Source: Brasilonema sp. UFV-L1 (GTDB taxonomy: Bacteria > Cyanobacteriota > Cyanobacteriia > Cyanobacteriales > Nostocaceae). From it: a DNA stretch of 64,000 nt. The stretch lies in the NCBI RefSeq assembly GCF_012912105.1, contig NZ_QMEA01000001.1, positions 1 through 64,000 of the forward strand. The letters are read 5' to 3'. The position numbers were made by a program, and so were the translations under genes. The stretch's first letter is position 1; each line of letters opens with the position of its first letter. Under the pieces are notes generated by a model. The model was not told where the DNA came from. It did no database searches and worked only from the letters and a program-made list of their open reading frames with translations. Below are positions 1 through 64,000 of this stretch, piece after piece.

Positions 1-98
1 CTCATGTTTTGTACATCCCACCCGGCTGTGGGGGTTTAAAACCCCACCGTCTATACGGTGCTCCGAATTGGTTGGGGTTTGAATCCCCATCCAATTCG
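1..98. other. Paired hairpins, possible end of an IS200/IS605-type element
   Basis: Two compact stem-loops lie side by side. In the first, GTGGGG (28-33) pairs with CCCCAC (42-47), with an overlapping CACCGT/ACGGTG stem (45-60). In the second, CGAATTGG (64-71) pairs with CCAATTCG (91-98), extended by TGGGG/CCCCA around a 7-nt loop. Consecutive hairpins of this kind resemble the structured right ends of tnpB-carrying IS200/IS605 elements. No transposase is visible because the window starts here, so the assignment is an inference. The rest of the stretch to 312 holds a heptamer repeat and one HIP1 site at 163-170. Confidence 0.35.
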
Positions 99-100
99 TA

Positions 101-128
101 CCCTACACCCTACACCCTACACCCTACC
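101..128. repeat. Tandem heptamer repeat (CCCTACA)
   Basis: Three perfect CCCTACA units (101-121) are followed by one imperfect unit (122-128). Short tandem heptamers of this kind are typical of intergenic DNA in filamentous cyanobacteria. Confidence 0.8.
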
Positions 129-312
129 CCCAACAAGAACTGTTCAATATAGAGCTTTAGTGGCGATCGCATTGATTGTCAGGAATGTTTAAAGCGATCT
201 AACTGATGAAGCGTTGATTGAGTGTACGATCGCTTCAGTTGCTAAAACTAGGAGCAGATAAGCTCAGGGTATTTTGTCACTACTTCACGCCTACACCAAC
301 TGAGGAAAAACA

Positions 313-915
313 ATGACGACCCTGCTAATTCAAACCCAAAACATCCCACTGACGATCAATCTTCCTGCGATCAAATCGATGAGTGTTGAACAATTCTACG
401 AATTCTGTTTAGCCAATAGCGATTTGAGAATTGAGCGTACTGCCAGTGGGGAAGTGATCATTATGCCACCAGCTTTTTCAGATACAGGTAATCGCAACGG
501 TAAAATTTTTCAGCAACTTGCGAACTGGGCAGAGCAAGATGGCACAGGTGAAACGTTTGACTCCAGTGCAGGCTTTACCCTGCCGAATGGGGCAACTCGC
601 TCCCCGGACGCCTCGTGGATTAAACTAGAGCGCTGGAATGCTTTAACTGAAGAACAAAAATCCTCATTTGCACCGATTTGTCCAGACTTCGTGATTGAAT
701 TACGGTCTTCTAGCGATACTCTTAGTGGATTGCAAAACAAGATGCAGGAATATATTAACAACGGTGCCTCACTGGGCTTGTTGATTGACCGCAAAAACCG
801 AAAAGTCTACATCTACCGCCCCAATCAAGAACTGGAAATCTTGGATAATCCCGAAACAGTGAGCGGCGATCCAGAGTTACCAGGATTTGTCTTGCGGATG
901 ACAAAAATCTGGTGA
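313..915 (+). CDS. Uma2 family (DUF820) putative endonuclease
   Basis: A 200-residue protein of the Uma2/DUF820 family, which has a PD-(D/E)XK nuclease fold and is greatly expanded in cyanobacteria; its physiological role is not established. Visible family signatures are an early acidic residue (E41), SPDASW with D99, PDFVIEL with D125 and E129, and the helix KMQEYINNGA (143-152) followed by LGLLID. The order D99, E129 and a downstream K/Q fits the usual active site. The ATG is preceded by GAGG eight bases upstream, which supports this start. Length is normal for the family. It stands alone on the plus strand and no partner gene is apparent. Confidence 0.85.
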   Translation: MTTLLIQTQNIPLTINLPAIKSMSVEQFYEFCLANSDLRIERTASGEVIIMPPAFSDTGNRNGKIFQQLANWAEQDGTGETFDSSAGFTLPNGATRSPDASWIKLERWNALTEEQKSSFAPICPDFVIELRSSSDTLSGLQNKMQEYINNGASLGLLIDRKNRKVYIYRPNQELEILDNPETVSGDPELPGFVLRMTKIW

Positions 916-1065
916 ATCATTGTCTCAATTGTAGGAGGATACGCTTAAGGAGACTTTGTAACACCTCCATCTTGAGCTTTGCCTCATCTGAGAGTTCGGT
1001 CACAATTGCATTTTTGTAACATATAGTTATTGACACCACATCGTTGATTTCTTATGTAACCTACC

Positions 1066-3870
1066 ATGCCTTTTTTCTCTAAATTGCGTCCATTTATTCT
1101 AGTGAGTTTTTTTCTGGGCTTAATTTTCAGTGGAGTCCTGTCAGTAGACTATTTCAGCAATGCTGTCACACAAACGGCAGTAACACCTGTGTCTAATATT
1201 GCTCTGACTCAGGGAGTACGTAAAACGGTTTTGAAAAATGGTTTAACAGTGCTAACCAAGGAAGTTCACACTGCACCTGTCGTGAGTGCGCAGGTGTGGT
1301 ATCGAGTTGGTTCGCGCAATGAGAAAGCAGGAGAAAATGGTATTTCTCACCAGCTAGAACATTTGATGTTCAAAGGAACCACTGATCGTCCAGTACAGTT
1401 TGGTCGATTGTTTAGTGCTTTGGGCAGTCAGTTTAATGCTTTTACGAGTTATGATGAAACAGCTTATTTTGGTACAGTGCAGCGCGACAAATTAGAAGCA
1501 ATGCTGAGCCTAGAAGCTGATCGCATGGAAAGCGCGTTAATTGGAGCCCAACAACTGACAAGTGAGAAGCGCGTCGTCATCTCAGAGTTACAAGGATATG
1601 AAAATTCTCCAAACTATCGCCTGAATCGGGCTGTGATGCGAGCAGCTTTTCCAAACCGAAGTTATGGTTTACCTGTAGGTGGTACAAAAGCCGATGTGGA
1701 GAAATTCACGGTAGAGCAAGTACGGAACTACTACAAAACTTATTACAGTCCTGATAACGCGACTCTCGTGATTACGGGAGATTTTGCCACAGAACCTGTG
1801 CTGAAAACTGTTCAACAGACTTTTGGGAAGCTACCAAAACGGGCGAAAGAAGATAAGGAGATAACAGAACAAGGGGAAGTCAAGAAAGTAGACAGAGAAA
1901 ATACTTCTTCTTTTTCTTCTGGTAGTTCTACTGCTAAAAAATCGCCTATTGTCTTGAAAGAGCCAGGAAGCGCTGCATTATTGCAGGTTGTTTATCCTTT
2001 ACCAAATATTAATCATCCAGATGTCCCTGCAATTGATGTTATGGATGCTATTCTCACAGGCGGGCGTAGCTCACAGCTTTACCAAGCTTTGGTAGAATCA
2101 GGTTTGGCAAGCTCAGTCAGCGCAAGTCCTTCTGAACTTATCGAAGCAGGTTGGTACGAAATTAATGTGACAGCAGCGCCAGGTCAACAACTCTCGAAAA
2201 TTGCCCAAGTGTTGCAACAGTCCCTGGCTCAACTGCAATACAAACAAGTCACGACAGAACAATTGAATCGAGCAAAGACACAGCTGCAATCTTCTTTTAT
2301 ACTCGGTAATCAGGACATCACCAGTCAGGCGACACAACTGGGGTATGATCAAACTGTCGCTGGGGATTATCGCTATGTTGAACGATATCTAAAAGCTCTT
2401 GCCAAGGTAACACCAGCAGATATACAGCAAGTTGCGAAAACTTACCTTAATCCCGCTAAGCAAACTATTGGTTTGTTTGAACCAACTCTAGCAAGTGGTA
2501 AAGCTGGAACTTCCAGTGCTGGTTCTGGTCGCACTGTAGAAAACTTCAATCCTGGTAAACCTGTCGATCCAGCAGAACTTGCCAAATATCTGCCTCCTGC
2601 AACATCAGCGACTGCTTCGACTCAACAACCGTTACCAGAGCAATTCATGCTCAAAAATGGGTTGCGCGTTTTCTTACTGGTTAATCGCAGTGTTCCCACT
2701 GTTAATCTCAGTGGACAGATTGATGCTGGTAGTGAATTTGATAGTAATCAGAAAGCAGGTCTTGCAAGTTTCGTTGCTACCAATTTGATGAATGGAACTC
2801 AGACAAAAAATGCTCTAACTTTAGCAAAAATTTTGGAGGATAAGGGAATCAGCTTGGGATTTAGTGCTGGTCGCGAAGGAGTTAGTATTGGTGGAAGTGG
2901 ACTATCTGCTAATCTGCCGGTATTCATTCAAACTCTGGCAGATGTTGTACAAAACGCTACCTTCCCAGAGAACCAGTTAGAACTTAGTCGTCAGAGGGCT
3001 TTGATAAGTTTGAAATTACAGCTTGATGATCCTCGCGGATTGGGACGACGGGTATTCCAGCAAGCAATTTATCCAGAAAATCATCCGTTTTATAGCTTTC
3101 CTACAGAAGAAAGCTTAAAAAGTATTTCTCGTGCTGATGTGCTTCGTTTCTACCAAGAACACTATCGCCCGGATACGACAACGATCGCCCTTGTTGGCGA
3201 CTTTGATCCAATTAAAGTCAAAGCGCTATTCAATCAAGCTTTCGGAAAATGGCAAAGTCAGGGTCAGCCACCGACTTTGAACTTACCTACAGTGTCTTTA
3301 CCACAAAAAATTAAACAGTTGAGTTCAGTGATTCCTGGTAAGACGGAAGCTGTGACCTATATTGGTTATAATGGTATTTCACGCAAAGACTCTCGTTTTT
3401 ATTCTGCTTTGGTACTCAACCAAATTTTAGGTGGTGATACCTTATCTAGTCGTTTGGGTACTGAGGTGCGCGATCGCCAAGGTCTAACTTACGGTATCTA
3501 CAGCGGCTTTGCCACAGGTATCAATCCTGGTCCATTCTTAATTCAGATGCAGACTGCTCCAAAGGATACTCAGAAGGCTATTACTAGTACCCTCGCTTTA
3601 CTTAAGCAGTTGCGAGAGCAGGGAATCACCGAAGCTGAATTAAACACCGCCAAACGCTCAATCACCAACAGCTACCCTGTAGACTTAGCGAATCCTAGTA
3701 ACGTAGCGAGCATGGTTTTGGAAAATGCTGTCTACGGTCTTTCTCCAGCAGAAATCCGAGAATTTCCTCAGCGGATTTCTGCAGTCACTCCAAATCAGGT
3801 GCAGCAGACAATTCAAGAACTGATTCATCCAGATAAGCTAGTTATTGTCACGGCTGGACCTAGAGCTTAA
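1066..3870 (+). CDS. M16 family zinc peptidase, two-domain
   Basis: A 934-residue M16 (pitrilysin/processing-peptidase-like) metalloprotease with both halves in one chain. The N-terminus has a hydrophobic stretch (about residues 8-27) that looks like a signal peptide or anchor, so it probably acts outside the cytoplasm. The active half carries the inverted zinc motif HQLEH (H95, E98, H99) and the distal glutamate E174 in VVISEL, spaced as expected. The second half (from about 525) has the M16 fold signature but no HxxEH and is probably structural. A Ser/Lys-rich low-complexity insert lies near residues 270-300. Substrate is unknown; related proteins trim peptides or degrade misfolded exported proteins. 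It appears monocistronic, with a heptamer hairpin right after the stop. Confidence 0.9.
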   Translation: MPFFSKLRPFILVSFFLGLIFSGVLSVDYFSNAVTQTAVTPVSNIALTQGVRKTVLKNGLTVLTKEVHTAPVVSAQVWYRVGSRNEKAGENGISHQLEHLMFKGTTDRPVQFGRLFSALGSQFNAFTSYDETAYFGTVQRDKLEAMLSLEADRMESALIGAQQLTSEKRVVISELQGYENSPNYRLNRAVMRAAFPNRSYGLPVGGTKADVEKFTVEQVRNYYKTYYSPDNATLVITGDFATEPVLKTVQQTFGKLPKRAKEDKEITEQGEVKKVDRENTSSFSSGSSTAKKSPIVLKEPGSAALLQVVYPLPNINHPDVPAIDVMDAILTGGRSSQLYQALVESGLASSVSASPSELIEAGWYEINVTAAPGQQLSKIAQVLQQSLAQLQYKQVTTEQLNRAKTQLQSSFILGNQDITSQATQLGYDQTVAGDYRYVERYLKALAKVTPADIQQVAKTYLNPAKQTIGLFEPTLASGKAGTSSAGSGRTVENFNPGKPVDPAELAKYLPPATSATASTQQPLPEQFMLKNGLRVFLLVNRSVPTVNLSGQIDAGSEFDSNQKAGLASFVATNLMNGTQTKNALTLAKILEDKGISLGFSAGREGVSIGGSGLSANLPVFIQTLADVVQNATFPENQLELSRQRALISLKLQLDDPRGLGRRVFQQAIYPENHPFYSFPTEESLKSISRADVLRFYQEHYRPDTTTIALVGDFDPIKVKALFNQAFGKWQSQGQPPTLNLPTVSLPQKIKQLSSVIPGKTEAVTYIGYNGISRKDSRFYSALVLNQILGGDTLSSRLGTEVRDRQGLTYGIYSGFATGINPGPFLIQMQTAPKDTQKAITSTLALLKQLREQGITEAELNTAKRSITNSYPVDLANPSNVASMVLENAVYGLSPAEIREFPQRISAVTPNQVQQTIQELIHPDKLVIVTAGPRA

Positions 3871-3876
3871 TTATAA

Positions 3877-3916
3877 CAGTTATCAGTTATCAGTTATTAG
3901 TTAACTGATAACTGAG
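3877..3916. repeat. Heptamer repeat forming a hairpin after the M16 gene
   Basis: Three CAGTTAT units (3877-3897) run into an inverted stretch, TTAACTGATAACTG, so the array can fold back on itself just seven bases after the upstream stop codon. There is no T-tract, so it is not a classical terminator, although it could stabilise the mRNA end. Apart from this repeat and the tRNA, the 3871-4406 gap shows nothing recognisable. Confidence 0.6.
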
Positions 3917-4000
3917 TTCTTGTTTTGGACATCTTCTTAGAGTTTGACGACTTCTAAGATTGGAGTGACTATGATAATTTTGACGTAACCACAAATCAAA

Positions 4001-4073
4001 CGGGTGCGGCAGGATTCGAACCTGCGACTCGCTGCTTAGAAGGCAGCTACTCTATCCTCTGAGTTACGCACCC
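4001..4073 (-). tRNA. tRNA-Arg (anticodon UCU)
   Basis: On the minus strand a 73-nt cloverleaf can be folded. Its acceptor stem is GGGTGCG/CGCACCC with discriminator G, the anticodon arm is GCTGC-CTTCTAA-GCAGC with anticodon TCT, and the T-arm contains GGTTCGAATCC. No CCA is encoded. The UCU anticodon decodes AGA/AGG arginine codons. The gene lies alone between two plus-strand genes. Confidence 0.95.
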
Positions 4074-4406
4074 AAACAAAAGCACTGGCTTGTTAAACAG
4101 TCAGCTTATATATTATATCTGTGAACCTATGCAAATAGCAATCTAAAATTATTGCAGATTTCACCTTGATAAAGCTAAGATCCTAGTCATTGTAAGAGGC
4201 AAGCAAGGTTTCCAAGGATATGCTTAAAAAAAGGAACGAACACTTTTCATCTGTTGGCGAAATAAATCTCTATTGAGTCAACCGTAGTCTTAGCTCATAG
4301 CAGTTGTCTTTTTTATTGACGGGACTGATTTTTTAAAAGAAAAGCTGTTCGGTGAACTCTTATTCTGCCAAAAAACTGCTAGAGTGCATTTATACAGTAA
4401 AGTTCT

Positions 4407-5009
4407 ATGAGTAGCGCTGACATCAAGTTACACCGTCCCAAAACTATGTTCTCTAGCCAAAGCATTGTCTTAGCTATTCTAAGTTGCAGTTTGCTGGGGA
4501 TTCTGTACTTTCTTCCATTGAGTGCCAGAATCCCAGGTTCGCTTGGCATAGAAAAGCATGCTGATTGGTATGTTGTTGGTACATATTTTTTTGAAGCGAT
4601 AGCTTATCTGGGTGCAGGTGTCTTATGCTTAAGAAATTGGCGCAGTTTAAAAATAGCCAGTGGTCTGAGTGTTTGGTTAGTCATTAGTATAGGTATGCTT
4701 TTATATTTCCTAGGACAGATATTCGTCTGTGATACAGAAATAATCCTGAAAGAAGAACTTATCGTTTTCCTTTGTGATGTCTTTTTAGTAGGCACTTATT
4801 TGTTTCTAGGGACAGGCGTGATGTGGTTTCAATGTGCCACAAAGATTCCTAACTCTCAAAGTGGAATATTAGAGGTATTTTGGGTGTGGAATGAAGTTTT
4901 ATTTGGCATGGATGCGGTTCTGGAATGTGACGCATCATTCATCCGTTCGCGACGTGTCAGTAAAAGAACTCAGGAACAAAATCTTAGAAGTTTGTGGTGT
5001 CTACCGTGA
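4407..5009 (+). CDS. Hypothetical multi-pass membrane protein
   Basis: I do not recognise the family. The 200-residue product has about four hydrophobic segments (roughly residues 19-40, 54-73, 90-108 and 120-141), consistent with an integral inner-membrane or thylakoid protein, followed by a polar, basic tail (about 170-200). Its 3' end overlaps the start of the next gene by 16 bp in another frame, which suggests translational coupling. The abrupt polar tail could also be the product of an old frameshift at the 3' end. No cofactor or catalytic motif is visible. Confidence 0.6.
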   Translation: MSSADIKLHRPKTMFSSQSIVLAILSCSLLGILYFLPLSARIPGSLGIEKHADWYVVGTYFFEAIAYLGAGVLCLRNWRSLKIASGLSVWLVISIGMLLYFLGQIFVCDTEIILKEELIVFLCDVFLVGTYLFLGTGVMWFQCATKIPNSQSGILEVFWVWNEVLFGMDAVLECDASFIRSRRVSKRTQEQNLRSLWCLP

Positions 5010-6043
5010 GAAAACTAACAGAATCAGATAAACAAGAAATTCTCAAGCTATACCGCGAAACTGCCGAAACGACCTCAACTTTGGCAGAGCGTTATGACGT
5101 GAGTAACTCGACGATTAGCCGTTTACTCAAAAGTACTTTGCCAGAAGATGAGTACGAATATCTTGTGTCTTTAAAGCGTGCTGCGAGAACTCCAGAAGGA
5201 AGGGCACAGGTTAATTATGACAATGTGCCTATATTTGGCAACCAGCCACAGGAAAACCAGACACAAGAGCAAGAAGTTGCATATCCTGTTGTTAAGCAAA
5301 GTGTTGTTGAGGTTCAGCCGCAAGAAGAACCGGTTGTCGTAGCAGCACAGGATCTGTACCCTGTGGAAATTGATGAGCCAACTCCTGCTGTCAGACGAGT
5401 TAAACGCCGCTCTTCAGCTACGACAAAACCAAGTTTACCAATTCGAGTGCAGCGTCCTGAGCAACCAATCGCCGAGCAATTGGAACTTCTAGAACAAAAA
5501 CCTCCAGAAACCACCAGCATTCCCAGTCCGCTTTTGGAAGATACACGTCCAGAAGCTAACGTCATCGCGGAAATGTTTGGCGAAGACTTACTAGATGAGT
5601 CAGATGATTTGGAGGATTTGGAAGATGATGATGATGATGAGGATGATGATGAGGAATATTTAGACGAAGAAGATTTTGAAAGCGCTCGACCTTTTGTCAC
5701 AAGACCAAGATCTGGTGATGCCTCAGTCAGAGTCTTACCATTGTCAGCAGCTAGTTTGCCCAAAACTTGCTATTTAGTCATAGATCGCTCCTCGGAATTA
5801 ATCACTCGTCCACTCAGGGAATTTGGCGATTTAGGGCAAATTCCTAACTTGGAAACTCAACAAAGAACATTACCAGTGTTCGATAACCACCGAGTGGCAA
5901 AGCGGTTTTCAACCAAGCGCGATCGCGTGATTAAAATTCCAGATAGTAGAATGCTCCATAAGGCTCGTTATCATCTACAAGCAAAAGGAATCACTCGACT
6001 GTTGATTGATGGTCAAGTCTACTCTTTGTCCAGTAGTGTTTAG
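4994..6043 (+). CDS. Hypothetical protein with N-terminal HTH and central acidic run
   Basis: A 349-residue protein in three parts. Residues 8-45 (TESDKQEILKLYRE onward, then YDVSNSTISRLLK) look like a homeodomain-like helix-turn-helix as found in transposase and Psq-type DNA-binding proteins. Residues 75-240 are Pro/Gln/Glu-rich and end in a strongly acidic Asp/Glu run (about 200-225). Residues 250-349 form a conserved-looking C-terminal domain. The start is a GTG at 4994; GTG codons at 4997 and 5006 are alternatives. Similar architecture is, from memory, common to cyanobacteria, but no function is established. A DNA-binding role is inferred from the HTH only. It overlaps the upstream membrane-protein gene. 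Confidence 0.75.
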   Translation: MVSTVRKLTESDKQEILKLYRETAETTSTLAERYDVSNSTISRLLKSTLPEDEYEYLVSLKRAARTPEGRAQVNYDNVPIFGNQPQENQTQEQEVAYPVVKQSVVEVQPQEEPVVVAAQDLYPVEIDEPTPAVRRVKRRSSATTKPSLPIRVQRPEQPIAEQLELLEQKPPETTSIPSPLLEDTRPEANVIAEMFGEDLLDESDDLEDLEDDDDDEDDDEEYLDEEDFESARPFVTRPRSGDASVRVLPLSAASLPKTCYLVIDRSSELITRPLREFGDLGQIPNLETQQRTLPVFDNHRVAKRFSTKRDRVIKIPDSRMLHKARYHLQAKGITRLLIDGQVYSLSSSV

Positions 6044-6257
6044 TCATTAGCCAGAAACTTTTTTTGGTTATGGCTGACGCAACAGACTACAGTATGGTGT
6101 TAGTGATAGCTTTTGTTAGTCTGTTGCCGATTCACTCTATTTATTTGAGCATAAGGCAGCCATGTGAAACGTGAAGAATTTTTCTTCTCGTTACTTTTGG
6201 TGAGCTCATCAGAAAATGACAATGAATCTTTGCCAGATTGAGGAGTCATGGTATAGT

Positions 6258-6276
6258 AATATTACGTATGCTAAAT
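6258..6276. promoter_or_regulatory. Candidate MarR operator in front of marR
   Basis: The 12-mer AATATTACGTAT (6258-6269) lies 17 bp before the marR start and recurs exactly at 6797-6808 before the hlyD gene. Continuation as GCTAAAT gives only a weak palindrome here. Its placement over the likely promoter suggests autoregulation; this is an inference from position and repetition. Confidence 0.5.
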
Positions 6277-6286
6277 TTTTGAATAG

Positions 6287-6754
6287 ATGGTTTACAAATC
6301 TAATAAGTCTCAAGATTTGGAGTCCTGGCAGCAAGTCCGTGCGCCATATGGTGTAGGCTACCGGATAAAACTCCTCTCACAACTGCTTGCTCGTAAATTT
6401 ACGGAACGGTTGGAACCGTTTGGACTAACGCCCTTTCACTGGGTTGTGCTTTGCTGTTTATGGGAGGAAGATGGTTTACCAACTTCTAGTATTGGAGAAA
6501 AGCTGCAACAGGTGGGAGGTACATTAACTGGCGTGTTGGATAGAATGGAAGAAAGAGGTTTGATTCGTCGAGAACGTGACTGTCGCGATCGCCGCATCTG
6601 GCGTATTTGGCTCACAGATGCAGGTAGAGAACTCGAAACAGTCCTACCACCGATTGCCGTAGAGATTCGTGAGCAAAGCATGCACGGTGTTTCCTACGCT
6701 GAACGAGAACAATTTTCCCAAATTCTGAACAAGGCAATAGCTAACTTATCGTAG
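6287..6754 (+). CDS. MarR family transcriptional regulator
   Basis: A 155-residue winged-helix repressor of the MarR/EmrR family. Helices around residues 25-60 lead into the recognition region (TSSIGEKLQQVGGTLTGVLD, about 66-85) and the wing (RRERDCRDRRIWRIWLTDAG, about 93-112), where the Asp/Arg pair typical of MarR wings is present. Members bind palindromic operators as dimers and are released by phenolic or drug ligands. The next gene encodes an EmrA/HlyD-type adaptor, the usual partner of such regulators, and both genes have the same AATATTACGTAT element upstream. This supports local control of efflux. Confidence 0.9.
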   Translation: MVYKSNKSQDLESWQQVRAPYGVGYRIKLLSQLLARKFTERLEPFGLTPFHWVVLCCLWEEDGLPTSSIGEKLQQVGGTLTGVLDRMEERGLIRRERDCRDRRIWRIWLTDAGRELETVLPPIAVEIREQSMHGVSYAEREQFSQILNKAIANLS

Positions 6755-6799
6755 AATCACCCATCGGGATGAAGCGCTTGCATAGATTTTCTCAAAAAT

Positions 6800-6815
6800 A
6801 TTACGTATACGAAAT
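6800..6815. promoter_or_regulatory. Candidate MarR operator in front of hlyD
   Basis: ATTACGTATACGAAAT is a 16-bp near-perfect palindrome with one mismatched pair. It contains the 12-mer shared with the marR upstream region and lies 65 bp before the likely hlyD start. Size and symmetry fit a MarR dimer site; binding is not shown. Confidence 0.55.
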
Positions 6816-6880
6816 AATTGATGATTAAATATATTTCACGAAATATTTATAAATTCAAAACGACACTGAGGACTAATATC

Positions 6881-8404
6881 ATGGAATCCACAAACAACAC
6901 CAACTCCAACGGACACAACAGACACAAAACAGTAGTTCTGGAGAAAGAACTTGTTCAAGACATAAAGACTTTAGAAGCTTTAACATCAGAAAATCTTACA
7001 AATAGAATTCTACCAGCACAAACAACACCAGAAGCTGATGTTCATACTCAGTCTGAGACTGAGAACAAACAAGCCAAACTCCAACCGCCGGAAACACCAA
7101 AGCACCAAAAACAGATCGCTTTGATTTTGGCAGCATTAGGTGTGGGTGCTGTAGCTGCTGGAGGTTTTGGTTATCGTTGGTGGCAGTATGCTTCCACTCA
7201 CCAAGAGACAGACAATGCCCAAGTTGCAGGACACCTACACCAAGTGAGTAGTAAAATTGCTGGAACCGTCAGTCAAGTTTTGGTGAATGATAATCAACAA
7301 GTCCAACCAGGACAATTGCTGATCAAACTCGATCCACAGGATTATCAAAGCAAAGTGCAACAAACTGAAGCAGCGCTGGAAAATTCTCGTCGTCAGGCGC
7401 AAGCAGCGCAAGCAAATATTAAATTGGCTTCAGAAACAACTAACGCTAAGACAGTCCAAGCACAGGGAGATGTTAGCGCTGCTGTTGCAGCGATTTCCAC
7501 AGCACAAGCAGCCGTACAAGAGGCAAAAGCTGGGATTCCTGCAGCACAAGCGCAAGTTAAACAGGCAGAAGCCGGGATTCCCGCAGCACAAGCACAAGTT
7601 GCACAAGCAAACGCCAACTTACAAAAAGCACAAGCTGATTACAACCGTTACAACACCCTGTATCAACAGGGAGCAATTGCCCGTCAACAATTAGACACTG
7701 CTAAGTCAGCGTATGATGTGGCTGTTGCCCAAAAGGATGCTGCAATTCAAGAAGTCAACCAAGCGCAAGCGCGATTAACTTCTGCCAGAGTTGGTGTCGC
7801 CAAAGCACAGTCACAACTTGCACAAGCACAAGAAGGAGTAGCAACTGCCCAAGCAAAACTAGCAGCATCCAAAGGTGGGTTGCAACAAGCGACTGCTGGC
7901 GGAGAACAAACAACAGTGAATCGTAACCAGTACGAAGCCGCAAAAGCAGCCATAGCTCAAGCGGAAGCATCTTTGAAAGACGCGCAGTTGCAGCTATCCT
8001 ACACCAACATTACCGCTCCTGCAGCTGGACGGATAGGAAAGAAAACAGTGGAAGTTGGTAACCGGGTACAAGCAGGAACACCCTTGATGTCAGTTGTGAA
8101 TGATGATTCTTGGATAGTCGCCAACTTTAAAGAAACCCAGTTGGAAAACATGAAGCCAGGAGAGGAAGTGGAGATTAAGCTTGATGCTTTCCCTCATCAT
8201 ACTTTTAAGGGTCGTGTTGATAGTCTTTCGCCAGCCTCCGGCGCACAGTTTGCCCTCTTACCACCCGATAACGCCACAGGTAACTTTACGAAAATTGTGC
8301 AGCGTATTCCTGTCAAAATTGTTTTCGACAAACAAAGCATCAAAGGTTACGAATCGCGGATTACACCGGGAATGTCTGCAGATGTTAGCGTGCAAGTCAA
8401 GTAG
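6881..8404 (+). CDS. HlyD/EmrA family membrane fusion protein
   Basis: A periplasmic adaptor for an efflux pump. I place the start at the ATG at 6881, preceded by GAGG; an in-frame TTG at 6818 would add 21 poorly conserved residues. The 507-residue protein has a polar N-terminal tail, one membrane anchor (about residues 78-95), a biotinyl-lipoyl-like half-motif (VSSKIAGTVSQVLVNDNQQV), a long Ala/Gln-rich coiled coil (about 165-360) and the returning lipoyl half (TAPAAGRIGKKTVEVGNRV) with a beta-barrel C-terminus. The coiled coil includes a tandem duplication around AGIPAAQAQV (nt 7531-7605). EmrA normally works with a DHA2 MFS pump; none follows directly, but one lies at 15832-17436. Confidence 0.9.
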   Translation: MESTNNTNSNGHNRHKTVVLEKELVQDIKTLEALTSENLTNRILPAQTTPEADVHTQSETENKQAKLQPPETPKHQKQIALILAALGVGAVAAGGFGYRWWQYASTHQETDNAQVAGHLHQVSSKIAGTVSQVLVNDNQQVQPGQLLIKLDPQDYQSKVQQTEAALENSRRQAQAAQANIKLASETTNAKTVQAQGDVSAAVAAISTAQAAVQEAKAGIPAAQAQVKQAEAGIPAAQAQVAQANANLQKAQADYNRYNTLYQQGAIARQQLDTAKSAYDVAVAQKDAAIQEVNQAQARLTSARVGVAKAQSQLAQAQEGVATAQAKLAASKGGLQQATAGGEQTTVNRNQYEAAKAAIAQAEASLKDAQLQLSYTNITAPAAGRIGKKTVEVGNRVQAGTPLMSVVNDDSWIVANFKETQLENMKPGEEVEIKLDAFPHHTFKGRVDSLSPASGAQFALLPPDNATGNFTKIVQRIPVKIVFDKQSIKGYESRITPGMSADVSVQVK

Positions 8405-8651
8405 GACGACGGGATAAAGAAATTCAAAATTCAACATGCAAGAAAACTAGTAGTTTGTCAAGCGAAGTTTGAAGTCTCTTGTACAAAGTGGTGGTGTTGT
8501 GTTTCTGTATACATAGTTTTTCTAATGAGAATCGTCCTTAAGGTTGCGTGTTGTTTAAACCTACAGACAGGGCATTCTCGTGTCGAGGCTAATTACTATC
8601 GAAATATCAAACAGATGTTGAGATTTTGAGATTTGTTTAGGAGTATTAACA

Positions 8652-8852
8652 ATGCAAACCAACCCTACTACTGAAAAACCTCCTGTTGCTAAAGCCTACA
8701 ATGGCGTAGACCGTAATGACTTTATTTTTGGCTGGAATCCCCAAGCTGAACTTTGGAATGGGCGCTTCGCTATGATTGGATTCCTTGCTTACCTGCTTTG
8801 GGATCTAGCTGGCTATAGCGTGGTTCGTGACGTCCTCCACCTGATTCGCTAG
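8652..8852 (+). CDS. High-light-inducible protein (HliP/Scp, one-helix LHC-like)
   Basis: A 66-residue single-helix member of the light-harvesting-like family. The chlorophyll-binding signature is intact: E33, N36, R38 and AMIGF (40-44) within ELWNGRFAMIGF, followed by a hydrophobic helix to about residue 55. Such proteins bind chlorophyll and carotenoid in thylakoids, dissipate energy and protect photosystem assembly under high light or other stress. A strong AGGAG lies nine bases before the ATG. It is followed by a nested hairpin and then by other photosynthesis-related genes on the same strand, which suggests a stress-acclimation cluster. The C-terminus (VLHLIR) differs from the commonest Hli ending. 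Confidence 0.93.
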   Translation: MQTNPTTEKPPVAKAYNGVDRNDFIFGWNPQAELWNGRFAMIGFLAYLLWDLAGYSVVRDVLHLIR

Positions 8853-8893
8853 ACTTTTTCCTCCACGCTATGGCGCAAGCGTGTAAGGGATAT

Positions 8894-8947
8894 TTTACGA
8901 AGAAGACGCATCTGCGCGTCTGTCGATCTGTGTGTCCTCTTCGTAAA
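8894..8947. terminator. Nested inverted repeat after hli
   Basis: TTTACGAAGA (8894-8903) pairs perfectly with TCTTCGTAAA (8938-8947), and AGACGC (8904-8909) with GCGTCT (8916-8921) inside it. It begins 41 bp after the hli stop and could end or protect that transcript. The lack of a long T-tract makes a Rho-independent terminator uncertain. A GC-rich HIP-like repeat follows at 8970-9030. Confidence 0.5.
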
Positions 8948-9040
8948 TTTGATGAGACTCTTACATCAAGCGATCTGCCGAAGCGCGTAGCGTGCGCAAA
9001 GCGCTCGTAAGGCAAGCAAAGCTATCGCATCAGTCTCGTT

Positions 9041-9346
9041 ATGTTTCAACTATTTCCTTCCCTCATTCAGGCTTTACAGCCTGTTGTAGCTCCTTTTTGT
9101 TTTGTCACTATTTGTGCATTAATTTTTCTTCTGTTGCGGTCTATATGGATGTCTACGCGCATTGGAATTGCCAATCTGAAGCGTTTGCATCAAATCAAGT
9201 GTGCAGACTGTCGATTCTTTACAAACGACTTTCGTCTCAAATGTACTGTACACCCCACTTATGCTCTCACTGAAGAAGCAATCAATTGCTCTGATTTTTG
9301 TTTGAAGAATAAACATCTCCAAAAATTGACATCCTCAGTTTCTTGA
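9041..9346 (+). CDS. Small Cys-rich single-pass membrane protein
   Basis: A 101-residue protein with one hydrophobic helix (about 14-33) and a soluble tail holding CADC (C54, C57), C68 followed by TVHP, C83 and C87. The spacing suggests a metal or iron-sulfur site, or a redox-active zinc knuckle, at the membrane surface. I recall similar small proteins in cyanobacteria without an assigned function, so no activity is claimed. It lies between hli and a ycf35-like gene on the same strand; the next start is 78 bp away. Proximity to photosynthesis genes is the only hint to its role. Confidence 0.7.
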   Translation: MFQLFPSLIQALQPVVAPFCFVTICALIFLLLRSIWMSTRIGIANLKRLHQIKCADCRFFTNDFRLKCTVHPTYALTEEAINCSDFCLKNKHLQKLTSSVS

Positions 9347-9424
9347 GGAGTTGGGTAGGACAAACCCGAGTTACCTCTACTTGAGAGAGCCAAAGAATCT
9401 CAAACTTTTAAGGAGTAAATAACT

Positions 9425-9778
9425 ATGTCTCACTTTCGTAGTTTTCCCACCAAACTCACTGATGCTGAAATCCTGAAGACAACGCTACGTGACTTGGGCA
9501 TTCGTGTGATTACAGACGGTACTGTTCGTGGTGTCAACGGTCAACGAGTTCATGCAGACATCATTGCTGTTCTTGAAGGCGAATGTGACATTGGCTGGTG
9601 TAGCAATGATGATGGAACTTTTGACTTCATTGCTGACGTGCCGGGTGTTGCCATAAAGCATAACCAGGCTCAACTCATTAACTCCATCAATCAGAAGTAC
9701 GCGGTTAACAAGACCTTGAGCCAGCTCAAGCAATCTGGTCTGCAAAATGCCAATGTCAAGTTAGTGGTGCAAAATTAA
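9425..9778 (+). CDS. Ycf35-like protein (DUF1257)
   Basis: A 117-residue DUF1257 protein, the family of plastid Ycf35. The N-terminus MSHFRSFPTKLTD and the segments VRGVNGQRVHADI and DIGWCSNDDGTFDF are typical. It is conserved in cyanobacteria and red-lineage plastids, but its biochemical role is not firmly established. The start is well supported by AAGGAG nine bases upstream of the ATG. There is no membrane segment, so it is presumably soluble. It is the last gene before a 1.1 kb gap leading to psaB and may be cotranscribed with the Cys-rich gene 78 bp upstream. Confidence 0.9.
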   Translation: MSHFRSFPTKLTDAEILKTTLRDLGIRVITDGTVRGVNGQRVHADIIAVLEGECDIGWCSNDDGTFDFIADVPGVAIKHNQAQLINSINQKYAVNKTLSQLKQSGLQNANVKLVVQN

Positions 9779-9847
9779 TTGCTTTATCATTCCACATGAC
9801 CTCCAAAATAAGCATTCATCATTTTTGGTGGGGGACGCATTTATCTA

Positions 9848-9991
9848 TACAAAAGCAACAAACCTTATCAAAAAGCGCGGGGTTATTGGGAATAATCTCA
9901 AGATTATTGAGAAATCCCGCGCTTTTTGATAACCAAGGGCGAGAAATCGTCGTTTTCAAACCTAGTAAATAAAAGGTTTGTTGCTTTTGTA
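9848..9991. repeat. Compound nested inverted repeat, MITE-like (144 bp)
   Basis: Three inverted repeats are stacked inside one another. An 18-bp perfect outer pair starts TACAAAAGCAACA (9848-9865 with 9974-9991). A 17-bp perfect middle pair starts TTATCAAAAAGCG (9865-9881 with 9916-9932). An inner AATAATCT/AGATTATT pair lies at 9891-9898 and 9901-9908. No gene is encoded. The structure fits a miniature inverted-repeat element or the fold of a structured RNA. Confidence 0.8.
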
Positions 9992-10237
9992 CAGGATTTT
10001 TCCACGGGGTCTTAAACCGCAAGGCTTCCCTTTGGTCACCCAGAGGGTCCAGGCATTCAGGAGAAGGGAAAATCCTTTGAGCTCCCTCTGCCTTTGTTGA
10101 TAAAATTCTTTCTTAGACAAAAGGCAAAGAAAGTTTTAAAAGGATTTTTCTCAAAGAACGACATTAACATCATAAGAACACTCTAGTTCGTAAATATCAT
10201 TTGTAGACGAGCTAAAGCTTTCCTGGATCGAGTATTT

Positions 10238-10330
10238 ATGATCACAAATGAACTTAATATTAGCCTAGTTCGTTTGGCAGATGTTGTGAGGAAAAAAGGG
10301 AAATTACTATTCAGTCATAAATTAACATAG
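10238..10330 (+). CDS. Possible 30-residue small ORF before a terminator
   Basis: An ATG-initiated frame of 30 codons (beginning MITNELNISLVR, with a basic VVRKKGK segment) ends 18 bp before a good Rho-independent terminator. The ribosome-binding site is weak (GGATCGAG) and I recognise no family. Position before a terminator is the only positive evidence. It could equally be chance within a noncoding transcript. Confidence 0.25.
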   Translation: MITNELNISLVRLADVVRKKGKLLFSHKLT

Positions 10331-10347
10331 GCACCCTAATTAAAAAC

Positions 10348-10383
10348 AACCACCACTGGACAATTTGGTGGTGGTTTTTTATT
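10348..10383 (+). terminator. Rho-independent terminator
   Basis: AACCACCAC (10348-10356) pairs with GTGGTGGTT (10368-10376) around an 11-nt loop and is followed by a run of T. It implies that a transcript ends here on the plus strand, about 570 bp after the ycf35-like gene and 500 bp before psaB. The sequence 10069-10148 upstream also contains several pairing segments (for example AAAATCCTTT with AAAGGATTTT). Confidence 0.8.
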
Positions 10384-10441
10384 GAAAAACTAAGACTATG
10401 CAAGTGGCTTGCTTCCTGTAGACTTAGGCAAATAAGGAGAG

Positions 10442-10691
10442 TCAGTCAATCACAAATTTTCAGAAAACTAGAGAAAAACAAGGGTTTCAGCCCTACTCAA
10501 AAACGAGTTTAACACCGTTTACGTTCAGGCGATAAGCCTCCGGCTTGACGCTTGAACGTATCGCCTGAACACCACTTAATGTCATCGGCTGAAATGCTTA
10601 TTAAAAGGTGGTTTTTTGGGAAACTAGTGTTTAAATCGAATGCTCGAATGCTTATGTAGTAAAGCTTTTAAAAAACTTTGTGATTGACTGA
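10442..10691. repeat. 250-bp MITE-like element with nested inverted repeats
   Basis: A perfect 15-bp inverted pair, TCAGTCAATCACAAA (10442-10456) and its complement (10677-10691), bounds the element. Inside are TTTCAGCC/GGCTGAAA (10485-10492 and 10587-10594) and a 12-bp pair GTTCAGGCGATA/TATCGCCTGAAC (10523-10534 and 10559-10570). The central segment resembles one at 14782-14813 (ATAAGCC, GGCTTGACGC, GTATCGC). It ends about 195 bp before psaB and may influence its leader or promoter. Confidence 0.75.
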
Positions 10692-10885
10692 GAGTCAAGT
10701 GGACGAGCGATAGTTGTATTGATTAGCACAGATTTTTGTAACTTAAGTCTCTGACTTTAGGAGGGATTTTGAAAAGACGCAAGGTAGATAGTATGAAAAA
10801 GACTGTTTTTTCAATTGCATCGTGTTGTTAGCTCATTAAAACTAGCAACCTGAATTAGTGTTTAGAGAGGATGTTTGTAAAATAC

Positions 10886-13114
10886 ATGGCAAAAAAATTT
10901 CCTAAATTTAACCAAGATCTCGCACAGGATCCGACAACACGTCGGATTTGGTACGCGATGGCTATGGGAAATGATTTTGAAAGTCATGATGGCATAACTG
11001 AAGAAAATCTTTACCAAAGGATTTTCGCGACTCACTTTGGTCACGTGGCAATCATATTCCTGTGGGCATCTAGCCTGTTGTTCCACGTAGCTTGGCAAGG
11101 TAACTTTGAACAGTGGATGCAAGATCCTGTTCATATTCGCCCAATCGCCCATGCAATATGGGACCCCCACTTCGGGAAACCAGCAATAGATGCTTTTACC
11201 CAAGGCGGCGCTAACTATCCAGTAAACATTGCTTACTCTGGTGTTTACCACTGGTGGTACACCATTGGTATGCGGACGAACAATGACCTGTACATAGGTT
11301 CAGTGTTCTTGTTGCTGTTAGCAGCATTGTTCTTGTTCGCTGGTTGGCTGCACTTGCAGCCCAAATACCGTCCTAGCTTAGCTTGGTTTAAGAGTGCAGA
11401 ACCCCGTCTAAACCACCACCTAGCAGGTTTGTTTGGTGTTAGCTCTCTAGCATGGGCAGGACATTTGGTTCACGTAGCAATCCCTGAATCTCGTGGTATT
11501 CACGTTGGCTGGAATAACTTCCTGACGACTCTACCACATCCACAGGGATTGGGACCATTATTCTCTGGTAATTGGGGTGCCTACGCTGCGAACCCAGATA
11601 CAGCGAACCATGTGTTCGGGACATCTCAAGGTGCAGGAACCGCAATTCTGACATTCTTGGGTGGCTTCCATCCACAGACTGAATCGCTGTGGCTGACGGA
11701 TATGGCACACCACCACTTGGCTATAGCAGTCATCTTTATCATCGCCGGTCACCAATACCGCACCAACTTTGGGATTGGTCACAGCATTAAAGAGATGCTT
11801 AACGCCAAGAACTTCTTTGGTATCCAAACTGAAGGTCAATTCAACCTGCCTCACCAAGGGCTGTACGACACCTACAACAACTCTCTGCACTTCCAGTTGT
11901 CTATTCACTTGGCAGCGCTAGGTACTGCTCTTTCCTTGGTAGCGCAGCATATGTACGCTTTGCCTCCTTATGCCTTCATCGCTAAGGACTACACAACCCA
12001 GGCATGTTTGTACACTCACCATCAGTACCTAGCTGGTTTCTTTATGGTTGGTGCTTTCGCCCATGCTGGAATTTTCTGGGTGCGTGACTACGATCCAGAG
12101 CAAAATAAGGGTAACGTACTTGAGCGAGTCCTAAAGCACAAAGAAGCGATTATCTCTCACCTGAGTTGGGTTTCTCTTTTCCTGGGCTTCCACACTCTGG
12201 GATTGTATGTCCACAACGACGTAGTTGTTGCTTTCGGAACTCCTGAGAAGCAAATTCTGATTGAACCAGTGTTTGCTCAGTTTATCCAAGCTGCTCACGG
12301 TAAGGCACTGTACGGCATGAATGTACTGTTATCCAATCCAGATAGCATTGCACACACTGCTTGGCCTAACTACGCAAACGTGTGGCTACCAAATTGGCTG
12401 GATGCGATTAACAACGGTACTAACTCCCTGTTTTTGACCATTGGTCCTGGCGATTTCTTAGTTCACCACGCGATCGCTCTAGGTTTGCATACCACGACAC
12501 TCATTTGTGTGAAGGGTGCGTTGGATGCCCGTGCTACCAAGTTAATGCCCGACAAGAAGGATTTTGGTTTCACCTTCCCTTGTGACGGTCCTGGTCGTGG
12601 TGGTACCTGTCAAACCTCCTCTTGGGAACAATCTTTTTTCCTTGCTATATTCTGGATGCTTAACCTTCTTGGTTGGACTACCTTCTACTGGCACTGGAAG
12701 CATTTAGCAATTTGGCAAGGTAATATCGCTCAGTTCAATGAATCTTCTACCTACCTTATGGGCTGGCTGCGCGATTATCTCTGGGCTAACTCAGCTCAAG
12801 TCATGAATGGGTACAACCCCTTCGGTACAACTAATCTAGCTGTTTGGGATTGGATGTTCCTCTTCGGACACCTAGTTTGGGCGACAGGTTTCATGTTCCT
12901 CATCGCTTGGAGAGGTTACTGGCAAGAGTTGATTGAAACTCTTGTTTGGGCACACGAACGCACTCCATTGGCAAATTTAGTGCGCTGGAAGGATAAGCCT
13001 GTTGCTTTGTCCATCGTCCAAGGTTGGTTAGTCGGTCTGACTCACTTCACAGTTGGATATATCTTGACCTACGCAGCATTCCTCATTGCCGCAAACGCTG
13101 GTAAATTCGGTTAA
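10886..13114 (+). CDS. psaB: Photosystem I core protein PsaB, orphan divergent paralogue
   Basis: A PsaB (P700 apoprotein A2) polypeptide of 742 residues when started at MAKKFPKF (ATG 10886), matching the family length. An upstream in-frame ATG at 10871 would add five residues but leaves no room after GAGAGG. PsaB with PsaA binds P700, A0, A1 and FX in thylakoids. FX ligands are present (C566 and C575 in [12 protein letters not shown]), as are the many ligand histidines and the P700-side histidine H662 in FLFGHLVW. No psaA precedes it, unlike the usual psaAB operon. Substitutions relative to my memory of canonical PsaB include VWDWMFL for VWAWMFL (D655), TCQTSSWE for TCDISAWD, and IVQGWLVGL for IVQARVVGL. 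It is therefore probably a PsaB2-type alternative subunit. Confidence 0.93.
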
Positions 13115-13148
13115 AAATTTTGATTTTGATATCTTCTGACCTTTAGCT

Positions 13149-13188
13149 TTCCCCTCTAACTGGATAGTACAGAGGGGAATTTTTTTTG
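13149..13188 (+). terminator. Rho-independent terminator of psaB
   Basis: TTCCCCTCT (13149-13157) pairs with AGAGGGGAA (13171-13179), followed directly by eight T residues. It lies 35 bp after the psaB stop and indicates that the gene is transcribed alone, without the next MFS gene. Confidence 0.9.
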
Positions 13189-13397
13189 CTCTGTGTATCA
13201 ACAGTGTCGCAGGGGAACTTCTACCCGTTTCATCGCTTGTACTGAAAAACTGCGGTGCTGAATTACCCAGATAATACTGCTATTGCAAACTAAATGTGGA
13301 ACAGCTTATCCCTTTGTACCTATGGAGAGGGGTTAAGTGTCATGTTACATGATATTTATGAAAAGATATTGTTGAATTAGTATAAAGTTAAGCTTGA

Positions 13398-14675
13398 ATG
13401 AATACACAAGCCACTAAAAAGAGTCTGTTGTTACCGGCATTAAGGTCAAGAAACTACCGTCTGTTTTTTGCCGGACAAGGAATCTCGCTTATTGGGACAT
13501 GGATGACGCAAATTGCCACAATTTGGCTAGTTTATGACTTAACAAAATCACCCTTAATGCTGGGTTTTGTAGGCTTTTCTAGTCAAATTCCCAGCTTTTT
13601 TCTTGCCCCCTTTGGTGGAGTATTTGTTGATCGCTTTTCCCGTTATCGCACCATTATTAGTACACAAATTCTGTCAATGATTCAGTCGTTGACATTAGCA
13701 TTTCTGGCGCTAACTGGCGTGATTCATATTTGGCACATTATTGTCTTAAGTTTGTTTCAAGGATTTATCAATGCTTTTGATGCACCTGCCAGACAAGCAT
13801 TTGTACCAGAATTAGTGGAACGCAAAGACGATTTAGCAAATGCCATTGCTATCAACTCGACAATGTTTAATGGTGCGCGATTAATCGGTCCAGCCATTGG
13901 AGGTTTATTGATTGCTCGTATTGGTAGTGCATACTGTTTTTTAATTGACGGTTTCAGCTACATTGCTGTCATTTTTGCTTTACTAGCAATGAAAGTGAAG
14001 CCGTGGAAAACTATAGTGATTGACACAAATATATTGCAGAGAGTTAAAGAGGGGTTTGAGTATACTTTTGGCTTTCCACCAATTCGTGCCATCTTATTAT
14101 TATCAGCTCTTGTCAGTCTGATGGGAATGCAATATACAGTACTTGTACCAATTTTTGCAGAAGAAATTTTCAAAGGTGGCGCACAAACTCTAGGTTTTTT
14201 GATGGCAGCATCAGGAGTTGGAGCACTCTCTGGTGGAATTTATTTAGCGACACGACAAACGGTCGTAGGACTTGGTAGATTAATTGTTCTTGCACCAGCT
14301 TTTATAGGAAGTGGTTTGATTGCTTTTGCCTTGTCGCGCTTTCTACCATTTTCTTTACTAGCAATGCTGTTGGTTGGTTTAGGAACAATCATTCAGGTTG
14401 CTGGAAGCAACACAGTTTTACAAACAATTATTGAAGATGATAAACGCGGACGAGTGATGAGTTTTTTCACTATGTCCTTTTTAGGAATGACACCCTTTGG
14501 GAATTTGTTAGGAGGTGCATTAGCAAATCATATCGGTGCTACAAATACATTAATTATTGATGGTATTGCTTGTCTTTTGGGTTGTATCTTTTTTTCAAGA
14601 CAACTACCAGCTTTAAGACAAATGGTTCGCTCAATTTATGTAGAGAAGGGTATTTTGACGAGTACTAAACGCTAA
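13398..14675 (+). CDS. MFS transporter (DHA3/MFS_3, exporter type)
   Basis: A 425-residue major facilitator of the EntS/MFS_3 group with about twelve membrane helices. Diagnostic segments are SRNYRLFFAGQGISLIGTW near the N-terminus, the cytoplasmic loop GGVFVDRFSRYR after helix 2, and the ARLIGPAIGG region of helix 5 (about residues 154-167). Members of the group commonly export siderophores, drugs or other small molecules; the substrate here cannot be read from sequence. The gene has its own upstream region following the psaB terminator and no close regulator. Confidence 0.88.
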   Translation: MNTQATKKSLLLPALRSRNYRLFFAGQGISLIGTWMTQIATIWLVYDLTKSPLMLGFVGFSSQIPSFFLAPFGGVFVDRFSRYRTIISTQILSMIQSLTLAFLALTGVIHIWHIIVLSLFQGFINAFDAPARQAFVPELVERKDDLANAIAINSTMFNGARLIGPAIGGLLIARIGSAYCFLIDGFSYIAVIFALLAMKVKPWKTIVIDTNILQRVKEGFEYTFGFPPIRAILLLSALVSLMGMQYTVLVPIFAEEIFKGGAQTLGFLMAASGVGALSGGIYLATRQTVVGLGRLIVLAPAFIGSGLIAFALSRFLPFSLLAMLLVGLGTIIQVAGSNTVLQTIIEDDKRGRVMSFFTMSFLGMTPFGNLLGGALANHIGATNTLIIDGIACLLGCIFFSRQLPALRQMVRSIYVEKGILTSTKR

Positions 14676-14988
14676 TACTAATTTAATATAAAGCTGCATA
14701 GAATATGGCTTCAAGAATAAAATTGTAAGATGACAACGAGCAGATTTGCTCTAGCGTGATTTGTTCAAGGACTTGTTAGCCATAAGCCGGAGGCTTGACG
14801 CAAAGCGTATCGCATAACTGCTGGAGTGTTGTAAAGACAACTCCAGTAAGCTGCTGTTAGTAATTTTAGTACTCGCATTACCAGTGCCGAACAGATGGGC
14901 GCTGTATCTGTGTGATGATAATTTGAATGACAACGCTAAAATTGAATAGTACTTTGTACTTTCATGTGTAGCCGCAAACACAAAAGTC
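14676..14988. other. Intergenic stretch with a small hairpin and a dispersed repeat
   Basis: No gene is seen. A hairpin at 14821-14846 (CTGGAG with CTCCAG plus GTTGT with ACAAC) is preceded by the 32-bp segment 14782-14813 (ATAAGCC...GGCTTGACGC...GTATCGC), a close relative of 10532-10564 inside the element upstream of psaB. Confidence 0.5.
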
Positions 14989-15594
14989 ATGACTCGCCGT
15001 CTTATTTTGCAAGAGGGGCAATCCTACACATTTCGCTCCTATTTTGAGATGCCTTATGAGGCAGACGAAATATTGGCGGAATTGGGCTATGCTTTGGTGA
15101 AAACACGCCTTGATTTACCACGTAGCGCTCGACATTTAGAACGTTTGCAAGAATTGCGACAGCGAATAGATGAGTCTTTACCACTAGTTAGTTTAAGCAG
15201 CGAGACTGCGCGACGCGAGACGCTTGTAGCACCGACATTGCTGGAAGTTGCTCGATATTGTCAATGTCAACTGCGAATTGAGTACCCATTGTCAGTCAAT
15301 AACTGGCTAAAGGGTAATTTAGATTACTTTCTCAAACTTCATCCAGGGTTGTTAGTAGTTGAAGCGAAAAATGATGATTTAACAAGAGGATTTACACAGC
15401 TTGCAGTAGAACTCATCGCAATTTCCGAAGTTGAAGAAGGTGATGTGTTTTACGGTGCAGTGACAATTGGTGATGCTTGGCGCTTTGGACGCTTAGAAAA
15501 AACAAAGCAGCAGATTTTTCAGGATATTTCGCTGTATCGAATTCCCGATGATTTGGAAGATTTAATGAAGATTTTGGTGGGAATTTTGGAATGA
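14989..15594 (+). CDS. Hypothetical protein with PD-(D/E)XK-like core
   Basis: A 201-residue protein that I recognise only as a cyanobacterial conserved hypothetical. Residues 107-140 have the arrangement expected of a restriction-endonuclease-like core: D112 in NLDYFL, then LLVVEAKND with E125 and K127, and Q137 in a following helix. This is the D...ExK...Q order of the PD-(D/E)XK superfamily. The N-terminal half is helical and lacks membrane segments. A nuclease activity is thus plausible but unproven. The gene is isolated, with no methylase or partner. Another protein of the same broad fold is at 313-915. Confidence 0.65.
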   Translation: MTRRLILQEGQSYTFRSYFEMPYEADEILAELGYALVKTRLDLPRSARHLERLQELRQRIDESLPLVSLSSETARRETLVAPTLLEVARYCQCQLRIEYPLSVNNWLKGNLDYFLKLHPGLLVVEAKNDDLTRGFTQLAVELIAISEVEEGDVFYGAVTIGDAWRFGRLEKTKQQIFQDISLYRIPDDLEDLMKILVGILE

Positions 15595-15831
15595 AGTCAT
15601 TTCCAATATTATGAGTATTTTGCAGCAGAGGTGTCTCGTCCTCAGTTAACAGATTCTCAGCATTTGGCAGGATTTCTGAGAAGATTTCTGGATAGATAGT
15701 CATGAGAATTCGTAAATGAGGAGCTTTTCTATTCTCAGTTTACATATTTCCTCAAAATTCTCGTCTATACTCTTTTACCTTTAGAGTTGAAAATAAAAAT
15801 ATATCTCTATTTCTACACCTGGAGTACTGCT

Positions 15832-17436
15832 GTGGCTAAAACAAATGCAGTTGACAATCAAGGGAGTCAGGGTTCTACACAATCTTCGACCAATCAACAA
15901 ATACCGCTGAAAACCTGGATTGGCGTTATGGCGAGTATGCTGGGCGCATTCATGGCGGTGCTGGATATTCAGATAACCAACTCTTCGCTACAAGATATTC
16001 AGGCGAGTTTGGCGGCGACTCTAGAAGAAGGTTCTTGGATTTCTACTGCTTATTTGGTGGCGGAAATTGTGGTCATTCCTTTAACTGGATGGTTGTCGCG
16101 AGTGTTTTCCCTCAAACGATATTTGTTAGTTAACACCGCCTTATTTATCTTTTTTTCTGTATGCTGTGCTTGGTCGTGGAATCTCAATTCTATGATTGTT
16201 TTCCGCGCTTTACAAGGCTTGACAGGAGGAGTTTTAATCCCGACTGCTATGACAGTTGTACTCACAACTTTACCTCCATCCAAGCAAGCAATTGGGTTAG
16301 CTGCGTTTGCGATTACAGCAGTTTTTGCACCATCAATTGGTCCGACATTCGGAGGTTGGTTAACAGAAAACTTCAGTTGGCATTACAGCTTTTATATAAA
16401 TGTCGTTCCAGGAATATTAATGCTTGCTGGAGTTTGGTATGGAATTAAGCAAGAAAGACCACAATTACAATTGCTAAAACAAGGCGACTGGTGGGGAATT
16501 CTTTCAATGGCAATTGGGTTAGCTTCCTTGCAAGTTGTTTTAGAAGAAGGTAGCCGCAAAGATTGGTTTAGTTCAAGTTTAATTGTGTACTTGAGTATAT
16601 TAGCGGCAATTTTCATAACAATATTTTTCTGGATTGAATTAACCCGCAAACAGCCATTTATTAATTTGCGACTTTTACGATATCGGAACTTTGGTTTAGC
16701 AAGTATTATAAATGTCTCTCTAGGGATAGGATTGTATGGTTCTATTTATATCTTGCCGCTGTATCTCGCTCAAATTCAAGGATACAATGCTCTGCAAATT
16801 GGTGAAGTGTTGATTTGGGCAGGAATTCCCCAATTATTTATCATTCCTTTCATCCCAAAATTGATGCAACGTATTGATGTACGTTTGATGGTTGGTGTGG
16901 GTGTGTCGTTATTTGCTGTGAGTGCATTTATGAACTCAAGCATGACTTATCAAACGGGACTAGATCAATTGCGATGGTCACAACTTGTTCGCGCAATGGG
17001 ACAACCACTCATTATGGTACCACTAACCTCCATTGCAACTGCTGGTTTGAGTCAGAAAGATGCAGGATCAGCAAGTGGTTTATTTAATATGATGCGTAAT
17101 ATGGGCGGTTCTATAGGAATTGCAGCATTAGCGACTCTGTTAACAAATAGAGAGCAATTTCACTCCAATAGATTAGGTGAATCAATATCTCTATATAATC
17201 CAGCAACTCAAGAGAGAATTAACCAACTCACTCAATATTTTGTCAGCCGTGGTTCTGATTTGAGTACAGCACAAGACCGGGCAATCAAAGCCATTGATAA
17301 TATAGTACGTCGTGAAGCTTTCGTAAATGCTTTTAATGATTGTTTCTATTTTATTGCAATTGCTTTGTTACTGAGCGGTATTGCTGTTTTGTTTATCAAA
17401 AAAGTTAAGGTGACAGGTGGTGCTGTTGCTCATTAA
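15832..17436 (+). CDS. DHA2 family MFS drug exporter (EmrB/QacA type)
   Basis: A 14-helix proton-driven exporter of the EmrB/QacA group. I prefer the GTG at 15832, which has GGAG eight bases upstream and gives 534 residues; the in-frame TTG at 15787 would add a 15-residue extension. Family marks include FMAVLDIQITNSSL in helix 1, WISTAYLVAEIVVIPLTGWL in helix 2, RALQGLTGGVLIP and a C-terminal NMMRNMGGSIG segment. EmrB proteins work with an EmrA/HlyD adaptor. Such an adaptor with its MarR regulator lies 7 kb away at 6287-8404, so the two could form a split EmrAB pump, although no shared operator was found here. Confidence 0.9.
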   Translation: MAKTNAVDNQGSQGSTQSSTNQQIPLKTWIGVMASMLGAFMAVLDIQITNSSLQDIQASLAATLEEGSWISTAYLVAEIVVIPLTGWLSRVFSLKRYLLVNTALFIFFSVCCAWSWNLNSMIVFRALQGLTGGVLIPTAMTVVLTTLPPSKQAIGLAAFAITAVFAPSIGPTFGGWLTENFSWHYSFYINVVPGILMLAGVWYGIKQERPQLQLLKQGDWWGILSMAIGLASLQVVLEEGSRKDWFSSSLIVYLSILAAIFITIFFWIELTRKQPFINLRLLRYRNFGLASIINVSLGIGLYGSIYILPLYLAQIQGYNALQIGEVLIWAGIPQLFIIPFIPKLMQRIDVRLMVGVGVSLFAVSAFMNSSMTYQTGLDQLRWSQLVRAMGQPLIMVPLTSIATAGLSQKDAGSASGLFNMMRNMGGSIGIAALATLLTNREQFHSNRLGESISLYNPATQERINQLTQYFVSRGSDLSTAQDRAIKAIDNIVRREAFVNAFNDCFYFIAIALLLSGIAVLFIKKVKVTGGAVAH

Positions 17437-17495
17437 GTAGCTCGGCGTGAATATTTATCGTTGAGACAAAGCATCTATTGGGACTTAGACAAAAA

Positions 17496-18503
17496 TTAAG
17501 CCCAAATAAAGCCCAAACTGGCTTTATAAGCAGCAAATACGTCACGATTAAGAGTCAACCAATCAACAAATCGAAAAGACATAGCTGTTCTAAAGGCTGA
17601 CAAAGCATCAGCAAAGGTCTTCAAAGGTTTGTTCGCCCATCTTCGTCTTAACCCCCCAGTCATCTGATGCCAAAGAATAAAAGTATAGGCACAAAAAACC
17701 AAGATAAAATGTCGCATTAGGCTAGTTTTATCTCGGACTTGGTATTCTCTTAGTCCCAACCATCCCTTGGCTTCTCGATAAAAAACTTCTACGGGGTCTT
17801 ACACGTAAAAATCTTGCCTTAGCGTAGCGGCTCCCCTTGCTCGCTTCCTTACTACTACGAGTACCCGTCTTCTCCCACGAATTAACAAAACAAAGGCTGG
17901 CAAGATTTTAGGGGACAATGCGTCACCCAATTTCTTTGAGAATAGGTATTAACTATCCATTCTGCGGTGACAAGTGATGAAGAGATATTGGTGATAAAAT
18001 AATCAATATCAGTGGCTTGAGAGAAAGTTGCAGCATTCATGACGATGGCAATGCTTCGCTTTCCTTGTAGACGTGATATCTCTACTTCTAGAGTTGCTAC
18101 CCATACTATTCTGGGCTTATCTAAGTTTAGTTGGATTTCTCTAAAAGCCTCTTGGGGTAAAGTTTGTGCTAATTCATCTAGTCTTAGTGTTTGTTTGTTA
18201 TTGGGTTGTTGATTAACAGTTACTTTGCGGTTTTTAGCTAATCCTCCTAAATACTTTAATTGACGATTCTCTAACTCTAATAGGAAGGATGTATTGTTGC
18301 CATATCCAGCATCCACAATCACTATTCCCGGTTTATATCCTCGCTTCAGAGTGAGGTCTATCAACTTTATAGCTAATTCCGTTTTTTTCTCAAATTCTGG
18401 GTCTTGTTTTCCTTCAGGCAAAGAATTGGCGTGCTGGTATAATTCTATATCTAATGGTAAACTTTTTCTCCCATCATATAGATGAGTTGTTACTGGGAGT
18501 TAC
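17496..18503 (-). mobile_element. Degenerate IS701-type transposase, truncated and interrupted
   Basis: Minus-strand remnants of a DDE transposase of the IS701/IS4 type. The reading frame opens at about 18503 without a start codon (HLYDGRKSLPLDIELY, then PEGKQDPEFEKKTELAIKLI). It includes VIVDAGYGNN, in which the Asp is a likely catalytic residue, and runs to IVNTYSQRNWV. It then breaks at an insert of about 132 bp (17793-17924). It resumes as VEVFYREAKGWLGLREYQVRDK and ends at 17496 with the usual C-terminal FIWA. The N-terminal third is missing and no terminal inverted repeats could be assigned, so the element is dead. Confidence 0.85.
17793..17924. repeat. Small insertion inside the IS701 transposase remnant
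   Basis: About 132 bp separates codons that are contiguous in intact relatives (NWV and EVFYREAKG). Near its ends, ACGTAAAAATCTTGCC and GGCAAGATTTTAGGGG form an imperfect inverted pair, and it contains GCGTAGCGG. It opens with CGGGGTCTTA, also seen at 10005-10014. It is probably a non-autonomous dispersed repeat that inserted into the IS. Confidence 0.6.
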
Positions 18504-19023
18504 TTTGACGTGAAAGCTATGCTGAAAAAGCATTATACCCTTTTTTCCTCTTTTGTTTTGTTTAAGTCCCATTAGGGGTCAACATACGTATGCTCACATC
18601 TTGCACCAAGAAAAATTGATGGTACTTCGTTACTCAGTATTAAACCAAAAGTCCTTTATCTAGCCAGAAAAATCAATAAAAATAATGTAGCTTTATCGCA
18701 CATATTTTTGGTTTATACAATTTTCTACACAGAACTGCAAGATATGAGCGCCCAACTAGCCGCGTTTTTTCGCCGCTAGCAACGAATGAAACAAACACAT
18801 TTTTTGTTTGGCTAAAAGCTTTGCTCTATAAGGGTTTTAAAATGTGTTAGTTAGGAGTTATGCCCAATTCCCAATTCTGCCAACTTCACCGCCGGAAATT
18901 TGTAGCATTCCAGCTATTTAGCGTATTACAAAATTCTCTACACACCACTTGGCTATTTATATAGATACAGGAGTAGTGAGTAAATGCGATCACTCCACAA
19001 TAATATGGAAGTACAAAGATGTT
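18504..19023. other. Intergenic stretch, no recognised gene
   Basis: This is AT-rich sequence between the truncated transposase and the GNAT gene. It contains no intact reading frame with family resemblance, no terminator and no obvious IS end. The left boundary marks the 5' truncation of the transposase. Confidence 0.5.
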
Positions 19024-19887
19024 ATGACCACGATAATACCAATGACAATGGACAATTTTACCGTTCGACCAATGAGGAGGTCAGAATTAGATTTGGTAAT
19101 TGATTGGGCAGCAGTTGAAGGCTGGAATCCAGGAACTTATGATGCTGAATGTTTTTACCAAGCTGATCAATGCGGTTTTTTCGTAGGGGAGTTGAACAAT
19201 GAACTTGTGGCAAGTATTTCCGCTGTTGCTTACTCTAAGCACTTTGCCGTTATTGGCTTTTATATTGTCAAACCGCAGTTTCGTGGGCGGGGTTTTGGCA
19301 TGAAAATGTGGAGGGCAGCAATGGCATATCTTGGTACTGAGCGTAACATTAGCATAGATGGAGAGATTGCTCAACTGGAGAACTACCAGAAATCAGGTTT
19401 TCAAATCACCTACCGTCATATTCGTTATCAGGCTGTAGGCTCAGGCGTTGCGCCGTCCGGCATTGTAGAACTCAAAACTGTGCCTTTTGAGAAGTTAGTT
19501 GCTTATAATCAAGAGCTTTTTCCGGCTGAGCGCAACCAGTTCCTACGACTTTGGATAAACCAACCAAACAGTGCTGCCTTAGGGGTTGTTAGAGATGGGC
19601 ATGTTGTTGGTTATGGAGTCATCCGCCAAAGCCACATAGGTTTCCGGATTGGACCGTTGAATGCTGACGATGAACAGATTGCCGAGCAACTCTTACTCGC
19701 CTTGCTTGCTTTTGGTTCTGATGCGAGGGTGTTTCTTGATGTGCCAGATGCTAATCCAGAAGCGATTAAGCTGGCTCAACGTTACGCGATGAAGCCAGTC
19801 TCTGAAGTCGCTCGGATGTACAATAAAGAAATTCCTAACTTGCCTATAAATCGTGTATTTGCTGTGACAAGTTTAGAAGTTGGTTAG
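19024..19887 (+). CDS. GNAT family N-acetyltransferase
   Basis: A 287-residue protein with an N-terminal GNAT fold and a second acetyltransferase-like domain. After VRPMRRSELDLVIDWA, the acetyl-CoA loop is seen as QFRGRGFGMKMW, the R-x-x-G-x-G/A motif A. The C-terminal half (about 150-287) resembles the extra domain of YitH-type GNAT proteins. The substrate amine is unknown. I chose ATG 19024; a TTG at 18949 would give 25 unlikely residues, and ATG codons at 19042 and 19048 are also possible. No clear ribosome-binding site favours one of them. No operon partner is seen. Confidence 0.85.
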   Translation: MTTIIPMTMDNFTVRPMRRSELDLVIDWAAVEGWNPGTYDAECFYQADQCGFFVGELNNELVASISAVAYSKHFAVIGFYIVKPQFRGRGFGMKMWRAAMAYLGTERNISIDGEIAQLENYQKSGFQITYRHIRYQAVGSGVAPSGIVELKTVPFEKLVAYNQELFPAERNQFLRLWINQPNSAALGVVRDGHVVGYGVIRQSHIGFRIGPLNADDEQIAEQLLLALLAFGSDARVFLDVPDANPEAIKLAQRYAMKPVSEVARMYNKEIPNLPINRVFAVTSLEVG

Positions 19888-19912
19888 GTAAGTATCATTA
19901 CAAAAAGCTCAA

Positions 19913-20059
19913 ATGGAGAAATTATTTAAACCTATTGTCGAGAAAATTGCCATTATCGGTGCTAAACTTGGCGGTTTAGCGACTGCTGTAGCATTACAAA
20001 AACAGGGGTTTGATGTTCACGTATGGAAAGCGCAATATCAAATGCAGACTGTGAGGTAG
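19913..20059 (+). pseudogene. Fragment of an FAD-dependent monooxygenase
   Basis: A 48-codon frame encodes only the N-terminal Rossmann strand and helix of a UbiH/zeaxanthin-epoxidase-like flavoprotein (IAIIGAKLGGLATAVALQKQ, then GFDVHVW), then stops. The dinucleotide-binding motif is damaged: the central Gly of GxGxxG is Lys (GAKLGG). The rest of a roughly 400-residue enzyme is absent downstream. This is a gene remnant. Confidence 0.75.
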
Positions 20060-20617
20060 CACCCTTTCAACGTAAAAACCAAATCAGGTGGAAGCCACGC
20101 TAATAGAAACAGAACTTAAGCATGAACAACGTAGCTGAGTCATTACAAACACTCGGATAGCATGCCGTATCTCCCTCGCAGTGCAGCACGGCTCTTGCCG
20201 AAGAGCAAGTTCTCACGTTCATGCAGCGTGTCCGAAGAACATAGGAGGCACAAAGACGCTGCGAATTGCAGCGATCGCCGTGGTATTAGCCATAGTCATA
20301 GGGAAACAATTACAACTTGCTCTCTTTCTTAGCGCGTACGTAAGTCCTAAAAAACACAGACTACTTTGCTTTGTCCAAAAGTACGGTTATTAAATATTTT
20401 TACTGTACTTTAATGTCGATATACTATATCTATGTAAGTTACTGTGTCAAGTTCTCAAGAGCAAAATGTGATTGCAAATTGCTGCCAGATTGCGAAAAAT
20501 GGGAGTAGAGCCAGATAAGATATAAAGTATTAGCACCGACTGTAGCTGACTTCGTATGTGTCGCTGCATCTTTTAGGGAGTCGGCAAAGTAGTTATCTCC
20601 CTTGGACAAAACCACCT
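20060..20617. other. Intergenic stretch, probably degraded sequence
   Basis: Between the flavoprotein fragment and glcD I find only short frames without family resemblance and one HIP1 site near 20271. It may be decayed remains of the monooxygenase gene, but no homologous segment could be recognised. Confidence 0.4.
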
Positions 20618-22096
20618 ATGCTCACTCAAGATAAACAACAACGCAACTGGAAACCCATCCTCAAACAATTTGAGGCTGTCGTTGGCAAAAATGGCGTGGT
20701 ACAACGCCGCGAAGAACTCATTACATACGAGTGCGATGGGCTGACTAGCTATCGCCAACGTCCGGCTGTGGTTGTCTTACCGAGGACAACAGAACAAGTT
20801 GCAGAGGTTGTGAAGATATGCGATCGCCACTCTGTCCCCTTCATTGCACGTGGTTCTGGTACGGGTTTATCTGGTGGGGCGTTACCAGTTGAAAATTGCG
20901 TCTTGATTGTCACTTCTTTAATGCGACAAATACTTAAGGTTGATTTAGAAAATCAGCAAGTCACTGTCCAGCCAGGAGTCATTAATAGTTGGGTGACACA
21001 AACTGTAAGTGGTGCCGGATTTTACTACGCTCCAGATCCTTCTAGCCAAATCATTTGCTCAATTGGTGGTAACGTAGCAGAAAATTCTGGCGGAGTACAT
21101 TGTCTCAAATACGGTGTCACAACAAACCACGTTTTGGGATTGAAACTCGTCCTTCCTGATGGTTCAATTGTTGATGTCGGAGGACAAATTCCTGAAATGC
21201 CAGGGTATGACTTAACAGGTTTGTTTGTTGGTTCTGAAGGGACGCTCGGAATTGCCACAGAAATTACTCTACGAATTCTTAAAAGTGCTGAATCTATTTG
21301 CGTCCTTTTAGCAGATTTTACAAGTATTGAAGCAGCCGGTGCAAGTGTTTCCGATATCATCAGTGCGGGGATTATTCCTGGTGGTATGGAAATTATGGAT
21401 AACCTCAGCATCAATGCTGTTGAAGATGTGGTAGCAACAAATTGTTATCCTCGCGATGCTGTTGCTATTTTAATCGTAGAAATTGACGGTTTGGCAGTAG
21501 AAGTTGCAGCAAATAAACAGCGGATTGCGGAAATTTGTAAAAAGAATGGTGCGCGTAATATCACAACTGCAAGTGAGCCAGAAACGCGCTTAAAACTTTG
21601 GAAAGGGAGAAAAGCTGCTTTTGCTGCAGCAGGTCATGTCAGCCCAGATTATTATGTTCAAGATGGTGTGATTCCTCGTACTCAGTTACCCTATGTACTG
21701 GGAGAAATTGAAGCATTGAGTCAAAAATATGGGTATCGAATTGCTAACGTATTTCATGCTGGAGATGGTAATCTTCACCCATTGATTTTGTTTGATAATT
21801 CCATTCCTGGCGAATTAGAAAAGGTAGAAGAAGTCGGCGGAGAAATTCTGAAGCTATGCGTGAAAGTTGGTGGTAGTATTTCTGGAGAACATGGTATTGG
21901 TGCAGATAAAAAATGCTATATGCCAGAAATGTTCACTGCTACTGATTTAGAAACGATGCAATGGGTACGGCAAGTTTTTAATCCCAGAGGTTTGGCAAAT
22001 CCAGGCAAGATTTTCCCTACACCGCGCACTTGTGGTGAAGCTGCAAATGTTATGGGTGAGATTGCTAAAAAGTTTGAGGGAGTCGAAAGATTTTAG
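20618..22096 (+). CDS. glcD: Glycolate dehydrogenase subunit GlcD (FAD-linked oxidase)
   Basis: A 492-residue FAD-binding type 4 oxidoreductase. I start at ATG 20618 (MLTQDKQQR); the in-frame GTG at 20558 is less likely. The FAD-binding PP-loop region is IARGSGTGLSGGALP (about 76-90), followed by SIGGNVAENSGG and LFVGSEGTLGI. The C-terminal cap has NVFHAGDGNLHP and GEHGIGADKK, both typical of GlcD/lactate dehydrogenases. In cyanobacteria GlcD oxidises photorespiratory 2-phosphoglycolate-derived glycolate to glyoxylate. No glcE or glcF is adjacent. D-lactate is an alternative substrate that sequence alone does not exclude. Confidence 0.9.
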   Translation: MLTQDKQQRNWKPILKQFEAVVGKNGVVQRREELITYECDGLTSYRQRPAVVVLPRTTEQVAEVVKICDRHSVPFIARGSGTGLSGGALPVENCVLIVTSLMRQILKVDLENQQVTVQPGVINSWVTQTVSGAGFYYAPDPSSQIICSIGGNVAENSGGVHCLKYGVTTNHVLGLKLVLPDGSIVDVGGQIPEMPGYDLTGLFVGSEGTLGIATEITLRILKSAESICVLLADFTSIEAAGASVSDIISAGIIPGGMEIMDNLSINAVEDVVATNCYPRDAVAILIVEIDGLAVEVAANKQRIAEICKKNGARNITTASEPETRLKLWKGRKAAFAAAGHVSPDYYVQDGVIPRTQLPYVLGEIEALSQKYGYRIANVFHAGDGNLHPLILFDNSIPGELEKVEEVGGEILKLCVKVGGSISGEHGIGADKKCYMPEMFTATDLETMQWVRQVFNPRGLANPGKIFPTPRTCGEAANVMGEIAKKFEGVERF

Positions 22097-22609
22097 CGAT
22101 AACTGTCTTTAGCTACTGATACAATATGTGACACTTCAGGGTGCGGAATGTGGAATCATACGCTCTTAAGAGCCACAACTAAGTAGCTGGACAAAAATAT
22201 TTACCGTCATTGCGTCGCTTGATGTAAAGTTTACAGACAAATAAACAAAGCTTGCCTATGCCTGTTGAAAAAAACGTTAAAAATTATAAAATTTATGAGA
22301 AGGACTATTTTTTTCTTCATATCATATGTGCAAAAATAAGAAATATAAGGAAATAAAGAAATATTAAAAATTATTTTTAGTAAACTCTTATATCTCCTGT
22401 AAATGGAACTTAGCTTCCTATTGGCAGGGTTTCCTCAATATAAGGACATTGGTTATATTTTTTGTAAGTCACAAAATAGCGATAAATACGAGTATCGCTC
22501 GATTGGGGCTGAGCATACTAAAGTTTTGGTGCTAGGGAGCTTTTTCTACCAGTAGAACTACAATAAAGAGCGCCTAGTAGAGTCAGGAACACAAAACAGG
22601 GACTCTCGC
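22097..22609. other. Intergenic stretch upstream of a GAF kinase
   Basis: The middle part (about 22260-22400) is strongly AT-rich. No gene, terminator or repeat family member was recognised. It probably contains the promoter of the following kinase. Confidence 0.5.
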
Positions 22610-24526
22610 ATGAGTATCAATCCATTGGAATCAACGGCAGAGTTAACAAAATCACCGTCTTTTTTTGAGCGATCTATACATAGAGATAAGATTGGTATTA
22701 GTACCAATATGACTGAGCACAAGCAACCAGAACAAGGGCTGCAACATCAAACAGCGCGGGAGCAACTGCTGGGAGTCACTGCCCAACGTATTCGTCAATC
22801 TCTAGATTTAGAAACAATTCTCAATCAGACAGTGACGGAACTTCAGCAGTTCTTGGAGTGCGATCGCGTCATTATTACCCGCTTTGAGCCAGATGGCAGT
22901 GCTATTATCGTTGTAGAATCAACGGTTGTATCCGGTTGTCCGTTTTTAGGAACTATCATCAAAGACCCGTGTTTTACAGAAAAACATATCGAGCGTTACA
23001 AGCAGGGTTATATTCACGCGGTGGAGGATATTCTTGCAGCCGGGCTAGCTCCATGTTACATTGACTTGCTTGCTTCTATGCAAGTTAAAGCTAAGTTGGT
23101 CGTTCCAATTTTACTCGCACAAGATTTGTGGGGTTTGCTAATCGCCCAGCAGTGTCATCAACCACGTCAATGGCAACAAACAGAAATTGATTTAGTTAAG
23201 CAACTGGCAGATCAATTAGGAATTGCTGTTCAACAAGCTCAATTGCACAAGCAGGTAGAGTGTCTAAAAGTCCAGCAAAAATTGCAGTTGCAAAAACAAA
23301 CAACTGAGTTGCAATACTTTCTCAAGTTTGAACCCGTAGTTCGACGCATGACTGAGCAAATCTGCGACAATCTGGACGAAAGTCAAGTGCTGCAAGCAGC
23401 AATGCAGGAATTAGCAGAGGTTTTACAGGCAGACTGCTGTCAAATTGAACTGTATAGTGATGACCAAACAATTGCAACCGTTGCCTATGAGTACACCAAC
23501 ATCCTACCTCGATGTCAAGGATTAACAAGACGAGTTGCAGATTTTCCAAAAATTTATCACTCACTGTTGCAAAAACAACTCACGCAATCAATGGAAATTG
23601 TTCCCGGATGGAACCTGAGGTTGAGTGTTGTTGCACAGATGGCTTGTCCAATTTTTGATGCTCAAGAGATTTTAGGAAATATCTGGGTGAAAAGACAAAC
23701 ACAAGCGACATTTCACGAATTTGAGGTGAAGTTGGTACAGCAAGTCGCAAATGAATGTGCGATCGCCCTACGTAAAGCCAGACTTTGTCAAGTCATCCAA
23801 ACACAGGCGAATGAACTAGAAAAAGTTGAACAACTAAAACACGAATTCCTCAGAAGCCTTTCCCATGAACTGCGAACACCCATAACTAGCATTAACCTCG
23901 CCGCCCAGACTTTAGAAAGTGTTCTCAAGCAAGAAAAATTATTTGATATAGAACTAGTCACACAACTGCTACATATACTTCATAAAGAGTGTGGTCGCGA
24001 AAGTAAATTAATCAATGACTTGCTGGCACTGACATATCTTGAAGCTGAAGCCGAATCTTTAACTTTAATCGTGATTGACTTACAAACTTGGCTTCCTTCT
24101 ATTGTAGAACCTTTTCGAGAAGTTGCTTACTGTCAGCAGCAGCAGCTAAACCTGATCATTCCCAATGAACTCCCAGTTTTGGAAACAGATATAACTGACT
24201 TAGAGCGTATCCTGACTGAACTGCTGAATAATGCTTGCAAATTTACTCCTGCGGGGGAATCAATCACAGTTTCCGTTTGCGAAGTTGCAGATACAATCGT
24301 TCTTAGCGTCACCAATTCTGGAGTTGAAATTCCTGCCCACGAACTATCACACATTTTCGAGCCATTTTACCGCATTCCTAAAAATGACTCTTGGAAATAC
24401 GCCGGTACAGGATTGGGGCTTGCATTAGTGCGCAAACTAGTGAAGCGTATAGGTGCCTCAATTGAAGTTCAAAGTGTATCTGGTAAGACTACTTTTACCG
24501 TGAAATGTCCGCAATTTTTGGCGTAG
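22610..24526 (+). CDS. GAF-GAF histidine kinase with cyanobacteriochrome-like first GAF
   Basis: A 638-residue soluble sensor kinase. GAF 1 (about 65-212) has marks of bilin-binding cyanobacteriochrome GAFs: DPCF (D119-F122, a DXCF motif), a Cys at the canonical chromophore position (C149 in LAPCYIDLL), and VVPILLAQDLWGLLIAQQ. The residue after the canonical Cys is Tyr rather than the usual His. GAF 2 spans about 245-392. HisKA has H419 in SLSHELRTP; HATPase has N540/N541 and GTGLGLAL (599-606). The G1 box reads VTNSGVEIP, with Asn for Asp and Glu for the second Gly, so ATP binding may be atypical. No receiver or response regulator is adjacent. Light sensing is inferred. Confidence 0.85.
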   Translation: MSINPLESTAELTKSPSFFERSIHRDKIGISTNMTEHKQPEQGLQHQTAREQLLGVTAQRIRQSLDLETILNQTVTELQQFLECDRVIITRFEPDGSAIIVVESTVVSGCPFLGTIIKDPCFTEKHIERYKQGYIHAVEDILAAGLAPCYIDLLASMQVKAKLVVPILLAQDLWGLLIAQQCHQPRQWQQTEIDLVKQLADQLGIAVQQAQLHKQVECLKVQQKLQLQKQTTELQYFLKFEPVVRRMTEQICDNLDESQVLQAAMQELAEVLQADCCQIELYSDDQTIATVAYEYTNILPRCQGLTRRVADFPKIYHSLLQKQLTQSMEIVPGWNLRLSVVAQMACPIFDAQEILGNIWVKRQTQATFHEFEVKLVQQVANECAIALRKARLCQVIQTQANELEKVEQLKHEFLRSLSHELRTPITSINLAAQTLESVLKQEKLFDIELVTQLLHILHKECGRESKLINDLLALTYLEAEAESLTLIVIDLQTWLPSIVEPFREVAYCQQQQLNLIIPNELPVLETDITDLERILTELLNNACKFTPAGESITVSVCEVADTIVLSVTNSGVEIPAHELSHIFEPFYRIPKNDSWKYAGTGLGLALVRKLVKRIGASIEVQSVSGKTTFTVKCPQFLA

Positions 24527-24747
24527 CTGCCCCATAGATTTATTTTTGTACTTGACGATAGGAAGGATTGAATTATTTACACGAAGTTTAGATGTAGCAC
24601 AAAAGTTACAGTCAACAGAAAACATTAATGAATTAACTTAAACAAATAGATAACATAGGTGAAAAACGTCTATTCGGACATCACGAGGCAATTATTAAAC
24701 TGAATAAGCCGAAAGGATTCGGATTTGCAGCGTAATACAGCGCTGTA

Positions 24748-24981
24748 ATGCAACTGCAAGATACAAGTAAGATCGGAGTAAGACACGTGGATATTCAAGC
24801 TGCTACCAAGTATTACATTGCCAACAAGCCAGTACAGCATAAAGCTCTAGGTTTAATGCTCATCGTCGATTTGTACCCATCCAGACTTGACACTGTGCAG
24901 GTGAAACTTCCTAACGGTGTAGTCATGAATTGCGAACTGAAGTTTCTGGATGAACCGGGTAAAACAACTAAAAACCTTTAA
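24748..24981 (+). CDS. Small hypothetical protein
   Basis: A 77-residue frame starting at ATG 24748 encodes a soluble, mildly basic protein with a beta-rich C-terminal half (LMLIVDLYPSRLDTVQVKLP). I do not recognise a family. There is no good ribosome-binding site and the flanks include a gene remnant, so it may be non-genic or part of a decayed gene. The upstream 221 bp shows nothing else. Confidence 0.35.
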   Translation: MQLQDTSKIGVRHVDIQAATKYYIANKPVQHKALGLMLIVDLYPSRLDTVQVKLPNGVVMNCELKFLDEPGKTTKNL

Positions 24982-25018
24982 GCTTTCGAGGAATCTACTG
25001 TAGCTGAAGTGTAAATCT

Positions 25019-25356
25019 TTGGTGTCTTGGTTTCAAACATTGGTTGTGCAAGAGCGGTTTTGGATTTTGGTTGTTGAGTCTAAACGCACAAGCATTCCAG
25101 TTCCAGCAACATTGCCGCAGTTACTAGCATACATGCTGAGTGCTCCTCAAAAGCAGTCTCCAACAAAGACGCTAAGCCAACTTCCAGTATTCGTCGGCTA
25201 GCTACTAGTGGCGACGAGTTTGTCTTTGTGAAACTCATGCTTGGAGATACTTCGCAGTTCGATGTATCACGGACTTTTTCGCTGTTTCCTAGAAGACACG
25301 AATTAGAAGAGGTTTTACGGTTTATCAAGCACTTAGGACAAACAGTGCTGGTGTGA
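25019..25356 (+). pseudogene. Frameshifted restriction-endonuclease-like protein
   Basis: Two pieces in different frames make up one family member. The first (to about 25200) reads ERFWILVVESKRTSIPVP and PQLLAYMLSAP, with ExK of a PD-(D/E)XK core as in type I R-subunit N-terminal domains. The second (to the stop at 25354-25356) reads RRLATSGDEFVFVKL, then SRTFSLFPRRHELEEVL. A frameshift between about 25150 and 25200 joins them. The N-terminal part is also missing. Homologous standalone proteins are frequent in filamentous cyanobacteria. Confidence 0.75.
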
Positions 25357-25438
25357 CATTTGCTGTGTTTGTTGCCGACATTCCACTGAATTAGGCAAAC
25401 TATAAAGAAATGTATCAACATATAGCTAGTATACAAAC

Positions 25439-26965
25439 ATGGTAAAAAATCTGCCCTTAGAGAGATGGCGTAAAACCTTCCACAGTGTTCGTGCTCGTCT
25501 TTTAGTTTGGTATTTTTTGTTAACAGCTTGTACAGCAACGTTTTCTATTCAAGCAACTCACCAAATATATTGCGATAACTTGAAAGCACGAGCTGACGCC
25601 GCTCTCATTAAGGAGGTTGCAAGATTTAAGTTACTAGCAAAGCGACAAAGTGAAAAAAAATTCTCAACAGCAAGTACTACTAAGTTATTCGATAAATTCT
25701 TAGCTAACTATGCTCCCACGCAGAATGAATATATCATCACCCTGATCAACGACAAAATCTACAAATACAGTCCTGTTTTACCTATAGCTTTATTAAAGCA
25801 GTATCCAAGTCTGTTAGAGCAATGGACTCAACTTACGGTGTCAAAAGGTGATTACATACAAACTTCTACACAAAGTATTCATTATGTAGCTCAACCAGTG
25901 AATATGGGTGGAGAACGTGGGACTGTTGTCATTATTTATGATACATCTGCTGCTTTCCAAGCGGGTACAAATGCGATTAATCTAGTCATGCAGGTAACGC
26001 TCATTGTTCTGCTCATCTTTTTCTTACTGGCGTGGATCACTGCTAGTAAAGTGTTATATCCTTTGCGACTACTTAAGAAAACGGCTCAGTCTATTACTGA
26101 GTCAGATATGAAACAACGTATTTCCGTCAAAGGCTCGGATGAAATTGCTGAGTTGACAAAAACTTTTAATGAAATGCTAGATCGACTTCAGTTTGCCTTT
26201 GATAGCCAGCAGAAGTTTCTCAATGATGTCAGTCATGAATTGCGGACTCCGATCACCATCATTCAGGGACATTTGGAGATGCTACAGTTTTACCCAGAAA
26301 AACAGCAGGTGACTATTGCCTTAGTTATGGATGAACTAAACCGTATGTGTCGTCTGGTAAATGACTTGCTGCTACTGGCAAAGACAGAACGCCCAGATTT
26401 TCTCAGACTGAAGCCGGAAGAATTAGACTTACTTACAAAAGAAATTTATTTGAAAGCTTGCTCCCTTGCAAACCGGAATTGGCGGTTAGAGTCTAAAGGG
26501 TTGAGTCCAATCATGGTAGATCGTCAACGGTTAACTCAGGCAGTGATGAATTTAGTACAGAATGCGGTTCAGCATACTCGTGATGGTGATAACATTACAC
26601 TAGGCTCATGTGTTAAAGGGGACTATGCCCATATTTGGGTCAGTGATACCGGAGAAGGAATAGCTCCTGAAGACCAAAAACGTATTTTTGAGCGTTTTGT
26701 ACGAGCGACTAAAGATGACCAACAGTTTGAAGGACATGGGTTGGGGCTTGCAATTGTGCAGGCGATCGCCCAAGCTCATGACGGATGGGTCGAACTTTCC
26801 AGTCGTCTGGGTTATGGATCTACGTTTACCATTGTGATTGCCCTAGCTTCTTCTGTTAATACTGCAATCCATGAATCGGATTCTCATCGCCGAAGACAAT
26901 CGCCGCATTACAGCCTTTCTGGAAACAGGGTTGCAAGCGCACGGCTTTGCAACCACCATCGCTAA
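25439..26965 (+). CDS. Membrane sensor histidine kinase (HAMP)
   Basis: A 508-residue two-component kinase. It has TM1 at about 20-41, a periplasmic sensor of about 140 residues, TM2 at about 182-205, a HAMP linker to about 258, and HisKA with H266 in VSHELRTPI. The HATPase carries NLVQNAVQHT, DTGEGI and GHGLGLAI. The signal is unknown. The catalytic domain ends near GYGSTFTIVI. The last 35 or so residues (Ser/Arg-rich) are read from sequence that also encodes the start of the following response regulator in another frame, a 95-nt overlap. The partner is almost certainly that regulator. Confidence 0.92.
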   Translation: MVKNLPLERWRKTFHSVRARLLVWYFLLTACTATFSIQATHQIYCDNLKARADAALIKEVARFKLLAKRQSEKKFSTASTTKLFDKFLANYAPTQNEYIITLINDKIYKYSPVLPIALLKQYPSLLEQWTQLTVSKGDYIQTSTQSIHYVAQPVNMGGERGTVVIIYDTSAAFQAGTNAINLVMQVTLIVLLIFFLLAWITASKVLYPLRLLKKTAQSITESDMKQRISVKGSDEIAELTKTFNEMLDRLQFAFDSQQKFLNDVSHELRTPITIIQGHLEMLQFYPEKQQVTIALVMDELNRMCRLVNDLLLLAKTERPDFLRLKPEELDLLTKEIYLKACSLANRNWRLESKGLSPIMVDRQRLTQAVMNLVQNAVQHTRDGDNITLGSCVKGDYAHIWVSDTGEGIAPEDQKRIFERFVRATKDDQQFEGHGLGLAIVQAIAQAHDGWVELSSRLGYGSTFTIVIALASSVNTAIHESDSHRRRQSPHYSLSGNRVASARLCNHHR

Positions 26966-27539
26966 TAACGCTGATCAGGTAGTGACCATAGCGAATAGTC
27001 AAAGATTTGACCTACTCATTTTAGACTTAGGGTTACCAGATAAAGATGGTTTAGACGTACTGCAAGACTTGCGGGGTAGAGGAGAAACGCTACCAATTAT
27101 TGTCCTAACTGCCCGTGATGGTGTGGATGATACGGTAGCAGGATTAAATAGTGGTGCCGATGATTACATTACAAAACCGTTTCGTTTTGAAGTATTGCTG
27201 GCGCGTATCCGAGTTCAATTACGTAATCGCCGTGTATCAAAAGTTAAAGAAGAGACAACCCTAAGAGTTGGTGATATCGTGTTAGATTTGCTAACACGAG
27301 AGGTTTGGGTAGGCAATAGGTTAGTAGAACTTTCTACCCGTGAGTTTATTTTGACAGAAGTGTTCTTGCGTCATCCTATGCAAGTTATGAGTCGAGAGCA
27401 ATTGCTTAACCACATCTGGGGTTATGACTACGATCCTGGATCCAATATTGTTGATGTTTATATTGGTTACTTGCGAAAGAAGTTGGGAAGCAGCAGGATT
27501 GAGACAATTAGAGGGATTGGTTACCGTTTGCGAACATGA
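26871..27539 (+). CDS. OmpR/PhoB family response regulator
   Basis: A 222-residue regulator with a receiver domain (acidic pair E8/D9, phosphoacceptor Asp in LLILDLGLP near residue 51, T in VLTARD, K in YITKPF) and a C-terminal winged helix (about 127-220, with SREQLLNHIWGYD and VDVYIGYLRKKL). It activates or represses promoters when phosphorylated. It overlaps the kinase gene by 95 nt, far more than the usual few bases, suggesting tight translational coupling. The target genes are unknown; the ABC permease 180 bp downstream is separated by a repeat. Confidence 0.93.
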   Translation: MNRILIAEDNRRITAFLETGLQAHGFATTIANNADQVVTIANSQRFDLLILDLGLPDKDGLDVLQDLRGRGETLPIIVLTARDGVDDTVAGLNSGADDYITKPFRFEVLLARIRVQLRNRRVSKVKEETTLRVGDIVLDLLTREVWVGNRLVELSTREFILTEVFLRHPMQVMSREQLLNHIWGYDYDPGSNIVDVYIGYLRKKLGSSRIETIRGIGYRLRT

Positions 27540-27551
27540 TTGTTGAGTACA

Positions 27552-27691
27552 TATAGCAATCTTATTTAATTTGTCAGAAATTTGTCAGAATTGAAAGCCA
27601 CAGATCCCCGACTTCGTAAAAGTTGTCGGGGATCAAGTTTGCTCACGTTTCTTGCGCGTGCCCGCAGGGCTTATGATTTAGGATTGCTATA
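27552..27691. repeat. MITE-like inverted repeat element (140 bp)
   Basis: TATAGCAATC (27552-27561) and GATTGCTATA (27682-27691) form a perfect terminal inverted repeat whose similarity continues imperfectly inward. A strong inner hairpin, GATCCCCGAC (27603-27612) with GTCGGGGATC (27625-27634), sits inside. The TATAGCAATC ends are, from memory, a common dispersed repeat in Nostocales. The hairpin may also stop the kinase-regulator transcript. Confidence 0.7.
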
Positions 27692-27718
27692 GAACATAAA
27701 ACATAAAATTTTTGGCAA

Positions 27719-28549
27719 ATGACTAATTTGAAAATCCAAAATCGTTTATTTATGTATGTGCCATTAGTGGTTATAGCAGTGTTAACGCTATTTCCAATGT
27801 TTTGGCTTATCAGTACAGCGTTAAAATCCTCAACAGAAAACATTTTTCAATCTCCTCCGCAGTTATTACCAAGCCAACCAACCATTGAGAATTTTATTAA
27901 TGTTTGGCAAACAAATCCCTTTGGGCAATATCTGTTCAACAGTACCTTGGTAGCTGTGCTGAGTGTGTGTTTAAATCTCATTTTTTGCGCTTTAGCTGCT
28001 TACCCATTGGCAAGACTGTCATTTCCAGGAAGAGATTGGATTTTTATTGCCATTATTTCAACGATTATGATTCCTTTTCAAATCGTGATGATTCCGCTGT
28101 ATATTTTGACTGTCCAGTTCGGTTTGAGAAATACTTATTTGGGGATTATTTTTCCTAGCTTGGCTTCTGCTTTTGGGATTTTTCTATTGCGACAAGCCTT
28201 TATAAGTGTTCCAAAAGAAATGGAAGAAGCAGCACGCATGGATGGCTGTTCGGAGTTAGGCATATGGTGGTTTGTGATGCTTCCTGCAATTCGCCCAGCA
28301 CTGGTAACTCTATCAATTTTTGTATTTATTGGTTCTTGGAGTGACTTTCTGTGGCCTTTAATTGTTATTCAAGATGAAAACTTATACACCCTTCCTTTGG
28401 GAGTCGCAAAGCTTGCGGGTACATTTTCTTTGAACTGGCGAATAGTCGCTGCAGGTTCAGTGATTTCTGTCGCTCCAGTACTACTATTATTTCTGTTTTT
28501 ACAACGCTATATTGTTCCTACAGAAACTGCTAGCGGTGTGAAAGGTTAA
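27719..28549 (+). CDS. Carbohydrate-type ABC transporter permease (MalG/UgpE family)
   Basis: A 276-residue inner-membrane permease of the binding-protein-dependent type with six predicted helices. The EAA loop that docks the ATPase is clear (EMEEAARMDGCSELGIWWFV, about 168-187, followed by MLPAIRPAL). The C-terminus TASGVKG resembles sugar permeases (usually ending in GAVKG). No second permease, ATPase or binding protein is adjacent; in related systems a MalF-type partner is needed. A binding-protein gene lies 10 kb away at 38704-39867, but a functional link is speculative. Confidence 0.9.
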   Translation: MTNLKIQNRLFMYVPLVVIAVLTLFPMFWLISTALKSSTENIFQSPPQLLPSQPTIENFINVWQTNPFGQYLFNSTLVAVLSVCLNLIFCALAAYPLARLSFPGRDWIFIAIISTIMIPFQIVMIPLYILTVQFGLRNTYLGIIFPSLASAFGIFLLRQAFISVPKEMEEAARMDGCSELGIWWFVMLPAIRPALVTLSIFVFIGSWSDFLWPLIVIQDENLYTLPLGVAKLAGTFSLNWRIVAAGSVISVAPVLLLFLFLQRYIVPTETASGVKG

Positions 28550-28551
28550 AT

Positions 28552-28760
28552 TATCAGTTATCAGTTTGAAGAAGTATTCAGTATTGCTGAATCCAGAATT
28601 CAGAATAGAAGAATCAATTAACTCTTTTATTCTGACCGGAGGCTCTGCGGTGAAGCAGCGCTCTTGGTAGGGTTTCCCGACAACAGGCGACTGTGAACCC
28701 GAAGGGCTGGTGGCTCCGCTCCTGACTCCTGACTCCTGACTCGGTGACTCCTTCCCTGTT
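28552..28760 (-). repeat. Modular dispersed repeat, copy with long central insert
   Basis: Read on the minus strand, this segment matches the repeats at 43493-43620 and 51491-51618. Bases 28552-28641 are the same as one arm and 28705-28741 the same as the other. A GC-rich core of about 64 bp (including GGGTTTCCCGACAACAGGCG) replaces the short centre of those copies. It carries GACTCCT heptamers and begins right after the permease stop codon. Confidence 0.8.
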
Positions 28761-28878
28761 CACTGTTTACTGTTTACTGATAACTGTTCATTGTTCATTG
28801 ATGTTGACGGTTTTTTTCAAAGTCAAAAAATACATTTTATAAGCGCAACAGCTTAGAATTTTAGCGGGTTGTTGGAAG

Positions 28879-28908
28879 CCCTCACCATAATCTCTGATTT
28901 GGTGAGGG
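28879..28908. terminator. Bidirectional hairpin between convergent genes
   Basis: CCCTCACC (28879-28886) pairs with GGTGAGGG (28901-28908), closed further by one A-T pair. It sits between the permease (plus) and the large ATPase gene (minus). A clear T-tract is missing on both sides, so termination is only probable. Confidence 0.5.
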
Positions 28909-28964
28909 AGTATTGAATTCAAACGAGAATTGCCATAATTTTAATTAACAAACTAATCAACAAG

Positions 28965-31900
28965 CTAATCAAAAACTCCCAAGGCGAAATTAACTGTGTA
29001 AGGTTCCTCTAAAGATTGCTGAATGCTAGCTTTGATAACATCAAGATAACGAGCAATAGCTTGCAGTTGTTCAGCATTGGGACGATAAGTCAAACTTCCT
29101 TGTTTTTCAAAAAGTGGTGCGGCTGTTATCGCTTTATAGTCAGAATTTTCACATGAAGCTTGGGTGAGCCAAATGGCATCTTGACTCGTGGGAATCAAAC
29201 CAGGAGGTAACTCACCTTCCAAAAAAGCCAGCAGGCGTTGCTGACAACTGCGGGTATTGATACCACGATTCTCAAATAACTGGATAACTTCACCAAAGGA
29301 TATCGCTCTTGATGGCAGAATTCGTAGTAATTCTGTGAACAGGAAATAGTCAGTATACTGTTGTCTTGGAACGTCTAAGACTTGAGGATGCAGAGGAAGC
29401 ACCGCCAAACCATATGCAACCCGACTGCAGGTGGGAGAACCATTCTCACCAAGATACGAATGTTGGATCATCTTCGCATTGGGTAATTTTTGCCGCAGCC
29501 AACGACTGACTGCGCCTAAACAAGCAACTCCACCTGTGAGGATAGCTTGATTGATTGCTTCTGTCGGTATACCTTTGGCTACGAGTAATTTATTGAGTTC
29601 TCGGTTGAGGCGTCGTACAAACGGAACAAACACTTGGCTTTCTAAGTCTCGTCGCTGCAAAAACCATTGCTGATCTGCCAGTTCTATGGTAAATGATTCT
29701 TGGTGTTGTAATATCAGCTTCAGGGCGATCGCCGCATCAATGATCGCCTTTCCTAAAAGCGAACTTTCCAACCGTTGCTTTAAGCGAATCCGTTCCACAA
29801 CATCTGGTTCGCCAGCCCTAGGGAGGTTTAATTCTTCTAAGCTCAAACTGGAAAAGGACATCTGCTCTAAACCAGGAATTGCTGGTTGCCAATTTTTGGA
29901 ATTTGTGGTAGTTGTTTTAGTATCTTTATTCCCAACAGTGCGTGATTGTCGCCATTTGGATGGCAGTAGCAATTGACAGATAATGTCTTGCTCTAATCCA
30001 ATGCCAGCATAAGCAAAACCGTGAAGCATAAAATGACTATGGGTGAGGTCTTCCAGGTTTTCTGGCAAATCAACGATCGCCATTTCTGTTGTACCAGCAC
30101 CGATATTGAGGACGAAAGTATTACCAACAAGAGGACGCTCACTGCTTCTTGCAGAATGAGTACCTTGACGACCTCTAATTTTTACAATTTCACCTTCAGC
30201 ACCGTCAAGTTCACAGAGCAAACAAGCAATTCCTTCTTCCACAAAAAAGACTTGTTGCGGATGCTGCACTAGTTTGCTGATGAGTATGGCTTCTCGGATG
30301 TTAAAGCGATATTGTTCTGACCAGTTGGATGGGCAAGTACAGATGACACCAGTAAGATCACGAATAATATCACTAAAGGTTTCTGGCTCTAGACCAACAG
30401 CAGCCGTTGTTAAACTCAAGGTTGTGCTGTTGCGATCCTCCATTAACGTTAACAGCAATTTCGAGAGCGATCGCACAACCCAAACCAATGGAACAGTTGA
30501 AAAGTCGTTTAATTGCAAAACTGGTTCCCATTTTTGCTGTTCGTTTTTGTAGGGTAAAGCAACTTGCATATAAGGCTTTAACTGGGCTGAGAATAAGTTA
30601 TTGCCTGAAGCACCCGACTGAGAGGATATAGAATCTGTAGCCATATTTTCAGGTACTTTTTCTTTAGCCACAGCTGCTGGTGCTGTCTGTTCTTCTTGTA
30701 CATCTGAGCTTTCTGTTTCCCCAGCACTCACTGAAGCAGTTGGTAGATAGACTTCTGCTGGTAAACGAAACGACTGTTTTAAAGAACTTTCTTCGCTTTG
30801 AGTTTGTGCCTCCCAATAAAGAGGATACACCTCAGTTGTAGAGCGATTTAACAAAGCAGCAGAAATTCCGGTTGTACCTAAATCAATTCCCAAATACCAA
30901 ATAGATTTACGGGCATTTTGTGAAACGTCTGGATTATCTATTGAACCAGAAATTGAAACAGAAGAACCTTCCAGTTTTTCTTCTGGCGTATTTTTTTCAA
31001 GTTCTGCCTGTGTCTCTATAGTATTTGAGTTTGGCGAAATCTCTAATTGCTGTGCTTGTTCTTGATTTTCTGATTTCGTCAAAGGTTGTAACAGAGCATT
31101 GATTTCTCCATCAAAACTTGCTAAATCTTCTTCCAATTGCTGCAACAGTGCTTCTTCCAAGGAAATATCAACTATTTGTGCAGATTGATTTTCTTCTTGA
31201 GATAGCAAATTTTCCTGTGGTGAAGCAGGAATATTGCGATCTAAAGACTCTTCGACATCAATATTTTGAATTTCGCCGGCTGAATCTTCCGCAACAGTTG
31301 TCTTTTGAGGAGTTTCTACGGTTTCGGAAGTAGCAGGTGCTGTGATTGCTGCTAGCGACTGTTCAGGGTTTGTATCAGTCAATAACTCAGTCAACGCTGT
31401 GATTGTATTTTCACTTGCAGGATACAATGAATTGGTCGTATCTGAAGAAACAGCCTGATTGTACTCTTCCACAGGCGGTAACTCTGTCAATGTATTTTCC
31501 TGAGGAATAGATGATTGTTCTTTTGTTTCTAACAGAACACTTTGTGTTTCTTCAGCGTCCTGACGACTGGATTCTACAACATCTGCTTGTGTTTCTTCCA
31601 ACCAGGGATCTGGAATTTCAGCAAGAAAATCGACTTGCTGTGCTTGATTTGTTGCAGCGTTTGGAGAAGTTTCAGAAAGATTCGACACTGACGAAGAAGT
31701 TGTGACATCTGTAACTTTCTCTGTTGACACTTGCGGAGCTTCAAAAGTGACCTCATACAAGAACTCTGATTGCGGTTGCTCAGTTGTAGTTGCTGGTGAA
31801 GTGTTAATAGATGAGCTGAGTGTTGGCTCTTCAAATGAATCATCTATAACATTTGTTACCTTATATGTGGTCACAGCTGTCACATCTGTGTCATTGTCCG

Positions 31901-33416
31901 TTTTTACCTCAGATGTGGTTGTCGTTTGCTCACCATCAAAGAACTTATCTATAGCAGTTGTGACTTCAGTGATATCAAGTTCAGATAATTTTGTAACATC
32001 TGTAACCTCACTCTGGGCAGGTGTGATTGCTGTTGACTCTTCAAATAAATCATCTGTGATTTCAATGGAGGTGAGTGTAGATAATTTATCTTCTGTGAGT
32101 TCACTCTGGGCAGGTGTGATTGCTGTTGACTCTTCAAATAAATCATCTGTGATTTCAATGGAGGTGGGCGTAGATAATTTATCTTCTGTGAGTTCACTCT
32201 CAACAGATGTGGTTACTGTCGGCTCTTCAAAAAACTCATCCGTGAAATCAGTGACTTTATCCTTTGTTACATCTGTCACCTCAACACCAAACAAACTGGC
32301 GTAAAGTTGGTCTACTTCATCATGAACCAACGGAGAACTATACTGTTGTGTACTACTTTCAGGAGTCTCTACAGAACTTTGTGCATCTTGCCTATCCTCA
32401 GAAAGGACAGCATCCAAATCTGATGCATTAGCATTCTCCTGTTGTGTTTCCAAGCTGACAGCTTGGTTATTTTGTTTGAGTTGGGGTAACTCAGACGCAA
32501 ATTGCTCAGATTCTTCTAACTGTAATCTTTCATCTTTTGCATTCTGAATAGATGCTTCGTTGATGGAAGTTTGTTGTTGCAACTGCTGCATCAAATTATT
32601 GATGAAACTAGCCAGCAACTGTTCTCCTTGTACTCCTTTGCTGTGCATTCTCGCCAGCGCCTGAGACAAAGACTCGTCATAAGTGTGAATATTGCGCTGT
32701 AATGCCTCAAAAACAACATTCACAGTTCCATCAAGGGCGAGTAATTTTTGATCCAAGTCTTTAGCAAGCCTTGATAAACGCTCGACTTGCTCTGGTGATT
32801 CCACTACAGGTAAAGTTCCAGAGATTGCAGGTTCTGTATGATTGTGATCACTACTCGGCCAATACAGCATTTGAGAACTTGCTGCAGCTTCTTCTGTCGC
32901 TTGTGGAGTTAAATCAGGTACAATACGGCTTCTGAGGACTTGCAAAAATTCTGAAATCATTTGCTCCTGATTTGCTAATTGCTGTGCTAAGGAGTAGTTA
33001 TGCAGTCGCTTTTGTTCTAATTGCCTGATTTCCTCTACAAGATTTGATCGCTCTTGCAATAGGGTTTTTATTTCTTCTTGCAACGGTAATAGCACTGCCG
33101 CGAATGGATGATTTTCTTGTTGTACCACAACATCAGTATTTTCTTGTTGCTGTAACTGATTCTGTTGTGCTGAGGACTGGTGATGCTCCTCCTCCTGCTC
33201 GATAACTTGTGTGGATAGAGAAGATTGTTGGGATTGTTGCTCCTGCTGGGTTTGAGCTTGAGTTTCTGATAAATTGACTAAAAAGTCGCGAATTCGTTGT
33301 AGAATCTGTCGTAGTTCTGAGCCTTGATTGGAGAAAAGCCTAGGCAAACGCTTGTTGGTGAGTAAGCGGTCAATCTCTGCAATTAGTTGTTGAGTTTCTG
33401 CTGGGCGGGAAGTCAC
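28965..33416 (-). CDS. Giant protein with C-terminal Hsp70/actin-like ATPase domain
   Basis: A 1483-residue protein. Residues 1-300 are helical and Gln/Glu-rich with coiled-coil character. Residues 300-830 are acidic, Thr/Ser/Glu-rich and probably disordered, with a 31-residue tandem repeat (see 32008-32193). From about 837, LGIDLGTTGISAALL is the phosphate-1 motif of the Hsp70/actin superfamily, and FVLNIGAGTTEMAIVDLP, then ILTGGVACLGAVSRWL, give the phosphate-2 and adenosine motifs. A second disordered insert splits the ATPase near 880-950. There is no Hsp70 substrate-binding domain; a C-terminal helical region follows. It may be a scaffold or cytoskeletal-type ATPase; the role is unknown. 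It is convergent with the upstream permease and monocistronic. Confidence 0.85.
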   Translation of the reverse strand: MTSRPAETQQLIAEIDRLLTNKRLPRLFSNQGSELRQILQRIRDFLVNLSETQAQTQQEQQSQQSSLSTQVIEQEEEHHQSSAQQNQLQQQENTDVVVQQENHPFAAVLLPLQEEIKTLLQERSNLVEEIRQLEQKRLHNYSLAQQLANQEQMISEFLQVLRSRIVPDLTPQATEEAAASSQMLYWPSSDHNHTEPAISGTLPVVESPEQVERLSRLAKDLDQKLLALDGTVNVVFEALQRNIHTYDESLSQALARMHSKGVQGEQLLASFINNLMQQLQQQTSINEASIQNAKDERLQLEESEQFASELPQLKQNNQAVSLETQQENANASDLDAVLSEDRQDAQSSVETPESSTQQYSSPLVHDEVDQLYASLFGVEVTDVTKDKVTDFTDEFFEEPTVTTSVESELTEDKLSTPTSIEITDDLFEESTAITPAQSELTEDKLSTLTSIEITDDLFEESTAITPAQSEVTDVTKLSELDITEVTTAIDKFFDGEQTTTTSEVKTDNDTDVTAVTTYKVTNVIDDSFEEPTLSSSINTSPATTTEQPQSEFLYEVTFEAPQVSTEKVTDVTTSSSVSNLSETSPNAATNQAQQVDFLAEIPDPWLEETQADVVESSRQDAEETQSVLLETKEQSSIPQENTLTELPPVEEYNQAVSSDTTNSLYPASENTITALTELLTDTNPEQSLAAITAPATSETVETPQKTTVAEDSAGEIQNIDVEESLDRNIPASPQENLLSQEENQSAQIVDISLEEALLQQLEEDLASFDGEINALLQPLTKSENQEQAQQLEISPNSNTIETQAELEKNTPEEKLEGSSVSISGSIDNPDVSQNARKSIWYLGIDLGTTGISAALLNRSTTEVYPLYWEAQTQSEESSLKQSFRLPAEVYLPTASVSAGETESSDVQEEQTAPAAVAKEKVPENMATDSISSQSGASGNNLFSAQLKPYMQVALPYKNEQQKWEPVLQLNDFSTVPLVWVVRSLSKLLLTLMEDRNSTTLSLTTAAVGLEPETFSDIIRDLTGVICTCPSNWSEQYRFNIREAILISKLVQHPQQVFFVEEGIACLLCELDGAEGEIVKIRGRQGTHSARSSERPLVGNTFVLNIGAGTTEMAIVDLPENLEDLTHSHFMLHGFAYAGIGLEQDIICQLLLPSKWRQSRTVGNKDTKTTTTNSKNWQPAIPGLEQMSFSSLSLEELNLPRAGEPDVVERIRLKQRLESSLLGKAIIDAAIALKLILQHQESFTIELADQQWFLQRRDLESQVFVPFVRRLNRELNKLLVAKGIPTEAINQAILTGGVACLGAVSRWLRQKLPNAKMIQHSYLGENGSPTCSRVAYGLAVLPLHPQVLDVPRQQYTDYFLFTELLRILPSRAISFGEVIQLFENRGINTRSCQQRLLAFLEGELPPGLIPTSQDAIWLTQASCENSDYKAITAAPLFEKQGSLTYRPNAEQLQAIARYLDVIKASIQQSLEEPYTVNFALGVFD
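32008..32193 (-). repeat. 93-bp in-frame tandem duplication within the giant ATPase gene
   Basis: Two consecutive 93-bp units (32008-32100 and 32101-32193) differ at only about two positions, giving a 31-residue repeat (ITDDLFEESTAITPAQSE and onward). A third, decayed unit follows. Near identity at DNA level points to a recent duplication in the disordered region. Confidence 0.9.
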
Positions 33417-34168
33417 GTTAATTTACCTTATCTAGAATTTTAAGTCAGGTGGTTGTAGAAATTGTTTTTTTACTGTTGGAACTATGTTAGGCATCAAACG
33501 AGCGTCCAGCAATACTATTATCAATCAACATTGATTTACATAACAAAGTAGCGGGAGCTAGTGCGGTGAGTCCAGCACTCTCCATAAGTGACTGGTGTCA
33601 GCGCAAATCTTTATTTTAAATTTATTTAAAATGCGTTAATAAATGCATGAATGTTTGAGTAAGCTGTTCCAGATTTAATTTGCATATTTTGGATTGTCTG
33701 TTAAAAAGCTCAATTCCTCTGTACATCTCCCCAATACTCGCGCTTCCCCTGAAGGGGCGCGGAGCTAACGCTCTCTACCCCATCAGCCAAAACACATGCA
33801 AACTAGATGTATTACAGCTTACTCGTGGGTCAGTCATCGCTTGCTGAAAACAACCAAATATTATAATTTAGCAAAAAGTAATTACGATGAGTATTCTTGA
33901 TTTAGCTTGTCTATAATTCTAAGTATTGAGTATTACAGTATTGCGAACCTTCAACTACGGAAGCGTTAAGCCTTACAATGTTTATTGCAAGACTTTTGCG
34001 AGATTTTCAGTTATCATGACGCAAATTTTTAGTAAAAAACGCTTGGCTCGTTTTATTGTGTAGCATAGTCTATTTTTAGAATTTAATGGCTGTCCTTTGA
34101 TAGCTTAGGCTGATAAGGGTAACGTTATTTTTTGTGTATATTGCAAATTTTATTTAGAAGATGTCGTA
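33417..34168. other. Divergent intergenic region of 752 bp
   Basis: This lies between the minus-strand ATPase gene and the plus-strand Crp-type regulator and so should contain both promoters. Visible structure is limited to a short GC-rich hairpin at 33740-33760 (CCCC/GGGG stem). No small gene was recognised. The last 150 bp before the regulator is AT-rich. Confidence 0.5.
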
Positions 34169-34867
34169 ATGGAAGACAGGTATAGCGTGCAAGCACTTAC
34201 CAATCCTGTAAAGTACTTGGCACCCTTTTTTCAAGGGTTGCCAGAAACTGTTGTAGAGCAAGCGCTGACTCATCTAGTCACCCGTACTCACCCAGCAAAT
34301 CAAGTCATTTTGTTGGAGAATGATTGGGGAGGTTCCGTATATTTCCTTGTACAAGGATGGGTAAAAATACGGACTTATAATCTAGAAGGTAAAGAGGTAA
34401 CACTAAATATTCTGGGCAAAGGAGAATTGTTTGGTGAAATGGCAGCTCTTGATGAAGTGCCTCGCTCGACTGATGTCATTACCTTGACTTCTACGGTGAT
34501 TGGTAGTATGCCAGCACAAGATTTTGTTCAGTTACTGCAAACAGAACCAATGGCAGGAGTCCGACTGGCGCAACTGATGGCACGTCGGTTACGACAAGTC
34601 AATCGGCGATTGCGCTTAAGAGAATCTGACAGTCAATCGCGAGTTGCAGACACGTTATTATTTTTAGCAGAGGGACAGGGAAAAAAGGGAGAAGAGGGAA
34701 CCAAAATTCCTAATTTGCCTCACAGGGAATTGAGTAGTTTAAGCGGACTGGCACGGGAGACAGTCACACGAGTCTTGACAAGACTAGAAAAAAAAGGATT
34801 GATTAAACGGGAGCACGAGATGATTTGTATTCCCGATTTGTCAGCCTTAGAAAAAATGATCGTTTAA
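34169..34867 (+). CDS. Crp/Fnr family transcriptional regulator
   Basis: A 232-residue regulator with a cyclic-nucleotide-binding-like beta-roll (about 20-135) and a C-terminal winged helix (about 150-225). The phosphate-binding cassette reads GELFGEMAALDEVPRSTDV, retaining the FGE and RST residues that contact cAMP in Crp-type proteins, so cyclic nucleotide binding is possible. The recognition helix region is LSGLARETVTRVLTRLEKK. No Fnr-type cysteine cluster is present. A basic Lys/Glu/Gly-rich loop separates the two domains. Its targets are unknown; DUF2232 follows 143 bp downstream. Confidence 0.88.
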   Translation: MEDRYSVQALTNPVKYLAPFFQGLPETVVEQALTHLVTRTHPANQVILLENDWGGSVYFLVQGWVKIRTYNLEGKEVTLNILGKGELFGEMAALDEVPRSTDVITLTSTVIGSMPAQDFVQLLQTEPMAGVRLAQLMARRLRQVNRRLRLRESDSQSRVADTLLFLAEGQGKKGEEGTKIPNLPHRELSSLSGLARETVTRVLTRLEKKGLIKREHEMICIPDLSALEKMIV

Positions 34868-35010
34868 CAATTCTTCGACAAACAACTCACAATACTGGAA
34901 GCAAGAAGCCCACTAATGGCAGGTTGACTTAGAAAATCTGCCATGTTCTTCAGGGATGATAACTGAATAACTGAGTTCTGCATTCTTGTGATCTCAACCC
35001 CTGGAAATAA

Positions 35011-35673
35011 ATGGTCAGGCAAACAAAAGACTCTAACAAAACCTCAATGAAGCTAGAAGTGCCGTTAAGATTGGTAGAAACGGCATTTTTAGCTAGCACC
35101 GCCAGCTTAATTTGGTTTATTAATTTTTACTTCCCTTTAGGACCTTTGTTACGGATATTTTTCCCCGTCCCCATCGCCCTAGTATACCTTCGTTGGGGCA
35201 GACGAGCAGCATGGATGGCGGCACTCACATCCGGTTTACTGCTTTCGGTGTTGATGGGACCAGTCCGCAGTCTACAATTTGTCATGCCTTTTGCCTTTAT
35301 GGGCGTACTTTTAGGATCAACATGGAATCGTCGTGTTCCTTGGATAGTTTCCATCACCTTGGGTACGCTATTAGGCACCATAGGATTCTTTTTTCGGGTG
35401 TTGTTGATGTCTGTGCTGACAAATGAAGACCTTTGGATTTATGTGATTAACCAGGTGACGGATTTTGTAGAGTGGTTAATCCTCAAATTGGGAATTTTGA
35501 TGAATCCCAGTGTTTTTTGGATTCAAGTATTGGCGATCGCCCTCATTATCCTCAGCAACTTTATCTACCTGTTTACCGTACACATAGCAGCCTGGCTGCT
35601 GTTGGATCGCCTAGGTAACCCCATCCCCCGTCCCCCACGCTGGGTGCAAGTCATCATGGATTATGAAGAATAA
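35011..35673 (+). CDS. DUF2232 family membrane protein
   Basis: A 220-residue integral membrane protein with about six helices and a short cytoplasmic tail (IPRPPRWVQVIMDYEE). The pattern, including FPVPIALVYLRWGRRAAW early in the sequence, fits DUF2232 (YybS-like) proteins, which resemble substrate-binding S-components of ECF-type transporters in topology; a transport role is unproven. It follows the Crp-type regulator on the same strand, but no terminator or overlap clarifies whether they are cotranscribed. Confidence 0.8.
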   Translation: MVRQTKDSNKTSMKLEVPLRLVETAFLASTASLIWFINFYFPLGPLLRIFFPVPIALVYLRWGRRAAWMAALTSGLLLSVLMGPVRSLQFVMPFAFMGVLLGSTWNRRVPWIVSITLGTLLGTIGFFFRVLLMSVLTNEDLWIYVINQVTDFVEWLILKLGILMNPSVFWIQVLAIALIILSNFIYLFTVHIAAWLLLDRLGNPIPRPPRWVQVIMDYEE

Positions 35674-36038
35674 CCAACCCTGGGAAAATTCAAAATTCAC
35701 GCATTCGCTGCCTACGGCACGCTACTAACACATTCAAAAAATAATTTTGGATTTGGACGTGACCGGAGGTCATTTGTCATAATTGAAAGAATTCTTAATT
35801 AATGACTAGTGACCAAAGAAGAGTTCAGGAAACAGAATTGGTGAATTCAAAAGGAAAAGAAGCTAAGAAGCATTAACTTTTGTTCCTCTGACTCCTGACT
35901 CCTGACTCCTGAACGCCAGGTGCTTTATGCCGGGGGACCCCTTCGGGTTCGCCAGTTGCCTGTTGTCGGGAAACCCTCCCGCAGCACTGGTCTCACCGTC
36001 CACCGCACTGGCTCCTCCTGACTCCTAACTCCTGACTA
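35674..36038 (+). repeat. Repeat-rich gap: GACTCCT heptamers and modular repeat core
   Basis: From about 35890 the sequence carries GACTCCT heptamers, then a GC-rich core (CCTTCGGGTTCGCC and GTTGTCGGGAAACCCTCC) matching the core of the copy at 28552-28760 read on its minus strand. It then returns to CCTGACTCCTAACTCCTGAC units that run into the start codon of the next gene. The first part (35674-35890) shows nothing recognisable. Confidence 0.75.
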
Positions 36039-37232
36039 ATGACTCATGACTTTATTCGCATTTATACTCAGATTGAACAGGCTCAAGAATGGATAACGAA
36101 ATATCGTGGTTGTTTACCTGTATTTGCCTGTGTTTTAGGATTTACTGAAACTGGTTTGATTCCTGGAATTTCCGCAGCAGGTCGCACTTGCGAAGATAGA
36201 AAATATACCGCTTGTGCTGATGCTGAGTTTTTATATTATGGTTCACAACATCAACCTCAGTATCCTTTACCACCATTAGCTGCTGGGGCTTCCCCTGTGA
36301 TTCTTTCCCGTGCTGTGGTTGAGGCGCTAAATCTTCCGGTTTATTTATTCAACGCTGGTTTACCTCAGCCTCCTGCTGTCCCAGCCATTGATTTAGGTGG
36401 TTATCCAGCTAGGTGTTTGAGTCAAGGCGCTGCTATGGAACTCGCAACAGTACACCACTTATTTCAGCAGGGGCTGGTTTGGGGAGAACGACTTAGTAAA
36501 GAAATCCAAAGTAGATATTGTATTTTGAGCGAATGTGTGGTAGGAGGAACAACAACTGCTCTAGCAATTTTAACTGGCTTAGGTGTACCAGCATTAGGAA
36601 AGGTTAACAGCAGTCACCCAGTTTGCAATCACACGCAAAAATGGGCAGTTGTAGAGACTGGGCTTTTGATGATGAGGAAGAGATTGGGAGGTGGGGAGAT
36701 TGGGAGGTGGGGAGAGGATATCACCCCATCTCAACGAGTAGATCCCTTGGAGTTAATTGCAGCGGTGGGCGATCCCATGCAAGTGGTTGTAGCTGTTATG
36801 GCGATCGCTCTGAGTCGCAGTTGTGGCGTTTTGCTTGCTGGTGGAACACAGATGCTGGCAGTTTATGCTCTGATGAGTGCCATTGCTCAAGCTTACGCCT
36901 TATCCTGGCGACCAGAAGAAGTTGTTGTAGGAACAACGCGTTGGGTAGCCGAAGACTCAACAGGAGGTACAATTGAACTAGCCCAGCTTATTGGTAAAAG
37001 CAAAATCACTCCACTAGGAGTGACTCCACCGCTAATAGCGACTGAACTGAGTTTTGCCGATTCCCGTTATCCCCAACTTAGAGCTTACGAGCAGGGTTTT
37101 GTCAAAGAAGGTGTGGGTGCTGGAGGGGCTTGTATTGCTGCTCATCTTGTTCAGGGTTGGGAGCAAGATCAACTTTTACAAGCGATAGAAGCCCAATTAG
37201 AGCAATTTGAGAAGAATTCTTCTACAGTTTGA
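36039..37232 (+). CDS. CobT-like nicotinate-nucleotide phosphoribosyltransferase family protein (TIGR00303)
   Basis: A 397-residue member of the cyanobacterial/archaeal CobT-like family (TIGR00303), related to nicotinate mononucleotide:5,6-dimethylbenzimidazole phosphoribosyltransferase of the cobamide nucleotide loop pathway. Segments such as FACVLGFTETGLIPGISAAG, LSECVVGGTTTALAILTGLG and EGVGAGGACIAA are typical. The true substrate base is uncertain. The ATG lies inside a heptamer array (ACTAATGACTCATGAC), so repeat sequence supplies the first residues. An internal stretch (RLGGGEIGRWGED, about 213-225) is encoded by two exact 16-bp direct repeats, an in-frame repeat expansion. No other cob gene is nearby. 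Confidence 0.85.
   Translation: MTHDFIRIYTQIEQAQEWITKYRGCLPVFACVLGFTETGLIPGISAAGRTCEDRKYTACADAEFLYYGSQHQPQYPLPPLAAGASPVILSRAVVEALNLPVYLFNAGLPQPPAVPAIDLGGYPARCLSQGAAMELATVHHLFQQGLVWGERLSKEIQSRYCILSECVVGGTTTALAILTGLGVPALGKVNSSHPVCNHTQKWAVVETGLLMMRKRLGGGEIGRWGEDITPSQRVDPLELIAAVGDPMQVVVAVMAIALSRSCGVLLAGGTQMLAVYALMSAIAQAYALSWRPEEVVVGTTRWVAEDSTGGTIELAQLIGKSKITPLGVTPPLIATELSFADSRYPQLRAYEQGFVKEGVGAGGACIAAHLVQGWEQDQLLQAIEAQLEQFEKNSSTV
36681..36712. repeat. 16-bp tandem repeat inside the CobT-like gene
   Basis: AGATTGGGAGGTGGGG occurs twice in a row (36681-36696 and 36697-36712). Sequence of this kind is usually intergenic in cyanobacteria; here it stays in frame because the surrounding codons compensate for the 32 bp. 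Confidence 0.9.
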
Positions 37233-37372
37233 GCAATAGCGAGTGGTTAAAATTCCGTGGTCAAAATTCCAAATATAGCCAAGTGCAAAATATACTTATA
37301 TCGTTTGACATTGAATAAGCAAATTATTAGCCTGCGGAAGCAGGCTTTGCTCGTAATGTAAAAGAAACAGTA

Positions 37373-37753
37373 TTAAGAGTGAATTCTTTTAAGCAGTAAC
37401 TGTTCTTCCAAAGCCGCAATGCGATTGTATGCTGCAGTTAATTGTGCTGTCAGCCGTTGGATTTGAATTTCTGGTGTTAAAATTTTCTCTCCGCTTTGCA
37501 GATTCATATCTGGATAAATGCCATCTGCGATGACGTCCTTATGTTCAAGCTCTGAATTGAAACTGATTTGCCCTTTTAACTGATAGCGCCTTGTTTCGCC
37601 ATTCTCCAATAAATTATTGTTTGTCTGCTGTGCTTTCACTAAGCAGCCTTCTGATAAAGCTTGAGAAACTTTACTGTCAAGCTGCTCAATCATTTGATAG
37701 AGGGCATCCAGCTTGTTACCCAAAGTTAGGACCTGCTTTTGTAATGGCTCCAT
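37373..37753 (-). CDS. Small coiled-coil hypothetical protein
   Basis: A 126-residue soluble protein with coiled-coil-like helices at both ends (about 5-35, QVLTLGNKLDALYQMIEQLD, and about 98-122, QIQRLTAQLTAAYNRIAALE) joined by a beta-rich or loose middle. I do not recognise the family. It is convergent with the CobT-like gene and has its own upstream AT-rich region. Function unknown; oligomerisation through the coiled coils is likely. Confidence 0.65.
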   Translation of the reverse strand: MEPLQKQVLTLGNKLDALYQMIEQLDSKVSQALSEGCLVKAQQTNNNLLENGETRRYQLKGQISFNSELEHKDVIADGIYPDMNLQSGEKILTPEIQIQRLTAQLTAAYNRIAALEEQLLLKRIHS

Positions 37754-38703
37754 TTAATACCCTTATCCGCTTATTTTTCTCTATAGTATTCAATCTCTTG
37801 ACGATGTTAACTATACTTATGATTTTTTTAACTTTTAATATATTCTGTTGAAATGCAATACTTAAGTCATTAATTAGAAATATATCTACATGTTTGCCAC
37901 AAGCCCTACTAAATATTTTTGTTGAGAAAAATTAATGAGACAGACTGATTTATGAGAAAAATAGCACTTCACGCTTGATGAGTACCGAGTGTTTAGGGGC
38001 GTAAAGTCTTGTTTTTTGGGGGATTTTCAGGAAATCCTCCCTGACAAATCCAACAGATTAAGCGACTACAGCCGATACTTTTTCGATAAAGAAATTCACT
38101 ATGTAGAACCTTTACCTAAGTGCCTTTGACTCTAGCGAGTGTAAAACCAAAAATGACACACTCAATACTCAATACTTTCCGACTATTTCTGTGAATAATT
38201 ACTTAGATACAACATCACTCATAGCTTACACTGGTATCAACTTGAAAGAATAAATTTCAAATCGATTTGTTAACGAACTTTAACAATTACCTATATTCAC
38301 TAGTATTGGCTCAAAATAAATATTTTTTCAAATAAAAATAAAAACTATAAATAAAGCCAAAAATGAACCAATATCTAACCATAGCAAAAATACCTTAAAA
38401 ACCTTTTGTTGAATTCTTGCTACACTTAGATTTTGTGAAACTGTTACCAAGAAAGAACTCAGGAGCCAGGAGCCAAAATGGCGAATGTGTGACTGGGGAG
38501 CTAGTACTTGATGAAGGTTTCCCGACAAGGGCGTGGGGAACCCTCGCTGTAAAACTTCTCTGCGGATTCATCCGTGGAGAGATTCTGAATACTGTTAGCT
38601 GCGCGGGACGCAGCGGAGCCACCAGCCGCGCAGCCTCCGGTCCATTCTGTCTTCTGACTCTTTCTTACAACTAAAGCTTTTTCAAGTCTAAAAACCAAAA
38701 TCA
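37754..38703. other. 950-bp gap with modular repeat at 38505-38665
   Basis: The first 700 bp is AT-rich and shows no gene. At about 38505-38665 a degenerate copy of the modular repeat appears. It has GGTTTCCCGACAAGGGCG, then a self-complementary GCTGCGCGGGACGCAGC segment, CGGAGCCACCAGC and GCCTCCGGTCCATTCTG, ending 40 bp before the binding-protein gene. Promoter elements for that gene may lie within it. Confidence 0.65.
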
Positions 38704-39867
38704 ATGGAGCGACGGTCTTTTTTGCTAGGTACAACTTCCCTAGCACTTGCACAACTGCTTGCTGGTTGTACTAACAACAAACAGATGACACTCAATGTAC
38801 AACTGTTGAAAGGTTCCATTCCTGCTCAGGTGGTTAATCAATTCAGCCAAAGTTTGAACTCAAAAGTGCAGTTAAAGTTTACTCCTGTAGAACAGTTACA
38901 AGATATCTTGCAAAAATTGCAAACTTGGCAAAAGAAAACGAATACCTCAGATGAGGAAGGATGGCGTCCGGTCTTACCACTGGTTCAATCTCAAAAAGTT
39001 ACCAAAGCTGACTTAGTCACTTTAGGAGACTACTGGATAAGTGATGCAATTGAGCAGAAACTCATAGAACCACTGGATGTGACAAAGATAAAACAATGGT
39101 CTGCTTTGTCCCAAAAATGGCAGGACCTGGTAAGACGTGACGACAAAGGTTTAGTCTCTTCTAAAGGAAAGGTTTGGGCTGTTCCTTACCGCTGGGGTGC
39201 TACGGTGATGATTTATCGCCGAGACAAGTTCCAACAATTGGGTTGGACACCGAAAGATTGGGATGATTTATGGCCAAAACAAGGGCGCATTAATAAAGTC
39301 CAAGAGCGTATTTCTCTTTTAAATCAACCACGGGAAGTTATTGGTCTAGTTTTAAAAAAGCTAAAAAAATCTTACAACACAGAAAACTTAAATACAATTC
39401 CAGATTTACAAAAGGAACTACAGCTATTAAATCAACAGGTGAAATTTTACGATTCTACGAGGTACTTGGAACCTCTGATTATTGGAGATACCTGGTTAGC
39501 AGTTGGCTGGTCAAGCGATATCGTACCAATCATTGGACGTTATCCACAACTTGCTATTGCGATTCCTCAATCAGGAACAGCACTTTGGGCAGATGTGTGG
39601 GTAAATCCTGCTGGTCAAGAAAGACAACCTTGGCTATATCAATGGATAGATTTTTGTTTAGATCCTGACGTTGCGAGAAAAATATCTTTACTGACCAAAA
39701 CGAGTGTACCTAATTCTAAAAAAATTGCTGCTTCTGATTTCCAAGAATCATTACGTAATCTTTTAGTGATGAATCCTGAAGTTTTTGAAAAAAGCGATTT
39801 TTTACGCCCCTTACCTCAACCAGTCATGGCTCAGTATGAATCTTTATTTAGCAAAATGAAGGAGTGA
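38704..39867 (+). CDS. Extracellular solute-binding lipoprotein (PotD/ABC type)
   Basis: A 387-residue periplasmic binding protein. The N-terminus ERRSFLLGTTSLALAQLLAG followed by C has twin arginines and a lipobox (LAGC, Cys at about 22), indicating a Tat-exported lipoprotein. The body has the order of PotD/spermidine-type class II binding proteins (VWAVPYRWGATVMIYRRDKF, DTWLAVGWSSD and AIPQSGTALWADVW). The ligand could be a polyamine or another small molecule; specificity is not readable. No permease or ATPase is adjacent. The modular repeat copy lies directly upstream. Confidence 0.85.
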   Translation: MERRSFLLGTTSLALAQLLAGCTNNKQMTLNVQLLKGSIPAQVVNQFSQSLNSKVQLKFTPVEQLQDILQKLQTWQKKTNTSDEEGWRPVLPLVQSQKVTKADLVTLGDYWISDAIEQKLIEPLDVTKIKQWSALSQKWQDLVRRDDKGLVSSKGKVWAVPYRWGATVMIYRRDKFQQLGWTPKDWDDLWPKQGRINKVQERISLLNQPREVIGLVLKKLKKSYNTENLNTIPDLQKELQLLNQQVKFYDSTRYLEPLIIGDTWLAVGWSSDIVPIIGRYPQLAIAIPQSGTALWADVWVNPAGQERQPWLYQWIDFCLDPDVARKISLLTKTSVPNSKKIAASDFQESLRNLLVMNPEVFEKSDFLRPLPQPVMAQYESLFSKMKE

Positions 39868-39880
39868 TTGGTGACAATCA

Positions 39881-39924
39881 TTCGTAATTCGTAATGATTG
39901 CGATTTTGAATTACGAATTACGAA
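39881..39924. repeat. Perfect 15-bp inverted repeat after the binding-protein gene
   Basis: TTCGTAATTCGTAAT (39881-39895) and its complement (39910-39924) flank a 14-nt loop, each arm made of two TTCGTAA-type units. It lies 14 bp past the stop codon and may act as an mRNA 3'-end hairpin, although no T-tract follows. Confidence 0.7.
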
Positions 39925-39991
39925 CAAATATCTACACACCCGTCATTTTCATGCTTCTGCAAGGAACTTACCTCGATATGAGAACACTAGT

Positions 39992-40222
39992 TTATCCAGC
40001 GCTTCGATTGACGATATTGAGCTGACGATCTACAGGATGAATGTCGGTTTCTGCATCAGAAAGCCTTGGAGTCGGAACGTCAACGTTTTCTTGATCATGA
40101 ACAGAGTCATTTAAGTCATTGACATCAGAAGTTACTTCTGTATTCGGTGACGGGTTAATGACTTGTGGATCAGCAGTTTCATGAACTGATAAATTGATGG
40201 GTTTGCGTGGCTCTTGAGTCAT
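39992..40222 (-). CDS. Small acidic hypothetical protein
   Basis: A 76-residue, Asp/Asn/Pro-rich, probably disordered protein with no recognised family. The start is well supported by GAGGT six bases before the ATG on the minus strand. It lies 170 bp upstream of, and on the same strand as, the downstream end of the glucokinase gene region, so it may follow that gene in one transcript. No motif suggests a function. Confidence 0.55.
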   Translation of the reverse strand: MTQEPRKPINLSVHETADPQVINPSPNTEVTSDVNDLNDSVHDQENVDVPTPRLSDAETDIHPVDRQLNIVNRSAG

Positions 40223-40391
40223 TTTCTACCTCGTTGTTGAACTTGCAGAGACTAACTATATATACAAGTTAAAACTCAGTTCAGAATTGTTTCCTCTGGC
40301 AAACGACGTACCCTTAATAACTCACATTCCATACCTTGGAGTGCTGACGGGGCAACAAAATTAGTTTTCACAGAGACTGCACAGTGAGGTG

Positions 40392-41414
40392 TTACCTCAA
40401 AACATCCTCAGCCAACGCCACCGCCCCCCACAACGGTGCATCATCCCCCAGCGCCGCCGGAACAATCTCAAAATTCACTTCAGGTAAAGCCGTCTCCCGC
40501 GCCACCCTTCGCAACACTTCCCAAAAATCCTCACCCGCCTTCGTGACACCACCACCCAACACAAACCGCTGTGGGTTCATCAAATTCGCCACATTACCAA
40601 TACCAACACCCAACGCCCAACTAGCCCTGTACAAAATTTCTTTAGCCAAACTATCCCCAGCAGCTGCAGCCTCACTCACCACTCGCCCCGTAATTAACTC
40701 CAAATTATCTTCCACCAATTTCCTTAACACCTCTCCTCTGTTGTGTTGGTGTCCTTGGTAATCCTTCCGTTCGTTCAAGAGTAGACTTGGCGGTATGTCC
40801 TCTGGACACGCTGCGCTAACGTTTCTCAAAACCTCTTTCACATCCTGCGCCATATAAGGTCCTGATGCCAACCTTTCCACACATCCCCGCTTCCCACATA
40901 AACACACTGGTCCAGAAGGATCTACTACCATGTGTCCAATTTCACCAGCCATTCCCTCAGCACCTCGCCACGGCTTCCCGTTAAGTATCCAACCACCACC
41001 CACACCAGTGCTGACAGTCACATAAAACAGGCTATCGTAACCTTGCCCTGCACCAAAGCGATACTCACCCAAAGCAGCAACATTAGCATCGTTATCCACA
41101 GAAGCAGGAACGCCAAACTCTTCCTCTAGCAACTCCCGTAAAGGAACATTCTCCCATCCAAGAATATGATGGGACAATCTTACTTTCCCGGTTGTTGCGT
41201 CTACTGGTCCCCCAAAGCTAACACCAATAGCTTCTGGTTGCGCTCCCTTGAGTAAAGAGTTGATAAGAGAACGCATAATTTCCAAATCAGTGTCAGCATT
41301 TGCATTTGTCGGTGAAAGCCGACGCTCATATCCCAGCCATTGCTGAGAACCTGTATTAACTGTTGCTGCTGCTAGCTTGGTTCCACCAAAATCAAGCGCT
41401 AAGATGAGTGTCAC
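40392..41414 (-). CDS. ROK family glucokinase
   Basis: A 340-residue ROK kinase. The phosphate-binding motif is ALDFGGTKLAAA (D8), the catalytic Asp is D109 in VDNDANVAALGE, and the ROK zinc site is complete: H161 in GEIGHMVV with C171, C173 and C178 in CLCGKRGC. ATP-dependent phosphorylation of glucose, or a related hexose, feeds glycolysis or the oxidative pentose phosphate pathway. A hydrophilic insert at about 195-230 is longer than in compact family members. The gene stands alone with its own promoter region to the right. Confidence 0.9.
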   Translation of the reverse strand: MTLILALDFGGTKLAAATVNTGSQQWLGYERRLSPTNANADTDLEIMRSLINSLLKGAQPEAIGVSFGGPVDATTGKVRLSHHILGWENVPLRELLEEEFGVPASVDNDANVAALGEYRFGAGQGYDSLFYVTVSTGVGGGWILNGKPWRGAEGMAGEIGHMVVDPSGPVCLCGKRGCVERLASGPYMAQDVKEVLRNVSAACPEDIPPSLLLNERKDYQGHQHNRGEVLRKLVEDNLELITGRVVSEAAAAGDSLAKEILYRASWALGVGIGNVANLMNPQRFVLGGGVTKAGEDFWEVLRRVARETALPEVNFEIVPAALGDDAPLWGAVALAEDVLR

Positions 41415-42051
41415 AGTTTTTACACCTGCCTACTTAACTGGTACTTTCTAGTTTAGGACAATAACTATGATTATAAAAATTAGCAAATACTTGCTTTTGT
41501 TATTGACTTCAGCTAGAGTCATAGCAGACGCCTCACTCTAATTTTGGCAGATTTTCAGGGACTCAGATCAGGTAAATGAATGCTTAAGAGGGTCTGAGCC
41601 AGAATATATGATAAGAATGACCAAAATCTGCCTAAAAGCAGTTTTTTCACAGTAGTCTTCACGTTATTCTTAAGGGGATCACTGCGTCAACGCTAAGTAC
41701 AAATACTTTTTATAAGTTCAACTTTAACCTTGAAAAAGGTGACATTAACAAGATATAGTTGCTAATATTTAGTATTAAGTAGACCAGCAAATCAACAGGG
41801 TATTAAATCAAGTACCCTTGTTTGCACTTGCTTAATTTGTTTTGCCATCATTTATTTCCACTTTATTTTTTTTGAGGCTTAAATGAGAAACTTTAGCATT
41901 ATATATCCAAGGATAGATTTAGGAAAACTATTGAGATTCCAAGAACTCAAAAAAATTGTCCAAAAAAAAGCAGTTTTTAGATCTTAACGAGATTATCTGG
42001 AGTTTGTAATTCTTTGTTTGTCAAACATATCAATAAACACAGCAAGGTTAT
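41415..42051. other. Divergent intergenic region with nested inverted repeat at 41546-41632
   Basis: GGCAGATTTT (41546-41555) pairs with AAAATCTGCC (41623-41632), and CTCAGA (41562-41567) with TCTGAG (41593-41598) inside it. The region separates the minus-strand glucokinase gene from a plus-strand gene. The structure could belong to a small RNA or a MITE. The remainder is AT-rich and featureless. Confidence 0.5.
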
Positions 42052-43068
42052 ATGGATACTTTTTTTTGTGCAGACCATTCACGAGAAGCAGGAGAAGATA
42101 TTATTGGTAGTGCCTGCACTCACCAAACTTATATATTAGTGGAGTGTCCTCCACCTTGGACATCGGAAGCTTTTCAATCCAGATGGGTTCCGGAGAATTT
42201 GCGGATTTTAATTAAGGAGATTAAACGAAATAAGCTACCCATAAGATTTTTATTGGTTGCTAATAATTTATCTCATAAAGTAGAGCAGACAACTCTATTG
42301 ATTTATCAAAGAAAACAGGGTTTAAGTCATGGATATCGTAAGCAAGAATTTCAGTTGAAAAATATTGAGCAAGTCGCTGCTGTTGTCAGAAAATGGTTAC
42401 GAGGTGATTTTTCTGATTATAATATTGATGCTCAAACAAGCACAACCAGAGATATTCTTATTTGTACTCATGGTAGTCATGATAAATGTTGTGCTAGGTA
42501 TGGCAATCCTTTTCACTTCTATGCGACATCTATAATTTCTAATTTGGAACTAGATAATGTTCGTGTTTGGAAATCTAGTCATTTTGGTGGACATCGATTT
42601 GCACCAACTGCGATAGATTTTCCAGATGGAAGATATTATGGGGGTTTGGAGCAAGAATCGTTTCAGTCAATTTTAACTCGTAGTGGTGACATAACATTCT
42701 TGAAGAAAGTTTATAGAGGTTGGGGAATTTTGCCAAATTCAATTCAGGTTTTAGAGAGAGAGCTTATTTTTCGTTATGGATGGGATTGGTTTAACTACAA
42801 AGTATCAGGCGAAATCATTAATCAGAATCTAGACAAAAATATAATTCTTGCTGAACTGAATTTTGAAAAACCAGATGGTTCTCAATACTGCTATCAAGCA
42901 AAGCTAGTCAAAGATGAAACAAAAACTCTAAAACTGAAAGGTTCTTGCAATGCTACGCAAGAATCTGTGTGTACGAAATATGCTGTTGATAGTTTCTGGC
43001 TTGCATCTAACCAACCAGCAACTTCTAGTCAAGAAAGTGAAGCTTTGTTGAGCGTTAAGTACATTTGA
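42052..43068 (+). CDS. Sucrase/ferredoxin-like (Suc_Fer-like) protein
   Basis: A 338-residue protein of the Suc_Fer-like family, a thioredoxin-fold relative of [2Fe-2S] ferredoxins. The signature residues are C138 in ILICTHGSHDKCCARYG, with C146/C147, and the pair H177/H181 in SSHFGGHRFAPT, giving the C...C...HxxxH pattern thought to hold the cluster. The C-terminal third (about 240-330) is a less conserved extension. Redox function is likely, but its partner and pathway are unknown. The ATG follows an AT-rich promoter region and no operon partner is seen. Confidence 0.88.
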   Translation: MDTFFCADHSREAGEDIIGSACTHQTYILVECPPPWTSEAFQSRWVPENLRILIKEIKRNKLPIRFLLVANNLSHKVEQTTLLIYQRKQGLSHGYRKQEFQLKNIEQVAAVVRKWLRGDFSDYNIDAQTSTTRDILICTHGSHDKCCARYGNPFHFYATSIISNLELDNVRVWKSSHFGGHRFAPTAIDFPDGRYYGGLEQESFQSILTRSGDITFLKKVYRGWGILPNSIQVLERELIFRYGWDWFNYKVSGEIINQNLDKNIILAELNFEKPDGSQYCYQAKLVKDETKTLKLKGSCNATQESVCTKYAVDSFWLASNQPATSSQESEALLSVKYI

Positions 43069-43136
43069 CACAGAAGAATTCAGGAGTCACCTTCTTTTGG
43101 GAAACTGATATCTTGCAGCATTCTCAACAAGACCCA

Positions 43137-43204
43137 AAAAACCGGGTTTATGAACCAGAAATTAAGGTTTACACAAGCAGGTATTCTCAATAAACCCGGT
43201 TTTT
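43137..43204. repeat. Inverted repeat element of the AACCCGGTTT type
   Basis: AAAAACCGGGTTTA (43137-43150) and TAAACCCGGTTTTT (43191-43204) form a perfect 14-bp inverted pair about 40 bp apart. ATTCTCAA flanks each arm on the same side. A relative with the arms in opposite order lies at 51651-51712. Confidence 0.7.
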
Positions 43205-43239
43205 CACTTCATACAAGATTTGAGGAAATTCAAAATTCT

Positions 43240-43446
43240 GAACGCGAGTGCGTACACGCAGGATATATGCTGTTTACAGCTAATCAGTGGCATAATATCC
43301 CTGTTTATCGACGGGAAAATTTACAACCGGAAGATAGTATTCATGGACCTGCGATTATTGTAGAGAAAATTAGCACAGTTGTTGTTGAACCTGAGTGGGA
43401 ACCAAGATTAAATGAATGTAATCATCTGATTTTGCAACGTATTTAA
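43240..43446 (+). pseudogene. Remnant of hydantoinase/oxoprolinase (HyuA-type)
   Basis: The last 69 or so codons of a longer frame match the end of the HyuA domain of 5-oxoprolinase-like enzymes: PVYRRENLQPEDSIHGPAII, then TVVVEPEWEPRLN. The first part of the frame (from 43150) is repeat-derived and the large remainder of the enzyme is missing. A decayed fragment, not a functional gene. Confidence 0.7.
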
Positions 43447-43492
43447 AACAGTACACAGTACAGAGTACACAAGAAACAGGGAAGGAGTCACC

Positions 43493-43620
43493 GAGTCAGG
43501 AGTCAGGAGCGGAGCCACCAGCCTCCGGAGCTCCGGTCAGAATAAAAGAGTTAATTGATTCTTCTATTCTGAATTCTGGATTCAGCAATACTGAATACTT
43601 CTTCAAACTGATAACTGATA
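43493..43620 (+). repeat. Modular dispersed repeat, 128-bp copy
   Basis: By eye this copy is base-for-base identical to 51491-51618. It comprises GAGTCAGG heptamers, the GC-rich palindromic centre CCTCCGGAGCTCCGG, an AT-rich arm with GAATTCTGGATTCAGCAATA, and TAACTGA heptamers. The flank GGAAGGAGTCACC is shared with 28552-28760. The rest of the gap to 43792 contains further TAACTGG heptamers and a GAAACGG-type hairpin near 43680. Confidence 0.9.
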
Positions 43621-43792
43621 CTGCGCTTCCTTGGTAATTGATAACTGGTAACTGTTAAAAAATGTCTAACAACTGATACCGTTTCTTTATGAAGAAACGG
43701 TATGACGTTCATCTACTTAATGGTGTAAGTACCCTTTAGAAATTCTGAATTCTGAATTCTGGATTGGTGAGTTCTTTCTTCAGTCATAACAT

Positions 43793-45415
43793 TTATCTTT
43801 TCAAAAAGCGCTGACGCAGACGAGAGACAAAAACATTGATTTCTGGTAACTTCATCCATGCGGCAATAACAGTAAAAACGCTGATGCCAACTAAACCAGC
43901 AATAGATAATTGCAACAGTTGAATTGGTAAACCATTTTCACCTAAAAACTTTTGTAAAACCTCAAGAGTTCCATAGCTTGCTGCACCAGCTACCACGCTA
44001 CCAGCAGTCAAACCTAAAATTGGCAAACTCCACTCTAGCCAAGGTAATCCATGAATTTTGCGATCTAGCAACCATAACAACATTAATGTAGAGCTAAGAT
44101 TGACTCCTACAGTAGTTAACACTAAACCGGGAGCACCTAAATTCAAAACATTGATAAAGCAGAAAGCTAAAACGACGTTTAGAAAGATATTAACACTGCT
44201 GATGCGAAAGGGTGTATCGCCATCGCCTAAAGCGTAAAATACCCGAACCAAAACATCACGCGCTAAATAGACAAACATCCCAGTACCATAAGCAATAAGC
44301 AGGGAAGATACTAGCTGTGACTCATCTTTTTGGAAAGCACCGCGTTCATAAATCACACGCACAATGGGCACTGCCAAAGTTATCATCAAAGCACCCAAAG
44401 GCAGCATGGTAAAAGCAGAAAGAATGAGTCCTTGACGAATGCGTAGTTTCAAATCTCCCCAGTCTTTGGGATCGGTGAGTCGCGAAAATATTGGTAAGAG
44501 GGGAACCAAAATCATATTAGAAATAATTCCCAACGGAGTTTGCACCAAAAGACCAGCATTTGCTAGTGCTGAAGCAGCAGATGGAATACCAGACGCAAAA
44601 AACAAAATCACCCAGAGATTAATTTGCAGCATCCCAGAAGAAATAGTAGCAGGTCCCATGATTTTCATGACCTCGCTGACTCCAGGAGTGTTGATATTAA
44701 ATCGCAGACGAAAGCTACCCATACCAGCTTTTGCTTGAGCAATGAGTTGCACTATCCACTGCAGTAAAGCTCCAGTTAAGGTTCCTACAGCTAAAATGAC
44801 TCCGCCGATGATAGCATTTTCAGGAGCAGTAATTTTGTTACCCAACTGCAACCATAAAATACCCAAGCCAATAATAACGGTGATGCTAGAGAATAACGGA
44901 CTGATTGAGGGAAGCCAAAATAGATTAGCAGCGTTGAGGGTACCAAAGCCAATACCAATGAGTCCAGCCAAAATTGCCATTGGTGCCATGATCTGGAGTT
45001 GTTGAGTTGCGATCGCCTTTATTGCCCCACCTGTTTCCAGATTGTTTAAGCCTGGTGCTACCAAGTCAATCAGATTGCCAGAAAAAAGAACCAAAATAAC
45101 GGTGAGAATCAGTAGTATAGCACCCACAAGGGTCGTAATTGTCTCCACCAAAGGAGCTGCTTCTTCTTTCGGGCGCTTGGCTAGAACACTGACAATCGCA
45201 CTATGGAATGGTCCATTAATCCCGCCAAGTAAAATCAACAGAAAACCAGGAATCACGTAGGCATATTGATAGGCATCAGCAACGACACCAAGACCAAAAG
45301 CAGCTGCGATCGCCTGCTGGCGAACCAAACCGACGACTTTACTAATGAGAGTACCAACAGCAACAATTCCTGCAATTGAGGCAACAGAACGAGAGACTTT
45401 TTGTTCTTGTGTCAC
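43793..45415 (-). CDS. murJ: Lipid II flippase MurJ
   Basis: A 540-residue MOP-superfamily protein with about 14 membrane helices. The family start (SIAGIVAVGTLISKVVGLVR) is followed by NPEF-type helix pairs, and the mid-protein segment RLTDPKDW then RIRQGLILSAF fits MurJ/MviN. MurJ flips undecaprenyl-linked lipid II across the cytoplasmic membrane for peptidoglycan synthesis. It is monocistronic here, with an LCP gene on the same strand about 1 kb to the right, so cell-envelope genes are loosely grouped. The ATG lies downstream of an AT-rich promoter region. Confidence 0.92.
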   Translation of the reverse strand: MTQEQKVSRSVASIAGIVAVGTLISKVVGLVRQQAIAAAFGLGVVADAYQYAYVIPGFLLILLGGINGPFHSAIVSVLAKRPKEEAAPLVETITTLVGAILLILTVILVLFSGNLIDLVAPGLNNLETGGAIKAIATQQLQIMAPMAILAGLIGIGFGTLNAANLFWLPSISPLFSSITVIIGLGILWLQLGNKITAPENAIIGGVILAVGTLTGALLQWIVQLIAQAKAGMGSFRLRFNINTPGVSEVMKIMGPATISSGMLQINLWVILFFASGIPSAASALANAGLLVQTPLGIISNMILVPLLPIFSRLTDPKDWGDLKLRIRQGLILSAFTMLPLGALMITLAVPIVRVIYERGAFQKDESQLVSSLLIAYGTGMFVYLARDVLVRVFYALGDGDTPFRISSVNIFLNVVLAFCFINVLNLGAPGLVLTTVGVNLSSTLMLLWLLDRKIHGLPWLEWSLPILGLTAGSVVAGAASYGTLEVLQKFLGENGLPIQLLQLSIAGLVGISVFTVIAAWMKLPEINVFVSRLRQRFLKR

Positions 45416-45809
45416 AAATTGTACCTGACAACTTTATTGAAGGCGCGTATCTGGGAACATTTAACCTGAAATTTCGTAGTTTGTCAGGATAGTTTAGACA
45501 AAATCAGAAATATGGCGGTGTCAGTGAGCAATGTCCTAGTAGACTATTTTATTGACAAAACCAGACATTTACTGACAAACCGCTTCACAAAACCGTCTAC
45601 CAATTTTTGCGAAAATTTACATCAACCGACTAGACCTACCTGCATAAGTGATGTGATGATTTGAAACATACCTAGTACAGTATCTATTTTTAGAACGGTA
45701 CACAGTAAACAGTACACAATGAACAGTGATAACTAATAACTAATAACTAGTAACTGATAACTGGTAACTGATAACTGATAACTGTTAAATGATAAAATGG
45801 AGAACTACA
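45416..45809. repeat. Divergent gap with eight TAACTG-type heptamers (45729-45784)
   Basis: Eight contiguous 7-bp units (ATAACTA x3, GTAACTG, ATAACTG, GTAACTG, ATAACTG x2) end about 15 bp before the ribosome-binding site of the cupin gene. The left half of the gap should hold the murJ promoter, but no clear box was identified. Confidence 0.85.
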
Positions 45810-46328
45810 ATGACAGTCAATTCTAAAAGCACTATAGTTCAACCAGGTCAGGGTTCCACATATTTGTTTTGGGGTGACTTGTACACTTTTTTGGCTGTGG
45901 GAGAAGATACAGGTGGAGCATATTCCTTAACCGAGGTCATACTGCAACCGCAAAGCATAACACCACTCCACATGCATGACCAAGCAGACGAAGCGCACTA
46001 CATTCTTGACGGGGAGGTTGAGTACCAACTTGATGAGAAAACTATCGTTGCAACTCCAGGAACCTTTCTTCAATTGCCCAAAGGTCAAAGCCACGGTTTT
46101 AAGAACAATGGGTCAAAGCCTGCTAAAATGCTAATACACGCCACACCAGCAGGACCTGAGCAGTTTTTTGCAGAACTTGGACAGCCAGTACACTTACCAA
46201 TAAACGAAGAAGAAATACGCAGTCTCAGTCAACCACCAAGTCCTGACGAAATTGAAAAAGCTATTGAACTCGCTACGACAAAGTATGGGACAAAAGTTGT
46301 GACTCTTACTTCTAGTTCTGGCAGTTAG
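45810..46328 (+). CDS. Cupin domain protein
   Basis: A 172-residue single-cupin protein starting at ATG 45810, which has GGAG seven bases upstream; an ATG at 45789 is less likely. Cupin motif 1 is seen as PLHMHDQADEAHYILDGE (two His and a Glu for metal), and motif 2 as GTFLQLPKGQSHGFKN, supplying the third His. The C-terminal tail is helical and polar. Such proteins can be dioxygenases, isomerases or binding proteins; the activity is not readable. The next genes on the other strand are unrelated. Confidence 0.85.
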   Translation: MTVNSKSTIVQPGQGSTYLFWGDLYTFLAVGEDTGGAYSLTEVILQPQSITPLHMHDQADEAHYILDGEVEYQLDEKTIVATPGTFLQLPKGQSHGFKNNGSKPAKMLIHATPAGPEQFFAELGQPVHLPINEEEIRSLSQPPSPDEIEKAIELATTKYGTKVVTLTSSSGS

Positions 46329-46342
46329 AGTTGAGTTTTTGC

Positions 46343-46438
46343 TTAAGCATACGCTGGACTAGCGTAAATCAGCACCCATAACCAGGCAAGAACCAAAATC
46401 GCGAGCAATCCCAATATACGGAGTAGGATTTTTTTCAT
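46343..46438 (-). CDS. 31-residue small membrane protein
   Basis: An ATG-initiated frame of 31 codons encodes a basic start (MKKILLR), one strong hydrophobic helix (ILGLLAILVLAWLWVLIY) and a tail ASPAYA that resembles a signal-peptidase site right before the stop. It begins 53 bp after the LCP gene on the same strand and may share its transcript. The ribosome-binding site is weak. The bias towards a single helix is typical of small thylakoid or regulatory membrane proteins, but I recognise no family. A degenerate signal peptide is an alternative. Confidence 0.5.
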   Translation of the reverse strand: MKKILLRILGLLAILVLAWLWVLIYASPAYA

Positions 46439-46491
46439 AAGCTTGCCATTTGTGAGCAGTTAGTTGCTTAGCACTAACTACTCACAACTCA

Positions 46492-47940
46492 CTACTTCCA
46501 ATCCTTACCAATCCGGATTGTGATATCTGATTCTAGATCACCAGTGGCTGACACTTCAACATGACCTAAACCTAACATTTGCTGTAATTGTTCTCCTGCT
46601 TGTCGGTTTCCTTTTTGGACAATAATCTTAGTTTCACTTCGGTCATCAGACCAATCTGGGACAGCGTAAGCTTTCGCAAATCCTTGCTGTTTGAGACGAT
46701 TGAGAACCTGTTGAGTCAGTTGGGGTTTTTTGGAAGCATTCTGAATAGCAATTTTGAGGCTAGTGGGTGGTTTGGCAGTTGAGGACATACCTCCTATTGT
46801 GACTCCAGCATAATCCTCAAGTAAGTCAACTCGCCCAGTGAGATCTAACCAGTAGCTATCGGGATCTTGACTCAGACGGCTGAAAATTCCAGGTAATATG
46901 GTCATCTGGTAATTATCTCGCTCTAAGTTCAAGCCAAAGTTGACCAGTGCCATCATTTCTTCTAGTTTCAGGTTCGTGTCGAAGTGTCTTCGCATGACGC
47001 GAATCAGTTGAGGCAATCTGGATAAAACAGTAGGACTATTTAGGCGATCGCGCAATCCGTTAAGAAGTGTTTGCTGTCGCTGGACTCTTTCCAAATCGCC
47101 CATTGCTGGTTCGCGAAACCGCACAAATTGTTCTGCTTGTTCGCCATTCAATGTTTGCCAGCCGTTGACTAAGTTAATCGAAAATTGTGTCGTCGGATCT
47201 TTGGAAACCATTGTTTTAGGAACAAAAACTTCTACTCCACCCAACTGATCCACTAGGCGTCGTAATCCACTGGTGGAAATGCGAATATAGCGGTCAATCG
47301 GTGCATTACTGAGAGTACGGCTGACAACCCGCGCCGCCAAGACTCGACCTCCTTCGGCGTTGGCACCAGATACCTTTGTTAATCCTTTTTCTGGAATAAC
47401 TGTCATGGTATCTTTGGGAATAGAAAGTACCCGGATTGTTTTGTTGCTTGGGTTAAGTCGTATCAGCAGTATTGTATCGCTATGACCTGCAAAACTTTCT
47501 GGAGAACCATCTACACTCTTGGGTACTGGCTCAATACCCATGACCAAGATATTCATTGGTCGAGTCAGACGATATTGTGAAATGTTACTCCATAACTCCC
47601 CTGGTAGAGGTGTTTTTTGCTCTTTTGAGCTTAATGCTAATTCTTCATCTGTTCGATCTATGTCACTCCATAGGGGAGTCCAAAGTGCCAGACTCGATAC
47701 CAACAAACCCGACAAAGTGGTTCCTGTAACAACTGTCAGTATCCAAAAGAGCCATCGAGGCATGGCTAATCCCAGCCGATGGTATAGTTGGCTGGGAATA
47801 GAACCCGTAGATACGAAGTTACGGGAAGTCTTTTGTTGCTTTGTGACGACTACCCCATTTGGGGATTTTTGTAATTGACTTGATGTACTCTTATGTTCTT
47901 GACTTGCTACTTGTTTAACCACAATACTCTCCCCACTCAT
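46492..47940 (-). CDS. LytR-CpsA-Psr (LCP) family glycopolymer ligase
   Basis: A 482-residue envelope protein. It has a cytoplasmic tail, one membrane helix (about 62-88), an extracellular LCP domain (about 125-290) and a C-terminal LytR_C domain (about 385-480). LCP marks include NILVMGIEPVP, GHSDTILLIRLNP, VLSIPKDTMTVIP (Lys where Arg is usual) and FVRFREPAMGDLERVQRQQ. Such enzymes transfer lipid-linked glycopolymers onto peptidoglycan. The divergent neighbour is manC, which makes GDP-mannose for such polymers; a 31-residue ORF follows downstream. Confidence 0.92.
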   Translation of the reverse strand: MSGESIVVKQVASQEHKSTSSQLQKSPNGVVVTKQQKTSRNFVSTGSIPSQLYHRLGLAMPRWLFWILTVVTGTTLSGLLVSSLALWTPLWSDIDRTDEELALSSKEQKTPLPGELWSNISQYRLTRPMNILVMGIEPVPKSVDGSPESFAGHSDTILLIRLNPSNKTIRVLSIPKDTMTVIPEKGLTKVSGANAEGGRVLAARVVSRTLSNAPIDRYIRISTSGLRRLVDQLGGVEVFVPKTMVSKDPTTQFSINLVNGWQTLNGEQAEQFVRFREPAMGDLERVQRQQTLLNGLRDRLNSPTVLSRLPQLIRVMRRHFDTNLKLEEMMALVNFGLNLERDNYQMTILPGIFSRLSQDPDSYWLDLTGRVDLLEDYAGVTIGGMSSTAKPPTSLKIAIQNASKKPQLTQQVLNRLKQQGFAKAYAVPDWSDDRSETKIIVQKGNRQAGEQLQQMLGLGHVEVSATGDLESDITIRIGKDWK

Positions 47941-48204
47941 CCACTCCCTAAACGTAATCTTAATGCAAGCTATGAATCTTGCCCGTGAATAACGTCACCT
48001 AAAGTCTGAAGTCTTAAGTGTAAATTTTTCATCTTAGCTTTCTTTGACAACAAGCTCCTAGAGTCACTCTATATCTTTATTTTCACGCTTTTTTGCCGTA
48101 CATCTGTGTCATCTCCTCTGACTTGGTTCAAGCATCTTTATACTTCATTACTTTGATTTGTCACAGTACACTTGTAATGTTGTTTAGTAAGTTTTACTGA
48201 CCTC

Positions 48205-49269
48205 ATGACTAGAGCATTGTTCCCTGTTATCCTTGCTGGTGGTAAAGGAGAGCGTTTTTGGCCCCTGAGTCGTCAAAATCGACCTAAGCAATTTTTGAAT
48301 CTTGATGGGACGAATAGAAGTCTCCTACAAGCAACTGCTGACCGACTGTTGACACTTGCAGGCGGTTGGGACAATTTATGGGTAATCACTTCTGGTCAGA
48401 TCGCGCAAGGAGTTAAAGAACAACTACCACAACTGCTATCAGACAACTTACTTGTTGAATCGCAAGGAAGGGACACTGCAGCAGCAGTTGCTTGGACCAG
48501 TTTGGAAATTCAAAAGCGTTACGGAGATGATGCTGTTATTGGTTTTTTCCCTGCTGACCACTGGATTGCTGACCAAGAAGCATTTGTATGCACTATCAAC
48601 GCAGCTACAGAGCTTGCAACAACTCAAGCGGCTATTGTTACACTGGGCATTAAGCCTACGTTTCCATCAACTGGTTACGGCTACATTGAACAAGGTGAAA
48701 AGATTGGTAGATTTAATGACTTGCCAGCTTATCACGTCAACCGTTTTACTGAAAAGCCTGACCGTCAAACGGCAGAAAGTTTTCTCTCTACAGGACGTTT
48801 TAGCTGGAATAGCGGTATGTTTGTTTTTCGAGCGGGTGTTGTTCTGGCAGAACTGCACAAATACGCTCCAGAAATTATTGAACCGATAGAAAAGTATGGT
48901 CCTGATATCTACCAAAAGCTACCTAAGAAAAGTATAGACTATGCTTTGATGGAAAAGACAGATATTGCTTATGTTTTGCCAGCAGAATTTGGTTGGGATG
49001 ATTTGGGAGATTGGAATGCGATCGAGCGTTTACTGAAAAAAGAAGGCACTCCCAACGTTGAATTGGCGACTCATGTCGGATTGGATACACAGGGATCTGT
49101 TGTCTATTCCACAAATGATGAGGATGTGATTGTGACCATTGGGTTAGAAGATATCGTCATTGTGCGCGATCGCAACGTTACCCTGATTGTCAAAAAAGAC
49201 CGTACCCAAGAAATTAAGCAAGTCCTCAAAACCTTACAAGGCGATCCCCGATTTGCTGACTTACTTTAA
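48205..49269 (+). CDS. manC: Mannose-1-phosphate guanylyltransferase
   Basis: A 354-residue nucleotidyltransferase. The signature ILAGGKGERFWPLSR (about 9-23) with PKQF, then FFPADHWI and FVEKP-like FTEKPD, place it with ManC/Cps2-type GDP-mannose pyrophosphorylases. The reaction is mannose-1-phosphate + GTP to GDP-mannose, used for exopolysaccharide and glycosylation. It is the pyrophosphorylase alone, without the fused isomerase domain of longer ManC proteins. It is divergent from the LCP gene across a 264-bp region. Confidence 0.92.
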   Translation: MTRALFPVILAGGKGERFWPLSRQNRPKQFLNLDGTNRSLLQATADRLLTLAGGWDNLWVITSGQIAQGVKEQLPQLLSDNLLVESQGRDTAAAVAWTSLEIQKRYGDDAVIGFFPADHWIADQEAFVCTINAATELATTQAAIVTLGIKPTFPSTGYGYIEQGEKIGRFNDLPAYHVNRFTEKPDRQTAESFLSTGRFSWNSGMFVFRAGVVLAELHKYAPEIIEPIEKYGPDIYQKLPKKSIDYALMEKTDIAYVLPAEFGWDDLGDWNAIERLLKKEGTPNVELATHVGLDTQGSVVYSTNDEDVIVTIGLEDIVIVRDRNVTLIVKKDRTQEIKQVLKTLQGDPRFADLL

Positions 49270-49714
49270 AACTTAAAACCCTTGGCAGAGGCGCATTAGG
49301 TGTATCAACCAGTATAACTTTTGTGTCTGTTATTTCATTTGAACAATTATGCAAATCAGTCGTTATGAGCCTCTAGCCAAGAGCATGGCAATAAACTGCA
49401 TTATTGCTCGAGAAAGGTGGATTTCTGTGTACAAAAGATTTTTATTTCCCCATCGTCTAATAGACGATGGGGATTTCTGCTTAAATCACTTGACATTCCC
49501 ATACCCAAAAGGAATGGGATTCTTGGACTCAAAGTGCCTCTTTCAGTTGCCCTACTTAAGGTCTTACACTCTGATGTACCTAGTCTTGCAACTAGCTTCT
49601 CAAGCGTTAGTTTCCGTGTGCCCCACGGTACTGAACACAATCATACCACAGCACTGATAATTGCTCTTTTCCTGTTCTGACTACATCCTTTTGCTCTTAC
49701 GGTTCAATAAAACT
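49270..49714 (-). mobile_element. Possible IS200/IS605-type right-end remnant
   Basis: A 12-bp perfect palindromic stem, CCCCATCGTCTA (49448-49459) with TAGACGATGGGG (49461-49472), lies beside a second stem (CATTCC/GGAATG, 49494-49516). On the minus strand the segment from about 49640 to 49440 resembles the structured right end of tnpB elements (GAAGCTAGTTGCAAGACTAG, then TGTAAGACC and paired hairpins). No transposase or TnpB frame is left. The assignment rests on memory of such ends and is uncertain. Confidence 0.35.
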
Positions 49715-51361
49715 ATGTTTCTCACCCAAACTGTTCCTCGTCAAAGAGAAATTCTTGAAGTCCTGCTTCGTAATGGTTGGGACTATATGCGACGACTCCT
49801 GACTGGAGGAAAAGCCGATGAACCTCAGCTACCCACACCTGCTGTTTTAAAAAATATTTTGGTGGATTTAGGACCAGTTTACATCAAGCTAGGTCAGTTA
49901 ATGTCTACCCGTCCAGACCTACTGAGTTCAGCATACATAGACGAATTATCAACACTACAAGATGAAGTACCGCCAGTTTCTTGGGCGGAAGTAGAAGTCG
50001 TTATTCGTAAACAGCTAAAACGTCCTTTAGAAGAAACCTTCGCCACAATAAATGCTATCCCAGTTGCAGCAGGCTCGATTGCTCAGACACACAAAGCTAC
50101 ACTTGCAAATGGTCAAGAAGTTGCTCTTAAGGTGCAACGTCCAGGAATAGATATCACTGTTCCCCAGGATATTGCCTTAATTCAAGGTATTGCCGATTTA
50201 GTCGCTCGTACCGAATTTGGTCAGACTTATGAAATCAAATCTATAGCTGAAGAATTTACCAAAGCCCTAGAAGCAGAGTTAGATTTTACAACAGAAGCAG
50301 GCTTCACCGACCAGTTACGACGCAATTTATCCCAGAGTCGCTGGTTTGATCCCACACAACTCGTCGTTGCTGAAATTTTCTGGGATTTAACCACAGCAAA
50401 ATTACTCGTGATGGAGTGGCTAGACGGAGTTCCCTTGTTGTCAGCAGATTTTAGCCTCGACAAAAATGGCAAAGATCCAGCCGAAGAACGCAAAGCAATT
50501 ACGACATTACTGTTTAGAGCTTTCTTTCAGCAACTGTATATTGATGGCTTCTTTCACGCTGATCCCCATCCTGGAAACTTATTTTATCTCAAAGATGGTC
50601 GCGTTGCTCTTTTAGATTGTGGCATGGTGGGAAGGCTTGACCCCCGTACACAAGGCATATTAATAGAAATGTTGTTGGCAATTGTAGATCTGGATGCGAG
50701 GCGGTGTGCTCAGTTAACTTTACAACTGGCGGAGTCTACACAGCCAGTGATTATGGTTCAACTAGAAAATGATTATGACCGGATGCTGCGAAAGTATTAC
50801 AACTTAAGCGTAGCGCAACTTAATTTCAGTCAAATTATCTACGAACTTCTGCAAATCGCCCGTAACAATAAAATCCGCTTGCCCAGTAACATGGGTTTGT
50901 ATGCCAAAACTCTGGCGAACTTAGAGGGAGTCGCACGGGGATTTAATCCAGAGTTGAACTTTATTGATGAAATTCAGCCATTGCTGACAGATTTGTTTCG
51001 CCGACAGTTGCTTGGGGATACTCCTGTGCGATCGCTCCTCAGAACAGCTTTAGATCTCAAAAGCCTCTCTTTACAATCTCCTCGACTCCTAGAGGTACTG
51101 CTAGAACGAATTACCTCAGAATCTTTACAATGGAATTTATCAGTGCGAGGTTTAGATAGCTTACGCCGAACCACAGATGATGCTGCAAATCGTCTTTCTT
51201 TTAGTATCTTAGTCGGTTCACTGATTATGGGTGCAGCAATTATTTCTAGCAATGCACGGACTTCAGAGTTATCTTTTTTAAGCAATGTGTTGTTTGCTAC
51301 TGCTAGTTTGTTGGGGCTTTGGTTAATTATCAGTATTTTGCGCTCAGGACGACTACGTTAA
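49715..51361 (+). CDS. AarF/ABC1/UbiB family protein kinase-like protein
   Basis: A 548-residue atypical kinase. I use ATG 49715 (MFLTQTVPRQREIL); an in-frame TTG at 49661 is unlikely. Family marks are the KxGQ motif (GPVYIKLGQLMSTRPDLL), the Ala-rich nucleotide loop VAAGSIAQTHKA, the catalytic-like FFHADPHPGNLFYL and the DFG-like LLDCGMVGRL. Two C-terminal membrane helices (about 495-545) anchor it. UbiB/ABC1K proteins support quinone and prenyl-lipid metabolism, in cyanobacteria plastoquinone and tocopherol-related. The gene appears monocistronic. Confidence 0.92.
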   Translation: MFLTQTVPRQREILEVLLRNGWDYMRRLLTGGKADEPQLPTPAVLKNILVDLGPVYIKLGQLMSTRPDLLSSAYIDELSTLQDEVPPVSWAEVEVVIRKQLKRPLEETFATINAIPVAAGSIAQTHKATLANGQEVALKVQRPGIDITVPQDIALIQGIADLVARTEFGQTYEIKSIAEEFTKALEAELDFTTEAGFTDQLRRNLSQSRWFDPTQLVVAEIFWDLTTAKLLVMEWLDGVPLLSADFSLDKNGKDPAEERKAITTLLFRAFFQQLYIDGFFHADPHPGNLFYLKDGRVALLDCGMVGRLDPRTQGILIEMLLAIVDLDARRCAQLTLQLAESTQPVIMVQLENDYDRMLRKYYNLSVAQLNFSQIIYELLQIARNNKIRLPSNMGLYAKTLANLEGVARGFNPELNFIDEIQPLLTDLFRRQLLGDTPVRSLLRTALDLKSLSLQSPRLLEVLLERITSESLQWNLSVRGLDSLRRTTDDAANRLSFSILVGSLIMGAAIISSNARTSELSFLSNVLFATASLLGLWLIISILRSGRLR

Positions 51362-51379
51362 AACAGTGACCAGTGACCA

Positions 51380-51618
51380 GTGAAGGAGTCAGGAGGAGCC
51401 AGCGCCGGGGTGAGGCAGCGCGGTCTTGGGGGTTCCCCCCATGAGCGACTGCCGAAAGGGTTTCCCGACAGCCAGGCGTCTGGCATTCAGGAGTCAGGAG
51501 TCAGGAGCGGAGCCACCAGCCTCCGGAGCTCCGGTCAGAATAAAAGAGTTAATTGATTCTTCTATTCTGAATTCTGGATTCAGCAATACTGAATACTTCT
51601 TCAAACTGATAACTGATA
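51380..51618 (+). repeat. Modular dispersed repeat, extended copy
   Basis: The right part (51491-51618) is identical to 43493-43620. The left part adds a GC-rich core (GTGAGGCAGCGCGGTCTTGG and AGGGTTTCCCGACAGCC) related to the central insert of 28552-28760, then a second set of CAGGAGT heptamers. So this locus joins two modules seen separately or nested elsewhere. Confidence 0.85.
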
Positions 51619-51650
51619 ACTGTTAACAAGACTTACGCAACATCGCTATC

Positions 51651-51712
51651 AAACCCGGTTTCTTCTTTGTATTTGGTTGTAAAACAGAGGATTTTTGCTA
51701 GAAACCGGGTTT
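51651..51712. repeat. AACCCGGTTT-type inverted repeat element
   Basis: AAACCCGGTTTCT (51651-51663) and AGAAACCGGGTTT (51700-51712) form a perfect 13-bp inverted pair separated by 36 bp, preceded by GACTTACGCAA (51630-51640), a common start of such elements. The rest of the gap up to the large kinase gene (52038) is AT-rich with no recognised gene. Confidence 0.7.
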
Positions 51713-52038
51713 ATTTGCATATTGAAGCTGGAAATTACGGTTATTGGATTTGATGCATATAAGAAAATTAATGTCAATCTGTAAAAGATAATTAATATTA
51801 ATAGCAAGTATTCATACCTCAGACAGATTTTTATAACATATGTTTAGTGAGGTGTTGGAAATTCGTTATAGTTTATACGACATATCTTATGCACCTACCT
51901 GTCGCACTGCAAAGTTTCTTTCTGGCGTCACTATATTGGTATGCTTTTTGTGTAGAAACGCCATTGGAACTGATAGCAAGTCGTAGTAAAGATAGTAGTA
52001 AAGATAATTGATATAGATTTTCATGCCCCTGCGCCGCC

Positions 52039-55000
52039 ATGTCCACCGAACAGTTAACCAGAGAAAGCGATCATTTAGATTTAAAACAGTTACTCAAAAC
52101 GCTGGTAGCTGTTAAAAAAGGTGACTTTTCTGCACGTATGCCAATAGACCAAACTGGTATGGCAGGAAAAATCTCTGATACGCTCAACGATATTATTGAA
52201 CAAAATGAGCGGCTAACAGCAGAGCTACAAAGAATTAGCCATGTTGTTGGTAAAGATGGCAGAATTAGTGAACGCGCTTCTTTAGGAAATGCTCGTGGTT
52301 CTTGGTCAGATTGTGTGAATTCTGTCAATACACTAGTGACAGATTTGGTTCAGCCGACAGCGGAAACAGCGCGTGTGATTCGGGCTGTGGCAAATGGGGA
52401 CTTATCCCAGGCGATCGCCCCAGAAATAGAAGGTAGACCTCTCAAAGGAGAATTTCTGCAAACAGCCCAAATGGTCAATACAATGGTAGGGCAGTTAAAC
52501 TCGTTTGCCAGCGAGGTGACACGAGTCGCGAGGGAAGTAGGAACTGAAGGAAAGCTGGGAGTGAAAGCAGATGTTCCCGGTGTCGCTGGAACTTGGAAGG
52601 ACTTGACAGACAGCGTGAATTTAATGGCGGGAAACTTAACCGCACAAGTTCGTAATATTGCTGAAGTCACGACGGCTGTGGCAAATGGCGATCTCTCGAA
52701 GAAAATTACTGTTGATGTCAACGGTGAAATTCTGGAGTTGAAAAACACGATCAACACAATGGTGGATCAACTCAATTCCTTCGCGTCGGAAGTGACGCGA
52801 GTCGCCAGGGAAGTGGGAACCGAAGGAAAGCTGGGCGTACAAGCAGAAGTGCAGGGTGTGGCGGGAACTTGGAAAGACTTAACTGATAACGTGAACTTGA
52901 TGGCGGGTTCTTTAACCGCGCAGGTACGGAATATTGCTGAAGTGACGACGGCGATCGCCAACGGTGATCTCTCCAAAAAAATTACTGTTGATGTTAGAGG
53001 TGAAATTCTAGAACTTAAGAACACCATCAATATCATGGTGGATCAGTTGAGTTCCTTCGCGTCGGAAGTAACACGAGTTGCAAGAGAAGTCGGATCTGAA
53101 GGAAAGCTAGGCGTACAAGCAGATGTCAAAGGTGGTGCTGGTACGTGGAAAGATTTAACCGACAGCGTGAACTTCATGGCGGGTTCCCTAACAGCGCAGG
53201 TACGGAACATCGCTGAAGTGACGACAGCTGTCGCCAATGGTGACCTCTCCAAAAAAATCACCGTTGATGTCAAAGGCGAAATTCGAGAACTCAAGAATAC
53301 CATCAACACAATGGTAGATCAACTCAACTCCTTCGCAGGTGAAGTGACGCGGGTGGCGAGGGAAGTCGGTGCAGAAGGAAAGCTGGGCGTACAAGCTGAA
53401 GTACGAGGCGTTGCTGGGACTTGGAAAGATTTGACTGATAGTGTAAACTTCATGGCAGGTTCCTTAACAGCACAAGTGCGGAATATTGCCGAAGTGACCA
53501 CGGCTGTAGCAACAGGTGACCTCTCGAAAAAAATTACTGTCGATGTTAAAGGCGAAATTTTAGAGCTGAAAAATACCATCAACACAATGGTGGATCAACT
53601 CAGTTCCTTTGCATCGGAAGTGACGCGAGTTGCTAGGGAAGTGGGAACCGAAGGAAAGCTGGGTGTACAAGCAGATGTTAAAGGTGTTGCTGGTACATGG
53701 AAGGATTTGACCGACAGTGTGAACTTTATGGCGGGTTCTTTAACCGCGCAGGTACGAAACATTGCTGAAGTGACCACAGCTATAGCAAACGGTGACCTTT
53801 CTAAGAAAATCACCGTGCAGGTGAAAGGCGAAATTTTGGAGTTGAAAAACACCATCAATATTATGGTGGATCAGCTCAACTCCTTTGCATCGGAAGTGAC
53901 GCGGGTGGCGAGGGAAGTCGGTGCAGAAGGAAAGCTGGGCGTACAAGCTGAAGTCAAAGGCGTTGGGGGTACTTGGAAAGATTTAACTGACAGTGTAAAC
54001 TTTATGGCGGGTTCCTTGACAGCGCAGGTGCGAAATATTGCCGCAGTCACCACCGCTGTCGCAACAGGTGACCTCTCGAAGAAAATTACTGTTGATGTCA
54101 AAGGTGAAATTTTAGAGTTGAAAAACACCGTTAACACAATGGTAGATCAACTTAATTCCTTTGCATCGGAAGTCACGCGGGTGGCGAGGGAAGTGGGAAC
54201 AGAAGGAAAGCTGGGCGTGCAAGCCGAAGTACGAGGTGTTGCAGGTACTTGGAAAGATTTAACCGACAGCGTGAACTCGATGGCAGGTTCTTTAACCGCG
54301 CAGGTACGGAATATTGCCGAGGTGACGACGGCTGTGGCAAATGGTGACCTTTCTAAGAAAATTACTGTTGATGTTAAAGGTGAGATTTTGGAATTGAAGA
54401 ATACCATCAATACAATGGTGGATCAACTCAATTCTTTCGCATCAGAGGTGACGCGAGTCGCCAGAGAAGTGGGAACAGAAGGTAAACTAGGTGGTCAAGC
54501 ACAAGTTGTCGGTGTAGCGGGTACCTGGAAAGATTTGACTGACAATGTGAACTCGATGGCGGGGAACTTGACGGCACAAGTGCGAGGTATTGCCAAAGTT
54601 GTGACGGCGGTTGCGAATGGAGACTTAAAGCGGAAACTCACACTCGACGCCAAAGGTGAAATTGAAACTTTGGCAGAAACAATTAATGAGATGATTGGTA
54701 CTCTGGCGACGTTTGCTAACCAAGTGACAACCGTGGCGCGTGAAGTGGGGATTGAAGGTAAATTAGGTGGACAAGCGAAAGTGCCTGGGGCTGCAGGAAC
54801 TTGGAAAGATTTAACCGACAATGTGAACGAACTGGCTGCGACTCTCACGACTCAATTGCGGGCGATCGCCGAAGTTGCAACTGCTGTCACCAAAGGCGAC
54901 TTAACACGCTCAATTTCTGTTGAGGCGCAAGGTGAAGTCGCCATGCTTAAAGATTACATCAACCAGATGATTGCTAACCTGCGAGAGACAACGCAGAAAA

Positions 55001-57870
55001 ATACTGAACAAGACTGGTTAAAAACTAACCTAGCCAAGTTTACCCGCATGCTTCAAGGTCAACGCGACCTAGAAACAGTTTCTAAACTTATTCTCTCTGA
55101 ATTAGCACCGTTGGTAGGAGGTGCTCATGGTGTCTTCTATATCATGGATACTATTGATGAGTCACAAAATTTGAAGTTACTAAGCAGCTATGCTTATCGT
55201 GAGCGTAAGCATCTTGCTAACCGCTTCCACTTAGGTGAAGGTTTGGTAGGACAATGCGCTTTGGAAAAAGAACGCATTCTGCTGACAGAGGTACCACATG
55301 ATTATATCAAGATTAGCTCTGGTTTAGGCGAAGCAACTCCTCTCAATGTCGTTGTCTTACCTGTCTTGTTTGAAGGACAAGTCACAGCAGTTGTTGAACT
55401 CGCTTCATTCCGACGCTTTAGCGAAATTCATCTGTCATTCTTTGACCAATTGACAGAAAGTATAGCGATTGTCTTGAATACCATCGCAGCCAGTATGCGT
55501 ACTGAAGAGTTACTCAAACAGTCGCAGTCTTTGGCACAAGAATTACAAAGTCAGCAAAACGAACTTAGGGAAACAAACAAGCGCCTCGAACAACAAGCTC
55601 AATCGCTCAAAGCCTCAGAAGATTTACTGAAGAAACAGCAAGAAGAATTACAACAAACGAACGCCGAACTAGAAGAAAGGTCGGAATTATTAGCTTTACA
55701 AAACAAAGAAGTAGAGCGCAAAAATAATGAAATTGAACAGACAAGCCGAGAATTAGAAGAGAAAGCAGAACAATTAGCACTCTCGTCAAAATACAAGTCT
55801 GAGTTTTTGGCGAATATGTCTCATGAATTACGGACACCACTAAACAGCTTGTTGATTTTGGCGAAATTGCTAGCAGATAACGTTGAGCAAAATCTCACAG
55901 CGAAACAAGTTGAATATAGCTATACAATTTACTCATCAGGAAACGACCTTTTAACGCTGATCAATGACATTTTGGATTTGGCAAAAATCGAATCTGGAAC
56001 GATGTCAATTGACATAGACCAGATGCTGTTGACAGAATTACAAGAACATCTAGAGCGAACTTTTCGACAAGTCGCGATTAACAAAGGACTCGATTTTCCC
56101 ATTGACTTTGCCCCTCAACTACCGAGAAGCATCCACACCGATGCCAAACGCTTACAACAAGTTTTGAAAAATTTGCTCGCTAATGCTTTTAAGTTTACAG
56201 AACATGGAGAAGTCCGCTTACGCGTCTTTGTCGCAACTCAAGGGTGGAGTCGCGATCACGAAACTTTGAATCGCGCTCAAACTGTGATAGCATTTGCAGT
56301 TAGCGATACAGGCATTGGTATTGCTCCAGATAAGCAAAAAATCATTTTTGAGGCGTTTCAACAAGCTGATGGCACCACAAGTCGCAGATATGGCGGTACG
56401 GGGTTAGGCTTATCAGTCAGTCGCGAAATTACTCGTCTTCTTGGTGGAGAAATTAAACTTCAAAGTCGTCTTGGAGAAGGTAGCACTTTTACACTATACT
56501 TACCCCAGTCGCATCCCTCTCATCGAGAGATGAGTAAGATGAGTCAGATGGAGACGATCAGCCAGACGAGGACGATCAGCCAGATGAGGGAGCAACATTC
56601 CTCTGATTCTCTTCATCTTCCTGCTTCCGTCACCACATCACCCAACCACCAAATTACAACTCCTCTGTTAGACGACAGAGGAAATATTGAACAAGGCGAA
56701 CGTGTACTTCTGATCATCGAAGATGACATTAATTTTGCCCGAATCCTTTTAGACATGGCACGACAACAAGAATTTAAAGCCATTGTCGCTCATGGTGGCA
56801 GTGCAGGCTTAACACTGGCACAACAATTTCAACCTTCAGCTATCATCTTAGATATCCGCTTACCAGGAATGGATGGTTGGACAGTCCTAGATCGCCTCAA
56901 GCATGATCCCAGCACTCGTCATATTCCAGTACATATTATGACCGTTGAGGAGGGACGCCAGCGTGGATTGCAACTAGGTGCAATTGCTTATATACAAAAA
57001 CCAGTTAATAGTGAGGCGTTGTCTCAAGCATTAAGCAAAATCAAAGGTTTTGTTGAACGCCGAGTGAAAAATCTCTTGGTTGTGGAAGACGACGATCATC
57101 AACGCCATAGCATTGTAGAATTGATTGGCAACACCGATGTTGCAACCACTGCTGTGAAAACAGGTGCAGAAGCGCTAAAAGCTGTACAGAACGAATATTT
57201 TGATTGTGTCGTTCTTGATTTGGGTTTACCTGATATGAGCGGATTTGAACTCATCGAAAGAATCAAACAACATCCCAGTGGTGAAACACTACCAATTATT
57301 GTTTATACAGCAAGAGAGTTAAGTCGAGCAGAAGATACTCAACTAAGGCGCATGGCAGAGACAATAATTATTAAAGATGTGCGATCGCCCGAACGTCTCC
57401 TTGATGAAACAGCTTTATTTCTCCATAGAGTTCAAGCAAATTTACCTGCGCCCAAACGACAAATTTTAGAACAGTTGCATTCCAATGATCCTGTCCTTGT
57501 GGGCAAAAAAGTTCTCATCGTAGATGATGATGTGCGTAATATATTTGCTCTGACGAGCATGCTAGAGCGTTATCAAATGCAAGTCTCATATGCTGAAAAT
57601 GGTAGAGATGCCATTCAAGTTTTGCAAAACACACCAGACATTGATGTCGTTTTGATGGATGTCATGATGCCAGAAATGGATGGTTACGAAACAACCCGCC
57701 TGATTCGGCAGAATAACCAATTTAAATCTCTACCAATTATTGCACTGACCGCAAAGGCAATGCAAGGCGATAGAGAAAAGTGTATTGAAGCAGGCGCATC
57801 AGACTACATCACCAAACCTGTAGACATCGAACAGTTGCTTTCGCTGTTGCGCGTTTGGTTATATGCTTGA
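52039..57870 (+). CDS. Large hybrid histidine kinase with tandem HAMP units and three receivers
   Basis: A 1943-residue soluble kinase without membrane segments. Residues 1-150 hold degenerate HAMP modules. About 150-975 are nine 92-residue units ([43 protein letters not shown]), the poly-HAMP architecture of fungal Nik1/Os-1 group III kinases. A GAF domain follows (about 995-1140), then a coiled coil (about 1155-1250), HisKA with H1262 ([10 protein letters not shown]), HATPase ([18 protein letters not shown]) and three receivers with Asp at 1605, 1727 and 1874. Receiver 2 has IIIKDV in place of the usual Lys-Pro loop. In fungi poly-HAMP kinases sense osmotic stress; the stimulus here is unknown. 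The gene appears monocistronic. Confidence 0.93.
52486..54970 (+). repeat. Nine tandem 276-bp coding repeats (poly-HAMP)
   Basis: The conserved block ending in GACGCGA or a variant occurs at 52524, 52800, 53076, 53352, 53628, 53904, 54180, 54456 and 54732, an exact 276-bp period. Central units are far more alike in DNA than the outer two, which have GGQA in place of GVQA, pointing to recent homogenisation. Confidence 0.92.
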
Positions 57871-57919
57871 GCTTCAATAAGTCGCTCAACCTAATTAAAC
57901 GTAAAATATCATTACGTAT

Positions 57920-58708
57920 TCAAAGCAAAGCATTTCTAATAGTATCAGTGTCCAACTCTAAAATTGTTGCTATCTCTTGAATGCTCATCCCTCGTTGCAC
58001 AAGCTTGGGCAAAATTTTCAACTTAGCTTTTATTTCACCTTCTTCTTCACCTTCTGCTTTTGCTTCTTGATAAACTCTAGTCCCTTTCAGCAAGTTTAAA
58101 TTCAACATAGTTTCTATTTCCTCCCGGCTTAAGTTAGGAAATTTGTAGACTACGATTGTCTCTATAAATTCTAGAACTTTTCTTTGGTAAGAAGTGTCTG
58201 TCAATTCTTCCTTAGCTTTATTAATTAGCGTTTTGGCAAATTCTCCGGCTTTGTTCTCGGTTTCTACAATTAAGCGTACAATTCCGACTGCCAGAGAATC
58301 ATCTGGTACATCTTTAAGTTCGTCTAAATAAAAGCGACGTAGATGAGGTTCCAACAAGGAACGATAACGTAGGGGACAACTGCGTTCATTGCTGCGTTTG
58401 TCATAAATAACTATTGCGAACCAGTTATGATTCAGTGGCTGATATTGGGTGAAGTAAAGGAAAATACTTGTAAACAGTCGGTCATAAAATTCTTCATCTT
58501 TGTAAAACTGAATCTCTACAAAGTACAGTGGTTCATTCGGAAATTCTTCAATAGGAGAAAATACTCCATCTAATCGGAAGCTTTTTTGTTTAATTTCTGG
58601 TGCGGTAAACTCATAGGTATTGATGTTAATACCAGGTTTGCCAATGATTTCAAAAAAGATGTTGGGAAATTCTTTAAATATCTCGTAGAAAATTGCATCT
58701 GTCTTCAT
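57920..58708 (-). CDS. Rpn family (DUF2887) putative nuclease
   Basis: A 262-residue protein of the Rpn/DUF2887 group of PD-(D/E)XK nucleases related to transposases. The likely active site is D47 in FRLDGVFSP, then E65-x-Q67 in YFVEIQFY. After a helical region (about 150-200), an acidic/Lys hinge (EAKAEGEEEGEIKAKL, about 212-227) leads to a small C-terminal helix-turn-helix-like tail (MSIQEIATILELDTDTIR). The gene starts four bases before the desaturase stop (ATGA overlap), so it is translationally coupled to a metabolic gene, which is odd for this family. Confidence 0.85.
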   Translation of the reverse strand: MKTDAIFYEIFKEFPNIFFEIIGKPGININTYEFTAPEIKQKSFRLDGVFSPIEEFPNEPLYFVEIQFYKDEEFYDRLFTSIFLYFTQYQPLNHNWFAIVIYDKRSNERSCPLRYRSLLEPHLRRFYLDELKDVPDDSLAVGIVRLIVETENKAGEFAKTLINKAKEELTDTSYQRKVLEFIETIVVYKFPNLSREEIETMLNLNLLKGTRVYQEAKAEGEEEGEIKAKLKILPKLVQRGMSIQEIATILELDTDTIRNALL

Positions 58709-59652
58709 ACCGCCGACTGTGCGGATTTAGCCACAATATCCCAGTTGACTTTCATGTAGCCTGAATCAACATGAGTAAAATGTGAACTCAATTGCTGATG
58801 GGCTTTTGGCAAAGCGTGGAACCCAATTGATGGGTACAAGTGGTGTTCTGCATGAAATGGCATATTCCACATGAAAAATCGCACAGGTAACAGCGTCAGC
58901 GTTGTGCGTGTATTCGTCAGCAGATTAGCGTCAAGAGTGCAACCTGTATGTTCCGCCAGCAGAATAAAACGTAGAATCGGTTGTCCAATCAAAAGCGGTA
59001 GCAGCCAATAAAGCACGAACCAAGGCTGCTTGACTGCAATTGAGAGGGCGATCGCCCCTGCATATACAGCCAATTGTAATCGAGTCGAGCGAATTACTGC
59101 GGCTCGTGCAGTTTCTGGCACAAATGGGCAATCCTCAAGTAAACCGAGTGCAGCGCGAAAATGCCCGCGTATCTTTCCTTTCCACCAAGGTAAACCGCTA
59201 ATTATCAACAAATATTTACCTAAGTTGCTCGGCTTAGGATCAGTTAATTCCGGATCTTTGTCAGGAACGCGAGTGTAGAGGTGGTGCCACTTGTGGTAGT
59301 ATCGAAAAAATGTACTGTTGTAAAATGACAACAAACCTGCGCACCAAGCAACAGCATCATTTAAAGAATTGCTAACGAAAACTGTTCTGTGACCACATTC
59401 GTGCATAGGTGCAAACATCGAAGCGATACTAAAGCCGTAGATCACAAGTGCTGGTATTGCCAGCCACCAATTGCCAAAATTCGTTGCCCACAAATAGCCA
59501 CTGCATCCGGTGACAGTTAGATGCATAGCCAGTTGAATCAGCCCTTTCCAGTTAGAGCGATCGCTCAAAACCCTTAATTCTTGCACACTAAGAATCTGGC
59601 GACAATTATGCTGCTTGTCCGTTTTGCAAGCCAAAGATTCACCTTGAGTCAT
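58705..59652 (-). CDS. Fatty acid desaturase family protein
   Basis: A 315-residue membrane di-iron enzyme. The three histidine boxes are complete: HECGH (84-88), HKWHH (120-124) and HAEHH (267-271), with an additional H235 in LLAEHTG. Several hydrophobic segments (about 42-80, 100-112 and 197-232) fit the usual topology. Members insert double bonds into, or hydroxylate, fatty acids, sphingoid bases or carotenoids; the regioselectivity is not readable. It lies 8 bp after a small hypothetical gene and overlaps the next gene by 4 bp, so the three form a transcription unit. Confidence 0.9.
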   Translation of the reverse strand: MTQGESLACKTDKQHNCRQILSVQELRVLSDRSNWKGLIQLAMHLTVTGCSGYLWATNFGNWWLAIPALVIYGFSIASMFAPMHECGHRTVFVSNSLNDAVAWCAGLLSFYNSTFFRYYHKWHHLYTRVPDKDPELTDPKPSNLGKYLLIISGLPWWKGKIRGHFRAALGLLEDCPFVPETARAAVIRSTRLQLAVYAGAIALSIAVKQPWFVLYWLLPLLIGQPILRFILLAEHTGCTLDANLLTNTRTTLTLLPVRFFMWNMPFHAEHHLYPSIGFHALPKAHQQLSSHFTHVDSGYMKVNWDIVAKSAQSAV

Positions 59653-59660
59653 TCTTTAAC

Positions 59661-60002
59661 TCACTCAACCTCAAGTTGTGCTGCTGTCACTGCATCAAAA
59701 GCAAAAGCCAAAACCAGAGGTATTGGACATTTAAATAAGTAAGTGGAAACGACAGCTACAATTGTGCCAAACACTGCTGAGATTGACCAAAATTTCTCTT
59801 CGTATGTCAGTCCCTTTTGAGCTTTAATCACTCTCAAAGTATGGGTTGGAATTGGCTCAGGCATCACTGCCCCTGGAGGAAATGCCCAGTAGTTATTACA
59901 CCGCTCCTCAAATACATCTGTCCAGCCATTTTCTTGGCACCATTCCTCAATCCATTCATTGCGATAATGTTTCATATTGGAACTGGGAAGTCGATTTAGC
60001 AT
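59661..60002 (-). CDS. Small hypothetical protein upstream of the desaturase
   Basis: A 113-residue protein. The N-terminal half is polar (NEWIEEWCQENGWTDVFEE, then CNNYWAFPPGAVMP) and the C-terminal half has one or two hydrophobic segments (about 71-104). I recognise it only as similar to small cyanobacterial proteins without a function. Its stop lies 8 bp before the desaturase start, so it may be a partner, for example a membrane-associated cofactor or stabiliser. An internal start at M10 (nt 59975) is possible. Confidence 0.65.
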   Translation of the reverse strand: MLNRLPSSNMKHYRNEWIEEWCQENGWTDVFEERCNNYWAFPPGAVMPEPIPTHTLRVIKAQKGLTYEEKFWSISAVFGTIVAVVSTYLFKCPIPLVLAFAFDAVTAAQLEVE

Positions 60003-60840
60003 AATCTTTAGAAACTAAATATAAATTTCAAAGTTCTTTCTGGCAAGTCTACCAATCGGTAGAAAACTCAAGATTTTTGAATCCAAATCAAGCTTTGTCA
60101 ATCACCAAAAAGACTTGTCATACAGTTAAATTGAAGCTTTTCTCAATTCACAGGCTAACAGTCTTTAAAATCTTTTTGCATGAAAAGAAAATAAACTTTA
60201 CTTGGAAGTTTGAAATGTAATAATTCTAAACACAATCGCGACTCATGATTTGAAAAACACATAGTCTTTATCAAGTCATCTGTCAAGTTTTGTAACAGGT
60301 ATGAAATGTATATCTACCTTAAGAATTAGTTTGAAAAATAAACTTTTATGAATCAACGAATTTGAGAATTCAATATTCAGTACGTGTCTTGCGTGTACGC
60401 TACAAAGAACAGAAGTTATACCAGTTTGAAAAAAGAATGCGACACATGGGGTTGAAAACTTTTAAACCCCTCCCTAACCCTCCCCTTTCTGAGGGGAGGG
60501 TGCGCTCTCTTCGCGGGTGGGGTCATCTGTCGCAAACATTTTTTGAATCGGTATTAGAATTTGATTTTGTCATAATGATGAGTACAAAAATGACATGACA
60601 GAGTGTAGGGGGCTTGCGCATCGGTAACCTAAGCAATGATGTTTTCGATCACGGTTTTTGGTATTATTGTCATTCACTAGATATATTGACAAATGCGTCA
60701 AAAAGAATTGCAGTGTAAAGCCAACGAATATTTTAAAAATAGGTCATTCCACGGTTTTTACAAAACTAAACATACTTGGTTTTATTATTATGCCGACTGA
60801 CTTAAGCCAAATCCTGAATATCCCGTAAACTTAAGTAAGA
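60003..60840. other. 838-bp gap with CCCTCCCC/GGGGAGGG repeat hairpin at 60477-60501
   Basis: Most of the gap is AT-rich and may contain the promoter of the desaturase unit. ACCCTCCCCT (60477-60486) pairs with AGGGGAGGGT (60492-60501), part of a dispersed cyanobacterial repeat (CCCTAACCCTCCCC). No gene is recognised and no terminator T-tract was seen before the ABC permease stop. Confidence 0.55.
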
Positions 60841-62019
60841 TTATTCTGAGCGTAGAGCTTTAACTGGGTCGATCTGACTAGCTCGCACAGCAGGGGGCAA
60901 ACTAGCCCCCACCCCCACCAGTAAAGCTGAACCCAATGCCAGTGTAGCGATAGAGCTGTCAAACTGGTAGGGCAAGTTAAAGGTATCAGTAACAACCACT
61001 GTCAATCCATGCACCACTCCAAGACCGACAGTTCCTCCAATGAGACTCAAAAGCGTAGCCTCCAGAATAAACTGGAGCATGATTTCTTGCTTGGTTGCTC
61101 CGACTGCCCGTCTCAAACCAATTTCAGCGGTTCGTTCTGTCACCGAGGCAATCATAATATTGGCAATTCCGACACCACCAACCAAGAGGGCGATCGCCCC
61201 CACCACCGTCAGTCCTTGGGACGCCATCTCCAGGGTTTGCTGCTGTTGTAGGAGATCTGAGACATTGTTCCAAAACCTAAATTTTTGACCTGGGAATCGC
61301 TGCTGTAGCAGTTCCTCAGCTTGGTGGCTTAAATTTTCCACGTCTTCGAGTTTATAAGGACGCATTTGAATGCTACCAATGTCACGGCTACCAGTCAGGG
61401 CATTGTAAGCAGACATCGTTATATACAGTTGCCCCTCCGGAGGAGCATTTTCATCTAGAGTCGTCGTCACTACCCCGACAACGATATAAGGTCTATTCCC
61501 AGCATAAATCATCTTACCTACAGCGTTTTGCCCACTGAAAAGTTGTTCTGCCAGCAGTTGATCCATGACGGCTACTGGTCGGTAGCTGGCAAAATCTTCA
61601 GCTGTAAAGAATCGTCCTGACACTAATGCTTTTCCTGAAGTCAGCAAAAAATCTTGGGAAACAGGTGACATGGGTGGAGTGAACTCCTTGTCCTGAAATA
61701 CAGTTGGCGTAGCACCAGCCCAATTAAAAGAACTGATTGCCCGCAACCCCACCAGCCGTTCTCGTAAAAATTCCATATCTTCCAACTTGAGTCGGGTGGT
61801 TCGACCACCATCCCGCTTTGGATATACTGAGGCTTGAGGTGCGCCTCGCTTTGCCAGTTCCTGAGCAATCATAGCCCGACTGATGTTACCGACAGCAAGT
61901 GTAGCGCTGACAGCAGCCACACCCATAAACACTCCTAAAGTCGTCAGTCCAGAACGTAAAGGGTTCTTAGTCAAGGAGCGAAAGGTGATATCCAGTAAAT
62001 CTAAAGGTGAAAGACCCAT
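60841..62019 (-). CDS. MacB/FtsX-like ABC transporter permease
   Basis: A 392-residue permease with one N-terminal membrane helix (about 22-45), a large periplasmic MacB_PCD-type domain and three C-terminal FtsX helices (about 270-380). The core has NIMIASVTERTAEIGLRRAVGA followed by ILEATLLSLIGG, which identifies the MacB family. MacB-like pumps export peptides, macrolides or lipids with a MacA adaptor and an ATPase. The adaptor gene (62177-63454) precedes it on the same strand, but no ATPase domain or gene is present. An intergenic run of AAAATTC repeats separates the two genes. Confidence 0.9.
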   Translation of the reverse strand: MGLSPLDLLDITFRSLTKNPLRSGLTTLGVFMGVAAVSATLAVGNISRAMIAQELAKRGAPQASVYPKRDGGRTTRLKLEDMEFLRERLVGLRAISSFNWAGATPTVFQDKEFTPPMSPVSQDFLLTSGKALVSGRFFTAEDFASYRPVAVMDQLLAEQLFSGQNAVGKMIYAGNRPYIVVGVVTTTLDENAPPEGQLYITMSAYNALTGSRDIGSIQMRPYKLEDVENLSHQAEELLQQRFPGQKFRFWNNVSDLLQQQQTLEMASQGLTVVGAIALLVGGVGIANIMIASVTERTAEIGLRRAVGATKQEIMLQFILEATLLSLIGGTVGLGVVHGLTVVVTDTFNLPYQFDSSIATLALGSALLVGVGASLPPAVRASQIDPVKALRSE

Positions 62020-62024
62020 AGCGC

Positions 62025-62051
62025 AAATTCAAAATTCAAAATTCAAAATTC
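62025..62051. repeat. AAAATTC heptamer repeat
   Basis: About four tandem AAAATTC units lie directly upstream of the MacB-like start, in the gap between the adaptor and permease genes. A related ATTCAAAATT segment occurs near 62150-62170. Confidence 0.8.
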
Positions 62052-62176
62052 AAAAAAATTAATTTGTTTGGAATTTAAGTCCCTCACTGTTGGTTATGCA
62101 GCTATATTTGCTTGTGACTATGGCAGAAAACCGACCCATCACTGGAATTAAAAATTCAAAATTAATTTTGAATTTA

Positions 62177-63454
62177 TCATTTTGATCGCTGTGCGGGACG
62201 CAGTCCATTTTGAATTCCCCCTTCGGGGGTGACTGGCATTCCGCTCTTGAGTTGCGACTGAGGGGGCGGTACTATAATCTGTTCACCAGCATGCAAACCA
62301 GAAGTCACTTCTGTGGTCACTAATCCCTCCAATCCTAGGTTGATGGTTCGTTTCTGTGCCTTATTTTGACTATCCCGAACCCAGACAAAGGGATGCGGTC
62401 CAGAACGTTGAATCGCTTCTGTGCTCAAAACGACTACGTTTTGCCGTTGTTCTAAAACAATCTCAACATTCACCCGGCTATTAGGGATCAACTTGCTAGT
62501 AGGGGTATTAAGTAGCACTGTTGCAGGTACCGTTGCTTGAGTCGATTGGTTTTGGTTGCCGCCCTCTTTCTGAGTTTCTTCAGGTGTCAGTGCTTGAGGA
62601 TACAAACTTTGCACATATCCAGTGAACGTCTGTACTGATGGTCCGATCGCACTGACACGAGCAATTTGGTTGACCCGGACTCGGGCTGCATTGAGGGTAG
62701 AAAGCTGGAGCTTCACGAGTACTTGGTTAGGGTCGCCTAAGGTAAGCAGGTTGGTGCGGAACTGAACTCCATCACCGTCCTTAACGTAAATGCCCAAAAC
62801 GACGCTATTAAACGGTGCACTCACGATTGTGTTTTGGAGTTGCTGCTCAATGCCTTGGCGCTCTAGTTGCAGGCTTTGAAGTTTGACGCCGGTTATACGC
62901 GCCTGTGCCTGACTATCTCGCAGTCTAGCCCGAACTGTACGCACTGTGTCTTCCTGCCTTTTGACTTGTTGTTGGGCGACAGCTCCTACTGTAGCTAGGG
63001 ACGAATACTTCTGGAGTTCGCCTTCCTCGGCTGTGAGCTGCTGCTGGGCTTCGACAATTTTCTCGCGATCGCGTGCTAGGGTGAATTCCTGTTCTCGAAT
63101 CTGCAACTCATGCTTGGCAAGGGCAATTTTTCGCTCAGGGTAACGCAGGGTGAGTAGCACTTGACCAGACGTGACTTTCTCCCCTGGCTTTACCAGTACC
63201 CGATCCACTGCACCCTCTGTTGGGGACTTGACAATCCTCTGTTCGCGCAGTTCAACAGTACCGCCCTCTGTAATGGTGATTTCAACATTGCCTCGCTCTA
63301 CAGTAAGCAAGCGTACTGCCACTGGTTCGGGAGGTCGATTCAAAACTAGGAAGTAAGTCAGCCAGCCGCCGAGACCGACAGCAGCCAGAGCAGCTGGCAT
63401 GGCTAGCCATTGCACTCCGGTTTTGAATTTCTTTTTGTCCTTATGCCAGATCAT
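62177..63454 (-). CDS. MacA/HlyD-like periplasmic adaptor of an efflux transporter
   Basis: A 425-residue adaptor starting at ATG 63454 (MIWHKDKKKF); a GTG two codons upstream is an alternative. One membrane anchor (about 15-38) is followed by the lipoyl half EGAVDRVLVKPGEKVTSG (about 82-99), a coiled-coil hairpin (about 110-200) and the second lipoyl half SAPFNSVVLGIYVKDGDGV, then the beta-barrel and membrane-proximal domains. It links an inner-membrane pump to an outer-membrane channel. The permease that follows is MacB-like, so the two form an efflux pair; the pump ATPase must lie elsewhere. Confidence 0.9.
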   Translation of the reverse strand: MIWHKDKKKFKTGVQWLAMPAALAAVGLGGWLTYFLVLNRPPEPVAVRLLTVERGNVEITITEGGTVELREQRIVKSPTEGAVDRVLVKPGEKVTSGQVLLTLRYPERKIALAKHELQIREQEFTLARDREKIVEAQQQLTAEEGELQKYSSLATVGAVAQQQVKRQEDTVRTVRARLRDSQAQARITGVKLQSLQLERQGIEQQLQNTIVSAPFNSVVLGIYVKDGDGVQFRTNLLTLGDPNQVLVKLQLSTLNAARVRVNQIARVSAIGPSVQTFTGYVQSLYPQALTPEETQKEGGNQNQSTQATVPATVLLNTPTSKLIPNSRVNVEIVLEQRQNVVVLSTEAIQRSGPHPFVWVRDSQNKAQKRTINLGLEGLVTTEVTSGLHAGEQIIVPPPQSQLKSGMPVTPEGGIQNGLRPAQRSK

Positions 63455-63521
63455 GAACACTTCACCCCGTCAGTTTGCAGTTCACTACAAGCGAGTGCAG
63501 CCTTGGGCTGCTCACCTCATA

Positions 63522-63737
63522 TTAATGTTGCAGAACCTCATGGTCCGAGATCGAACACGATAAGGCAGCTGTTGTGCAAAACGCAACGAAAATTTGCACT
63601 GAGATAATTTCTGATCTTAGAGTAGTAATCAAGGCTACAATTTTTTGGATGGCAATTTCTAACCATAGTTTAGAGATGAGTTGGTAAAGCTCCTGTCCAA
63701 TTTGATTGGATTGTTGTGCTTCAATACTGGAAATCAT
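63522..63737 (-). CDS. Uncertain small ORF between SDR and adaptor genes
   Basis: A 71-codon minus-strand frame begins at an ATG with a weak GGAAGAAAG upstream and has a helical, partly hydrophobic sequence (ELYQLISKLWLEIAIQKIVALI). No family is recognised. It fills most of the 335-bp gap between genes on its strand but may be chance. Confidence 0.25.
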   Translation of the reverse strand: MISSIEAQQSNQIGQELYQLISKLWLEIAIQKIVALITTLRSEIISVQIFVAFCTTAALSCSISDHEVLQH

Positions 63738-63795
63738 GTCTTTCTTCCCTAAATTTTTTAAACTTTGAGCAAGCAGTCTTAGCTTAGTTATTTAA

Positions 63796-64000
63796 CTAAA
63801 TCGGTTTTACAAAGGGTCGGAGACTGATATCAGTGACTTCAGCACTTCGAGGCAAGCTAAGCGCGTTGATGACTACAGCAGCTACATCCTCCGGCTGCAT
63901 GAGACGTTCAGGATCATAGGGTTTCCCCTCCATCTCGTGAATGATGGCTTGTCGAGGAGTAGCGGTGCGACCAGGAAATACGCTGAGGACGCGCACCTGG
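63796..64000 (-). CDS. Short-chain dehydrogenase, 3' part only
   Basis: The C-terminal 68 or so residues of an SDR enzyme are visible: VLSVFPGRTATPRQ, then PERLMQPEDVAAVVINALSL and TDISLRPFVKP. The frame is open to the right edge, so the catalytic Tyr/Lys and the NAD(P)-binding region lie outside the window. The PEDVAAVV helix is characteristic of SDR C-termini. The substrate cannot be deduced. Confidence 0.85.
   Translation of the reverse strand, partial: QVRVLSVFPGRTATPRQAIIHEMEGKPYDPERLMQPEDVAAVVINALSLPRSAEVTDISLRPFVKPI

Follow-up and report, generated by a model that had tools for sequence, protein, structure and literature searches.

The window analysed here, a 64,000-nucleotide stretch of the Brasilonema sp. 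UFV-L1 genome, encodes on its forward strand a full-length PsaB-type protein of photosystem I, which belongs to the class known as PsaB3 (Table 1). No internal stop interrupts its 742 residues. With the NCBIfam psaB equivalog model, the full-length product reaches 1506 bits, above the cut-off of 922, and the psaA model gives it 632 bits, under its own cut-off of 863. An alternative in-frame ATG lies upstream at 10871; the start was set at 10886 on the basis of homologues and of the leader model described below. The closest relative is a gene of Brasilonema bromeliae (96% identity), from which the window gene differs with dN 0.024, dS 0.27 and dN/dS 0.09; the window gene is under purifying selection. 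The earlier note had claimed a terminator of its own for the gene, and a terminator-like hairpin beyond the stop codon is followed by a T tract (-15.4 kcal/mol, z -2.3, with 6 of 200 shuffles equally good). This hairpin is absent from the list of the consensus terminator scanner, probably because the loops allowed by the scanner are restricted to 3–8 nt.

Table 1. Features of the psaB3 locus in the window. Counts refer to rows of the PsaB alignment
Feature	Position	Strand	Remarks
Conserved leader	10814–10885	+	Match to model R1 at 10814–10888, ending on the start codon; 81.6 bits
Inverted repeat in leader	10824–10849	+	Arms 10824–10833 and 10840–10849; possible RNA hairpin or operator
psaB3 coding sequence	10886–13114	+	742 aa; ORF translation, profile, homologues and dN/dS
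C541 codon	12506–12508	+	Near-invariant mark: C in 46/47 PsaB3, L in 90/90 standard
FX ligand loop, C566 to C575	12581–12610	+	Both Cys in 137/137 rows
Q576 codon	12611–12613	+	Position of T. elongatus PsaB Asp575; Q in 47/47 PsaB3; D in 88 and E in 2 of 90 standard
Inserted Q582 codon	12629–12631	+	Present in 47/47, absent in 90/90; rows sorted by this insertion
D655 codon	12848–12850	+	Lineage-level variation, towards lumenal end of helix j
H662 codon	12869–12871	+	P700-side ligand His; H in 137/137
A674 codon	12905–12907	+	Beside W675 (T. elongatus Trp673); A in 12/47 PsaB3 and 2/90 standard (mostly Ser)
W714 codon	13025–13027	+	W in 47/47 PsaB3, R in 90/90 standard
Terminator-like hairpin and T tract	13149–13187	+	9-bp stem, then eight T, 3' of the stop

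No NtcA box (GTAN8TAC) occurs within 300 nt of the window gene, and one was found near -290 in two of the eight genes scanned. When the six proteins neighbouring the gene in the window were compared with 23 PsaB3 loci, none matched at E 1e-5; the flanks covered 1.5 to 6 kb, less on some contigs, and the window itself served as positive control. Upstream of psaB3, the window also holds a long inverted repeat (9855–9943), whose only microRNA matches are sub-threshold and probably spurious, and a hairpin with a T tail (10348–10376) that lies within a weak, sub-threshold NsiR1 match (10328–10382; 20.9 bits against a gathering threshold of 39).

Four PsaA/PsaB-type matches were found in the source genome assembly (8.3 Mb in 337 contigs, 99.5% complete): the window gene, one psaA and two standard psaB genes. 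The psaA lies on contig C142 and is followed there by a standard psaB cut at residue 558 by the contig end; the second standard psaB is complete on contig C87, with no psaA in the 993 upstream bases present on that contig. The earlier note was therefore right that no psaA adjoins the window gene, the sole psaA-type match being on another contig, and that the gene is a second kind of PsaB alongside standard copies rather than the only PsaB of its genome. The two standard genes (L131 on C142 and L130 on C87) share 98–100% identity in some 50-codon windows and 68–75% in others; this patchwork is suggestive of gene conversion. Another assembly of the genus (G004:C1:7189837-7192009, L119) has a psaA-linked psaB broken into two frames and a second standard psaB that is whole.

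The name PsaB3 comes from PMC10694217, which defines the class by a Gln insertion and other changes beside FX and a phylloquinone; PMC4582080 describes the same protein as PsaB2 of Nostoc punctiforme. We gathered 215 PsaB reading frames (165 distinct) and kept the 137 that were full length and started with M; the 28 dropped were mostly PsaB3 truncated by short loci. Sorted by the inserted Gln, the alignment comprises 47 rows of the PsaB3 type and 90 standard rows, a sample enriched for PsaB3 because the searches used the window gene or its C-terminus. Besides the insertion, Q576, W714 and, nearly without exception, C541 mark the class, as derived in this alignment rather than from a published definition. 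The Q582 insertion and the Arg-to-Trp change at 714 come in addition to the features first noted in the window gene. Those features hold up: the stretch TCQTSSWE is present, C566, C575, D655 and H662 were confirmed in the translation, with D655 seven residues before H662, and the changes near FX (Q576 and the inserted Q582) prove to be a hallmark of the class to which the gene belongs. In the tree, the window gene groups with other heterocystous PsaB3 in a PsaB3-only set of 27 rows (SH-aLRT 100). Judged by its sequence, the gene is an ordinary member of this already described class, whose protein originally went by the name PsaB2 in Nostoc punctiforme. The PsaA sequence inspected alongside these rows also has a Gln after the second FX Cys; a PsaA-like loop length was considered as a mark and rejected, the PsaB3 stretch being one residue longer than those of PsaA and standard PsaB. 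A DNA pattern around W714 was left unused, as it was too loose and matched 307 of 389 genomes. In the assembly of Fischerella muscicola PCC 7414, a stretch of some 220 bases splits psaB3 at around residue 480 (L040, 4087–4306).

In PMC10694217 and PMC4582080, which relay Magnuson et al. 2011, PsaB3 of heterocystous cyanobacteria shares with the window gene the Gln insertion and the changes beside FX and phylloquinone; there, as here, it is a psaB in excess of the one psaA of the genome. Compared with that account, D655 and A674 are additions of the window gene; in the present data the class also occurs beside psaA without a standard psaB, and many orphan members share a leader. PsaB2 of the FaRLiP response, to which PMC10694217 states that the third paralogue is unrelated, is likewise described as a PsaB paralogue able to replace PsaB in photosystem I; its gene cluster also supplies a dedicated PsaA, whereas the source genome has its one psaA on another contig. 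Standard PsaB (e.g. PDB 6jeo) shares the full-length family, the FX cysteines, the P700 histidine and the Trp673 position, but has an acidic residue (D or E) at 576, lacks Q582 and carries R at 714. Among 175 PDB matches, the best is a standard PsaB, and no PsaB3 name occurs among the 60 of them that were listed, of which two were aligned.

In the reading of the earlier note, D655 would be a buried acid close to P700 that alters its redox potential and sets apart a special photosystem I. The residue is real, and in the alignment around H662 it corresponds to A644 of Synechocystis PsaB, whose neighbours W643 and W645 lie in a hydrophobic pocket of the crystal structure (PMC3171458). A674 accompanies it in 6 of the 11 rows (out of 137) that carry D655, an association that is not significant (median p 0.5). 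Against a role at P700, the same paper reports that the mutants W643C/A644I, W645C and S641C/V642I grow photoautotrophically with photosystem I activity approaching that of the wild type and that the rate constants with plastocyanin are comparable in magnitude (5.4 in W643C/A644I, 8.6 in the wild type). According to its authors, these changes lie relatively distant from P700 and nearer the lumenal side, and cysteines in this lumen-facing region can be labelled; A644 is changed to I within W643C/A644I, and A644D is not among the mutants. The position also varies within PsaB3 (A in 33, D in 6, G in 3, S in 3 and N in 2 of 47 rows) as it does in standard PsaB (A in 75, S in 6, D in 5, G in 2, N in 1 and T in 1 of 90), and D at this position requires seven changes on the tree. 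As D is carried by 6 of 47 PsaB3 and 5 of 90 standard rows, it was rejected as a mark of the class; the condition on which the earlier note would give up its reading, D655 being common in standard PsaB, holds only in part, through those five rows. Since the A644-equivalent position, towards the lumenal end of helix j, tolerates W643C/A644I, P700 tuning by D655 is unlikely, and a special photosystem I defined by this acid strikes us as highly improbable. To the class changes, D655 and A674 add variation at the level of lineages; D655 is probably incidental, and the changes that define the class sit near the iron-sulphur cluster. Three Rhizonema loci (L061, L063 and L068) contain two tandem psaB genes with D at the 655 position and a standard FX loop; these adjoin psaA in L061 and L063, and further pieces are separated by N runs.

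A DNA pattern spanning Q576 to Q582 matched 28 of 389 genomes of the source strain's order, with zero matches for its reversed control; these 28 carriers are a lower bound, as the pattern misses some members (e.g. G125). In a protein search of the 27 carriers besides the source genome, PsaB3 adjoined psaA and no standard psaB was found in 5 of the 28 carriers, namely G215 (2 contigs), G180 (3 contigs), G410, G162 and G192, while the operon psaB copies of the other 22 were typed only in part. Outside this sample, the same arrangement was found in Scytonema hyalinum (G011/G059) and in G060 and G062, which are metagenome assemblies whose completeness is not known; at L055, seen as a locus alone, PsaB3 adjoins psaA. 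PsaB3 appears to be the only PsaB in some related cyanobacteria, an arrangement beside psaA of which we found no description in the literature searched. Genes for photosystem II-type reaction centres are full length in G215, G180, G410 and G011; fragments accompany one full copy in G192 and are all that was found in G162. PsaA changes tracking the PsaB3-only genomes amounted to a few shared residues (8 rows against 66, uncorrected for kinship) and were not used. PMC8908432, PMC7940658 and PMC6614487 held no helpful information here.

These genomes bear on when PsaB3 is used. In a model that PMC4582080 ascribes to Rutherford et al. 2012, PsaB3 is an anaerobic form tuned to the heterocyst, and according to PMC4582080 the protein is present in the heterocyst proteome and less abundant in heterocysts of an uptake-hydrogenase mutant. 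The same source reports transcription in vegetative cells too, and 10 of the 28 sampled carriers lie outside the source strain's family; moreover, most of the 5 of 28 carriers in which no standard PsaB was found have full-length photosystem II-type genes. We consider such heterocyst tuning unlikely. The earlier note had proposed a variant photosystem I for particular cells or conditions. In favour of this, transcripts rise about 2.5-fold in far-red light in one strain (PMC6424891) and fall 2.2-fold after a C/N shift in PCC 7120, in the latter case like other photosystem I genes; against it, PMC10694217 describes expression as apparently constitutive where the gene is present, and some genomes have no other PsaB. 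Because some related genomes appear to run on PsaB3 alone, the most likely role of PsaB3 is that of a variant for general use, not restricted to heterocysts.

Three genomes hold two PsaB3 genes. In G180, 3 of 2214 bases distinguish the orphan ORF from the operon ORF, yet the 300 bases upstream are only 27% identical (ungapped) and identity also ends just past the ORF, which by sequence is what an ORF-wide copying event, in either direction, would leave. The duplicates in G410 (94% identical) and G192 (83–86%, with a broken orphan copy) are older than that of G180. Recent conversion between psaB3 and standard psaB within a genome was considered and rejected, as it was not visible at synonymous sites in 18 same-genome pairs. 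Among the literature matches listed, no title relevant to psaB gene conversion was found. PsaB3 could on this evidence be a redundant spare, equivalent to standard PsaB and kept for dosage or as a partner in gene conversion; the near-identical ORFs at two loci of G180 and the decay of the orphan copy in G192 and G291 would fit. Against such a spare stand three invariant changes retained in 47 of 47 rows and dN/dS values of 0.09 and 0.03 in two PsaB3 comparisons, and we doubt that the class is one.

Trees of the class differ along the protein. In the full tree, PsaB3 falls into several groups nested among standard PsaB, with five changes, all five forced by supported branches; removal of the 13 class columns gives 11 changes, six of them forced. 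Residues 1–540 require nine changes (five forced) and residues 541–742 two (one forced). A single PsaB3 clade is rejected for residues 1–540 (lnL 228 lower, p-AU 0.003) and not for residues 541–742 (p 0.76). Without the 13 class columns, the C-terminal part speaks neither for nor against it (lnL 14 lower, p 0.37), and for the N-terminal part of the 27 leader-bearing rows a single clade is not rejected at 5% (lnL 90 lower, p 0.089). The pattern fits one acceptor-side module with exchanged antenna domains; convergence may be the alternative to a single origin with conversion, since it is mostly the class columns that carry the C-terminal signal.

A shared leader of about 72 nt, which includes an inverted repeat, precedes the start codon in many orphan psaB3 genes. 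A model of this leader (R1), built from 26 sequences and applied at E <= 0.001, matched 24 of 389 genomes, once each and always at a psaB3 or a psaB fragment: 21 matches end on the start codon of a psaB3, that in G250 ends at the start codon of a psaB that runs off the contig after 87 residues, and those in G192 and G291 precede broken psaB remnants. Training genes account for 21 of the 24 matches, the window leader (the one match in the source genome) among them, and G192, G250 and G291 lie outside the training set. The G291 remnant (L250, 540–820) keeps the leader ahead of a psaB with large internal deletions and an early stop. Six other orphan psaB3 genes have weak matches (L041, L049, L210, L011, L053 and L051; E 0.0004 to 0.12), and seven have none (L052, L054, L058, L059, L060, L062 and L071), nor was any found at the operon copies L010, L043, L055, L056, L129, L206, L222, L223, L225, L226 and L227. 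The link between leader and PsaB3 is not absolute, because an orphan standard-type psaB (L220 in G204) is preceded by a weak match to the psaB3 leader (27.6 bits); it looks as though the coding part had been replaced.

In the leader repeat, 81.9% of cells are paired, a value reached by 1 of 500 shuffles, and slid versions give 15–53%. Only five cells, in four pairs, have both sides changed, and shuffles score as high in 195 of 500 and 57 of 500 cases; taken singly, the window leader is no more stably folded than its shuffles (z -0.74), and Rfam gave no match at 10814–10888 up to E 5. The leader may be an RNA or a DNA element. We found no description of it in the literature searched, although it may have been published elsewhere. 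We tentatively advance the possibility that PsaB3 is a transferable acceptor-side module. An orphan locus with a conserved leader would exchange sequence with the operon psaB by gene conversion and would have overwritten the operon copy several times, producing oxygenic cyanobacteria in whose only photosystem I both PsaA and PsaB have a Gln following the second FX Cys; the leader would be an undescribed, gene-specific cis-regulatory element.

How PsaB3 might act is best approached from Q576. T. elongatus numbering, inferred from the match to 1jb0, is that of the window gene minus 1 before the insertion and minus 2 after it. In PMC8575901, the carboxyl oxygens of Asp575 are 2.8 and 3.3 Å away from the nearest water at Trp673, and a prediction is cited by which the protonation state of Asp575 moves the PhQA potential by about 80 mV. 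Given these data and the Gln at that position in PsaB3, retuned A1/FX energetics, as proposed before, is the mechanism that we infer to be the best for the class. The PsaB3 product would pair with the single PsaA to form a photosystem I with an altered acceptor side. There, the replacement of Asp by Gln after the second FX Cys, the residue that PsaA has at this place, would shift the energies of the phylloquinone and FX, the lengthening by one Gln after the FX Cys and the Arg714-to-Trp change would contribute to the same shift, and the balance between forward transfer and back-reaction would change. PsaB3 has been reported in photosystem I complexes of Chlorogloeopsis and L. ohadii (PMC10694217, PMC6424891). 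Counting against an altered acceptor side, A1 FTIR spectra of L. ohadii photosystem I look highly similar to those of other species (PMC13068159); this photosystem I is said to contain both PsaB forms (PMC10694217). The literature searched yielded no redox or kinetic measurement on PsaB3-only photosystem I. The invariant marks, the intactness of the gene, purifying selection, its unlinked position and the coexisting standard psaB genes are the basis found here, and we judge it likely that this intact psaB3, preceded by a conserved leader of its own, yields a protein that joins the single PsaA in a photosystem I of altered acceptor side.

According to PMC10694217, the effect of PsaB3 on photosystem I and its photochemistry, and the reason for several simultaneous forms, are still to be resolved. 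What deserves follow-up is the PsaB3 copies found in the operon, together with the shared leader. Photosystem I preparations from strains with both PsaB forms are mixtures, while PsaB3-only genomes would offer natural pure preparations in which to probe the Asp next to FX, and the leader provides a handle on when psaB3 is used.
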